In this document: in pieces, positions 1 through 36,158 of the stretch | Position numbering within the stretch: position 1 is the first letter of the stretch | Layout: each line of letters begins with the position of its first letter | Virus record (IMG/VR): IMGVR_UViG_3300049595_001652 | Span: 1 to 36,158 of that record | DNA: 36,158 nucleotides | Strand: one strand, 5' to 3' | DNA from: a virus | The notes under the pieces: generated by a model | Told to the model about the DNA's origin: nothing | The model's input: the letters and a program-made list of their open reading frames with translations, nothing else | Databases searched by the model: none | Program-made: the position numbers and the translations under genes

Positions 1-337
1 ATTGATTAGTTCCTGTATAGATAGTCGGAGTAGTTCCGTAACGTTCGCCTATGTTAACTGTAACGTTTATAATTGACTTCGTACACGTTTGCCATCCCGA
101 AAGATTGAATGGAAAGTAATGTTTTAAATAGTCCCTAACTAATGGTTTGATGTCTAGTATAAGGTCACCTGTTGGTCTTGCTGGCAATGGCATAGGAGTT
201 AAAGCAACACCGTCCACGTTAACAGTAACATAATAGTTAAAGTTAGGCTGTGCCGTTTGGGTAGAAGTTGCTCTAAACATTAACTGGTTGAATCCCGGTG
301 CTATTGTTTGGGGTTTATGGGTAATAGTGATTGCCAT
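1..337 (-). CDS. Tail structural protein, N-terminal part (variant copy, cut by window edge)
   Basis: This is the first 112 codons of the tail-surface protein that is complete at 34105-35325; the rest lies beyond the window edge. The start ATG is at 337, one base before the stop of the upstream 183-residue gene. Bases 1-127 are identical to 34989-35115, then substitutions begin, so this is a diverged second version of the same gene end. I read it as the other end of an overlapping circular contig, not as a second gene. Confidence 0.75.
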   Translation of the reverse strand, partial: MAITITHKPQTIAPGFNQLMFRATSTQTAQPNFNYYVTVNVDGVALTPMPLPARPTGDLILDIKPLVRDYLKHYFPFNLSGWQTCTKSIINVTVNIGERYGTTPTIYTGTNQ

Positions 338-338
338 G

Positions 339-890
339 TTATTCTAATCCAAATTTAAAGTTCTTGAATCCATACTCTATTAAGTCTTTTTTTAATTCGT
401 CAATACGCCCATCGTTAATCACATCGGTAAAGAAGTTGTTTCCTTTGTAACCTTTCTTAGCTATCTTTCTACTCACTACATAAGCGAATGCTTCTTTAGC
501 TTTATTGAATGGTTGTTTTTTTAGAGTTTTCCAAACCTTTCTATTTTTGTTCCTTGCCTTTGCTTCGTCTTGTTTTTTCTTTCTATTAATCAATTCATTC
601 TCGCTAAACTTACCTATCATTCCTTTTCGGTTACCCCATTCACCTATATTCTTTTTCCCCTCTTTACTAACTGGGTCTGGTTTCCTTCCCTCGTCTACTA
701 ACTCAGCATAGGCAGGCATCAATAACTGAAACTCAATTGAATCACCTTTAGGTAATGTTCTAAAACGAATTGAAGCAGCTAATTTACTTTCCTGCGTTTG
801 ATACATCACCCCTTTCTTTTTAAGGGATGCTCTCAGGTCTTCAACTAACTTATTGCCAAATTCATCTATTACTATCTCAATTGGTATCAT
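339..890 (-). CDS. Small basic virion-associated protein, variant A (183 aa)
   Basis: A lysine-rich protein with a basic middle (about residues 85-130) and no membrane segment or enzyme motif that I recognise. It sits between the large terminase and the tail-surface protein. Size and basic character would suit a connector or neck protein (HK97 gp10-like), but that is a guess from context. It is the allele of the gene at 35327-35878. About 13 of 183 residues differ, seven of them clustered around residues 53-80, which suggests that segment is free to vary or under selection. Confidence 0.7.
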   Translation of the reverse strand: MIPIEIVIDEFGNKLVEDLRASLKKKGVMYQTQESKLAASIRFRTLPKGDSIEFQLLMPAYAELVDEGRKPDPVSKEGKKNIGEWGNRKGMIGKFSENELINRKKKQDEAKARNKNRKVWKTLKKQPFNKAKEAFAYVVSRKIAKKGYKGNNFFTDVINDGRIDELKKDLIEYGFKNFKFGLE

Positions 891-922
891 TCACTAATAT
901 AACAATAAAATACACTCATTTA

Positions 923-2158
923 TTAATATACCTCAGTATAGCCTTGGTAAGATAGTTTAGTTAAAGCAACATAACGGGCAGGGTCAATGGCATGATTAAA
1001 AGCATCAATAGGCTCTCCCGTTTCTTTTCCGTTTCTATCCTTTGCCCATGTGTAATTTTGAAACTCATTGATTGTGTTGGTTGAACGTGATGTAATAAGT
1101 ATATCATGTTCTTGCAGCTTATTTATTCCATTACGTACACTATCAGCACCTTTAACGGCTGGGATAACATTATAAAAACCATACATCTTTAAGTCGGCTA
1201 TTGACTTAGGCTCGGCACTATCCGCAACTATATTAACCCTCATGTTAAGGTTAAGTGTTCGCATGATGTTTGCTAACTCTGAATTAATTAATCCTTTACG
1301 ATAAATCAGTTCGTCAATTATTAGTTTGCCATTCCATTTGTACATAGCAATTAAACAAGTCGGGTCTTGACTATAACCCCAATCTAAACCATAGGCCAAC
1401 AACTCAGCATCGGGCGGTACATTGTCAATCTTTGACCAGTTGTTAAATACTGTGCCGCTTAATGAACCAACTAAACCAAGTCCGTACACACGCCACTTAT
1501 TCGCCCAGTACTTATTCATAATATTGTTAGATTCAAATAGTTGTTCAATTGGTAAATCCTTTTTAATAAAGCCCCGTTCTTTGTAATTCAAAATAGACTT
1601 AACCTCGCTTTCAGATAAGAACTCGTTATCCTCAAATGTTAGGCGTAAGAAGTTATTTTCGTTTATGTAATCGTCACCCCAAAAATGATTATCTGGGTTG
1701 TAATCAATAATGGTTAAATTAGCACGGCTTATAAATTGCGTGGCTGCATCAATGTCTAATTTATCCGCTTCATTGATATAAAGTATGTCACGTCTAAAAC
1801 CTTTACCAACATCGTTAACGTCTGCTCCAAGGAAATCAATGTAACTGCCATTTGTCCATTCATGCTTGCTTTCTGATTTGTTGAATGAGTCACCAGTCAT
1901 TATACCCCAGTCTTGACAAATCTTAGTGTAATCCCTCATGACTGTACGCTTCATCTTACTTAACTCACTACTCAAAACAGTTGCCTCCTTTGGCGAAGTG
2001 TGAAGTGACTGGATAATTAATTGGATAATTGAAACGGTTTTGGATGCACCCTGACCGCCACAAATAACAAATACATCCTCATTTGGATTATCAATTATTA
2101 AGTCCCTTATTTTGTAATAGGCTTTAGTGTATTTATATTTATTTTTTACGGCTTCCAA
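923..2158 (-). CDS. terL: Terminase large subunit (packaging ATPase and nuclease)
   Basis: Motor and nuclease that cuts concatemeric phage DNA and drives it through the portal into the procapsid. The 411-residue length is normal for the family. The Walker A motif GGQGASKT is at 34-41 and Walker B ILYINEAD at 125-132. The C-terminal RNase H-like nuclease shows the expected acidic residues: D259 in GLDWGY, D313 in VADSAEP, and D385/D392 in the DAFNHAID segment. The gene overlaps the terminase small subunit by 20 bases, the usual TerS-TerL coupling. The C-terminal third is repeated as a variant at the right window edge. Confidence 0.93.
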   Translation of the reverse strand: MEAVKNKYKYTKAYYKIRDLIIDNPNEDVFVICGGQGASKTVSIIQLIIQSLHTSPKEATVLSSELSKMKRTVMRDYTKICQDWGIMTGDSFNKSESKHEWTNGSYIDFLGADVNDVGKGFRRDILYINEADKLDIDAATQFISRANLTIIDYNPDNHFWGDDYINENNFLRLTFEDNEFLSESEVKSILNYKERGFIKKDLPIEQLFESNNIMNKYWANKWRVYGLGLVGSLSGTVFNNWSKIDNVPPDAELLAYGLDWGYSQDPTCLIAMYKWNGKLIIDELIYRKGLINSELANIMRTLNLNMRVNIVADSAEPKSIADLKMYGFYNVIPAVKGADSVRNGINKLQEHDILITSRSTNTINEFQNYTWAKDRNGKETGEPIDAFNHAIDPARYVALTKLSYQGYTEVY

Positions 2159-2570
2159 TATCAGGGATAGGCATGGTTACGTTTGCTTTTATTTCGGTTT
2201 CGTTATGGTTTTTTAACCCATGCAGACTCGCTGTGATATTTGCGTTGTAAATATTTGTCATACCTCCCTCAATGTGGTCAGCCTTAATTTGCTTCTTAAA
2301 TGCACGTGAGAGGGGTAAATAATCGCTGTATGACTTATTATCTTCATTGCAATATTCTGATAAGTCGGGTGTTTTTATGTACCCTTTTTGCATAACAAAC
2401 AACTCAAAGCCGTCCCATGATAGGGGTCTTTCTCTTTCTCTGTGAACGCTGTTACCGTCTTTACCAACAAAGTCATGAACTAACTTAGGTTTACTTTTAA
2501 CCTCTTTAACATATTCATTCCATAGCTTTAAATAAAGCTCAGGTGTTTCTATGTATTTCTTTTTCCCCAT
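2139..2570 (-). CDS. terS: Terminase small subunit (DNA recognition)
   Basis: A 143-residue protein directly before TerL, overlapping it by 20 bases. It is mostly helical with a segment IEGGMTNIYNANIT near residues 99-112 that resembles the small terminase subunits of Bacteroidota phages as I recall them. In this family the protein binds the packaging site and recruits the large subunit. The start ATG lies inside the 58-residue upstream gene, suggesting translational coupling. The role rests mainly on position and general resemblance. Confidence 0.8.
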   Translation of the reverse strand: MGKKKYIETPELYLKLWNEYVKEVKSKPKLVHDFVGKDGNSVHRERERPLSWDGFELFVMQKGYIKTPDLSEYCNEDNKSYSDYLPLSRAFKKQIKADHIEGGMTNIYNANITASLHGLKNHNETEIKANVTMPIPDIGSRKK

Positions 2571-2715
2571 TGTTTAATTCTTTTGATTTGTTTATAGCTT
2601 GATTAACGAACTCGAATAATTCTTCACCGTCAAATGAGCCACTTACTTGATTAATGTTGGTTATTCTTTCACCAAAATGGTTTGTGAAAAATTCGCAAAA
2701 TTGTTCTTCATTCAT
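2539..2715 (-). CDS. Small acidic hypothetical protein (58 aa)
   Basis: A short ORF, MNEEQFCEFF onward, acidic and probably helical. It overlaps the previous gene by 8 bases and TerS by 32, filling the gap between them. Its start has an unusually good ribosome binding site for this genome: AAGGGGGTGA, 5 bases before the ATG. I do not recognise a family. The tight overlaps and the strong RBS are the reasons to believe it is translated. Confidence 0.6.
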   Translation of the reverse strand: MNEEQFCEFFTNHFGERITNINQVSGSFDGEELFEFVNQAINKSKELNNGEKEIHRNT

Positions 2716-2956
2716 TTGTCACCCCCTTATAAGTTGATTCAACTAGCTTGGTTAATTCTTCAACTGAAATGTTTTGTGCATCTTCTACTCTTAGGACTTC
2801 TAGTTTTACGCTTTCTATATTTTCCCAAATAAATATGTGATGATAGTCTTTAATGTTTTTTGTTATGATTTTCTTTATTTCTGTTTTTAGTAAATGTTCT
2901 TTTTTATGATTTGGCAATCTATGTATCAATATTGGTTTATGTTCTGCACTTTTCAT
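2708..2956 (-). CDS. Hypothetical protein (82 aa)
   Basis: A small protein starting MKSAEHKPILIHRLPN, with a lysine- and histidine-rich first half and a helical C-terminal half. No signal peptide, membrane segment or known motif is visible. Its ATG overlaps the stop of the upstream 42-residue zinc-ribbon-like gene (ATGA), and its stop overlaps the next start, so it is one link of a chain of coupled small genes between the sigma-like factor and terminase. Confidence 0.65.
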   Translation of the reverse strand: MKSAEHKPILIHRLPNHKKEHLLKTEIKKIITKNIKDYHHIFIWENIESVKLEVLRVEDAQNISVEELTKLVESTYKGVTNE

Positions 2957-3081
2957 TTTATATTGGTTTGTTGTTTTTTATTCTTTGGTTTGCAAAATGG
3001 GCAAACAAGGTAACACGCTAATTTCTTTGTTAATGGGTTGTTGCTATGGTATTCGTTTAATGTACCACATTTGCAAAGCAT
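2953..3081 (-). CDS. Small zinc-ribbon-like protein (42 aa)
   Basis: A 42-residue ORF with two cysteine pairs, CKC at 3-5 and CPFC at 27-30, separated by a short basic stretch. This is the pattern of a minimal zinc ribbon. The C-terminus is lysine- and glutamine-rich. It overlaps the next gene by four bases (ATGA). Zinc binding is inferred from cysteine spacing; no family name can be given. Confidence 0.55.
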   Translation of the reverse strand: MLCKCGTLNEYHSNNPLTKKLACYLVCPFCKPKNKKQQTNIK

Positions 3082-3137
3082 TCTTATAACGTGTATTTGT
3101 TTTGTCTTAATCAATTGTAACTATTATTTTAAAGAAA

Positions 3138-3449
3138 CTAACCAACCGACCCCGTGAATGGGTTTGACCTTTTTTTAATCTCTTTCTTCTTCTTGTACTT
3201 GGCGATAGTGGTTTCCTGTGGTCTTTCGGCGGCGGTTTCGGTGTACTTTTTGGCTGCATATCTAAAATATATTAAGGCATCAGTTAAACAACTTGGACAT
3301 TTAGAATCAATGATGTTACCTTGTTGGTTGCAATAGTTAAGAATAGGAATCATTAATGCGCTGTTGGGTTCTAAAACCATTTGCATCTCGATATACAAGT
3401 TAATAGCATCTTTGTATGCTAGGTAGTGGTTGTATTCTATTTTAGTCAT
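3138..3449 (-). CDS. Hypothetical protein with a CxxC pair (103 aa)
   Basis: I chose the ATG at 3449 (MTKIEYNHYL) because it overlaps the end of the sigma-like gene by 8 bases, whereas the longer frame needs a GTG at 3476 lying further inside that gene. The protein has CPSC in the middle and a strongly basic tail (KYKKKKEIKKR). It may bind nucleic acid, but no family is recognised. It is the second gene of the late block. Confidence 0.65.
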   Translation of the reverse strand: MTKIEYNHYLAYKDAINLYIEMQMVLEPNSALMIPILNYCNQQGNIIDSKCPSCLTDALIYFRYAAKKYTETAAERPQETTIAKYKKKKEIKKRSNPFTGSVG

Positions 3450-3921
3450 TGTTAAAGTATTTTCGTTTAACCTCACTTATAATTACTTTCTTAAAAAGAA
3501 CCGCCTTATCTTTATTCATGTTTAAAACATTTGTAATCGGTGTTTTATCTTTAATCGCATTAATTACCCTAGCATCTTGCTCCGGCATTTCTCTTATTAT
3601 TTTATCCAACTTTTCAAAATCAAACAACTCACTTACTTCATCTTCAAACGAATCATTTAAAGAATCAGAAGTGAATAGCTTTAAGTCTCTTTTTAAAGCA
3701 GCACGTTCCCGATAATAAAACAATTTGATTGTATTTATTATAAAATCTTTGGCGGTATATCTACTAAGGTAGTTAGCCAATCGATTAGGTTCTAATTCAC
3801 TTAAGTGTATGTACACATCATTCACCAAGTCGGTAGGGTTTGGGCTATTCATATATTTTGCAAAATAAACGAACTGACGGTAGTTCCGCTCATATTCGAG
3901 GTTAATTTGCACTATACACAT
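3442..3921 (-). CDS. Sigma-70-like transcription factor leading the late operon
   Basis: A 159-residue protein with the outline of a small ECF-type sigma factor. Residues about 10-60 contain a region-2-like helix pair with DLVNDVYIHL, comparable to the DLVQDVF motif of sigma region 2. Residues about 105-155 look like region 4: a short acidic PEQDARV lead, then an HTH-like segment. As the first gene of the minus-strand block it may direct host RNA polymerase to late promoters. Assignment rests on motif resemblance; an alternative is a general HTH late activator. Confidence 0.6.
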   Translation of the reverse strand: MCIVQINLEYERNYRQFVYFAKYMNSPNPTDLVNDVYIHLSELEPNRLANYLSRYTAKDFIINTIKLFYYRERAALKRDLKLFTSDSLNDSFEDEVSELFDFEKLDKIIREMPEQDARVINAIKDKTPITNVLNMNKDKAVLFKKVIISEVKRKYFNND

Positions 3922-3945
3922 TTATATTAATGCTTACAAATTTAA

Positions 3946-4006
3946 TTAAAATTTATTTGATATTAAAATTTATTTGTTTGATTTTCAAACACTTAAAATT
4001 TATTTT
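3946..4006. repeat. Three direct repeats of TTAAAATTTATTTK
   Basis: The 14-mer TTAAAATTTATTTG occurs at 3946-3959 and 3963-3976, and TTAAAATTTATTTT at 3993-4006. The first two are 17 bases apart and the third is 30 bases on, overlapping the end of the operator-like palindrome. Such iteron-like sites between divergent promoters could bind a regulator, or could be simple AT-rich drift. Confidence 0.5.
3978..3995. promoter_or_regulatory. Operator-like palindromic element, copy 1
   Basis: TTGATTTTCAAACACTTA matches the elements at 7925 and 11859 at 15 of 18 positions. A wider symmetric form, GTTTGA-TTT-TCAAAC, is visible here. It ends 44 bases before the rightward -7 box, compared with 55 bases at the other two sites, so it sits about one helical turn closer. 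Confidence 0.6.
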
Positions 4007-4052
4007 ACATTCTTTTTAATTTTGTTTAAAAATTATAGTTATTTTTGCAAAC

Positions 4053-4361
4053 ATGGAAATAACAGATGAACAATTTACAGAAGCCTGTGAAATAGTAAGA
4101 ACCTATTTAGGTTTAAAGAACCCACAGGATAAAGTCGAAGAAGAAAAAAAATTAAAACCGATTGAGTTTATTAAGTTTTTGTCTAGCGATGTTAGTTTGG
4201 GTGACGACCCTAGCCCACCACAAACATGGAAACACGTTGATTTAATTGTTAAAGATTATACAACCGACGGTTTGGATATAATGCTTGCTTATGATGATGA
4301 TAAGTATAAGCATTATGGAGCATTATATCTAGGTCATTACAATGATGGGATTAAAGAATAA
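4053..4361 (+). CDS. Hypothetical early protein (102 aa)
   Basis: First gene of the rightward block, with its ATG immediately after a TAnnTTTG promoter box. The protein is acidic with an N-terminal helical part (EQFTEACEIVRTYLG) and a tyrosine- and aspartate-rich C-terminus. No known domain is seen. Being first expressed, it could modify the host or regulate the phage, but the sequence gives no direct clue. Confidence 0.65.
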   Translation: MEITDEQFTEACEIVRTYLGLKNPQDKVEEEKKLKPIEFIKFLSSDVSLGDDPSPPQTWKHVDLIVKDYTTDGLDIMLAYDDDKYKHYGALYLGHYNDGIKE

Positions 4362-4377
4362 TTAAAACAAACATAAA

Positions 4378-4566
4378 ATGAATAAAGAACAATGGCACAG
4401 TAAGTGGGAGGGTCTAATTGAATATGGTGAACTACCCTACATGATGAAAGAATTAAAGGTAAGTCGTTACACACTTAACAGAATCTTATCCGGCAAGGTT
4501 AGGGCTGACATGGTTAAGAAGGTGGATAAGTTACATAAGCATTTAATTAAAATCAAAAGAAAATAA
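4378..4566 (+). CDS. Small HTH-like protein (62 aa)
   Basis: A short basic protein whose middle reads LPYMMKELKVSRYTLNRILSG (split here at residues about 19-39), the shape of a helix-turn-helix in which a recognition helix follows LKVSRYT. The tail is lysine-rich. It lies second in the early block, one base before the next gene. It is a candidate DNA-binding regulator for the operator-like palindromes. No family name is certain. Confidence 0.6.
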   Translation: MNKEQWHSKWEGLIEYGELPYMMKELKVSRYTLNRILSGKVRADMVKKVDKLHKHLIKIKRK

Positions 4567-4567
4567 A

Positions 4568-4795
4568 ATGGCAATAAGAGAGAGAAAAGGTTTCCCATTC
4601 CCGTTTGAATCTAATTTCGACGTGCATTACGAAATTACGGCGTTCGTTCCCAGTAGTGACGATTATCCCGGTGATGACCGTGATGTGATTATCCATGATA
4701 TAACATGGCATGGAGTAAGTGTTTATGAGTTGTTAAAGCAGTCAAAACAGTTAGCTAGGTTTGAGCAAGATTTTAGGGATGATTTGGGGATTTAA
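4568..4795 (+). CDS. Hypothetical early protein (75 aa)
   Basis: A small acidic protein with a probable beta-rich N-terminal half (FDVHYEITAFV) and a helical end (VYELLKQSKQLARFEQDF). It starts one base after the previous stop region, consistent with a single early transcript. No motif or family recognised. Confidence 0.6.
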   Translation: MAIRERKGFPFPFESNFDVHYEITAFVPSSDDYPGDDRDVIIHDITWHGVSVYELLKQSKQLARFEQDFRDDLGI

Positions 4796-4807
4796 AAAAT
4801 AACAATT

Positions 4808-5161
4808 ATGTTTATATTAACAATACATGACCGTAACGGGGTCGAATTAAAAGAAGGTGACTTAGTTAAAATCTCAAACGCTAGGGAGTTTACATTCTAC
4901 TCTGAGGTTAAGTGGTTAGAGAAAGAGAAAGTATTAGCACCATTTGACACATTTAGTTTTCATTCATTTGAGAAAGTTGATAGCATCCCACTTAATGCTA
5001 AGAAATCAACTATCGAATCTTATGATGTTTGGTATGATTTTTCTAATTATACTGAATGTGATGATAAAGCGGATGTTTTTAAAAATTACTTGGCAAGCTG
5101 GTGGAGAATTGATATTGCTGTTAAAAACAGAAGTTACCAAATAAAAAAGATGGAAGATTAA
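4808..5161 (+). CDS. Hypothetical early protein (117 aa)
   Basis: Begins MFILTIHDRNGVELKEGDLVKIS, which looks like a small beta-barrel opening (the pattern 'dxxGxxlxxGDxVxi' is common in SH3-like and YopX-like phage proteins). The C-terminal half is aromatic and acidic and ends in a basic segment. It is the last gene before the structured intergenic RNA. The fold suggestion is weak and the function unknown. Confidence 0.6.
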   Translation: MFILTIHDRNGVELKEGDLVKISNAREFTFYSEVKWLEKEKVLAPFDTFSFHSFEKVDSIPLNAKKSTIESYDVWYDFSNYTECDDKADVFKNYLASWWRIDIAVKNRSYQIKKMED

Positions 5162-5172
5162 AATATAATTAT

Positions 5173-5310
5173 TATATTTGCGAATCGGAGTCACTAACCG
5201 ATTTAGAAAATACATTCACGTTAAAAACATTAGACCTCTAATGATTCGGTGTAAGGAGTGAATGCCTTACTTGATTAGTAATCAAAGCCGAATCTTTAGG
5301 GGTTTTTTAA
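5173..5310 (+). ncRNA. Structured leader RNA with possible pseudoknots
   Basis: The gap holds a perfect -7 box TATATTTG (5173-5180) followed by strong pairing potential. Hairpin AATCGG/CCGATT is at 5183-5203 and CATTAG/CTAATG at 5228-5243. Helix GATTCGG/CCGAATC (5243-5249, 5288-5294) encloses GTAAGG/CCTTAC (5251-5270) and the palindrome TTGATTAGTAATCAA (5271-5285). CATTCAC at 5213-5219 is complementary to the hairpin loop at 5258-5264, and ACCTCTA at 5234 to TAGGGGT at 5297, giving two possible pseudoknots. A T-run follows at 5303-5308. It could be a riboswitch-like leader, an attenuator or a small RNA. No known class was matched. Confidence 0.45.
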
Positions 5311-5323
5311 TTTAGAAAAAAAT

Positions 5324-5863
5324 ATGAAAAATTGGAAATTAACATCAGAAAAAAAAGTTAACATTAGTGGAGTTACGCTGTTTAGAATCGAATTAACCAT
5401 TACATGTAAATGGGGAAATGCTGGGGAAAAGGGCGGATGGATTGAAAAAGAAGACAATCTATCCGGAAATGCTTGGGTGTACGGAAATGCTGAGGTGTCC
5501 GGAAATGCTAGGGTGTACGGAGATGCTAGGGTGTACGGAAATGCTGAGGTGTACGGAAATGCTGAGGTGTACGGAAATGCTTGGGTGTACGGAAATGCTT
5601 GGGTGTCCGGAGATGCTAGGGTGTACGGAGATGCTAGGGTGTACGGAGATGCTTGGAACTCATCTCCTTTACAAATACAAGGCTCTAAACACTTTGTTAA
5701 CGTGTGCGCTAAGGGTTTTTTACAAATAGGCTGCAAAAGCTTCTCTTTAAGTTATTGGAAGGATAATTTACGTCAGATTGGTATTGATAACTCGTATTCT
5801 GAAAATCAAATAAAGGAATACGGATTGTATATTGACTTAGCGATTGAATTAGAAAAAACTTAA
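5324..5863 (+). CDS. Hexapeptide-repeat beta-helix protein (179 aa)
   Basis: Residues 48-113 are eleven near-identical hexapeptides of the form GNAxVY or GDAxVY/S, the pattern of left-handed parallel beta-helix proteins often found in phages. The N-terminus (GGWIEKEDNLSGNAW) and the C-terminal domain (KEYGLYIDLAIE) match the layout of this phage family as I know it. Its function is not established; a surface, binding or host-takeover role is possible. It is preceded by the structured leader and its own promoter-like box. The repeat number probably varies by slippage. Confidence 0.75.
   Translation: MKNWKLTSEKKVNISGVTLFRIELTITCKWGNAGEKGGWIEKEDNLSGNAWVYGNAEVSGNARVYGDARVYGNAEVYGNAEVYGNAWVYGNAWVSGDARVYGDARVYGDAWNSSPLQIQGSKHFVNVCAKGFLQIGCKSFSLSYWKDNLRQIGIDNSYSENQIKEYGLYIDLAIELEKT
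5465..5662 (+). repeat. Eleven 18-bp coding tandem repeats
   Basis: Units follow GGAAATGCTnnGGTGTAC with small changes (GGAGATGCT, GTGTCC). Each unit encodes one hexapeptide (GNAWVY and variants), so gain or loss of units keeps the frame. The nucleotide identity is higher than the protein pattern needs, which suggests recent expansion or ongoing homogenisation. Confidence 0.85.
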
Positions 5864-5868
5864 ATAAC

Positions 5869-6537
5869 ATGAAAGATGCATATTATTTCCCTCATTTCTG
5901 CAATGCAAGACATGATAGGAAAATTAAGAGGGTTACAAAAGAATTAGGTGTTGAGGGTTACGGTATTTACTTTATGGTTTTAGAAGTGCTTAGGGAGCAA
6001 ACCGATTTTAAATATCCACTATCTGAAATTGATTTATTGGCTTATGAGTTTGGTACAAGTGAGCAAAAAGTTAGGGTTGTTATTTGCAATCACGGACTGT
6101 TTGAAGTTGACGAAAACAATAATTTCTTTAGCTTAAAGCTGGTAGAATTTATGCAACCGTATTTAAAAATGAAAGCCCAAAGAGTCAATGCTGGCAAGGC
6201 TTCGGCGGAAAAAAGAAAACAATTAAGCCAGCAACCGTTCAACGACCGTTCAACGACCGTTCAACAAAGTAAAGTAAAAGAAAGTAAAGTAAAAGAAAGT
6301 AAAGTAATACCCACTTTTGAGGAATTTAAACAATATGCTATTGAGAATAAACAAAATGTATGTTTGGATTCTTTAAAGTTAAAATATGATAGCTGGGTGG
6401 TGAATGATTGGAAAGACGGTAATGATAAAGAAATTAAGAAATGGAGACCAAAACTATTAAACACATTACCTTACATTAAAGAAAAACAATCCCAACAAAC
6501 AACACTAACACCAACAATTAAACTAGGAAAAGCATGA
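5869..6537 (+). CDS. Replication initiator-like protein with DUF4373 N-terminal domain
   Basis: Residues 1-100 (YYFPHFCNARHDRKI... GVEGYGIYFMVLEVL) match the Lin1244/Lin1753-like DUF4373 domain found in phage replication proteins. A linker at about 120-145 contains SKVKE repeats, and the C-terminal part is DnaD-like in length and helicity. Such proteins load the replicative helicase, and the next gene is DnaB-like and overlaps by 4 bases. The linker-coding DNA holds tandem repeats resembling an origin. It is the likely initiator of phage DNA replication. Confidence 0.75.
   Translation: MKDAYYFPHFCNARHDRKIKRVTKELGVEGYGIYFMVLEVLREQTDFKYPLSEIDLLAYEFGTSEQKVRVVICNHGLFEVDENNNFFSLKLVEFMQPYLKMKAQRVNAGKASAEKRKQLSQQPFNDRSTTVQQSKVKESKVKESKVIPTFEEFKQYAIENKQNVCLDSLKLKYDSWVVNDWKDGNDKEIKKWRPKLLNTLPYIKEKQSQQTTLTPTIKLGKA
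6235..6310 (+). other. Candidate replication origin: iterons inside the initiator gene
   Basis: Three consecutive 11-bp units CCGTTCAACGA (6235-6245, 6246-6256, 6257-6267, the last ending in AA) are followed at once by two and a half 15-bp units AGTAAAGTAAAAGAA (6268-6307), an A-rich, purine-biased tract. Iterons next to a strand-biased AT-rich block inside the initiator gene is the arrangement of the lambda origin in gene O. The analogy is mine; no experiment is implied. The repeats could instead be a simple linker expansion. Confidence 0.5.
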
Positions 6538-7913
6538 ACAATAACATAACCGAAATCGAAGAGATTGTTTTAGGTGCAATTATACTAGAAGGTAATAATG
6601 CCCTAGACGTTGTTAAAAATGATTTAAACTATAAATGCTTCACCCACGAACCAAACAGGCTTGTATTCGCCTCCTTAATCGATTTAGATAAAGAAAATAA
6701 AAGTATCGACCTTATTACAATAGTTCAGAAGTTAAGGGAAAAGAAACAACTTGATTTAGTAGGGGGTGCTTTTTACATCAGTTCGTTAACTCAAAGGGTT
6801 GCAAGTTCGGCTAACATCTACAGTCACGCCCGTTATTTGATTGAAAACTACTTAAAGACTTCAATTAGTAATAAGTTAATGAATGCCTTTCATTCAATGA
6901 GTGAGCCCAACTCAGACCCTTTAGGCGTACAAGCCAAGTTAATAACCGACTTGCAAGACTTAGTTAACGAAGTGAGTACCTCTAATACATTTGAAACAAT
7001 TGAAAGTTTAGGGGATAAATACCTGACCGACCTCAGCGACTTAATGGACGGTAAGGGTGAGGTAGCTATTAGTACTGGCTTTACTGAAATGGATAAATAT
7101 GGCATGTATGGTAAATCGGATTTTATTTTAATTGCCGGTCGACCAGGTATGGGTAAGACGGCTTACATCATTAGTTCTATTCGTAACATTTGTTTTAGGG
7201 ATGGAATTAAAACCGGAATGTTTAGTTTAGAAATGAGTTCAATGCAAATACTTAACAGGATTGTTAGCAGCGAAAATCAAATTAACAGCGAGGCATTAAG
7301 GAAAGGAACTATTAATCGATTGGAGTTTAGTAATGTTAATGGGACCTTGTTGCGGTTAAAAGATAAACCGTTTTGGATTGATTCAACTAGCTCCATTGAT
7401 ATTGATGTGCTATGTGCAAGGGCAAAACAAATGAAACGTAATTTTGGGATTCAAATTTTGTTTGTTGATTACATTGGCTTGATTAACACGGGTAAGTATG
7501 GTAATGACAAAACAAACCAAACAGGCTACATAAGCAACCGATTAAAGGGATTAGCGAAGGATTTGAATATACCGATTATTTGTTTAAGTCAATTAAGTCG
7601 AGATATTGAGAAACGACCTATAAACGAACGTTTGCCACGTTTAAGTGATTTAAGGAATAGTGGTGACTTGGAACAGGATGCAGACAGCATCTACTTCTTG
7701 TTTCGCCCTATGTATTACGGAGTGAATGAATGGGAGGTTAACGGGCAAAACATTGATGTGACGAATAAGTGTTTTGTTATCAATGCAAAAAATAGACACG
7801 TTGGAATAGGTACGGAGTTGTTAGGCTTTGTTGGTCAATATACGGAGTTCTACTCACTAGTTGATGAACAGAATAAGATGCAAAGTTTAGAACCTAACAA
7901 AGATTTTTTTTAA
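6534..7913 (+). CDS. dnaB: Replicative DNA helicase, DnaB family
   Basis: Ring helicase that unwinds the phage fork. The N-terminal domain (about 1-110) has the DnaB start IEEIVLGAIILE and an Fxxxxhxxxf segment. The RecA-like core has Walker A GRPGMGKT at 202-209, Walker B ILFVDY at 308-313, the LSQLSRDIEKR sensor region and the late RNSGDLEQDAD segment. The 459-residue length is normal. The start overlaps the initiator stop (ATGA), indicating coupling. No phage DNA polymerase or primase gene is visible, so host enzymes probably complete the fork. Confidence 0.93.
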   Translation: MNNNITEIEEIVLGAIILEGNNALDVVKNDLNYKCFTHEPNRLVFASLIDLDKENKSIDLITIVQKLREKKQLDLVGGAFYISSLTQRVASSANIYSHARYLIENYLKTSISNKLMNAFHSMSEPNSDPLGVQAKLITDLQDLVNEVSTSNTFETIESLGDKYLTDLSDLMDGKGEVAISTGFTEMDKYGMYGKSDFILIAGRPGMGKTAYIISSIRNICFRDGIKTGMFSLEMSSMQILNRIVSSENQINSEALRKGTINRLEFSNVNGTLLRLKDKPFWIDSTSSIDIDVLCARAKQMKRNFGIQILFVDYIGLINTGKYGNDKTNQTGYISNRLKGLAKDLNIPIICLSQLSRDIEKRPINERLPRLSDLRNSGDLEQDADSIYFLFRPMYYGVNEWEVNGQNIDVTNKCFVINAKNRHVGIGTELLGFVGQYTEFYSLVDEQNKMQSLEPNKDFF

Positions 7914-7924
7914 AATTATTCTTG

Positions 7925-8005
7925 TTGATAATCAAACAGTTAGCAAAAATAAGTGTTAAATGTTTTAAATTTATTTTGAAAATTAAAAAAGAGTTTGTAA
8001 TTTTA
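7925..8005 (+). promoter_or_regulatory. Early promoter cassette with operator-like element, copy 2
   Basis: TTGATAATCAAACAGTTA (7925-7942) contains the perfect palindrome TTGATAATCAA. It is followed by TTTG at 7975-7978, a 19-bp spacer and TAATTTTA at 7998-8005, close to the Bacteroidota pattern TTTG-N19-TAnnTTTG. The same arrangement, with identical distances of 32 bp to the TTTG and 55 bp to the -7 box, occurs at 11859-11939. The downstream start is 19 bases from the -7 box. Confidence 0.7.
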
Positions 8006-8024
8006 CACCATCAAAACAAATAAA

Positions 8025-8228
8025 ATGACAACTTTAAACGAAGCAATCACAGACGCAAAGAAAGTAATGACAGCAAATAATTTAACTTTTGCTACAATTT
8101 GGAAAACTGGAAAATCTTATGGTTTCAATTTTGAAAAACAAGCAGTAGGATTTACTAAAAAAGAGTACGGAGTAAAGAGAACAGTAGTAGCAACAGTATT
8201 TTCCGACCTAAAATGTACCAACAACTAG
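8025..8228 (+). CDS. Hypothetical protein (67 aa)
   Basis: A small basic protein, first in a run of overlapping genes driven by the promoter at 7975-8005. The start is preceded by an A-rich stretch, not a Shine-Dalgarno sequence. The sequence has an N-terminal helix (LNEAITDAKKVM) and a probable beta hairpin. No family recognised. Confidence 0.6.
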   Translation: MTTLNEAITDAKKVMTANNLTFATIWKTGKSYGFNFEKQAVGFTKKEYGVKRTVVATVFSDLKCTNN

Positions 8229-8404
8229 CAATTAAATATTATTCAAATCATAAAGACTTACACAAAGCAATTGCAGCAGGTAAGGCAATTGATAATGCTT
8301 TGAGATTAGACTACTCAAAGTTAGGTGTTACTAATTGCCACTTTATGATGTCGAATTACTTGAAGTATTTTGATTATGATAAACTAAAACAATTACAGAA
8401 ATGA
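8213..8404 (+). CDS. Hypothetical protein (63 aa)
   Basis: Overlaps the previous gene by 16 bases and the next by 4, as in translationally coupled phage operons. The protein is tyrosine- and lysine-rich, probably all helical, with no recognised motif or membrane segment. Confidence 0.55.
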   Translation: MYQQLAIKYYSNHKDLHKAIAAGKAIDNALRLDYSKLGVTNCHFMMSNYLKYFDYDKLKQLQK

Positions 8405-8769
8405 GCGAGCAAGAATTAAACAAATTTTTAAAAGTTGGTGATAAGTTATACAGCAAACACAATCACCGCTGGTCAGATGAAATTACCTACAAATTTAGTA
8501 CAGTTGAAAGACTTACAAAAACACAGGCTATATTGTCCAATGGTGTAAGATTGATTAACGCATCAAAGAGGGATTGGTTTGGGGATTTTGGTTATCAGGC
8601 TTATGGGGGTTCATTTGTAGAGTGGTATCTTGAAACGCCTGAAATCTTAGAAAAACATGAAAAAAACAAAGAAAGGCAAATGATTAATTCGTGGTTCGAT
8701 AAAAGAAAATTCAGCCATGAAGATAAAAGAATTGTTTATTTAAAATTCAAAGAACTTAACTTATTGTAA
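8401..8769 (+). CDS. Hypothetical protein (122 aa)
   Basis: Starts in an ATGA overlap with the previous stop. The N-terminal half looks beta-rich with a 'VGDKLYSK...VERLTKTQAILSNG' pattern that recalls small SH3-like or KOW-like barrels; the second half is helical and charged. A role in nucleic-acid binding is conceivable but unsupported by motifs. Confidence 0.6.
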   Translation: MSEQELNKFLKVGDKLYSKHNHRWSDEITYKFSTVERLTKTQAILSNGVRLINASKRDWFGDFGYQAYGGSFVEWYLETPEILEKHEKNKERQMINSWFDKRKFSHEDKRIVYLKFKELNLL

Positions 8770-8775
8770 AAAATA

Positions 8776-9021
8776 ATGACACAAAAACAAAAAATAGTTA
8801 GTTTGTTCTTGCAAGGCAAGTCACTAACAACGTACACGGCAGCGGTAAGTCGCATAACAACAAAGCTACCCACTCGGATTGGTGAGATTGAAAAAGAGAT
8901 TGGCGTTCGTTTTGAGCGTAAAAAAATTGAAAGTAAGAAAGTAGCCACACACTTTAGTTACTCAATTGGTAAGGCTTCAAGGATTAAGTTGAATAAGTAT
9001 TTAAAAAAACAAAATGACTGA
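8776..9021 (+). CDS. Putative winged-helix DNA-binding protein (81 aa)
   Basis: MTQKQKIVSLFLQGKSLT followed by TTKLPTRIGEIEKEIGVRFERKK has the layout of a helix-turn-helix or winged helix (a 'kxxil.ll..G.slT...A' opening and an 'R..dle..g' recognition region) seen in many small phage proteins. It is basic (81 residues), overlaps the next gene by 8 bases, and is the penultimate phage gene before the first cassette array. DNA binding is inferred. Confidence 0.6.
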   Translation: MTQKQKIVSLFLQGKSLTTYTAAVSRITTKLPTRIGEIEKEIGVRFERKKIESKKVATHFSYSIGKASRIKLNKYLKKQND

Positions 9022-9274
9022 ATTAAGATTAATAGAATTAGCCCGGAAACATAACCTAATCAGTACCACAATAGCAAATAACATGAATAGTTATGATAAC
9101 AATGTTTTGTTTGCTTTAACCGAAATATCCAAACAAATCAAAAGTGAGTTACTTGCCGATAAATGGCATGTTGAAAGTAAATCAAAGTCTAACTTATTGG
9201 AGCGGATAAGTAAATTAGAAATGACTCACCCAAGCGAGGCAATGGAGTTAACTCATGAATTTTTGAAGTGCTAA
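9014..9274 (+). CDS. Hypothetical protein ending in the first cassette site (86 aa)
   Basis: A helical, charged protein with no recognised domain. Its stop codon TAA (9272-9274) is the TAA of the conserved TAAC that opens cassette site S1. This shows the array is inserted exactly at the gene end, or that the last codons were supplied by the insertion. It is the last native gene of this early run. Confidence 0.6.
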   Translation: MTELRLIELARKHNLISTTIANNMNSYDNNVLFALTEISKQIKSELLADKWHVESKSKSNLLERISKLEMTHPSEAMELTHEFLKC

Positions 9275-9342
9275 CGGTTTGCAGCTTGGCGCAGTTTGCG
9301 TTGGCTTGTGGGAAGGTAATTGCGCTAAGGTGCTGTTATGTT
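9268..9342 (+). repeat. attC-like site S1
   Basis: Left end GTGCTAAC, 5-base spacer GGTTT, arm GCAGCTTGGCGCA (9281-9293); right arm TGCGCTAAGGTGC (9321-9333), 1-base spacer T, right end GTTATGTT (9335-9342). Eleven of 13 arm positions pair. The asymmetric 5-versus-1 spacer recurs in other sites. The left end has no partner upstream, as expected for the first site. Confidence 0.7.
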
Positions 9343-9395
9343 GGTGTGTTAGCATGTGCGTAGGGCAGTAATTTATATTTAAAATAAAAAAAGCG

Positions 9396-9902
9396 ATGGC
9401 AAAAGTAATAACATTTAGTAGAACATTTCCAGCATATCATCCGAAATCTGGGCAGCCTACTTATTTTGTGGAGAAATTCTACAACTCATTATTTTCAAGA
9501 AATAACCTTATGGACTATCCAAAAGGACTTGAAATAAATGAGAGCATTTTAGAAATGAAAAACCACACAATAAGGGCTGGTGAAAGGTGGAAAAAAGGCG
9601 AATATTTTAGCCCAAGAGTTTGGAGTGGTAAGCCTTATAATACACCGCAAATAATATTATCAAAAGATACTTTAATAACCGATGTATATGATTTTGAAAT
9701 TAAACAGGCTTATATGGAACTGCCATTAGATTACGATACTGATGTAATAATTAACCATAGATTTTTTCATACTGATAGCGATATTATGAAAGTAGTTGCT
9801 AAAAATGATGGTTTGACATTAGCGGAATTATTACAATGGTTTAAATATCCAAAGCCGTTTAAAGGACAAATTATATGCTGGAACAAAAATGCGCAATACT
9901 AA
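9396..9902 (+). CDS. ASCH/PUA-like hypothetical protein, cassette 1 cargo (168 aa)
   Basis: The cargo of cassette 9335-9951. MAKVITFSRTFPAYHPKSGQ, then NHTIRAGERWKKGEYFSPRVWSG (about residues 55-77) resembles an ASCH-like RNA-binding fold family common in Bacteroidota, where 'K.HTIR.g.RwK.Gd' is the typical opening. The role in phage or host is unknown. It has its own A-rich leader 54 bases after the proposed crossover and no overlap with neighbours. Confidence 0.65.
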   Translation: MAKVITFSRTFPAYHPKSGQPTYFVEKFYNSLFSRNNLMDYPKGLEINESILEMKNHTIRAGERWKKGEYFSPRVWSGKPYNTPQIILSKDTLITDVYDFEIKQAYMELPLDYDTDVIINHRFFHTDSDIMKVVAKNDGLTLAELLQWFKYPKPFKGQIICWNKNAQY

Positions 9903-9943
9903 ACATAGGTGCGGTGGCTTTTTATTTTAAATATAAATTATTG

Positions 9944-10002
9944 AACATAACGGTTTGCGTATAAAAAATCGTTTTAATGTTTTTTATACGCTGTTATAAC
10001 CA
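9944..10002 (+). repeat. attC-like site S2
   Basis: Left end AACATAAC, spacer GGTTT, arm GCGTATAAAAAA (9957-9968), right arm TTTTTTATACGC (9980-9991), spacer T, right end GTTATAACCA (9993-10002). The two 12-base arms are perfectly complementary around an 11-base loop. At 59 bp it is the shortest site in the window. Confidence 0.75.
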
Positions 10003-10030
10003 GTGCGGATAAATTAGATAAAACTTAAAT

Positions 10031-10390
10031 ATGGAAAATAAAATTTTTGCCGTTAAAAAACAAGGAAAGTTTTGGGCGGCTATTGATTGCGGAGAAACAA
10101 AAGTAGGTGGCATGACTTATGGAACATTTTGGAGTAACCACTTTAAAAAAGATAGTAGAACCTACCGTTGGTATGCAGAACTATTTATGCCACCTGCTGA
10201 TTTAGTAGAATGGCAAGAGATAAAAACACTTGATAAAATGGTTACAGTTGTAGCAACAGAAGGTAACGCTTTTGAAGGTTGGGAAGATAAAGAAGATGGG
10301 TGTTTTTATCCACTACAAAACTTTGCCAAATTGCTCGGCAAAAATTTGACTATTGAAGAAGTAAAAAGTTTGATTGATGCTCAAAAGTAG
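10031..10390 (+). CDS. Hypothetical protein, cassette 2 cargo (119 aa)
   Basis: The only gene of cassette 9993-10403. It has a beta-rich N-terminal half with many aromatic residues and glycines and a helical C-terminus (TIEEVKSLIDAQK). No signal peptide or known motif. Start and stop lie wholly between the two cassette ends, so the unit is self-contained apart from a promoter. Confidence 0.65.
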   Translation: MENKIFAVKKQGKFWAAIDCGETKVGGMTYGTFWSNHFKKDSRTYRWYAELFMPPADLVEWQEIKTLDKMVTVVATEGNAFEGWEDKEDGCFYPLQNFAKLLGKNLTIEEVKSLIDAQK

Positions 10391-10393
10391 CAT

Positions 10394-10529
10394 TGGTTAT
10401 AACGTTTTGCGTGTATAAGAAGTGGCGGAATTAGACCCCAAAACTTTCAGCAAACGCAGAACTTAATTTGAAAAACAGAACTTTAAATTAACCGAGAACC
10501 CGCCATTTTTTATACACGCTGTTAGTGGC
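10394..10529 (+). repeat. attC-like site S3
   Basis: Left end TGGTTATAAC, spacer GTTTT, 20-base arm at 10409-10428 beginning GCGTGTATAA, right arm at 10500-10519 ending TTATACACGC, spacer T, right end GTTAGTGGC (10521-10529). Eighteen of 20 arm positions are exact complements and the other two can be G-U pairs. The central 71 bases show no further gene. Confidence 0.75.
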
Positions 10530-10554
10530 TGGGCTTTTCACAAATCAAATTAAA

Positions 10555-10725
10555 ATGAAAGAAACTGAAAAACAATTAGAGTATATCAGATTTATTGAGG
10601 AAGAAACTGGTGTAATTTACAAAGGACAAACAAAACAAGAAGCATCAAAATACATATCAGAAAATAAAGATAAAGTACCTGCTTCTGGCTCAATAAGTAT
10701 GTGGGCTTTGGTTAATGGTTATTAG
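10555..10725 (+). CDS. DUF3072-like small protein, cassette 3 cargo (56 aa)
   Basis: I take the ATG at 10555 (MKETEKQLEYIRFIEEETG); an in-frame GTG at 10525 would start inside the site. 'KQLEYIRFIEEETG...TKQEASKYISE' resembles the short DUF3072-type helical proteins ('T..Q..yL..L..e.g....t..eAs..I..l'). Function unknown. It is the only ORF in cassette 10521-10738. Confidence 0.6.
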   Translation: MKETEKQLEYIRFIEEETGVIYKGQTKQEASKYISENKDKVPASGSISMWALVNGY

Positions 10726-10729
10726 CCTT

Positions 10730-10827
10730 GCCACTAACGGTTTCGGGCTTGGCGAAGTGCCGCTACTCGAAACTTAAATTTTAGCACTAACTATCCTGCG
10801 GCATTTTGCCAAACCCGTGTTATGGGA
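10730..10827 (+). repeat. attC-like site S4
   Basis: Left end GCCACTAAC, spacer GGTTTC, 19-base arm at 10745-10763 beginning GGGCTTGGCGAAG, right arm at 10798-10816 ending TTTTGCCAAACCC, spacer GT, right end GTTATGGGA (10819-10827). Sixteen of 19 arm positions are exact complements. The core GCTTGGCGAAG is also present in S10, so these two sites are related. Confidence 0.75.
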
Positions 10828-10868
10828 TAGTTCAATTTTTTTGTGGGTTGGCGTAAACAAATTTCAAA

Positions 10869-11108
10869 ATGGAAAAAGAAGAAGGTTACAAAGTAAGAAG
10901 CCATATGTTCAAAGGAACAAGTGAATATGATGGCAAGATTTTAGGTTACACCTATGAAATCACATTTAACAAATCGCTTGAACACACAGGCAGATTTACT
11001 GGTATTGAAGATGGCTTAAACGCTTATTGCAAAAAAGAACGTAGAACCGATATTACAGACAACTTCAAGCGTTTGTGGTATTCATTGGTGCGGTGGGTAA
11101 AAAATTGA
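10869..11108 (+). CDS. Hypothetical protein, cassette 4 cargo (79 aa)
   Basis: A small protein with a beta-rich first half (GKILGYTYEITFN) and a basic, aromatic C-terminus (FKRLWYSLVRWVKN). Not recognised. It is the only gene of cassette 10819-11120, with an A-rich leader after the site and a stop 4 bases before the closing end TCCCATAAC. Confidence 0.6.
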   Translation: MEKEEGYKVRSHMFKGTSEYDGKILGYTYEITFNKSLEHTGRFTGIEDGLNAYCKKERRTDITDNFKRLWYSLVRWVKN

Positions 11109-11111
11109 ATT

Positions 11112-11249
11112 TCCCATAACGAATAAAAATAAACGTAGTACATAAATTGAAACGCAAATGAATAAATACTTGACATACTTTGATAAAATGCACCTCTCTG
11201 ACGATAGTACACAATATGTATTACGTTTATTTGGTGTTACCTGCTGGGC
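11112..11249 (+). repeat. attC-like site S5, containing a start codon
   Basis: Left end TCCCATAAC (11112-11120), arm at 11127-11149 beginning AAATAAACGTAGTAC, right arm at 11212-11232 ending GTATTACGTTTATTT, spacer GGT, right end GTTACCTGCTGGGC (11236-11249). The arms pair over about 20 bases with a 2-base bulge. The left sequence TAACGAAT departs from the TAACGGTTT seen elsewhere. The central part encodes the start of the next gene. Confidence 0.65.
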
Positions 11250-11406
11250 TTCTATCCACTCAAAAAAATGCAGTTGGTTTAGAATATTTGGCAGAGGATT
11301 AATGTGGAAACATATTGATAATGGATTGAGGTTTTCAGAACGAAACGGATATAAAAAATATTTGCGAATAGGTAAATGGATTGTAGAATACTTGCCTTGC
11401 AGGTAA
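11158..11406 (+). CDS. Hypothetical protein read across a cassette boundary, cassette 5 (82 aa)
   Basis: The ATG lies in the centre of site S5; codons 1-26 are site sequence and cassette 5 begins at V27 (GTT at 11236). The protein has cysteines in VTCWASIH and SKKCSW and a basic, aromatic second half. No family recognised. The stop TAA is part of the closing GGTAAC. It may be a hybrid made when the cassette inserted, or the real gene may start internally. Confidence 0.5.
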   Translation: MNKYLTYFDKMHLSDDSTQYVLRLFGVTCWASIHSKKCSWFRIFGRGLMWKHIDNGLRFSERNGYKKYLRIGKWIVEYLPCR

Positions 11407-11422
11407 CAACTCATACACGCTA
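11394..11422 (+). repeat. Terminal half site of array 1
   Basis: GCCTTGCAGGTAAC closes cassette 5 (12 of 14 complementary to its start), followed by AACTCATACACGCTA. The 20 bases 11403-11422 are identical to 18060-18079, the end of array 2. A weak right arm may exist at 11474-11489 in the next gene (13 of 16 possible pairs), but the GTTA end is missing. Confidence 0.6.
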
Positions 11423-11463
11423 CTATTGAAAGCCAACAACTTACAATTAAAATGTACAATAAA

Positions 11464-11853
11464 ATGAACAAAACAATACTATTGTGTACACTATTGTGTA
11501 CATCGTGTTCGGTTTGGAATAAGATTCCAGACGATACAAAGCACTTTGCTGCCGGGGCAGGGGTTAACGTTGTAACTACAGCTGTTATTTTGAAGTTAAC
11601 AAAGAAGAAAGGTTTAAGCCTTGCAACAGGCTTACTAACTGGTGTTGCTATTGGTTACGCAAAGGAGCGAGTTTGGGATAAACAATGGAATAGAGGCGTG
11701 TATAACATCAATGACTTTGCAATTACTGCTTGGGGGTCGCTTGTTGCAACGCCTGCCATATTTTGCGTTCGGGATTCAAAAGCTAAAAGAATGTATTATA
11801 GATTAGATTCAGCTACATTTAACCGTTTATTTGTTGATTCTTTGAAAAAATAA
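11464..11853 (+). CDS. Putative lipoprotein (129 aa)
   Basis: I prefer the ATG at 11464 over 11452 because it gives a clean signal peptide: MNKTILLCTLLCTSC, with lipobox LCTSC and lipidated C15. The mature part has a glycine- and alanine-rich hydrophobic stretch (about 45-70) and a second near 95-110. Proteins of this layout are found in Bacteroidota phages, probably envelope-associated, perhaps in lysis or superinfection exclusion; the role is unproven. A 12-bp tandem duplication (11478-11501) encodes the repeated LLCT of the signal peptide. Confidence 0.6.
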   Translation: MNKTILLCTLLCTSCSVWNKIPDDTKHFAAGAGVNVVTTAVILKLTKKKGLSLATGLLTGVAIGYAKERVWDKQWNRGVYNINDFAITAWGSLVATPAIFCVRDSKAKRMYYRLDSATFNRLFVDSLKK

Positions 11854-11858
11854 TTGTA

Positions 11859-11939
11859 TTGATAATCAAACAGTTACGTTATTTTAACAAAAAATCTTTT
11901 TAAAATGTTTTGATATTTGAAAAATAGGTTGTAATTTTA
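11859..11939 (+). promoter_or_regulatory. Early promoter cassette with operator-like element, copy 3
   Basis: TTGATAATCAAACAGTTA (11859-11876) is identical to the element at 7925. It is followed by TTTG at 11909-11912, a 19-bp spacer and TAATTTTA at 11932-11939, with TTGTAATTTTACAC shared exactly with copy 2. The ATG at 11944 is only 5 bases after the -7 box, so the transcript should be leaderless or nearly so. Confidence 0.7.
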
Positions 11940-11943
11940 CACT

Positions 11944-12246
11944 ATGAAAACAAATAAAGAATACTTAACATCAAATAGACAGGTAATAATTAACGAATTA
12001 TCTAAGGCGTTTAAATTTGAATCTATTGAATTAAAAGACTTAATGACTTCATTTGTTCAATATTTGAATGATAATAATTACGATTTATCGGAAATGTTTA
12101 TTGACTCTGTAGTGAACGAAATGTATTATGAGTATCAAAACGGCAGTTTTATAATTAACGCTTGTTCTACAAATAACATAGCTATGTATAATCACTCTGA
12201 GTTATTAAGACAAAGAGACTTTAACACAAATAAAAATCACAATTAA
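11944..12246 (+). CDS. Hypothetical protein (100 aa)
   Basis: First gene behind the third early promoter, with a start only 5 bases from the -7 box. It is an acidic, mainly helical protein (MTSFVQYLNDNNYDLSEMF). No known domain. It opens the recombination and DNA-metabolism run that leads to the SSB-like protein and NinG. Confidence 0.6.
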   Translation: MKTNKEYLTSNRQVIINELSKAFKFESIELKDLMTSFVQYLNDNNYDLSEMFIDSVVNEMYYEYQNGSFIINACSTNNIAMYNHSELLRQRDFNTNKNHN

Positions 12247-12264
12247 TCAAACAAACCAACCAAT

Positions 12265-12465
12265 ATGAAAACAACTATTAGATTATCAGATTTCAACTTC
12301 CAATTTGCTGGACATGGTCATTACAAAGTGACTTATACAAGTCCAGTTACAGGTAAGTCATGGACAAAAACAACAAGCGATATGCCGTTAATTGATGTAA
12401 CTAAAAACGCAGATGAGCCAAAAAAATGCGATTTAATTGAGTTAAAAAAACTTTGTAAAAACTAA
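12265..12465 (+). CDS. Hypothetical protein (66 aa)
   Basis: A small protein with a beta-rich opening (IRLSDFNFQFAGHGHYKVTYTSP) typical of short phage-encoded DNA-metabolism accessory proteins in Bacteroidota phages, ending with a lysine-rich helix. No specific family is claimed. It lies 5 bases before the next gene. Confidence 0.6.
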   Translation: MKTTIRLSDFNFQFAGHGHYKVTYTSPVTGKSWTKTTSDMPLIDVTKNADEPKKCDLIELKKLCKN

Positions 12466-12470
12466 CCAAT

Positions 12471-12680
12471 ATGCTAAAACTACCACTAAATACAACCGTA
12501 CAAATCGAAGAGAAAGAAGCTAGTTTAACTCAGATAGTTGACTCTAGTAAAATCTTTATGACCTTAAAGTTTGCCGACAAAACAAAGATACTAATTGACT
12601 CGTCCGATGCCGACATTATCACATTAAGTGAGTTACATTCATTCTTTCAGAAATTCTTAATTCAAAATAATTTATTATAA
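12471..12680 (+). CDS. Hypothetical protein (69 aa)
   Basis: A small beta-rich then helical protein (LNTTVQIEEKEASLTQIV...). Nothing recognised. It sits tightly between its neighbours in the operon upstream of the SSB-like gene. Confidence 0.55.
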   Translation: MLKLPLNTTVQIEEKEASLTQIVDSSKIFMTLKFADKTKILIDSSDADIITLSELHSFFQKFLIQNNLL

Positions 12681-12699
12681 ACCAAAAAAAACAAAACAA

Positions 12700-13329
12700 A
12701 TGCCAATCACAGCAACAAATGAAGGAGGCGGAAATTACGCTCCATTAGAAGCGGGTACTTACCCAGCAAGATGTTATTCAATGGTTCACATTGGAACTAT
12801 TCAAGAAGAGTTTCAGGGCGAAAAAAAGACCATGAACAAAGTAAGGATTAGTTGGGAGTTGCCAACTGAATTAAAAGAGATCAAACAGGGTGAAGGTGAA
12901 AAACCTTATGTTTTAAGCAAAGAATTTACACTTTCTTTGCATGAGAAATCAAGCCTTAGAGCCTTTTTAAAGTCATGGAGGGGTAAAGATTTTACCGAGG
13001 ATGAGGCGAAAAGTTTTGATGTAACTAAATTGCTAGGCGTTACTTGTATGCTTTCAGTTGGTCACAAAGAAAGTAAAGGCAAAGTGTATGCTGAAATCAA
13101 CAGCGTAAGTCCTACAATTAAAGGCTTTAACGTGCCGGCACAAATCAATCCTAGTTTTGAATTGAATTATGACAACTTTACAATGGAGGCGTTTATGACT
13201 TTACCGGAATTTATCCGTAAAAAAATGGAGGGTAGTTTGGAGTTCAAAAAAATACAAAATTTAGTTTTTGAATACGAAAGCCAAAAACAATCAGTTAATC
13301 AAAATAACGGTGAAGATTTACCTTTTTAA
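12700..13329 (+). CDS. Single-stranded DNA-binding-like protein with SSB-type tail
   Basis: A 209-residue protein starting ATNEGGGNYAPLEAGTYPARCYSMVHIG, the opening of a phage OB-fold protein family that replaces SSB in many phages. The body is beta-rich to about residue 150. The last residues NNGEDLPF copy the acidic SSB tail (DDDIPF type) that recruits replication and repair partners. It lies between small genes and the recombination gene ninG, fitting a role in coating single-stranded DNA. Fold assignment is by pattern; the tail is directly visible. Confidence 0.72.
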   Translation: MPITATNEGGGNYAPLEAGTYPARCYSMVHIGTIQEEFQGEKKTMNKVRISWELPTELKEIKQGEGEKPYVLSKEFTLSLHEKSSLRAFLKSWRGKDFTEDEAKSFDVTKLLGVTCMLSVGHKESKGKVYAEINSVSPTIKGFNVPAQINPSFELNYDNFTMEAFMTLPEFIRKKMEGSLEFKKIQNLVFEYESQKQSVNQNNGEDLPF

Positions 13330-13331
13330 TT

Positions 13332-13697
13332 ATGGAATACAAAGAATTAACTAACCAAGCAGTTAACGGGGAATTGAACCCGTTAACGCTTTACATCGAG
13401 TTTAAAAAACAAATCGATGAATTAACAGAGTGTGTTAAAGTGTTGCAACCATTAGCAACGGATGAGGCTTTAAAATATCCTGAAAAAACATTTCAATTTA
13501 ATGGTGTTACTATTGAAAAAAGAAACGCTGCTTGTACATGGGATTACTCAAATGTATCTGCTTATTTTGATTTAAAAAATAGATTAAAGTATGTTGAAAA
13601 AATTGCACAGGCTGGTGGCGGTTTTGATGATGCCGGAAATGAAATTGGAAAGGCTGTTAGAATTGAAGGTAAACAAACAATTGCAATTAAGTTATGA
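13332..13697 (+). CDS. Hypothetical DNA-metabolism accessory protein (121 aa)
   Basis: Begins two bases after the SSB-like gene and overlaps the next by 4 bases. Residues about 20-50 form a helix with CVKVLQPLATDEA, followed by FQFNGVTIEKRNA and a WDYSN segment, a layout I know from Bacteroidota phages next to SSB or recombination genes. It probably works with the SSB-like protein; no enzymatic motif is visible. Confidence 0.65.
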   Translation: MEYKELTNQAVNGELNPLTLYIEFKKQIDELTECVKVLQPLATDEALKYPEKTFQFNGVTIEKRNAACTWDYSNVSAYFDLKNRLKYVEKIAQAGGGFDDAGNEIGKAVRIEGKQTIAIKL

Positions 13698-14050
13698 AAT
13701 TAGTTTTAAGCGGAACGGTTGAAAACATAAGTACCCGAAATGACGGCACTTTAAAGTTTACAATAGGCTCACAGGAAGTTGATAGTTCACAGGCTGGGAA
13801 CTTATTCCAGCTTAGAAACAAGTACATTAAATGCTTACTTTCAGACACTAACATTACGCCTATTGAACAATCATTAATTGATGAGGAGGTTATTAAGGAC
13901 GGTCGCAAAATCAAAAGCAAAGCACAAAGGTTAAGGGCTGTATTATTCAAGTTACACGAACAAACACAAACCAATCAAACGTTTGATGAGTTTTATAATG
14001 AACGTATGGAGGCGTTGATTGAACATTTTAAAAGTAAGTTAAATGATTAA
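13694..14050 (+). CDS. Hypothetical protein of the recombination operon (118 aa)
   Basis: An N-terminal beta segment (LVLSGTVENISTRNDGTLKFTIGSQ), then KYIKCLLSDTNITPIEQ and a long basic helical end. This kind of protein recurs next to phage recombination genes in Bacteroidota phages as I recall them, without a proven role. It overlaps the previous stop (ATGA). Confidence 0.65.
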   Translation: MKLVLSGTVENISTRNDGTLKFTIGSQEVDSSQAGNLFQLRNKYIKCLLSDTNITPIEQSLIDEEVIKDGRKIKSKAQRLRAVLFKLHEQTQTNQTFDEFYNERMEALIEHFKSKLND

Positions 14051-14061
14051 AGAAATTTATT

Positions 14062-14625
14062 ATGAGATACTTATTAGAACAAGATAATTTAGAGTATAAT
14101 TCACTAAAAAAATTCATTTCCGAAAATTGGAACAACAGACCAATAGACACCACCAAACCAAGTAAGCAATTTTATTTTCAATACACAAAAGATAGAGTTG
14201 AACGAGATTTGTTAAAGTATAAATTAAAAGGAATTAATAAAACAGAAACTGATATTATATTAGAATGGGCAAATGAAGACCCTGAGTATATTGCGGATGA
14301 AAGATTTATTACTGTTGAGAGTGATAAATTTAGCGTTGCACAGGGAACTGTTTACCACGTTGGTGGTGAGTTTGCTGAAAATTTAAATAAATTAAAACAC
14401 TTTGAAAAGTTGATTAACTTAGCTATTGAGTATTTTAAATCAGAATTTTCTTTAACGGATATTAGGAACCTATATGAATCTGATAATGGAATTTATTACG
14501 GAACTAGGGATGTTAACAAAGATGACGCAAATTTATTAGGTAGTATAGTTGGCGGTACATTCCTGCTTTCATCTGATGAGTACAACAAAGTATTAATAGA
14601 AATAAAAGAAAGTTTACAGAGTTGA
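14062..14625 (+). CDS. Hypothetical protein (187 aa)
   Basis: A charged, helical protein without recognised motif. Residues 65-110 include an acidic stretch and a beta segment (FITVESDKFSVAQGTVYHVGG). Its stop overlaps the TTG start of ninG (TTGA), placing it in the same transcript. Confidence 0.6.
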   Translation: MRYLLEQDNLEYNSLKKFISENWNNRPIDTTKPSKQFYFQYTKDRVERDLLKYKLKGINKTETDIILEWANEDPEYIADERFITVESDKFSVAQGTVYHVGGEFAENLNKLKHFEKLINLAIEYFKSEFSLTDIRNLYESDNGIYYGTRDVNKDDANLLGSIVGGTFLLSSDEYNKVLIEIKESLQS

Positions 14626-15152
14626 AAATTAAACCTAAAATATGCAAGCAATGTGGTAAGGCTTTCTATCCTTTAAGAATAACGCCTGTGTGTTCTTATG
14701 TGTGCGCTCTTAAGTACAATGAAGAGAAAGAAGTTTTAAAACGGGTTAAGCAAATGAAAAAAGATTTAGTTAGCCCAAAAGACTTAGAAAAAGTTGCTAA
14801 ACGTGTGTTTCAAAAGTGGGTAAGATTAAGAGATACAAACCTACCTTGTATTAGTTGCGGAACTGAAACCTCTAAACAATGGGACGGGGGACATTACAAA
14901 AAAGCTGAGATTTACTCAGGTGTTATCTTTAACGAGTTTAATGTAAATAAACAATGTAGCTACTGTAATAAGCATTTACACGGCAATGAACTTAACTACA
15001 GGGCTGGTATGATTAAAAAATACGGTGTTGGTTGCGTTGAGTCCTTAGAGTCACTAGCTAATAGAACACGTCAATACAGATACACTACTGATGAACTTTT
15101 AGAAATAATTAAAATGTACAAAGAAAAAACCAAAATATTATTAACCAAATGA
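14622..15152 (+). CDS. ninG: NinG/Rap-like recombination nuclease
   Basis: NinG (Rap) is a structure-specific nuclease that helps phage recombination by cutting branched DNA. The 176-residue protein shows the family core: FQKWVRLRD at 63-71, LPCISCG at 74-80, QWDGGHY at 86-92, FNVNKQCSYCN at 106-116 and LHGNELNYR at 119-127. The cysteines at 8/11 and 24/28 give an extra N-terminal zinc finger. It starts with TTG in a TTGA overlap with the previous stop, so it is likely translated by coupling and at a reduced level. Confidence 0.9.
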   Translation: MKIKPKICKQCGKAFYPLRITPVCSYVCALKYNEEKEVLKRVKQMKKDLVSPKDLEKVAKRVFQKWVRLRDTNLPCISCGTETSKQWDGGHYKKAEIYSGVIFNEFNVNKQCSYCNKHLHGNELNYRAGMIKKYGVGCVESLESLANRTRQYRYTTDELLEIIKMYKEKTKILLTK

Positions 15153-15427
15153 ACAAAGGATTAGTTTATATTCACAAAACCTTTTTAGGTCAAGCAAGCG
15201 AAAACACTTTAAAATCTATATTTTCAGAGTTCTACCCTATTAATATTTTTCAATCAAAATTCAACACAGCTAAAGTATATCATGGTAAAAGCAATCACTT
15301 TGACCCAGTAAAAGTAGGTTACCCATTGGAATACTATACGCTTGATTTAGAACTACAAACAAATGGGGACTTTTTATTTAAAGGATTAAAAAAAATAACA
15401 AATTTTGAAGATTATGAAAAAATTTAA
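15149..15427 (+). CDS. Hypothetical protein (92 aa)
   Basis: Overlaps the ninG stop by 4 bases and the next gene by 14. The sequence is a mix of short beta segments (LVYIHKTFLG, YYTLDLELQTNGDFLFKGL) without known motif. It appears to be one link in the chain from ninG to the small membrane proteins. Confidence 0.55.
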   Translation: MNKGLVYIHKTFLGQASENTLKSIFSEFYPINIFQSKFNTAKVYHGKSNHFDPVKVGYPLEYYTLDLELQTNGDFLFKGLKKITNFEDYEKI

Positions 15428-15551
15428 CAGGGCAGTAAACGAGTACATACTCACTCAAACAATCACGGCACTAAGCCTTTACTTATTTGGACTGGCAATG
15501 ATTATATTGTTAGTTGGTTCTTTAGTCAATCAATGGCAGAAAGAAAGTTAG
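15414..15551 (+). CDS. Small single-span membrane protein (45 aa)
   Basis: MKKFNRAVNEYILTQTITAL then a hydrophobic stretch of about 18 residues (LYLFGLAMIILLVGSLV), then a short basic end. It is one membrane span with positive ends, as in small holin- or antiholin-like phage proteins. It overlaps the previous gene by 14 bases. Its position next to a coiled-coil membrane protein hints at an envelope role, but true lysis genes lie on the other strand at 19295-20460. Confidence 0.5.
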   Translation: MKKFNRAVNEYILTQTITALSLYLFGLAMIILLVGSLVNQWQKES

Positions 15552-15564
15552 GAGAGGTGGTTCT

Positions 15565-15807
15565 ATGAGTAATAATAATAAAGGCAGTTTAATTGTGATA
15601 ATCATATTGTCAACCGCGATGATTATTTCAGGAATGCTAAACTCAATCGAAAAGAATAAATTAAAATCACAAATTGAAATCCTTAAAACAGAAAACGCCC
15701 GGTTAAATAAGTTAATCACAAAGCAAAATACAGATGTTTGTTTGGCTAATCAAATTCTTGAATTATCTGAAACCAAAAAGAATGTTATCTTTATAAGCTG
15801 TGATTGA
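15565..15807 (+). CDS. Membrane-anchored coiled-coil protein (80 aa)
   Basis: Residues 6-24 (SLIVIIILSTAMIISGMLN) are an N-terminal membrane anchor, followed by a coiled coil (KNKLKSQIEILKTENARLNKLI). This is the plan of an i-spanin or other membrane-tethered rod. It has an unusually strong Shine-Dalgarno sequence for this genome, GGAGAGGTGG, 4 bases before the ATG. The stop lies 1 base before the TAAC that opens array 2. Confidence 0.55.
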   Translation: MSNNNKGSLIVIIILSTAMIISGMLNSIEKNKLKSQIEILKTENARLNKLITKQNTDVCLANQILELSETKKNVIFISCD

Positions 15808-15808
15808 T

Positions 15809-15943
15809 TAACGGTTTGCATCTATATTTAGTTGCGGATTTACAAGCACAAATTATCAAATTAGCAATAACTTAAATAGAAAGAAAAATGTCAAATAAAC
15901 CACAGAAACCGCAATTGAATATAGCTGTTGTTAGCGGTAGTTT
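15809..15943 (+). repeat. attC-like site S6, containing a start codon
   Basis: TAAC (15809-15812), spacer GGTTT, arm at 15818-15837 (GCATCTATATTTAGTTGCGG), right arm at 15909-15927 (CCGCAATTGAATATAGCTG), spacer TT, right end GTTAGCGGTAGTTT (15930-15943). Sixteen of 19 arm positions are exact complements. The right arm is inside the following ORF. The upstream flank finds no convincing partner, as for S1. Confidence 0.65.
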
Positions 15944-16094
15944 TTATTGGGTTCGTCCGTTCCATAAAGACGAGTTTGAACCTGCTAAATGTAAAGAACT
16001 ATACGGCACAGATAAGCTATATTTCTTTTTCACAAATGGAAGTCGAATGGAAGTTGAATGCGCTTGGGAAGTCGAGAAGTTAAATTACCGCTAA
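15888..16094 (+). CDS. Hypothetical protein read across a cassette boundary, cassette 6 (68 aa)
   Basis: The ATG lies in the centre of S6; codons 1-14 are site sequence and the cassette starts at V15. From there SGSFYWVRPFHKDEFEPAKCKELYGTD... is a compact aromatic domain with no known family. The stop TAA is part of the closing CCGCTAAC. The N-terminal 14 residues may be an adventitious extension. Confidence 0.5.
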   Translation: MSNKPQKPQLNIAVVSGSFYWVRPFHKDEFEPAKCKELYGTDKLYFFFTNGSRMEVECAWEVEKLNYR

Positions 16095-16224
16095 CGGCTA
16101 CGCATATAAGCAGTAGCGGATTGTGAAGAACAAATTTTAAATTAACAACTAAAATAAAATAGAAATGACAAAATTAAATTTTACCACAAAAAACGCTATT
16201 GCTTTATATGCGATGTTAGCGGTT
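16082..16224 (+). repeat. attC-like site S7, containing a start codon
   Basis: Left end AAATTACCGCTAAC, arm at 16102-16118 (GCATATAAGCAGTAGCG), right arm at 16194-16211 (CGCTATTGCTTTATATGC), spacer GAT, right end GTTAGCGGTT (16215-16224). Sixteen of 17 positions pair after one bulged base. The right arm is coding for the lipoprotein signal peptide of the next gene. Confidence 0.7.
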
Positions 16225-16452
16225 GTTTTTTCTTCGTGTGATGGAGATACAGAATCAAAAAGAGTAGTAACAGAAGCAAGAGTTACTCAAAATTATGAAG
16301 AGATTGGCTATCCAGTCAAATTGCACTACATAGAAAGAAGTGGAATGAAGTATATGATAGCTTCTGGACAATATGGTGAAGCTGGAGTGTCAATTTGTAA
16401 TTTGACATTAGACAGTTTGCAAGTGGAGTTTTATAAGCGGTCGCTAAAATAA
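16165..16452 (+). CDS. Small lipoprotein whose signal peptide spans a cassette boundary, cassette 7 (95 aa)
   Basis: MTKLNFTTK then a hydrophobic stretch and lipobox FSSC with C25 make a plausible lipoprotein signal. Codons 1-17 come from site S7, ending in ATG whose G is the G of the proposed G^TT crossover; the cassette contributes from L18. The mature part (about 70 residues) is a small soluble domain of unknown family. The stop is followed directly by CCGCTAAC. Without the upstream site the protein would lose most of its signal peptide. Confidence 0.55.
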   Translation: MTKLNFTTKNAIALYAMLAVVFSSCDGDTESKRVVTEARVTQNYEEIGYPVKLHYIERSGMKYMIASGQYGEAGVSICNLTLDSLQVEFYKRSLK

Positions 16453-16541
16453 CCGCTAACGTTTTGCAGCTAATGGCTGGCGGCAATAGGCGTTTAGTAT
16501 GTAGCCGCTTGACATTAGGTGCTGTTAGCGGTTAGTTGCAC
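16451..16541 (+). repeat. attC-like site S8
   Basis: Left end AACCGCTAAC, spacer GTTTT, arm at 16466-16484 (GCAGCTAATGGCTGGCGGC), right arm at 16504-16522 (GCCGCTTGACATTAGGTGC), spacer T, right end GTTAGCGGTTAGTTGCAC (16524-16541). Fifteen of 19 positions are exact complements. No start codon is used from inside this site. Confidence 0.75.
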
Positions 16542-16573
16542 AGGGAAGGATTAATAAACTAATATTTAAATAT

Positions 16574-16750
16574 ATGAAAGTAGAAACAACAAAAGAACTA
16601 AAACTCAAATTGAAGGGTAAAAACATTGAACACTTTAAATCTGCTCTTACCAAAATTTCAGATGAAAACAAAAAAGTAGGTTTTAAATCAAACATTCTAA
16701 ATGAAAATGAAATTAAAGTGTTAAATGATATTAAGGATAAAATTGAGTAA
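16574..16750 (+). CDS. Small basic protein, cassette 8 cargo (58 aa)
   Basis: A short lysine-rich, helical protein (MKVETTKELKLKLKGKNIEH...), start 33 bases after the cassette boundary behind an AT-rich leader, stop at 16750 before the closing end. No family recognised. It is the only reading frame in cassette 16524-16779 and occupies most of it. Confidence 0.55.
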   Translation: MKVETTKELKLKLKGKNIEHFKSALTKISDENKKVGFKSNILNENEIKVLNDIKDKIE

Positions 16751-16762
16751 CCCGTGCGGTGG

Positions 16763-16914
16763 GTGCAATTACCGCTAACGTTACGAGGCTTTGCGTTCGT
16801 TGGCGTTTAGAATTACTGAACTTTAAAATAAGCACAAATGAAAATTAGAAAACAAAAACTTGAAAATAAGCACTTAACCGCCAATGACGCAAAACCTGTG
16901 TTAGCAGTAGTGCC
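16763..16914 (+). repeat. attC-like site S9, containing a start codon
   Basis: Left end GTGCAATTACCGCTAAC, arm at 16786-16805 (AGGCTTTGCGTTCGTTGGCG), right arm at 16879-16897 (CGCCAATGACGCAAAACCT), spacer GT, right end GTTAGCAGTAGTGCC (16900-16914). The arms pair at 17 of 19 positions with one bulge. The central part contains the ATG of the next ORF. Confidence 0.7.
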
Positions 16915-16993
16915 AAAGTGTAGCCATTTTTGGAAGATGATAACTAAAAATTATTACAAATGTGGTTGGTGTGATGAAAGGCATTACTGCTAA
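16838..16993 (+). CDS. Mini zinc-binding-like protein read across a cassette boundary, cassette 9 (51 aa)
   Basis: Codons 1-21 are encoded by site S9; L22 (TTA) is the first codon of the cassette. The cassette part is only about 30 codons and reads VVPKCSHFWKMITKN then YKCGWCDERHYC, with C28, H30, C42, C45 and C51 as possible metal ligands. The stop TAA is the TAA of the closing CTGCTAAC. With a cassette of only 95 bp, this is among the smallest plausible cargoes. Confidence 0.5.
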   Translation: MKIRKQKLENKHLTANDAKPVLAVVPKCSHFWKMITKNYYKCGWCDERHYC

Positions 16994-17126
16994 CGTATGG
17001 TGCTTGGCGAAGGCTGGGTATTTGAAAAACTAAACTTGAAATTATGCACAGAATCTCAATAGAATTACAAAACTTGATTGAACCACAGAAGCCCAGCTTT
17101 TGCCAAACACGTGTTACAGGCAGTAC
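16980..17126 (+). repeat. attC-like site S10, containing a start codon
   Basis: Left end GGCATTACTGCTAAC, arm at 17000-17018 (GTGCTTGGCGAAGGCTGGG), right arm at 17092-17110 (CCCAGCTTTTGCCAAACAC), spacer GT, right end GTTACAGGCAGTAC (17113-17126). Sixteen of 19 positions are exact complements and the rest can be G-U pairs. The methyltransferase ATG is in the centre. Confidence 0.7.
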
Positions 17127-18051
17127 GGGTTTAAACGTACTATCCCTTTTCGATGGTATGTCTTGTGGTCAATTAGCGTTACAAAAGGCAGGAATAAAAG
17201 TTAATCAATACTTTGCAAGTGAAATAAAACCACACGCAATAAAAGTAACTCAACACAATTTCCCTAATACAATACAATTAGGTAGCGTATTAGATGTAAA
17301 AGCTATTGATTTGCCTAAAATTGATTTATTGATAGGTGGAAGCCCTTGTCAAGATTTTAGTTCAGCTAATAAAGAAAAATTAGGATTGCAAGGCGAAAAA
17401 TCAGGATTGTTTTATGAGTATTTAAGACTTTTAAAAGAATGTGAGCCGAAATACTTTTTACTTGAAAATGTGGCAATGGATGATTATAGCTATGCAGCAA
17501 TAAGTGAAATGCTTGGAACTTATCCAACAAACATAAATAGCGAACTTGTATCAGGACAATTAAGACAAAGAAGCTATTGGACGAATATAGGTCCAGAAAG
17601 CTTTGATTTATTTGGTAATAGATACTCAATGATACCACAACCTAGAAACAAAAAAATAAAGTTTCAAGATTTATTAGAGAATGGATATACAGATAGATTA
17701 AAAGCAAGATGCTTACTTGAAAGCGAAAGTAGAAATCCAGGAAGTACATTTTCATCATTAAGAAGATATATGATACAAGGATTTATAAATGTAATTTTCA
17801 AGGATAAAGAAACTTACGAAAAGTATTCTAAAATGACCGAAGATGAAATGAAAGCAAATTTTGTTGATGGCGATATTAGAAAACTAAACCAAACAGAAAT
17901 GGAACGATTACAAACAGTACCCAATGGATATACAAGTATTCTAAAAAGAAATGAAGCAGCTTGTTTATTGGGTGATGGTTGGACAGTTGATACTATTGCA
18001 CATATTTTTTCATTCATAGAAGTAGAATGTTCAAATTATGCACAGTCGTAG
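17044..18051 (+). CDS. C5 cytosine DNA methyltransferase, cassette 10 cargo
   Basis: Transfers a methyl group from SAM to C5 of cytosine, probably protecting phage DNA from host restriction. Motif I VLSLFDGMSCGQ is at 32-43, motif IV GGSPCQ with catalytic C102 at 98-103, motif VI ENV at 141-143, the QLRQR segment at 172-176, and late motifs (RKLNQTEMERLQTVPNGY, LGDGW) near the end. The 335-residue length is normal. No nuclease partner gene is seen. Codons 1-23 come from site S10 and the cassette starts at V24, just before motif I. It is the largest cargo in the window. Confidence 0.88.
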   Translation: MHRISIELQNLIEPQKPSFCQTRVTGSTGLNVLSLFDGMSCGQLALQKAGIKVNQYFASEIKPHAIKVTQHNFPNTIQLGSVLDVKAIDLPKIDLLIGGSPCQDFSSANKEKLGLQGEKSGLFYEYLRLLKECEPKYFLLENVAMDDYSYAAISEMLGTYPTNINSELVSGQLRQRSYWTNIGPESFDLFGNRYSMIPQPRNKKIKFQDLLENGYTDRLKARCLLESESRNPGSTFSSLRRYMIQGFINVIFKDKETYEKYSKMTEDEMKANFVDGDIRKLNQTEMERLQTVPNGYTSILKRNEAACLLGDGWTVDTIAHIFSFIEVECSNYAQS

Positions 18052-18079
18052 TATTGCCTGTAACAACTCATACACGCTA
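18051..18079 (+). repeat. Terminal half site of array 2
   Basis: GTATTGCCTGTAAC (18051-18064) closes cassette 10 and is complementary to its start at 13 of 14 positions. It runs into AACTCATACACGCTA. Bases 18060-18079 equal 11403-11422, the end of array 1. No matching right arm was found downstream. Confidence 0.6.
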
Positions 18080-18099
18080 TAATTGAATATCAATAAGTT

Positions 18100-18336
18100 A
18101 TGAATGAAGAGGTACATAATGTTGTACATTTTAAGCAATTTGAAAAGGATGTTGTACAGAAAGTTGTACAACACCGTAAAGAGTCCGGGTTAAGCCAATC
18201 CAAGTTATCCGAACTTATAAATGTTGATAGGCGTAAGATAATTGATTTAGAAGCTGGTAAGATTGATTTTGAAACATTTTTAAAAGCATCGGACTTACTT
18301 GGTATCAAAATAATTTGTAAATTTGAAATTGAATGA
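18100..18336 (+). CDS. XRE-family helix-turn-helix regulator (78 aa)
   Basis: Residues 22-75 are an XRE/Cro-type domain: VVQHRKESGLSQSKLSELINVDRRKIIDLEAGK, with the Q..L......d...i...E.G pattern. Size and layout are like HipB/antitoxin-type regulators, but no toxin partner is adjacent. It is translated together with the next gene (ATGA overlap). Three GTTGTAC copies lie in its own first third (18121, 18151, 18163), possible autoregulatory sites. It is a candidate binder of the palindromic elements at the early promoters. Confidence 0.8.
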   Translation: MNEEVHNVVHFKQFEKDVVQKVVQHRKESGLSQSKLSELINVDRRKIIDLEAGKIDFETFLKASDLLGIKIICKFEIE

Positions 18337-18896
18337 AAGTACCTTTAAAACACATACCCAAAATAAACGAAATAATCAATTCCAATATTGATAGAGTTGA
18401 TAAAGAGTGTGAGATATTAGCCTTGCTAATGAATAAACCACTTCGTAAAATTCAATCGTATAAGTTTTGGAAACTTAATTATTACAGGTCACAAATTCAA
18501 TTTCTTTTTGAAAAGGATAAAGTTTATCGATTGAATAAGTATCTATTCATTAAAGGTAGGATATACAAACGTATTAATGAGGTTGAATACTTTACCACAA
18601 ATCGATTATTATCAATTAAGACGTATGTACGTGGTGGCATTGAGCAAAATATTACTAAGTTGGCTGCATTGTGTTATAAGCCTTTGTTTAGCGAGGGCTT
18701 AGATAGTGACGGTAATGAGATTGATTTAACTTACAAGGTACAGACTAGAATGGAAAATCATTTTGATGAATTGGATTATAGAAGTGTTGCCGGAGCTATA
18801 TTTTTTTTTTGCGAAGTATCACGGAACTTGAAGCCCGTCATAACATTGCATCTAAACAATCTGGAGAATATAGCGGAGGAACTGACAACGGACTAA
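18333..18896 (+). CDS. Tail assembly chaperone, gpG-like (187 aa)
   Basis: The layout, with KYLFIKGRIYKRIN near residue 70, a helical core and an FFF segment before a short tail, resembles tail assembly chaperones of Bacteroidota siphoviruses, which guide the tape measure during tail polymerisation. At codons 157-159 it reads through ten Ts (18801-18810), and an overlapping -1 frame (18809-19075) can be fused to it. This is the G/G-T arrangement. It is unusual that it lies on the early strand, far from the tape measure gene. Identity is inferred from the frameshift architecture plus family resemblance. Confidence 0.6.
   Translation: MKVPLKHIPKINEIINSNIDRVDKECEILALLMNKPLRKIQSYKFWKLNYYRSQIQFLFEKDKVYRLNKYLFIKGRIYKRINEVEYFTTNRLLSIKTYVRGGIEQNITKLAALCYKPLFSEGLDSDGNEIDLTYKVQTRMENHFDELDYRSVAGAIFFFCEVSRNLKPVITLHLNNLENIAEELTTD
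18801..18810 (+). other. Slippery T10 tract for probable -1 frameshift
   Basis: Frame 0 reads ATA TTT TTT TTT TGC. After a -1 slip on the T run, decoding continues TTG CGA AGT in the overlapping frame, giving about 159 plus 88 residues. Any X-XXY-YYZ heptamer requirement is met by T-TTT-TTT. A mononucleotide run can also arise from sequencing or polymerase slippage. Confidence 0.6.
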
Positions 18897-19075
18897 ATGA
18901 GATTATTGAACATTACGGCTGGTGGTGGATTGTTAAGGTTATTGTAAACTTTGACGCTTTAAAAGAGGATGAAATTTACAAATGGAATTGCCGGAGATTT
19001 TATAATGAAATTAGGTTTTTGCAAGACATGGAAAAGTTTAAAGAGTTTCAAACATTTATAAATAGGAGTAAGTAA
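18809..19075 (+). CDS. Frameshift extension of the tail assembly chaperone (T part, 88 aa)
   Basis: This frame has no ATG at a sensible place (it opens with TTG inside the T run) and overlaps the chaperone by 88 bases, so it is best read as the -1 frame product. It has a helical, aromatic domain (NEIIEHYGWWWIVKVIVNFDALKEDEIYKWN), as expected for the tape-measure-binding part. Its stop overlaps the next start (TAATG). Fusion length would be about 247 residues. Confidence 0.6.
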   Translation: MRSITELEARHNIASKQSGEYSGGTDNGLNEIIEHYGWWWIVKVIVNFDALKEDEIYKWNCRRFYNEIRFLQDMEKFKEFQTFINRSK

Positions 19076-19293
19076 TGACTAAAAAACTAACGACTTATCA
19101 AAAGCTAAAAGAAGAAAATCTAAAATTAAAGCATGATATTTACAAGATAGTAATGCTTGAAAAGTCAGATAAATTAAATGATTTATTGGAATGTCTTGGA
19201 ACTAAAGTAGCGTGGGACTTGAGGTTTAAACTTGAGGAAAAAATTTGGAGCGACTCCGCTCCAGTAGTTGAATTTAAATTACCAAAGCATTAA
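19075..19293 (+). CDS. Hypothetical protein (72 aa), last early gene
   Basis: A coiled-coil start (YQKLKEENLKLKHDIYKIVM) and a short C-terminal part, with a TAATG overlap with the frame before. It ends one base before the stop of the convergent holin gene, so the two transcription blocks meet here. A perfect 6-bp hairpin, GGAGCG-ACTC-CGCTCC, lies at 19247-19262 inside the gene, without a T-run. Confidence 0.6.
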   Translation: MTKKLTTYQKLKEENLKLKHDIYKIVMLEKSDKLNDLLECLGTKVAWDLRFKLEEKIWSDSAPVVEFKLPKH

Positions 19294-19294
19294 T

Positions 19295-19780
19295 CTACTT
19301 AATTAACTTATCTAACCTTTCTTGTTTCTGATGAGAACCAATTGAACTACCAAAATAGTAACTAACAACACCCATTGATAGAGTAGTTAAACTCCCCACA
19401 ATACCGCTAACTAGCATTTCCTTTTCTTTATTTAAGTCTTTAAATAAAATGAAATACCAAAATAAAAAAGTTGAACCAAGTATTAATAAAGCAAGTAAAG
19501 GACTTATTATTTTATTTAACACCGGTGCTTTATCACTTGTTGCAATTTGAACCTCCCGCTGCCTTGCTGAATCATTTTCCTTTTGTTGAATTTCCATTTG
19601 CTTAGTTGCTTCCTGCTCCATGACTTGCAAATGTTCATTTGTGGCTTTAATAAAATCTATCTTAAATTGTTCTTTCTCTTCTTTAGAAAGAGTTAGGTTA
19701 TCAATTAAGTTACTGGCTGAGTCAACTAGCTTAGAAGCTCCACCCGTAAAGACGTTTTTTAATTTGTCTAATATTGGCAT
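19295..19780 (-). CDS. Holin (3TM holin superfamily)
   Basis: Forms membrane lesions that release the endolysin at the end of infection. The 161-residue protein has an amphipathic N-terminal part (LDKLKNVFTGGASKLVDSA), a long charged helix rich in Q and E (about 35-80), and two membrane spans at about 91-113 and 122-144 with a short loop (KDLNKEKE). This is the layout of the 'Holin of 3TMs' family. It is followed by a lysine-rich end. It lies next to the M15 endolysin and is the last gene of the late block. Confidence 0.82.
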   Translation of the reverse strand: MPILDKLKNVFTGGASKLVDSASNLIDNLTLSKEEKEQFKIDFIKATNEHLQVMEQEATKQMEIQQKENDSARQREVQIATSDKAPVLNKIISPLLALLILGSTFLFWYFILFKDLNKEKEMLVSGIVGSLTTLSMGVVSYYFGSSIGSHQKQERLDKLIK

Positions 19781-19795
19781 AATTAATTTATTTAT

Positions 19796-20200
19796 TTAAA
19801 ATGTTTTCCACCCTTTTAACTCATAATGAGGCGCATCCTTAAACCTCCAATCAATACCACACTCAATAACACTACTAACTTTTTTTACACAGTCGGCATA
19901 GTTCCTGAACAGTTTATCCGACCAGTCTAATTTTTTTGTTAATGGATTAATAAAAGCAATATCCCAAGCGAATGAAGGTTTATAGTTATGTGGGCTTTGC
20001 CCTGCTTTAGCTTGAGTTACTATTTTGCCCGGCTTTGTTCTACCTTGTGCATATAATTCCGTTTGCTCTTCGTTATCTCTATGTGTACAAGTTAAGAACG
20101 GTTGAGGGTCATTTGGGAACCGTTCTTTGTATAAAGCGGATGCTAAAGTGTGAGCTTCTGCGCAAACATGGTGTAAGTCTTTAATATCTCTTGATGCCAT
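19796..20200 (-). CDS. Endolysin, M15-type L-alanyl-D-glutamate/D-Ala peptidase
   Basis: Cuts peptide bridges of peptidoglycan at lysis. The 134-residue single domain has the zinc ligand set of VanY/M15 peptidases: H71 in SPHNYKPS, D80 in FAWD and H125 in APHYELKG. The insertion KPS between H and D is known from phage variants. The N-terminal QTELYAQGRT segment is also typical. There is no signal peptide, so export depends on the holin at 19295. Confidence 0.9.
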   Translation of the reverse strand: MASRDIKDLHHVCAEAHTLASALYKERFPNDPQPFLTCTHRDNEEQTELYAQGRTKPGKIVTQAKAGQSPHNYKPSFAWDIAFINPLTKKLDWSDKLFRNYADCVKKVSSVIECGIDWRFKDAPHYELKGWKTF

Positions 20201-20202
20201 AA

Positions 20203-20460
20203 CTAATTATTTTCTTCGTCTTTTTTAGGTGCATTTGGTTGACTTGGTAAGATAGCTACTCCTTGATTTGATTTGTTCAATCCGATTGCAGCTTCTATTT
20301 TATCAAGTCTAAAATTAATAATTACTTTGTCGGCATTGTTAACTATTTTATTCTCCCTTATTTCAGATACTAGATTATAGTACCCTACTAGAAAGGTAGT
20401 CATAAAGCCAGCTAACTTTACAAAGTCCTCAAATGTAAATTTTAATTTACTTAGTTCCAT
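20203..20460 (-). CDS. Small membrane protein upstream of the endolysin (85 aa)
   Basis: A single hydrophobic stretch (VKLAGFMTTFLVGYYNLVSEI, about residues 14-34) followed by a helical, then acidic C-terminus (PKKDEENN). One membrane span and position directly before the endolysin suggest an accessory lysis or spanin-like role; no lipobox is present. It overlaps the upstream small gene by 14 bases. Confidence 0.55.
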   Translation of the reverse strand: MELSKLKFTFEDFVKLAGFMTTFLVGYYNLVSEIRENKIVNNADKVIINFRLDKIEAAIGLNKSNQGVAILPSQPNAPKKDEENN

Positions 20461-20605
20461 TTGTTTCAGGTTGAACTTCGTTTAATTTCTTTTGAATTAA
20501 ATTATTTACAACTTGTAATTGATTGTTGACTTGTTGGCTTGTTGCTATTAGGTCGTAGGCAATTACCTTGAGTTCATCTATTGTTTTTGTTTCTAAATTT
20601 TCCAT
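20447..20605 (-). CDS. Small coiled-coil protein (52 aa)
   Basis: MENLETKTIDELKVIAYDLIATSQQ followed by QLQVVNNLIQKKL is a short acidic helical protein, a type found near lysis and tail-fibre genes in Bacteroidota phages as I know them. It overlaps the next gene by 14 bases. The DNA before the ATG reads TATATTTGC, which looks like a -7 box but leaves no room for a transcript start, so I do not call it a promoter. Confidence 0.6.
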   Translation of the reverse strand: MENLETKTIDELKVIAYDLIATSQQVNNQLQVVNNLIQKKLNEVQPETNGTK

Positions 20606-20626
20606 GCTGCAAATATAATTAATTAA

Positions 20627-21391
20627 TTACAAACCTAAATAATAATCAACAGTGATTCTCCAAATAACATTTGTAGTAGCTGGAGCAACTATTGTTGTTG
20701 CCGTTCCTGCCGCTGTTGATTTAATTGGCGTAACTGTCATATCTCTTTTTTCAACTAAAGTTCCTTGCGCTGCTGCACTCGCATCAATAGAGTAAGCCCT
20801 AGAGCCGGGTAAGTTAGTTGTTGTAACTACTACAGGAGCTGCGGCAGCCGTTAATAAAGCTCCTGCAAAACGCTCAATCCTTATTTGAGTTATGTAATGA
20901 TGTAGCCCCGTTGCTGCTGGTATTGTTGCGGTTACGGCTGCACCTATTGCGCCTGTGGTGGTAACGCATAGATTTGTTGGTATATTTTTTATAAAAGCTA
21001 TACTCAATCCTTTATTTGCGGTTAACGCAACTATTGCAGTACCACTAGTATATGCGGTGGCTCTAACCCTTATTTTTCTTGTACCTGTTGGTATTTCAAA
21101 AAAGTAAGCCCCTACAGCAGTAGCATTTAAAGCAAATGACTCTGTAGATCTAACAAAAATAGGAAGGTCAATAAAGTTCACACCGTCTATTGAATAAGAA
21201 GGGGTTAGTGTTGCAACAAATGTACCTCTTACATCGAATGCAGCAAATGCCTCTCCCGATATATCTGTAACCACCTCAGCATTTAATGCAGCTAAGTTAA
21301 CTGTTGCTGGTCTACTATCGACTAATGTTCCGCCTCCTATTTTATTTAAGTTTTGGATGTAGTTTCCAAACTGGTCTTTAATTTCTGCCAT
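20627..21391 (-). CDS. Virion surface or fibre-associated protein (254 aa)
   Basis: An alanine-, threonine- and valine-rich protein, beta-rich throughout, starting MAEIKDQFGNYIQNLNKIGGG. Such low-complexity beta proteins are common among phage fibre and capsid-decoration proteins. It lies between the tail fibre and the lysis genes. A receptor-binding or decoration role is possible; no specific domain is recognised. Confidence 0.55.
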   Translation of the reverse strand: MAEIKDQFGNYIQNLNKIGGGTLVDSRPATVNLAALNAEVVTDISGEAFAAFDVRGTFVATLTPSYSIDGVNFIDLPIFVRSTESFALNATAVGAYFFEIPTGTRKIRVRATAYTSGTAIVALTANKGLSIAFIKNIPTNLCVTTTGAIGAAVTATIPAATGLHHYITQIRIERFAGALLTAAAAPVVVTTTNLPGSRAYSIDASAAAQGTLVEKRDMTVTPIKSTAAGTATTIVAPATTNVIWRITVDYYLGL

Positions 21392-21410
21392 TTTATTTTA
21401 TTTTTGATTG

Positions 21411-22742
21411 TTAATTTATTATTTGATAATCGATTTTAAAATTATTGGTTGTTGGTGCATCAAGGCAAACACGAACGTTAAATGATGTTCCGTTAACTAT
21501 TTTACCATAAGTTACAAATGGTTTATAAAAATCTAACTCATCCATGTCTTTAGTTGATGACATTGCAAAAGTAATCAAAATATAGCTTGTAGTCAATACG
21601 CTAGTTGTATTAATAGTTATTTCTTTTACTGTTTCATTTACAAAGTTAACATTGGCTGTACCGCTTATTAAAGAAGATGCGCTTATAGTTCCACTAGCTA
21701 TCAATCCAATACTAGACAAAGCATCGTACAAGCCTTGTACTGTTGTTACGGCTGCTGGTCTTGATACTGGTGTTGCATTCCAGAAGGCGAATAATTGATT
21801 AGTTGCAGTTCCTATCCTTGTACCTGTTGAAGTTCCAAATGTTATATTCTTTCCGTTAATAACATTCATAGCACTTGAATTAATAGTAATAGTACTTGAA
21901 TCATTAATGGCTAGTCCTATTAAAGAGGTGGCGTTGAAAAATGTTTGTGTAGCACTACCATACAGAGCGTAGTTTGCTGTTGTTGGCGTTGTTTGATTAA
22001 ACCAAATAGCAGACTGATTAGCACCGTAAGCACCTATTCTTGTTGTTGCTGTACCATCTGTAACCAACGCTTGACCATTAACACTTAATAGTGTTTGAAT
22101 CGTTGGACTCGTCGCCAATACAACCGCACCGCTTCCGGTGGTGCTTGCAAATGATGTTGTTATTGCAGTTGAACCGCTTCCTGTTACAACTCCACTTAAA
22201 GTGATTGTTTGATTTGCTGTTAGATACGAACCTATTGGTTGATAAGTTGAAGCGGCTGTGGATGCTAATAAGTAAGGGCTAAGCGCAGAGGATGTAATGT
22301 AACCTAAACCAGTCACATAGTTACTTACTGCCTGAGTAGTTGGATATAAAGTGTTATTTAAAGTTGCAAAGTTAATTGCTTTGTTTGCCACATCCTCAGC
22401 CGTGAAGCCTAACAACGGTTGATAGGTAGATGCTGCCAAGGCACTAGTTAAATAAGGGCTTAACGCTGAACTTGTAATATATCCGGCATCATTCGTAAAT
22501 GCGCTTACTAAAGTTGGAAAGGTTGCTAAACTTCCATCACCTCTTACATACTGTAATGTTGTTCCTGAAAATACAGCACCGCCCAAAAAAGATAAAGCAC
22601 TTAATTGAGTTGTTCCGTCACCTAACTTATATTGACCCGTTTGAAGTAAATGAACTACCTGACCTTGTTTTAATACCAAAGTTGGATTGCTGGTAAACCA
22701 TGCGCTGTTTTTATAACCTTGTCTTAAGTCTGCTAATGCCAT
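21411..22742 (-). CDS. Putative tail fibre with tropism-determinant-like N-terminus (443 aa)
   Basis: The N-terminus (LRQGYKNSAWFTSNPTLVL... YKLGDGTTQLSALSFLGG, residues 6-53) matches the pattern of phage tail-fibre head domains of the major tropism determinant N-terminal type ('kiGDGtt'). The body is serine/threonine/glycine-rich with an internal duplication around GYITSSALSPYL..AASTYQP (about residues 86-108 and 148-170), followed by a distinct C-terminal domain after about residue 370. It likely binds the host surface. No reverse transcriptase or template repeat is nearby. Confidence 0.65.
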   Translation of the reverse strand: MALADLRQGYKNSAWFTSNPTLVLKQGQVVHLLQTGQYKLGDGTTQLSALSFLGGAVFSGTTLQYVRGDGSLATFPTLVSAFTNDAGYITSSALSPYLTSALAASTYQPLLGFTAEDVANKAINFATLNNTLYPTTQAVSNYVTGLGYITSSALSPYLLASTAASTYQPIGSYLTANQTITLSGVVTGSGSTAITTSFASTTGSGAVVLATSPTIQTLLSVNGQALVTDGTATTRIGAYGANQSAIWFNQTTPTTANYALYGSATQTFFNATSLIGLAINDSSTITINSSAMNVINGKNITFGTSTGTRIGTATNQLFAFWNATPVSRPAAVTTVQGLYDALSSIGLIASGTISASSLISGTANVNFVNETVKEITINTTSVLTTSYILITFAMSSTKDMDELDFYKPFVTYGKIVNGTSFNVRVCLDAPTTNNFKIDYQIIN

Positions 22743-23338
22743 TATATAGGGTCTATTACTGTTGTTGTATTTCCGTCAATAGTATCTATTATTTCTGTCA
22801 ATTGTTCAACTGTATAGCTTTGCCCTCCAATTAAAGTAGCTATAACAGTACCATTTTGATTAACAATAGTTACTAATTGACTACTAGAATAAGTCGGCAT
22901 ACCGCTAACAGGTAAAGCACATACATCATTTTCAAATTGCTGTGATATTTGAATATCAAAGAAATGACCGCTTAATTCATGGTCGAATCTTTCTGTAAAT
23001 GAATTTAAGCGTAAGTTTGAATTAATCAAAAAATCTTTAAATGAAGGACTGTTAATGTAGGTGTAAAAACCCTTTGCCATTTCTTTAGTATCACTCAATA
23101 CACCTAATTCAATTGCTTCACCTTTATCAACTCTATCAAAGAAACCTATCTGTAAGATAGTTCTATCTAAACGGTCGGTTATTTCAGACTCCTTTAACGT
23201 CACAATCATAACCGGGAATCTATCTAATTTCTTTTCGGCATATTCCCAAAGGTCACCAAAAAAGAAATCATTTACCCTGTAATCATTCGCAGCGTACTCG
23301 GCTAGTATATCAACTATTTTATTTAATGTGTAATTCAT
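22742..23338 (-). CDS. Tail completion or terminator-like protein (198 aa)
   Basis: Residues about 1-140 are a compact alpha/beta domain (VDILAEYAANDYRVNDFFFGDLWEYAEKKLDRFPVMIV...) of the size of tail terminator proteins, and the next gene upstream looks like a connector. From about residue 150 a short beta extension (LVTIVNQNGTVIATLIGGQSYTV) looks like an added decoration. Assignment is by length, position and layout. It shares a TAATG overlap with the fibre gene. Confidence 0.5.
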   Translation of the reverse strand: MNYTLNKIVDILAEYAANDYRVNDFFFGDLWEYAEKKLDRFPVMIVTLKESEITDRLDRTILQIGFFDRVDKGEAIELGVLSDTKEMAKGFYTYINSPSFKDFLINSNLRLNSFTERFDHELSGHFFDIQISQQFENDVCALPVSGMPTYSSSQLVTIVNQNGTVIATLIGGQSYTVEQLTEIIDTIDGNTTTVIDPI

Positions 23339-23932
23339 TTACGATACGTTCCACCAATCATTATAATTTATTCTACTTGCTTCGCTCACTCCTATTGACG
23401 GGTCAATATTTGAATCAAAAACAAACGGGCTGCTAAATGCAACTTTAATAGGTTGCGTTTTATAAACACCACTATTCGATAAGTATTCAGGATATAAGCT
23501 AACATTTTGCTGAATGTATTGAACTAACATTTGTCCGTAATGTTCGGCGTAATTCATCCAAGTATCTGTAATTGATTTTAAAGTATCAGGGCTTACAGGG
23601 CTACTGTTTTCGCTGCTTTTCTCCATTACTCCCTTGTTCATGTAGCGATACTTAATAGCGTTACCAGCGTGAGCAACTATCATCCAATGTAAGTAATCAG
23701 AAATGTAGTCATCAATTAATGTTTTGTAATTAGTCGGTATTGGAGTTGGTACAGTCTGTAAAGAAGCTATAACATCACTCATCAACTTTTGATACAAGTC
23801 CGTACCAATTAATTTTTGTAAATAAATATCTTGCACTACCATTACAACAGGCTTAATGGTTTGCCAATCCACATTATCGTTAATAATGCTTCGTTCTTTT
23901 AAATTATTTTCAGATATTAATAATGCTTTCAT
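23339..23932 (-). CDS. Head-tail connector-like protein (197 aa)
   Basis: An all-helical N-terminal part (VQDIYLQKLIGTDLYQKLM, then DDYISDYLHWMIVAHAGNAIKYRYMNKGV), typical of gp6/head-tail adaptor proteins of Bacteroidota phages. It directly follows the portal gene and overlaps it by 4 bases. Position and helical pattern support a connector, but no motif is diagnostic. Confidence 0.6.
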   Translation of the reverse strand: MKALLISENNLKERSIINDNVDWQTIKPVVMVVQDIYLQKLIGTDLYQKLMSDVIASLQTVPTPIPTNYKTLIDDYISDYLHWMIVAHAGNAIKYRYMNKGVMEKSSENSSPVSPDTLKSITDTWMNYAEHYGQMLVQYIQQNVSLYPEYLSNSGVYKTQPIKVAFSSPFVFDSNIDPSIGVSEASRINYNDWWNVS

Positions 23933-26016
23933 TTCTTAACTGTTCTAACCTTTGTACGACCAAACCAAGCGTGTCGGCATTTGTTTTGAATCTCGTTACC
24001 GTCATTCCAAAACCCACCCGAATAATCCCAAGCGTTATCACCAAACTCGTTTTTAATTCTTTCGATTTGTTTTAATGTCAATGCTTTTTTATTCTCGTTA
24101 TGCAAGTTGTACATATCAATACAAAATTGGCGTGTTGTTGGTAGTATAACCGCTCCCTTCACACCTTCGCGTTTGTCATAGTAGTACTCTGTATAAACCT
24201 CTTTAATTTCTTTATTCTTTTTATCTAAGGCTTTATCAGTTGGATTAAGACCGTTAACATTACTATCTAACAAACGCTTACTTACTAGCCACTCTATTTG
24301 TTCTTGAACAAAAGCAACATCAACACCAAACAACTCACTAATCTCTTCGGCTGTTATTTCGGGGTTACCTCTAAATTGAGTTAAGATAGCATTACGTAAT
24401 TGATTAACTGTAAACTTTGGTTGAGCTGCCATTCTTAAGTTAATATCCATTGTTAACGGAGTAACTTCAAATGTTTCTAATACTTCATCCTCTTCATTAA
24501 TATCATGTGCATTCTCGTAAGCTAATTTAATAAACAAGTTCTCTTTATCTTGCTTATCCTTACTCATCTTAACATTACATCCACACTTACTCATTTGTGT
24601 TGGCTCGGTTGTACCTTCGTTAATATCTAAGTTAATGAATTGTTTAGCTTGTTCTTCTGTTAACCCAAATGCCTTTAATAATATGATTGTTTGGTTTAAA
24701 TTCTTTTTACCTTGTTCATAGTCATCAACCAATCTCATCATGTTACTGATTTGACGGCGTGATAACTTACTCATGAACTCGTTACCTGTTTGCTGCACTT
24801 GACTTTCAGGTGTTACAGGTGTTAAGGTTAATTCTAAATTGTATTTTTTAGAAATAAAACTTCTAATTTCATCCTTCGATAAAATGTTTTGAAGAGTTGG
24901 ATTAGTGTAGTCTAATTCCTCAGCTATCCAGTCTAGTTGTTTTATCTTAAATAAATCTTTACCCGGCTGCCCAGTTTTTAAACTAAACATTTTTTCAAGT
25001 AGTCCAATCTTCTTAACCTGTGCAGGGATAGCCCACTTCTTAATATAAAGTTCATGTGCTTGTTGAATTTCTTTACTGTGGCTCATTCCTAACTTTCCGT
25101 CTGTTGCAAGCCCTGCTAAAGTAGGATTAATTTCGTGAGCGATAATAACTTTCTCACGTAAATTCTTCATTACCTCTTGATACTGTTTATCTAAATTACT
25201 TCCGCTTAATTCTTGAACCTCTGCACCTTTACCATTTCTATCAGTGAATACAACTAAAGAACCGCCTGCACTTTCCTCACCCTCTGTTTCATTCTTTACA
25301 TTTGCTTTTATGTATTGTTTTTCAGGGTCTGTTGGGTCATCTTTGAATACTGTTACAATTGCGCTTTTACCAAAATTATTTTGAACTAAGTTATTAAAGT
25401 AAGTACTAATCCTTACATACGTATCAATATCAGTTAAAGTACTGTTATAAGAAGGTTTTGCATAGAACTCCTCAAACCTTTTAGAGGTCGGAAAATAATC
25501 CATTAAAATTAAGATAGAAGGCTTTTTGATACCGTCGTAATAACGTGGGTATCTTATGCGTGGTTCTATGTATTCATTAACCTGCCAATCATTTGAGTAA
25601 TCTAAATAATTACCACATCTCGAAACTCTTAACTTACCGTAGTCTACATGGTAAAAATACAAGGGTTTTCCGAATACATTTGGAATTACTTTAACAGCAA
25701 TTGCACCAAACGTTACATCGTCAATATCTAATTTCTTTGTTAAATCAAACCATGACTCTTTCGGGTTCGCATACTTTAAAAACTTTTGCGCTTCTAAATT
25801 ATCACTTTCAATTTCTAACCCAGTTAAATACTTAGATTTTGTTTTAAGTATCGCACCGTGTTCGGATTGTGAAGTTGCTAATCCTAACAAGTAATTACCC
25901 CAATCGTTTTTCTTACCCCACTTAATAATATCATTGCCTAAGTCTTCACGTAATTCTAAACGGTTAACTTTACTCGCTAAAATTCTTTCTATGCTTGTAT
26001 TTCCTTTTTTAGCCAT
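23929..26016 (-). CDS. Portal protein with C-terminal extension (695 aa)
   Basis: Forms the ring through which DNA enters and leaves the capsid. The first about 400 residues have portal features: an N-terminal helical clip region, the EINPTLAGL segment near 300, and a stem with QQAHELYIKKWAIPAQVKKI. After about residue 480 there is a Cys-containing linker (KCGCNVKMSKD), a winged-helix-like segment (RNAILTQFRGNPEITAEEISELFG) and a C-terminal CRHAWFG end like that of Mu F-type minor head domains. So portal and minor head functions may be fused. Confidence 0.75.
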   Translation of the reverse strand: MAKKGNTSIERILASKVNRLELREDLGNDIIKWGKKNDWGNYLLGLATSQSEHGAILKTKSKYLTGLEIESDNLEAQKFLKYANPKESWFDLTKKLDIDDVTFGAIAVKVIPNVFGKPLYFYHVDYGKLRVSRCGNYLDYSNDWQVNEYIEPRIRYPRYYDGIKKPSILILMDYFPTSKRFEEFYAKPSYNSTLTDIDTYVRISTYFNNLVQNNFGKSAIVTVFKDDPTDPEKQYIKANVKNETEGEESAGGSLVVFTDRNGKGAEVQELSGSNLDKQYQEVMKNLREKVIIAHEINPTLAGLATDGKLGMSHSKEIQQAHELYIKKWAIPAQVKKIGLLEKMFSLKTGQPGKDLFKIKQLDWIAEELDYTNPTLQNILSKDEIRSFISKKYNLELTLTPVTPESQVQQTGNEFMSKLSRRQISNMMRLVDDYEQGKKNLNQTIILLKAFGLTEEQAKQFINLDINEGTTEPTQMSKCGCNVKMSKDKQDKENLFIKLAYENAHDINEEDEVLETFEVTPLTMDINLRMAAQPKFTVNQLRNAILTQFRGNPEITAEEISELFGVDVAFVQEQIEWLVSKRLLDSNVNGLNPTDKALDKKNKEIKEVYTEYYYDKREGVKGAVILPTTRQFCIDMYNLHNENKKALTLKQIERIKNEFGDNAWDYSGGFWNDGNEIQNKCRHAWFGRTKVRTVKK

Positions 26017-26404
26017 TGTAAACGTAGGTTGTATTATTAGGATTGTTGTATTCTTTTATTGGACTTACATAATTTGATTTCATCACTCTCAGTATCTTTG
26101 TTTCAACTTTTGTTAATCCTGTAGGGTCTAAATTTGTTGCACTTAATTGTTCGTAAAAATTAACTATGTAAAATCCGTCATTTAATTTAACTTCACTATT
26201 CAAAGGGTTTGGCGTTCCGCTAACATCTGTAACATCGCATCTATTGTAAACTAATATGTTTGTTGAACTATCAATACCTATGCAGTAAACTTTTTCTTTT
26301 GTGTCATCTTTAATAAACTCGATTAAATAATTAGGATTAATCAAAGTGCCTTTCTCCGTGCCTGTAAAGATAAGTTTATTTGTTGTATTTTTTTCTAAAA
26401 CCAT
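26009..26404 (-). CDS. Hypothetical structural protein (131 aa)
   Basis: A beta-rich protein (NKLIFTGTEKGTLINPNYLIEFIKD...YIVNFYEQ). It lies between the tail tube and portal genes and overlaps the portal by 8 bases. Such a protein recurs in this place in Bacteroidota phages, but I know no assigned role. The intrinsic terminator 12 bases upstream may make its expression lower than that of the tail tube. Confidence 0.6.
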   Translation of the reverse strand: MVLEKNTTNKLIFTGTEKGTLINPNYLIEFIKDDTKEKVYCIGIDSSTNILVYNRCDVTDVSGTPNPLNSEVKLNDGFYIVNFYEQLSATNLDPTGLTKVETKILRVMKSNYVSPIKEYNNPNNTTYVYNG

Positions 26405-26416
26405 TATTTTTTTTTA

Positions 26417-26445
26417 CAAAAAAAGCCACTACAAATGTAGTAGCT
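26417..26445 (-). terminator. Intrinsic terminator inside the structural operon
   Basis: On the minus strand AGCTACTAC-ATTT-GTAGTGGCT forms a 9-bp stem with one G-U pair, followed at once by seven Ts. It stands between the tail tube gene (ending 26473) and the 131-residue gene (starting 26404), a textbook Rho-independent terminator. It should trim the abundant capsid and tail-tube message, with read-through or a separate start needed for the portal. Confidence 0.75.
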
Positions 26446-26472
26446 CTTTTATTTTTACAAACCAATTTTATT

Positions 26473-27015
26473 TTATAGTGCAGGACTTAACAAGGCTGTG
26501 ATTAACGAAGCATTTACTTCAATCATTGGACTTTCAGATTTACCTGAAAAGTTAGCAATGTGTCCGCTAAAATCTTCATACTTTTGACCAAATGGATTTT
26601 CAATAGTTGTTGCATCCATGCCACCGTCTAAACCAGCTAACCACCATGTACCGTTACGACGTTTAACGAATATAAGCAAACGGTGACGGCTTAACGTGTC
26701 TAAGTTTACTTTCGATAAAGTAGTAAAGCCTTTAGTTGTAAATGTGATTTGAGGCGTGTAGAACACGGTATCAGACTCAGCACTCACGGTTGAGTTATCT
26801 GATACGTTAATCATTTCTTTTCCTAAATCATATTTCCAACCTTGCTTACCTGTTGCAAGTACTAAGGTAGTTACAACGTTTGCAGTTGTAGCATACTTCG
26901 CTATATTTGTTTGGTCTAGGTTGTTATACTCGGTTACAATGATTTCATCTATTCCTGAGATGTTATCCTTGCAACCTGTATAAGTGTGACCGGATGATAT
27001 TGCTAAACAAGGCAT
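26473..27015 (-). CDS. Major tail (tube) protein (180 aa)
   Basis: A beta-rich protein with ITFTTKGFTTLSKVNLDTL in the middle and GTWWLAGLDGGMDATTIENPFGQKYEDFSGHIANF, a layout of siphoviral tail tube proteins in Bacteroidota phages. It lies directly after the major capsid gene and before a strong terminator, consistent with high expression. Assignment is inferred from context and pattern. Confidence 0.6.
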   Translation of the reverse strand: MPCLAISSGHTYTGCKDNISGIDEIIVTEYNNLDQTNIAKYATTANVVTTLVLATGKQGWKYDLGKEMINVSDNSTVSAESDTVFYTPQITFTTKGFTTLSKVNLDTLSRHRLLIFVKRRNGTWWLAGLDGGMDATTIENPFGQKYEDFSGHIANFSGKSESPMIEVNASLITALLSPAL

Positions 27016-27038
27016 ATTAACTTAATTTTTTTTATTGA

Positions 27039-28061
27039 TTAACCTCCGTAAAGTACACCTTTGTTAGCATCAGCAATGTGAGCTTGGATAGTGTAGATAG
27101 CACGGATAAATTTAACATCAGCATCAGCTTGTTTCTTATCAATTACGATTTTAGAAATATCTGTATGAGAGTCACTATTCCACATTACACGTGAAGCTCT
27201 ATGAGCATAAGCTAATGTATTTAGTGGTACTGGAACAAACACTAATTCTAATCCGTTATAAAACACTCTACTTGTTGCAAAGTTGTTGCCCTCAATTACA
27301 AAATTGATTTGTTGTGCAGCACCAACAGTGTTGTTAGCATTGTAACATAATTGCTTCCAAGCTAATGGGCAGTAGATGAATACTGGGTCGCTAGAGTCTT
27401 CTAACATTTCAACTGGTAGCGCAGCGAATATCTTACCTACCTCAGTAGCAATGTTAGAGCTTGTTACGGTTGTTCCGGTTACTTTGATATACTGACCTAA
27501 CGCACTATTATCGTATAGTGCCTTAGTGAATATACCATCAACTAAACCAGCTGTTAAACCGGCTACGGCTGTTTGTGTTGCTGCTGTAATAGAACCTTGA
27601 CCAGCACCCGGAGTTAAGCCAGCGATAGCTGTTTTTGTTCCTGCTGTGATGCCACCCCAAAATAATCTTTCAGAATCTGCTGAAATTTTTGGAGCAAACA
27701 TTCCTAACACTTTACTATTAAATTCGTTTGATTCAATTTCCCATGCACCTTTTTTCATTGACTGATTAAAGCGACCTGCTCTAATTGCCTCCTCTAAAAA
27801 GTCTTCACGATATTCTAATTTAGTTAAACTAACAACTCTATCAGTAATTTGAATAGAGTTAGAAGGAGTTAACGCATTACCTGTATACGCCTGTGCAGTA
27901 GCACCAACAGAGGCTGTAGTAATGATTGTACCTTCTTTCATGTCATCATTGAAAGTCACCCAGTTGTTAGCAATAGTTTTATTCTCATGGAATATTTCTT
28001 GTAAAACTGGTACTAAGTTAGGCCCTTTAATAGTTGATTGACCTGTGTATGTTACTGCCAT
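27039..28061 (-). CDS. Major capsid protein (340 aa)
   Basis: Its size, position after scaffold and protease genes, and segments TKLEYREDFLEEAIRAGRFNQSM and PVFIYCPLAWKQLCYNANN match HK97-like major capsid proteins of Bacteroidota phages. A short internal duplication, AGTKTAIAGLTPG and AATQTAVAGLTAG (about residues 140-170), may form a surface loop. Expected to be among the most abundant virion proteins. Confidence 0.8.
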   Translation of the reverse strand: MAVTYTGQSTIKGPNLVPVLQEIFHENKTIANNWVTFNDDMKEGTIITTASVGATAQAYTGNALTPSNSIQITDRVVSLTKLEYREDFLEEAIRAGRFNQSMKKGAWEIESNEFNSKVLGMFAPKISADSERLFWGGITAGTKTAIAGLTPGAGQGSITAATQTAVAGLTAGLVDGIFTKALYDNSALGQYIKVTGTTVTSSNIATEVGKIFAALPVEMLEDSSDPVFIYCPLAWKQLCYNANNTVGAAQQINFVIEGNNFATSRVFYNGLELVFVPVPLNTLAYAHRASRVMWNSDSHTDISKIVIDKKQADADVKFIRAIYTIQAHIADANKGVLYGG

Positions 28062-28067
28062 TTTATT

Positions 28068-28256
28068 TTATTTTTTGTTTATGATTTCTAATTCGTTTAA
28101 TATGTGGTTTACTTCGCTTTCACTTAACCCACCACTTGTTAAGTATTCTTTCATATCAACATCACTCGGAACTTGCTTTAACCATTCAATATAAGTTAAG
28201 TTAGGAGTGAATGGATTGATAAATTCTTTTATTTCAGTTTCTTTTTTCTTAGCCAT
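28068..28256 (-). CDS. Small protein between scaffold and capsid (62 aa)
   Basis: A charged helical protein starting MAKKKETEIKEF. It shares one base with the scaffold stop and lies 6 bases before the capsid start. Head assembly genes often carry such a small gene. No family recognised. Confidence 0.55.
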   Translation of the reverse strand: MAKKKETEIKEFINPFTPNLTYIEWLKQVPSDVDMKEYLTSGGLSESEVNHILNELEIINKK

Positions 28257-28870
28257 TACATTAATCCTTTGTTATATCTGTATCTCTCAGCCGGAGTCAT
28301 ATCTTCATAAGACTTCATCTTAATGTTTTCTTCTTGCATTGGAGTTTCTTCCAAAGTCTTAAATACACTTAAAATTAAGTTGATTGATTCAGTGTTTTTA
28401 TTAACCGCATCTTTTAAAGATTTATTTTCGTTCTTTAAAGATTCAATCTCACTAAGTTGTTTGCTCATTTGAGTTTGCATGGCTGTTTCAGCTTTTTTCT
28501 TAGCTTCGTCTTCCATTGCTTTTTTAGCTTTATCTTCTTCGCTCATTTCCATTTCTTTTGGCTTAACCTCAGCTATAACACCTTCAACAACTTTAACAAC
28601 AGTCATGCTTCCATCTTCGTTCATTACCTCAACCTCTCCATTCATTGGAGTTGGAATCATTGTTCCGTCGGCTTGCATAACATCAACCTTTGTGCCGGCA
28701 GCTAACTCACCGTTAACTTTTAGTTTTGTGCCGTCTGCTAAAGCGTATTCTTTTGTCATTAATTGAATTTCTTCTTGTAGTTTGATTGAGGCTTCAATCT
28801 CTTTTTTTAATTGAAGTTTTACGTCATTCGGTAAAACTTTATTTAATATTTTTGATAATGTTAAATCCAT
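28256..28870 (-). CDS. Putative scaffold protein (204 aa)
   Basis: Helical, strongly charged and low-complexity: an acidic middle (EEDKAKKAMEDEAKKKAETAMQ), a coiled coil (IESLKNENKSLKDAV, about 140-165) and a basic C-terminus (AERYRYNKGLM). This is the composition of capsid scaffolds, which fill the procapsid and are then removed or cleaved. Its place between protease and capsid genes agrees. Confidence 0.7.
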   Translation of the reverse strand: MDLTLSKILNKVLPNDVKLQLKKEIEASIKLQEEIQLMTKEYALADGTKLKVNGELAAGTKVDVMQADGTMIPTPMNGEVEVMNEDGSMTVVKVVEGVIAEVKPKEMEMSEEDKAKKAMEDEAKKKAETAMQTQMSKQLSEIESLKNENKSLKDAVNKNTESINLILSVFKTLEETPMQEENIKMKSYEDMTPAERYRYNKGLM

Positions 28871-28898
28871 GTCTTAATCATATAACAAAAAAAAATGC

Positions 28899-29486
28899 TT
28901 AAATATTATTTTTTATTAAAAAATTTACTTCTTCTTCTGTTAATTCAACATCGGTTTCCTCTAGAGTGTACTGCCCATCAATACTCCAGCCGTTTATTTT
29001 GCCTGCTTTAATATCCGACCATAATTGGTCATCGGTAACAATAGCTGTAAAAAACAATGTACCAAAAGGCATATTTTCAAATCCTTTAACTGATTGAACT
29101 CTATTTTCATCAGTAATAAACTTTTCAATAATAGTAGCACCGTTAATCAATTCTTGATTGTGGTTAATATCTATGTTTTGGTCTTTTTGCTCAGAGGATA
29201 ATTTAAACAAACTTTCAAAAATAGTTTCTCTATCGAAGTAAACTGAGAACTTAACGCCTTGTTTGCTCACTCTAGGTATTACTAAATCCGGTACCATTGC
29301 AGGTGCAATAACAATTCTTTTTTCTTCATTCAACACTTCACATTTAATTTGAATAGGCTCATCCTCCTTATTCATTTTAATGTATTCAACTTCAATAGCA
29401 GGGCTTTCAACCATTGATAAAATGTTTAACCCGTTTTCGTTTTTTTTAATTAAGCCTTTATAGACTCCGTTTTCTTTTATAGTCAT
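28899..29486 (-). CDS. XkdF-like prohead protease (195 aa)
   Basis: Likely cleaves scaffold and capsid precursors during head maturation. The sequence shows the XkdF-type layout: VESPAIEVEYIKM near 31-43, HNQELINGATIIEKF with a candidate catalytic histidine around residue 109, and LWSDIKAGKINGWSIDGQYTLEE with serine in GWSIDG near residue 172. It precedes the scaffold by 28 bases. The catalytic assignments are by comparison with the family from memory. Confidence 0.72.
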   Translation of the reverse strand: MTIKENGVYKGLIKKNENGLNILSMVESPAIEVEYIKMNKEDEPIQIKCEVLNEEKRIVIAPAMVPDLVIPRVSKQGVKFSVYFDRETIFESLFKLSSEQKDQNIDINHNQELINGATIIEKFITDENRVQSVKGFENMPFGTLFFTAIVTDDQLWSDIKAGKINGWSIDGQYTLEETDVELTEEEVNFLIKNNI

Positions 29487-29487
29487 G

Positions 29488-31293
29488 TTAAAAAGTTATT
29501 AGTGATTTTCTTTTTTCTTGTTCTTTTTGTTTCTCGGTCATATCATTTTCAACCACATCCGCCTTAATTCTAAACGATTGATTTTGACCTATTGGTCTAC
29601 CACTCTCATCTAATCGTGTTGATTGTGGTTGTTGGTTTGCAGGGTTAACACTTGGAGCAATTGAATTAAAAGCAGGTGCAGAGCCTCCAATGGCAGGGGT
29701 TGAGTTGTTACCGCTAATACTTGAAGCGTTACCGCCTTCAAATGGAGTCGAACTAATTTTGTTAATTGTTTGCGCTGTAGTTCCTGCAATTGTAGCAACT
29801 TGAAGCCCTTTATAAATCGCATCAAATGGTTGAGGTATTGTTGACTTTGCTGTTATTGCATTTAATGCGCCTTGTAACCCACTTATTACGGCTGCACCTA
29901 TTTGAATCTTTTTGTTTAAATCAAATTGTTTACGCTTTATCTTCAACTCCTCTTCACTACCCTTTTTAGAATTCTCCAACTGAACACTAAACACAGCATC
30001 ACTAAGAGCTGCGCTAGCGTTTGTAAATTGTGTTAATGTATCTAATCCTTGATTTGTTCTATCAATTAATAATTGTTTTTGTTCTTCATTCCATTTAGCT
30101 AGTCGCTCTTTGTCTATTTGGTTAAAGTAGTCATTAATTAAACTTTGCTGCTCTAATGATTGAGTTAATATAACTTCTTGCTCCGCTTGCTTTTCTACTT
30201 CAAGCTGAAGGTCGAATGCTTTTTTGTTTTTGTTTAATTGGTTTTCTTCATTGATAGCCTCTTCAAGTAACTTCTTTCGTTCTTCTAACTTCTTCTTGTA
30301 AGCATCGTTTTGTTCTTTTTGCGCTGTTAATACAACTACATTTTCCTGTGACTTAGCGTTTCTAATAGTTTCTAATGATTCAGAAAGTAGTTTGCGTTTC
30401 TCTTCATCTAATTCTCCACCAGCCCTTACAAACGCCTCAATCTGTTTAACTATTGTTTTATTGGTTTCAATGATTGCTTTTTGTTTTGCTATTTCTAAAT
30501 CAACTGTAGATTTGCCAGCCGCTTTAGCCTGTGCAATTTGCCTATCAAATGCAGCTGACTGTTGGTTTAACGCTTCTTTTGTTTTGTCGGCATAGGTTTT
30601 AATAGCTTCGCCTTGTTTGTCAAGCGCGCTATTCGTTAATCCTAAAGCATCTGTAACGGCATAAATTTCCTCTTTTAATTTATTCATTATCCAAGAAACA
30701 CCTTGTAATGCTTTGGCTATTATTCCTGTACCCTCTGATAATTCATTAAAGTTTTCAACTAGGTATCTAACTCCCTCAATAATTAAAAATATAGGGATTG
30801 CTTTCATGGCACTTCCAAGCGCATTAAAACCGACCTTTAATTTGTCAGTATCAAAATTGGCAAAACCTTCTTTTAAAAGTCCAACGCCACTATTCAAACG
30901 TTCAATGCCAGTACCTTTTAAAGAAACTGAACTGTCTTTTAAGTCATCTATCTTATCCTGTAAATTAGCGACTTGCTGGGCGGCTGCTTTGTATTCTTTA
31001 CTACCCTCTCCGAATGTTTGAGCAGCTTCCGCTTGAGCGTTCTTAGCTGCTTTTAATTCGTCCTTTAGTTTCTTGAATCCATTCGTTGCAGGTTCAACAC
31101 CTTTACTAGTTGCTTCAATTAACTTGGCTTGTACCCTTTCAATCTCAGTACTCGCAGCCCTGAACTCCTCGCTCCCAAAGTCGGAATTTTCTACAACATC
31201 CTGCAATTCGCTTAAAGCATCTTTAGCCTCAGCGATTGAGTTAATAGACTTAGTGACTCCTTTTATCTCAAATTCAAACGATAGTTTCTCCAT
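29488..31293 (-). CDS. Tape measure protein (601 aa)
   Basis: Sets tail length. The protein is a long coiled coil with repeated acidic-basic heptads (residues about 20-135 and 240-420), a hydrophobic segment at about 165-185 (AIPIFLIIEGVRYLVEN), and a serine- and asparagine-rich C-terminal region with GGNASSISGNNS. Its 601 residues correspond to roughly 90 nm of tail at the usual 1.5 Å per residue. It begins inside a 55-residue gene and ends one base before the protease. Confidence 0.78.
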   Translation of the reverse strand: MEKLSFEFEIKGVTKSINSIAEAKDALSELQDVVENSDFGSEEFRAASTEIERVQAKLIEATSKGVEPATNGFKKLKDELKAAKNAQAEAAQTFGEGSKEYKAAAQQVANLQDKIDDLKDSSVSLKGTGIERLNSGVGLLKEGFANFDTDKLKVGFNALGSAMKAIPIFLIIEGVRYLVENFNELSEGTGIIAKALQGVSWIMNKLKEEIYAVTDALGLTNSALDKQGEAIKTYADKTKEALNQQSAAFDRQIAQAKAAGKSTVDLEIAKQKAIIETNKTIVKQIEAFVRAGGELDEEKRKLLSESLETIRNAKSQENVVVLTAQKEQNDAYKKKLEERKKLLEEAINEENQLNKNKKAFDLQLEVEKQAEQEVILTQSLEQQSLINDYFNQIDKERLAKWNEEQKQLLIDRTNQGLDTLTQFTNASAALSDAVFSVQLENSKKGSEEELKIKRKQFDLNKKIQIGAAVISGLQGALNAITAKSTIPQPFDAIYKGLQVATIAGTTAQTINKISSTPFEGGNASSISGNNSTPAIGGSAPAFNSIAPSVNPANQQPQSTRLDESGRPIGQNQSFRIKADVVENDMTEKQKEQEKRKSLITF

Positions 31294-31430
31294 TTTCTTT
31301 TATGTGTTTTTTCGGCTAGTTTCCAAGCCGTTTTAATATCCTTGTTTAACTCTTCATTGTTTTGATTGTATAGATTCAAAACTAAAAGCATATCAACAAA
31401 GCAACTATTTATGTCTTTTATATTCATCAT
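31263..31430 (-). CDS. Small helical protein before the tape measure (55 aa)
   Basis: MMNIKDINSCFVDMLLVLNLYNQ and a basic end (TWKLAEK-type, KRKWRNYRLNLR). It overlaps the tail-surface gene stop (ATGA) and the tape measure start by 31 bases, so it is probably translated by coupling. A small chaperone-like or tail role is possible given its place; unrecognised. Confidence 0.55.
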   Translation of the reverse strand: MMNIKDINSCFVDMLLVLNLYNQNNEELNKDIKTAWKLAEKTHKRKWRNYRLNLR

Positions 31431-34105
31431 TTCTGTACGTAATAAGCCCCTTCAACAGGTATAACCTTAACCAATTCCCCCTGAGTTGTTAGCGTGTAAT
31501 TTGCTGCAAAGTCAATTAAAACAGTTGCATCGTCTGGCTGCAAGAATACACTTGTACCTACAGTATTATCAACCCTAACAACCATAAACTCAAACCCTAC
31601 ATTGTTTAAAGTTATTGTAATATCGCCACCGCTTGCGTCCGCTTCTATTATTGTAAACTTTCCTAATGGTAAATTCGAGTCACTATCAATAAACACTTTT
31701 TTTGTTGCGGTCGGTGCTGCTAACCTCATTCCGCTTGGTGTTGCTGACTCAATTAAGAATGAACTTAATGAAGCCGCAACTTTTGAACTACCGAAAGCAT
31801 TACCACCTCCACCACTTCCACCCGGTGATTCACCGCTTGGAATAAATGCAACGTAATCACTTAGCTTTAATAATTTGCAAGTTGTTGACTGGTTGCTGTC
31901 CGGTGTGTAATTCTCGATTGAATAAAGTATAAAGTAATGCCCGTCATCAAATATTCTTTTGCGCCATGTTAGTTCCTTGATTGTTTTCTCGCTTAACCAA
32001 TAGTTACGTGTTACAACCTTGCTGTTAGGGTTGCTTAATTGGTCAACATAGCCTTTCCAATAAGCATTATAAAGATTGTTATTAGTGTAATTAAGTACTG
32101 GGCGTTCATAAAATATCTCACTTGGATTCTCAAACAAGAAATCAAACGTTGGATTGTAAGGGTCATCTAAATGCCCGATGTAAGGATATTGACTAAAGTT
32201 AGTAGGGTTTCCTAAACTCCACAAAGTCCAATAGCCCCCGTCCATGTTTACAAGCCCACCCCATAGCATTGACCTTAAGTTATGTTTAATTGGTTTAATC
32301 ACCCCGTTATCGATTGAGTAAATCTGAGGTATTAGTAAACCGTTTGAATCATTGCCAATCAAAGGGCTTGAACTTGTTGTAAGTTCAATTTTATTAGTAC
32401 CATTTAAAAAGTCATTATCAATGTCCTTAACAGCATCACCGTAATTATAAAGGTTTCTTTCGGTGTACTTTTTAGACCAATAGTCTGAATTAGGTTTATG
32501 CGCAAAGTGAAATGTTTTGTTATCTAGTAAAGATAATAACTCATAGCTTTCGCCTGCTTTAGTGTCTCTTAAAGCTGTCCAATCTTCAACATTGATAGGG
32601 TCAAACCAATTTTCGTACGGCTCGATTATCATTTTCTTTTTAACCAGTTTATCCTCTATCATCCACAAATTGAACTCACGAATTGAATCGATTAAAAAGT
32701 CTTTTTGTTTTTTATTTTTTGGTAACACTTGATTAAAAGAATAAGTAACGCCCATACCCTCCACTACATTGTTATTCTTTAGCCTTACGTACAAGTAACT
32801 ATCCAATACTTTAATAAAGATGTTACCGCCTGTTATTACTGAGGTCATTGTACCAACTAAGCTACCATAGCCAACAGTACATCTGTACTTAGTGTTTACA
32901 ATATCATAGACTTCTTTAGTTGTTTGGAATGATTGAGATAAAACAAAAGTACCTGCATTCGTTTGATTGTAGTTAAAGTCTTGATAGTGTATATTTGTCC
33001 AAACACCGGGTGAAACTTCTTTATCAATTGACAATCTAACAATCCCTGTAAACGAAGTCATTAACCTACCTACCGGTGTTGTTGGTATTGATAACTCAGC
33101 GTTAACGGTTGTTTGAAATGTGATTATGTAAGTCGATTGTAACGGTGTGTTAAATATTCCGGTTGTAGTATTGTTGTTTGCTCCTGTGTCATAAAATGGT
33201 GAAGCTTCGTTATTGAATATAACAGTATTGTAAGGTGGTAACGTTGGAACAAATGTAGCACTAGAACCTCCGATTGGATTCATTGCAACGGTGTTACTTA
33301 TGCCTACGTTATCATTTACGTAATACCTATTGTTATCTATTTGAGATTGCGAAAGGCTTAATACATCATTGTTACAAGGGTGAACTATTTTACCAAACCT
33401 AGTCCCGTTTAAAAAAGCTGAATCCCAAACCCAGCCTGCTTTATCAAATATCTTTTTTAAAAGTTCATACCTGAATATGACAGGGCGCATATTATTAACA
33501 GCAAAGTCAATGTCGGGATTATAGTTAGATGAGTTGTTTAAAAAATATTCCGCTTCCGTTCCGTAATTAGCCAAGGCGTAACGATAACCTTTAGCACCTA
33601 ACCCCCCTAATGAAACAGGTGAGCCACTAACTATATTTGAAGTTGCCCAACTATTAACTACATTGGTGTAGTTCAATTCATGGTCATACTCGCTAAAGTC
33701 TAAGTCGTCGGCAGGGTTCGGATTACCTGTTACTAACTTTTCGCCAATGTCTCTAAATAAAGAGGATAGTTCGCCAAACAGTTCAAGTATGTAAAAGTTT
33801 GTTTGTTTATCTAAATTACGTTCTATCTTCTTAAGCCTTACGTGACCTGCGAATATTTCGCTTTCATTTGAATAGTAAATAGCAGGCTCTTTTTTGTTTG
33901 GATTAAATGTGGATAGGGTTACATCTAAGTTAAAGATGTATTCAAATATTTGATTAATCGGGTTTGTTGCTGGTAACTTAATTGACTTGCTATAATTAGT
34001 CTGCTTATTAACCGGGTTTTGAATGTCCAATAAAGAATAGTTTAAGGACGTATTCACATCCTCAACCATATCAACTTCAATATTTCGAATAAATAACCTA
34101 CCCAT
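31427..34105 (-). CDS. Large tail-surface or tip protein (892 aa)
   Basis: Starts MGRLFIRNIEVDMVEDVNTSLNYSLLDIQNPVNKQTNYSKSIKLP (split by position 1-45), the opening of a Bacteroidota tail protein family that sits at the tail end ('...K.iklP.t...n.iF..ifn'). The body is beta-rich, and a glycine-rich linker (GESPGGSGGGGNAFG, about 775-790) leads to a C-terminal domain of about 100 residues that resembles a small trimerising knob. Likely contributes to host adsorption. Confidence 0.65.
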   Translation of the reverse strand: MGRLFIRNIEVDMVEDVNTSLNYSLLDIQNPVNKQTNYSKSIKLPATNPINQIFEYIFNLDVTLSTFNPNKKEPAIYYSNESEIFAGHVRLKKIERNLDKQTNFYILELFGELSSLFRDIGEKLVTGNPNPADDLDFSEYDHELNYTNVVNSWATSNIVSGSPVSLGGLGAKGYRYALANYGTEAEYFLNNSSNYNPDIDFAVNNMRPVIFRYELLKKIFDKAGWVWDSAFLNGTRFGKIVHPCNNDVLSLSQSQIDNNRYYVNDNVGISNTVAMNPIGGSSATFVPTLPPYNTVIFNNEASPFYDTGANNNTTTGIFNTPLQSTYIITFQTTVNAELSIPTTPVGRLMTSFTGIVRLSIDKEVSPGVWTNIHYQDFNYNQTNAGTFVLSQSFQTTKEVYDIVNTKYRCTVGYGSLVGTMTSVITGGNIFIKVLDSYLYVRLKNNNVVEGMGVTYSFNQVLPKNKKQKDFLIDSIREFNLWMIEDKLVKKKMIIEPYENWFDPINVEDWTALRDTKAGESYELLSLLDNKTFHFAHKPNSDYWSKKYTERNLYNYGDAVKDIDNDFLNGTNKIELTTSSSPLIGNDSNGLLIPQIYSIDNGVIKPIKHNLRSMLWGGLVNMDGGYWTLWSLGNPTNFSQYPYIGHLDDPYNPTFDFLFENPSEIFYERPVLNYTNNNLYNAYWKGYVDQLSNPNSKVVTRNYWLSEKTIKELTWRKRIFDDGHYFILYSIENYTPDSNQSTTCKLLKLSDYVAFIPSGESPGGSGGGGNAFGSSKVAASLSSFLIESATPSGMRLAAPTATKKVFIDSDSNLPLGKFTIIEADASGGDITITLNNVGFEFMVVRVDNTVGTSVFLQPDDATVLIDFAANYTLTTQGELVKVIPVEGAYYVQK

Positions 34106-35325
34106 TAAAACGTCTGCCTTTCGTTAATGATGTTACTGTTAATGTTCATTTGCACCTGAATTACTTTGTCAACTATCTTTTCCCTTACGATGAATTGAGT
34201 ATCTGTTTGGTTCACATATTCGTAATAGTCGTTTTCAATGTCATGTAAAATGTACACGCTTGAGTTAAAGCAATCTTCTAGCATTGCAACATCTGAATCA
34301 CTTAACGAATCTGTAATTAATCGGTAAGTGTCTTGATTAGTGTTGCCTAACACCCTATCTCTTTGCTCCAATGGGCTATCGATTAAAACAATTGTACTAC
34401 TTGAATCCAAGTAACTACCTTTGTGGTATTGTTCAATCTTTCTGTAATTTATCTTAGTATTGGTGTTGGTTCGATTAACTGAAACGAAGTTAATAAAATC
34501 AAAAGCCCCATTGCGATTGAGGTAGTAAAGGCTATACGGTTTCTCATTACGCCCCTTGCATCCTACATAATTGATGTTATATTCTCCAACAGTAGTACCA
34601 CCGTTTTTGAACTTAATATTTATTCTTTTAACACTCGAACTGGTTGATATTGGAAAATCTCCTCCAACTTGACTGACTAACAATCCCTGTAGCGCAGCCT
34701 TTCCGAGGTTAATACAAAGCATTTGATTTTGTGTTGTTACTGTTGTGTGTGGGTTGGCAATGGCACTATCACTTTGTAATGTGTTTGTTGAGTCGTATGT
34801 TTTAACTTCAACCGTTGTAACGTCATTAACAGCGTTTAACAAGTAATAAAAAACAACATCTTGTTTATCCTTTTTAACCTTTATTTCAGTTGGTAAATTA
34901 TTTAAAGCCCTCGAACCACTCACGTACAGTGAAGAGTTGTAAGTCATCCTTTCCCTCTCTGTTAACGAACCATTCCATATTTTAAAGAATTGATTAGTTC
35001 CTGTATAGATAGTCGGAGTAGTTCCGTAACGTTCGCCTATGTTAACTGTAACGTTTATAATTGACTTCGTACACGTTTGCCATCCCGAAAGATTGAATGG
35101 AAAGTAATGTTTTAAGAAGTCCCTCACCAATGGCTTAATATCCAAAATAAGGTCACCTGTTGGACGTGCCGGCAATGGCATAGGAGTTAAAGCAACACCG
35201 TCCACATTAACAGTAACATAATAGTTAAAGTTAGGTTGTGCCGTTTGCGTTGACGTGGCTCTAAACATCAATTGATTGAATCCCGGTGCTATTGTTTGGG
35301 GTTTATGTGTAATAGTGATTGCCAT
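34105..35325 (-). CDS. Tail structural protein with Fn3-like N-terminus (406 aa)
   Basis: MAITITHKPQTIAPGFNQLMF, then a beta-sandwich-like region (NFNYYVTVNVDGVALTPMPLPARPTGDLILDI), and a repeated beta pattern later. This family precedes the large tip protein in related phages, probably acting in the distal tail or its hub. It overlaps the next gene by one base. A diverged copy of its start is at 1-337 because of the contig overlap. Confidence 0.6.
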   Translation of the reverse strand: MAITITHKPQTIAPGFNQLMFRATSTQTAQPNFNYYVTVNVDGVALTPMPLPARPTGDLILDIKPLVRDFLKHYFPFNLSGWQTCTKSIINVTVNIGERYGTTPTIYTGTNQFFKIWNGSLTERERMTYNSSLYVSGSRALNNLPTEIKVKKDKQDVVFYYLLNAVNDVTTVEVKTYDSTNTLQSDSAIANPHTTVTTQNQMLCINLGKAALQGLLVSQVGGDFPISTSSSVKRINIKFKNGGTTVGEYNINYVGCKGRNEKPYSLYYLNRNGAFDFINFVSVNRTNTNTKINYRKIEQYHKGSYLDSSSTIVLIDSPLEQRDRVLGNTNQDTYRLITDSLSDSDVAMLEDCFNSSVYILHDIENDYYEYVNQTDTQFIVREKIVDKVIQVQMNINSNIINERQTF

Positions 35326-35326
35326 G

Positions 35327-35878
35327 CTATTCTAATCCAAATTTAAAGTTCTTGAAACCATAATCCATTAAGTCTTTTTTTAATTCGTCAATACGCCCAT
35401 CATTTATCACGTCAGTAAAGAAGTTGTTTCCTTCGTAGCCTTTCTTAGCTATCTTTCTACCCACTACATAAGCAAACGCTTCTTTAGCTTTATTGAATGG
35501 TTGCTTTTTTAAAGTCTTCCAAACCTTTCTGTTTTTATTCCTTGCTTTTGCTTCGTCTTGTTTTTTCTTTCTGTTAATTAATTCATTCTCGCTAAACTTA
35601 CCTATCATTCCCTTTCGGTTGCCCCATTCACCTATTTTCTTTTTACCCTCTTTACTAACTGGTCCGGGCTTCCTTCCCTTATCCCTTATCTCGGCATAGT
35701 CAGGCATCAACAACTGAAACACAATTGAATCACCTTTAGGCAATGTTCTAAAACGAATTGATGCAGCTAGTTTACTTTCTTGCGTTTGATACATCACCCC
35801 TTTCTTTTTAAGGGATGCTTTCAGGTCATCAACTAACTTATTGCCAAATTCATCTATTACTATCTCAATCGGTATCAT
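35327..35878 (-). CDS. Small basic virion-associated protein, variant B (183 aa)
   Basis: The allele of the gene at 339-890, identical in length with about 13 changed residues, including E53V, A60D and V65R in one cluster. It lies two bases before the tail structural gene. Role unknown, probably neck or tail connection. If the window is one circular genome, only one of the two versions exists in a given phage. Confidence 0.7.
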   Translation of the reverse strand: MIPIEIVIDEFGNKLVDDLKASLKKKGVMYQTQESKLAASIRFRTLPKGDSIVFQLLMPDYAEIRDKGRKPGPVSKEGKKKIGEWGNRKGMIGKFSENELINRKKKQDEAKARNKNRKVWKTLKKQPFNKAKEAFAYVVGRKIAKKGYEGNNFFTDVINDGRIDELKKDLMDYGFKNFKFGLE

Positions 35879-35910
35879 TCAATAATATAACAATAAAATA
35901 CACTCATTTA

Positions 35911-36158
35911 TTAATATACCTCAGTATAACCTTGATAGCTTAGTTTAGTTAACGCAACATAGCGAGCTGGGTCAATAGCATGATTAAAAGCATCAATAGG
36001 CTCTCCCGTTTCTTTTCCGTTTCTGTCCTTTGCCCATGTGTAATTCTGAAACTCATTGATTGTGTTGGTTGAACGTGATGTAATAAGTATATCATGTTCT
36101 TGCAGCTTATTTATTCCATTACGTACACTATCAGCACCTTTAACGGCTGGGATAACAT
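35911..36158 (-). CDS. terL: Terminase large subunit, C-terminal part (variant copy, cut by window edge)
   Basis: The last about 82 codons of TerL, ending TEVY before the stop at 35911-35913. It corresponds to 923-1170 with a few substitutions, and the final 112 bases (36047-36158) are identical to 1059-1170. It contains the DAFNHAIDPARY nuclease segment. Read as the other end of a circular contig. Confidence 0.75.
   Translation of the reverse strand, partial: VIPAVKGADSVRNGINKLQEHDILITSRSTNTINEFQNYTWAKDRNGKETGEPIDAFNHAIDPARYVALTKLSYQGYTEVY

Follow-up and report, generated by a model that had tools for sequence, protein, structure and literature searches.

Two arrays of single-gene cassettes in a phage genome, probably built by integron-like recombination

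Two cassette arrays and their stem-loops

The window, by which we mean the whole 36,158-nt stretch of Bacteroidota phage DNA analysed here (IMG/VR record IMGVR_UViG_3300049595_001652), carries two blocks of short genes in which each unit is opened by a stem-loop that runs from TAAC to GTTA (Table 1). Array 1 consists of five one-gene cassettes (c1–c5; 9272–11407) placed between a phage gene and a gene at 11452–11853, and array 2 contains five further cassettes (d1–d5; about 15809–18075) with TAAC...GTTA stem-loops in between. The five units of array 1 and their stem-loops were part of the original prediction, and both were recovered in place by re-inspection and by our site scan. The scanner searches for a TAAC–stem-loop–GTTA arrangement and calls a plus-strand site strong at a score of 14 or more; the window yielded ten strong sites and no more, five per array, compared to a mean of 0.0 in 10 Markov shuffles. 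An Rfam search of the window returned no match.

Table 1. Positions of the cassettes and flanking features of both arrays in the window.
Feature	Position	Strand	Contents
Phage gene at left edge of array 1	9014..9274	+	TAA stop inside the first TAAC
Cassette c1	9275..9950	+	Stem-loop 9272–9338; gene 9396–9902 (168 aa, phrog_8581-like)
Cassette c2	9951..10402	+	Stem-loop 9948–9996; gene 10031–10390 (119 aa)
Cassette c3	10403..10737	+	Stem-loop 10400–10524; gene 10555–10725
Cassette c4	10738..11119	+	Stem-loop 10735–10822; gene 10869–11108 (79 aa)
Cassette c5	11120..11406	+	Stem-loop 11117–11239; ORF 11158–11406 begins within stem-loop; 9-nt flank pairing
attI-like site, 3' end of array 1	11404..11430	-	TAACAACTCATACACGCTACTATTGAA
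Cassette d1 (array 2)	15812..16094	+	Stem-loop 15809–15933; ORF 15888–16094; scanner and flank pairing
Cassette d2 (array 2)	16095..16459	+	Stem-loop 16092–16218; ORF 16165–16452; scanner and flank pairing
Cassette d3 (array 2)	16460..16778	+	Stem-loop 16457–16527; ORF 16574–16750; scanner and flank pairing
Cassette d4 (array 2)	16779..16993	+	Stem-loop 16776–16903; ORF 16838–16993; scanner and flank pairing
Cassette d5 (array 2)	16994..18063	+	Stem-loop 16991–17116; C5 cytosine DNA methyltransferase ORF 17044–18051; scanner and flank pairing
attI-like site, 3' end of array 2	18061..18087	-	TAACAACTCATACACGCTATAATTGAA; sequence as at array 1 end

The start flank of every unit in array 1 had been predicted to be the reverse complement of its own end flank, and such complementarity was seen in all ten units of the two arrays. 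Over the 8 nt beyond the core, own start and end flanks matched at 63 of 80 positions, compared to a mean of 33 and a maximum of 56 when end flanks were shuffled among units in 100,000 rounds (P about 1e-5); for 108 units from other viral contigs, the own-flank match was 4.97 of 8 against a comparison value of 2.75. Counting GTTA, exact own-flank pairing extended over 8, 10, 9, 9, and 9 nt in units 1–5 of array 1, with GTTATAACCA as the 10-nt match of c2 and more pairing further out in c3. Earlier flank counts stood with respect to own-flank pairing, but the start flank of unit 1 had to be corrected to GTTATGTT at 9335; this unit has a second GTTA at 9348, and its exact 8-nt match is followed by an unpaired stretch. 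Own-flank complementarity is most simply read as the trace of a circle in which both ends of a unit had been joined.

In the circle form, with own flanks joined, the predicted hairpin has a long outer stem of about 10–16 bp that includes TAAC/GTTA, a one-sided, asymmetric 4-nt bulge (KTTT), and then a second, inner stem. In all circle forms (96 of 96 viral, 15 of 15 bacterial), the more stable fold was that of the TAACG strand and not of the opposite one (median ddG about -6 kcal/mol), suggesting that the TAACG strand is most likely the one that is bound and cut, at TAA^C, if the DNA folds in the same way in vivo. In canonical attC sites, the cues for strand choice include extrahelical bases. 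In the sites described here, the predicted bias likely comes from two G•T positions that become A•C on the opposite strand. The outer wobble, 7 nt outside GTTA, was G•T in 91 of 111 cases and is a feature for which the scanner does not select, whereas the inner wobble, beside the core, is partly selected by the scanner. In canonical integrons, too, it is a single strand of the folded attC that recombines (PMC2727003). Measured against a strict definition of attC (RYYYAAC/GTTRRRY ends, a fold, and exchange at AA^C), the window's sites have the TAAC/GTTA core, flank pairing, and strand-biased fold but differ from canonical attC in their asymmetric bulge and long outer stem.

Cassette turnover and the exchange point

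We compared the window with four phages (L002, L019, L020, and L023) that are about 97–99% identical to it over shared regions. The gene at the left edge of array 1 is the same in all four as far as TAACGGTTTGC, and the cassettes differ beyond that point. Array 1 contains c1–c5 in the window, c1 and x6 in L019 and L020, and x1–x4, c1, and x6 in L002; in L023 it reads x1–x4 and then c1, within which the contig ends. The c1 protein is 92–100% identical in these near-identical phages, with different neighbours on either side, and c2 is missing from L002, L019, and L020. Both arrays have other cassettes between conserved flanks in a ~90% relative (contig JADBXZ010000137.1, loci L266/L267). One unit has also passed between phages, as c4 is found in an otherwise unrelated phage contig (L133) with 99.2% identity (3 mismatches in 387 nt) and sharp edges, the likeness beginning at TAAC and stopping right after TAACG. 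Thus, array contents vary among phages that are about 97–99% identical, which indicates that the arrays are active, and whole units are gained, lost, and shared with breaks at the core, as in a functional integron. These comparisons bear out the original prediction of mobile single-gene cassettes with attC-like sites, and junction variation in related phages is among the support that it had asked for.

One part of that prediction failed. In the classical arrangement, a gene is followed by its attC and the unit opens at the right-hand G^TT, and the units of array 1 had been expected to open there. The breaks lie on the TAAC side instead, and comparison with L002, L019, and L020 led us to reject the classical reading, as the stem-loop stays with the downstream gene. 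Because the breaks fall at TAACG, each stem-loop belongs to the gene 3' of it, and by this comparison the phage cassettes, each a stem-loop plus downstream gene, are inverted relative to classical cassettes. The observed breakpoints resolve TAACG, and by analogy with integrons the exchange point would be TAA^C on the plus strand and G^TTA on the minus strand. A homologue of the c2 gene in another locus (L155) sits on a different stem, which suggests occasional breaks on the GTTA side. A genome scan with the c1 protein returned no relative, which means that, at the sensitivity of the scan, c1 is not a common gene on the chromosomes of that collection.

Nearly all units in viral loci have inverted polarity (105 of 110, with 1 classical). 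Bacterial loci had 10 classical units and 7 inverted ones, and at least one contig among those with inverted units is itself related to the window's phage. With this polarity, the cassettes would be read with the upstream operon. The strict site pattern occurred in 29 stretches of bacterial and archaeal genomes (257 Gb searched), most of them in Bacteroidota, and in more than 119 stretches of viral contigs, and the direction of sites inside one array was nearly always the same. The isolated Flavobacterium phage hattifnatt9-1 carries one too. Sites of this type also occur with classical gene order: in two Bacteroidota genomes (L218 and L211), a tyrosine recombinase gene (382 aa in L218) is followed by attI and then by an array of this site type, and recombinase-linked cassettes of the same design, again with the gene ahead of attC, are carried by a Chryseobacterium plasmid (L268).

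Array ends and associated recombinases

Both arrays of the window terminate in TAACAACTCATACACGCTA, and relatives have the same ending. These attI-like sites at the 3' ends were absent from the earlier account of the locus. The site that closes array 1 is constant to the right of TAAC and has a left neighbour that varies in relatives; it also occurs at array 2, where it is kept in the ~90% relative (L267) with another cassette on its left. The last TAAC of about 50 viral arrays leads into a sequence of a shared type, roughly TAACTACTNGCTANACGCAACT, in place of a stem-loop. In about 20 phage contigs, a gene for a 277-aa tyrosine recombinase begins about 70 bp past the attI-like site, and near-identical copies with identical recombinase genes (L091) have four different last cassettes joined at one attI TAAC. 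An equivalent site lies about 70–105 bp past the stop codon in about 11 of 30 host recombinase loci examined. A matrix trained solely on recombinase-adjacent sites, and hence independent of the array ends being ranked, placed 50 independent array ends over other TAACs with an AUC of 0.85, with weak END-motif assignments retained in the statistics. The window's own ends scored poorly on this ungapped matrix (-12 to -13) because they are one base shorter than the matrix sites. From their position, constancy, and likeness to intermediate variants, they are nevertheless likely to be attI sites.

The original prediction that the phage carries no integrase held: no recombinase is encoded in the window or in the ~90% relative, and the IntI model TIGR02249 matched nothing in the window or in any of ten viral records related to it. 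Exchange would therefore have to happen in trans, and it is plausible that the array was filled by a host enzyme. With ten sites, the window qualifies as a phage CALIN (two or more attC sites and no integrase) when sites are counted by our own definition rather than by that of IntegronFinder. Elsewhere, in support of the prediction, the same site type does occur beside tyrosine recombinases, both in Bacteroidota loci and in the phage contigs described above, where enzyme and site are linked by adjacency and co-occurrence. Recombinases of the host type (about 380 aa) align with those of phages (277 aa) across the whole catalytic domain, and both score best with the same model, NCBIfam NF040815. 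With TIGR02249, the associated recombinases score 153–227 bits compared to a cut-off of 265, the match falls into two pieces (profile positions 3–178 and 238–315), and about 40 residues are missing at the IntI-specific insertion, which lies between the K and HxxR motifs. This insertion has been described as essential for integron function, yet it is not fully conserved (PMC8138268). In its cassette exchange the system resembles an integron, and the earlier integron label stands in this functional sense. It falls outside integrons in the strict sense, because the associated recombinases have no such insertion and score under the model cut-off.

Models for cassette exchange and relation to known systems

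The reading that we strongly favour, from comparative sequence data, is that the block is one of two mobile cassette arrays built and shuffled by integron-like site-specific recombination. Each cassette would be a circle with one gene and one attC-like site, in which the unit flanks pair to give the long stem, KTTT bulge, and second stem; the TAACG strand, favoured by the two G•T wobbles, would be bound and cut at TAA^C; entry would take place at the double-stranded attI-like site that closes each array on its 3' side; and exit would be possible through attC × attC exchange. A related tyrosine recombinase would act in trans, supplied either by the host or by a co-infecting phage that encodes it beside its own attI.

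A variant of this model, in which a helper phage and not the host chromosome supplies the enzyme, in the form of the 277-aa integrase, is possible but the less probable choice. In its favour, the phage integrase family adjoins attI and arrays of like design with inverted cassettes. A PF00589 search of 47 records, of which all but a few bear arrays, however, found any tyrosine recombinase in only 8, whereas host-type recombinases (E below 1e-60) are present in 71 of 198 Bacteroidota genomes sampled, with sites in the short flanks of only some of them.

It is improbable that the arrays are a phage-borne CALIN of ordinary cassettes taken from host integrons and now carried as passive baggage. Integrase-less attC clusters are known from phages, where they include methylases and attC sites usable by IntI1 (Qi et al. 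2023, PMC9892861), one of the carriers being the Bacteroidota phage P12002L, and host integrons with the present site type exist. The arrays resemble phage CALINs in their attC-like sites, small cassettes, methyltransferase cargo, and missing integrase. The nearly uniform inversion of phage cassettes relative to classical host cassettes, however, argues against simple copies of host arrays, and neither the differing contents of near-identical phages nor the attI-like ends fit passive baggage. Relative to phage CALINs, the present system adds those ends, inverted genes, another site type, phage-encoded integrases, and turnover; in Polaribacter phage P12002L itself (48.7 kb), we found no array of this site type and one site by the scanner.

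We regard as more improbable still that ordinary homologous recombination between conserved stem-loops during co-infection, with no site-specific recombinase, produced the exchanges. The stem-loops do have short consensus ends in common (TAACGKTTTGC), and phages recombine freely, but only about 4–5 nt are shared at the attI end and the edges of c4, where the breaks are exact. This explanation also predicts neither own-flank complementarity nor strand-biased folding, and about 20 phage contigs have a recombinase gene right next to the same sites. Least probable are hairpin elements moved as single strands by a Y1 transposase (IS200/IS605 or REP-associated), which would account for folded single-strand ends and one-gene units but not for ends and targets that are TAAC/GTTA cores common to attI beside tyrosine recombinases, and general annotation of the proteins here showed no such transposase.

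Systems in which the host supplies the enzyme offer a lead for comparison. XerC/XerD dif modules on plasmids and the folded attP of CTX phage use a host tyrosine recombinase in trans, the latter with a folded hairpin as target. The present cassettes seem to differ from these in having a single site each, and no dif-like 11-6-11 layout was noticed. IntI integrons (class 1, Vibrio, Treponema; TIGR02249) likewise have single-gene cassettes, attI beside the integrase, and a folded site of which one strand is recombined at a G^TT/AA^C core. Transcription of the integrase gene runs toward attI and the array in the Bacteroidota hosts, as it does in Treponema (PMC3607928). Compared to IntI integrons, the differences are the absent IntI-specific insertion with its low model scores, the longer outer stem and one-sided bulge of attC, and the inverted phage cassettes.

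Integrons are treated mainly as a bacterial system, with Proteobacteria at the centre. For Bacteroidetes proper, a single complete integron is listed in the IntegronFinder 2.0 survey, that of Salinibacter ruber (PMC9024848). In the open-access literature that we searched, we found no description of inverted phage cassettes, of phage attI sites with compact integrases, or of the Bacteroidota recombinase type as an integron integrase. New in this account are cassettes of inverted polarity, attI-like sites and integrases carried by phages, a divergent type of recombinase and of site in Bacteroidota, and the proposed encoding of strand choice in G•T wobbles. A broader proposal, on which our confidence is evenly balanced, is that these loci represent a second kind of integron common to Bacteroidota and their phages, with an Xer-like recombinase that lacks the IntI domain, a differently shaped site, and strand choice set by G•T pairs. 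Phages would be its main users, having attI docks and an inverted cassette pool, with or without an integrase of their own, and would swap counter-defence genes between unrelated phages.

If this proposal is true, current models have overlooked a common integron-like system in Bacteroidota, and phages use the array as a docking station for trading accessory genes, many of them DNA methyltransferases. Among 121 cassette ORFs, ten of them from the window, 9 match N6/N4 and 4 match C5 DNA methylases, and most have no Pfam family; the d5 ORF matched PF00145 (E = 8.7e-35). It is a reasonable guess that part of this cargo serves escape from host restriction, and the methylases may benefit the phage in this way. 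The system would also open to test how a recombinase that has no IntI insertion handles folded attC, what encodes the choice of strand, and by which route phages of unrelated genomes come to share single genes.

We also considered the tetracycline-resistance gene tet(X3) as a cassette of this system and rejected it; a hairpin ending in GTTATG lies upstream, but no intact TAAC/GTTA pair surrounds the gene. On a plasmid, tet(X3) is directly adjoined by TpnF, a recombinase of the same family, and as a lead this suggests that the system may bear on the spread of resistance.

Cassette ORFs and their stem-loops

Several cassette ORFs in the window have a start codon that lies inside their own stem-loop, and these ORFs read through GTTA (see table). 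For the methyltransferase of cassette d5, the family match starts only past GTTA, indicating that ~23 N-terminal residues of this protein derive from the recombination site. At another locus (L155:11916–12405), a homologue of c2 (76%) is joined to a c1-like stem-loop, so on at least one occasion a gene has acquired a different stem through a break on the GTTA side. Cassette genes in the window, in the viral locus L028, and in other phages repeatedly have a short motif, approximately GTGCGGTGG, close to their 3′ end.

Window positions of ORFs that start in a stem-loop and of the 3′-end motif
Feature	Cassette	Position
ORF starting in own stem-loop	c5	11158–11406
ORF starting in own stem-loop	d1	15888–16094
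ORF starting in own stem-loop	d2	16165–16452
ORF starting in own stem-loop	d4	16838–16993
Methyltransferase ORF starting in own stem-loop	d5	17044–18051
Motif ~GTGCGGTGG		9907–9917
Motif ~GTGCGGTGG		11086–11096
Motif ~GTGCGGTGG		16753–16762

Plasmid loci

On plasmid pHH1107, tet(X3) is adjoined by TpnF (L269:10019–12040), a shortened member of the same IntI-like recombinase family, and a hairpin with a GTTATG end lies between the two genes; this arrangement is possibly a relic of the cassette system described here. The cassette array of a Chryseobacterium plasmid contains a group II intron reverse transcriptase (L268:18738–20054), a feature also known from canonical integron arrays.

Other repeats and additional genes

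The close relative L020 carries ~2.8 kb of additional genes (3405–6176) at a place that lies between 4801 and 5157 in window coordinates; no edges resembling attC were noticed for this stretch. The window ORF at 5324–5863 contains ~12 tandem repeats of type VYGNAEVYGDAR, and this region shows several alignment offsets in relatives. A 123-bp intergenic repeat (~74% identity between window 7902–8024 and 11836–11958), possibly a promoter or regulatory element, also occurs in relatives.
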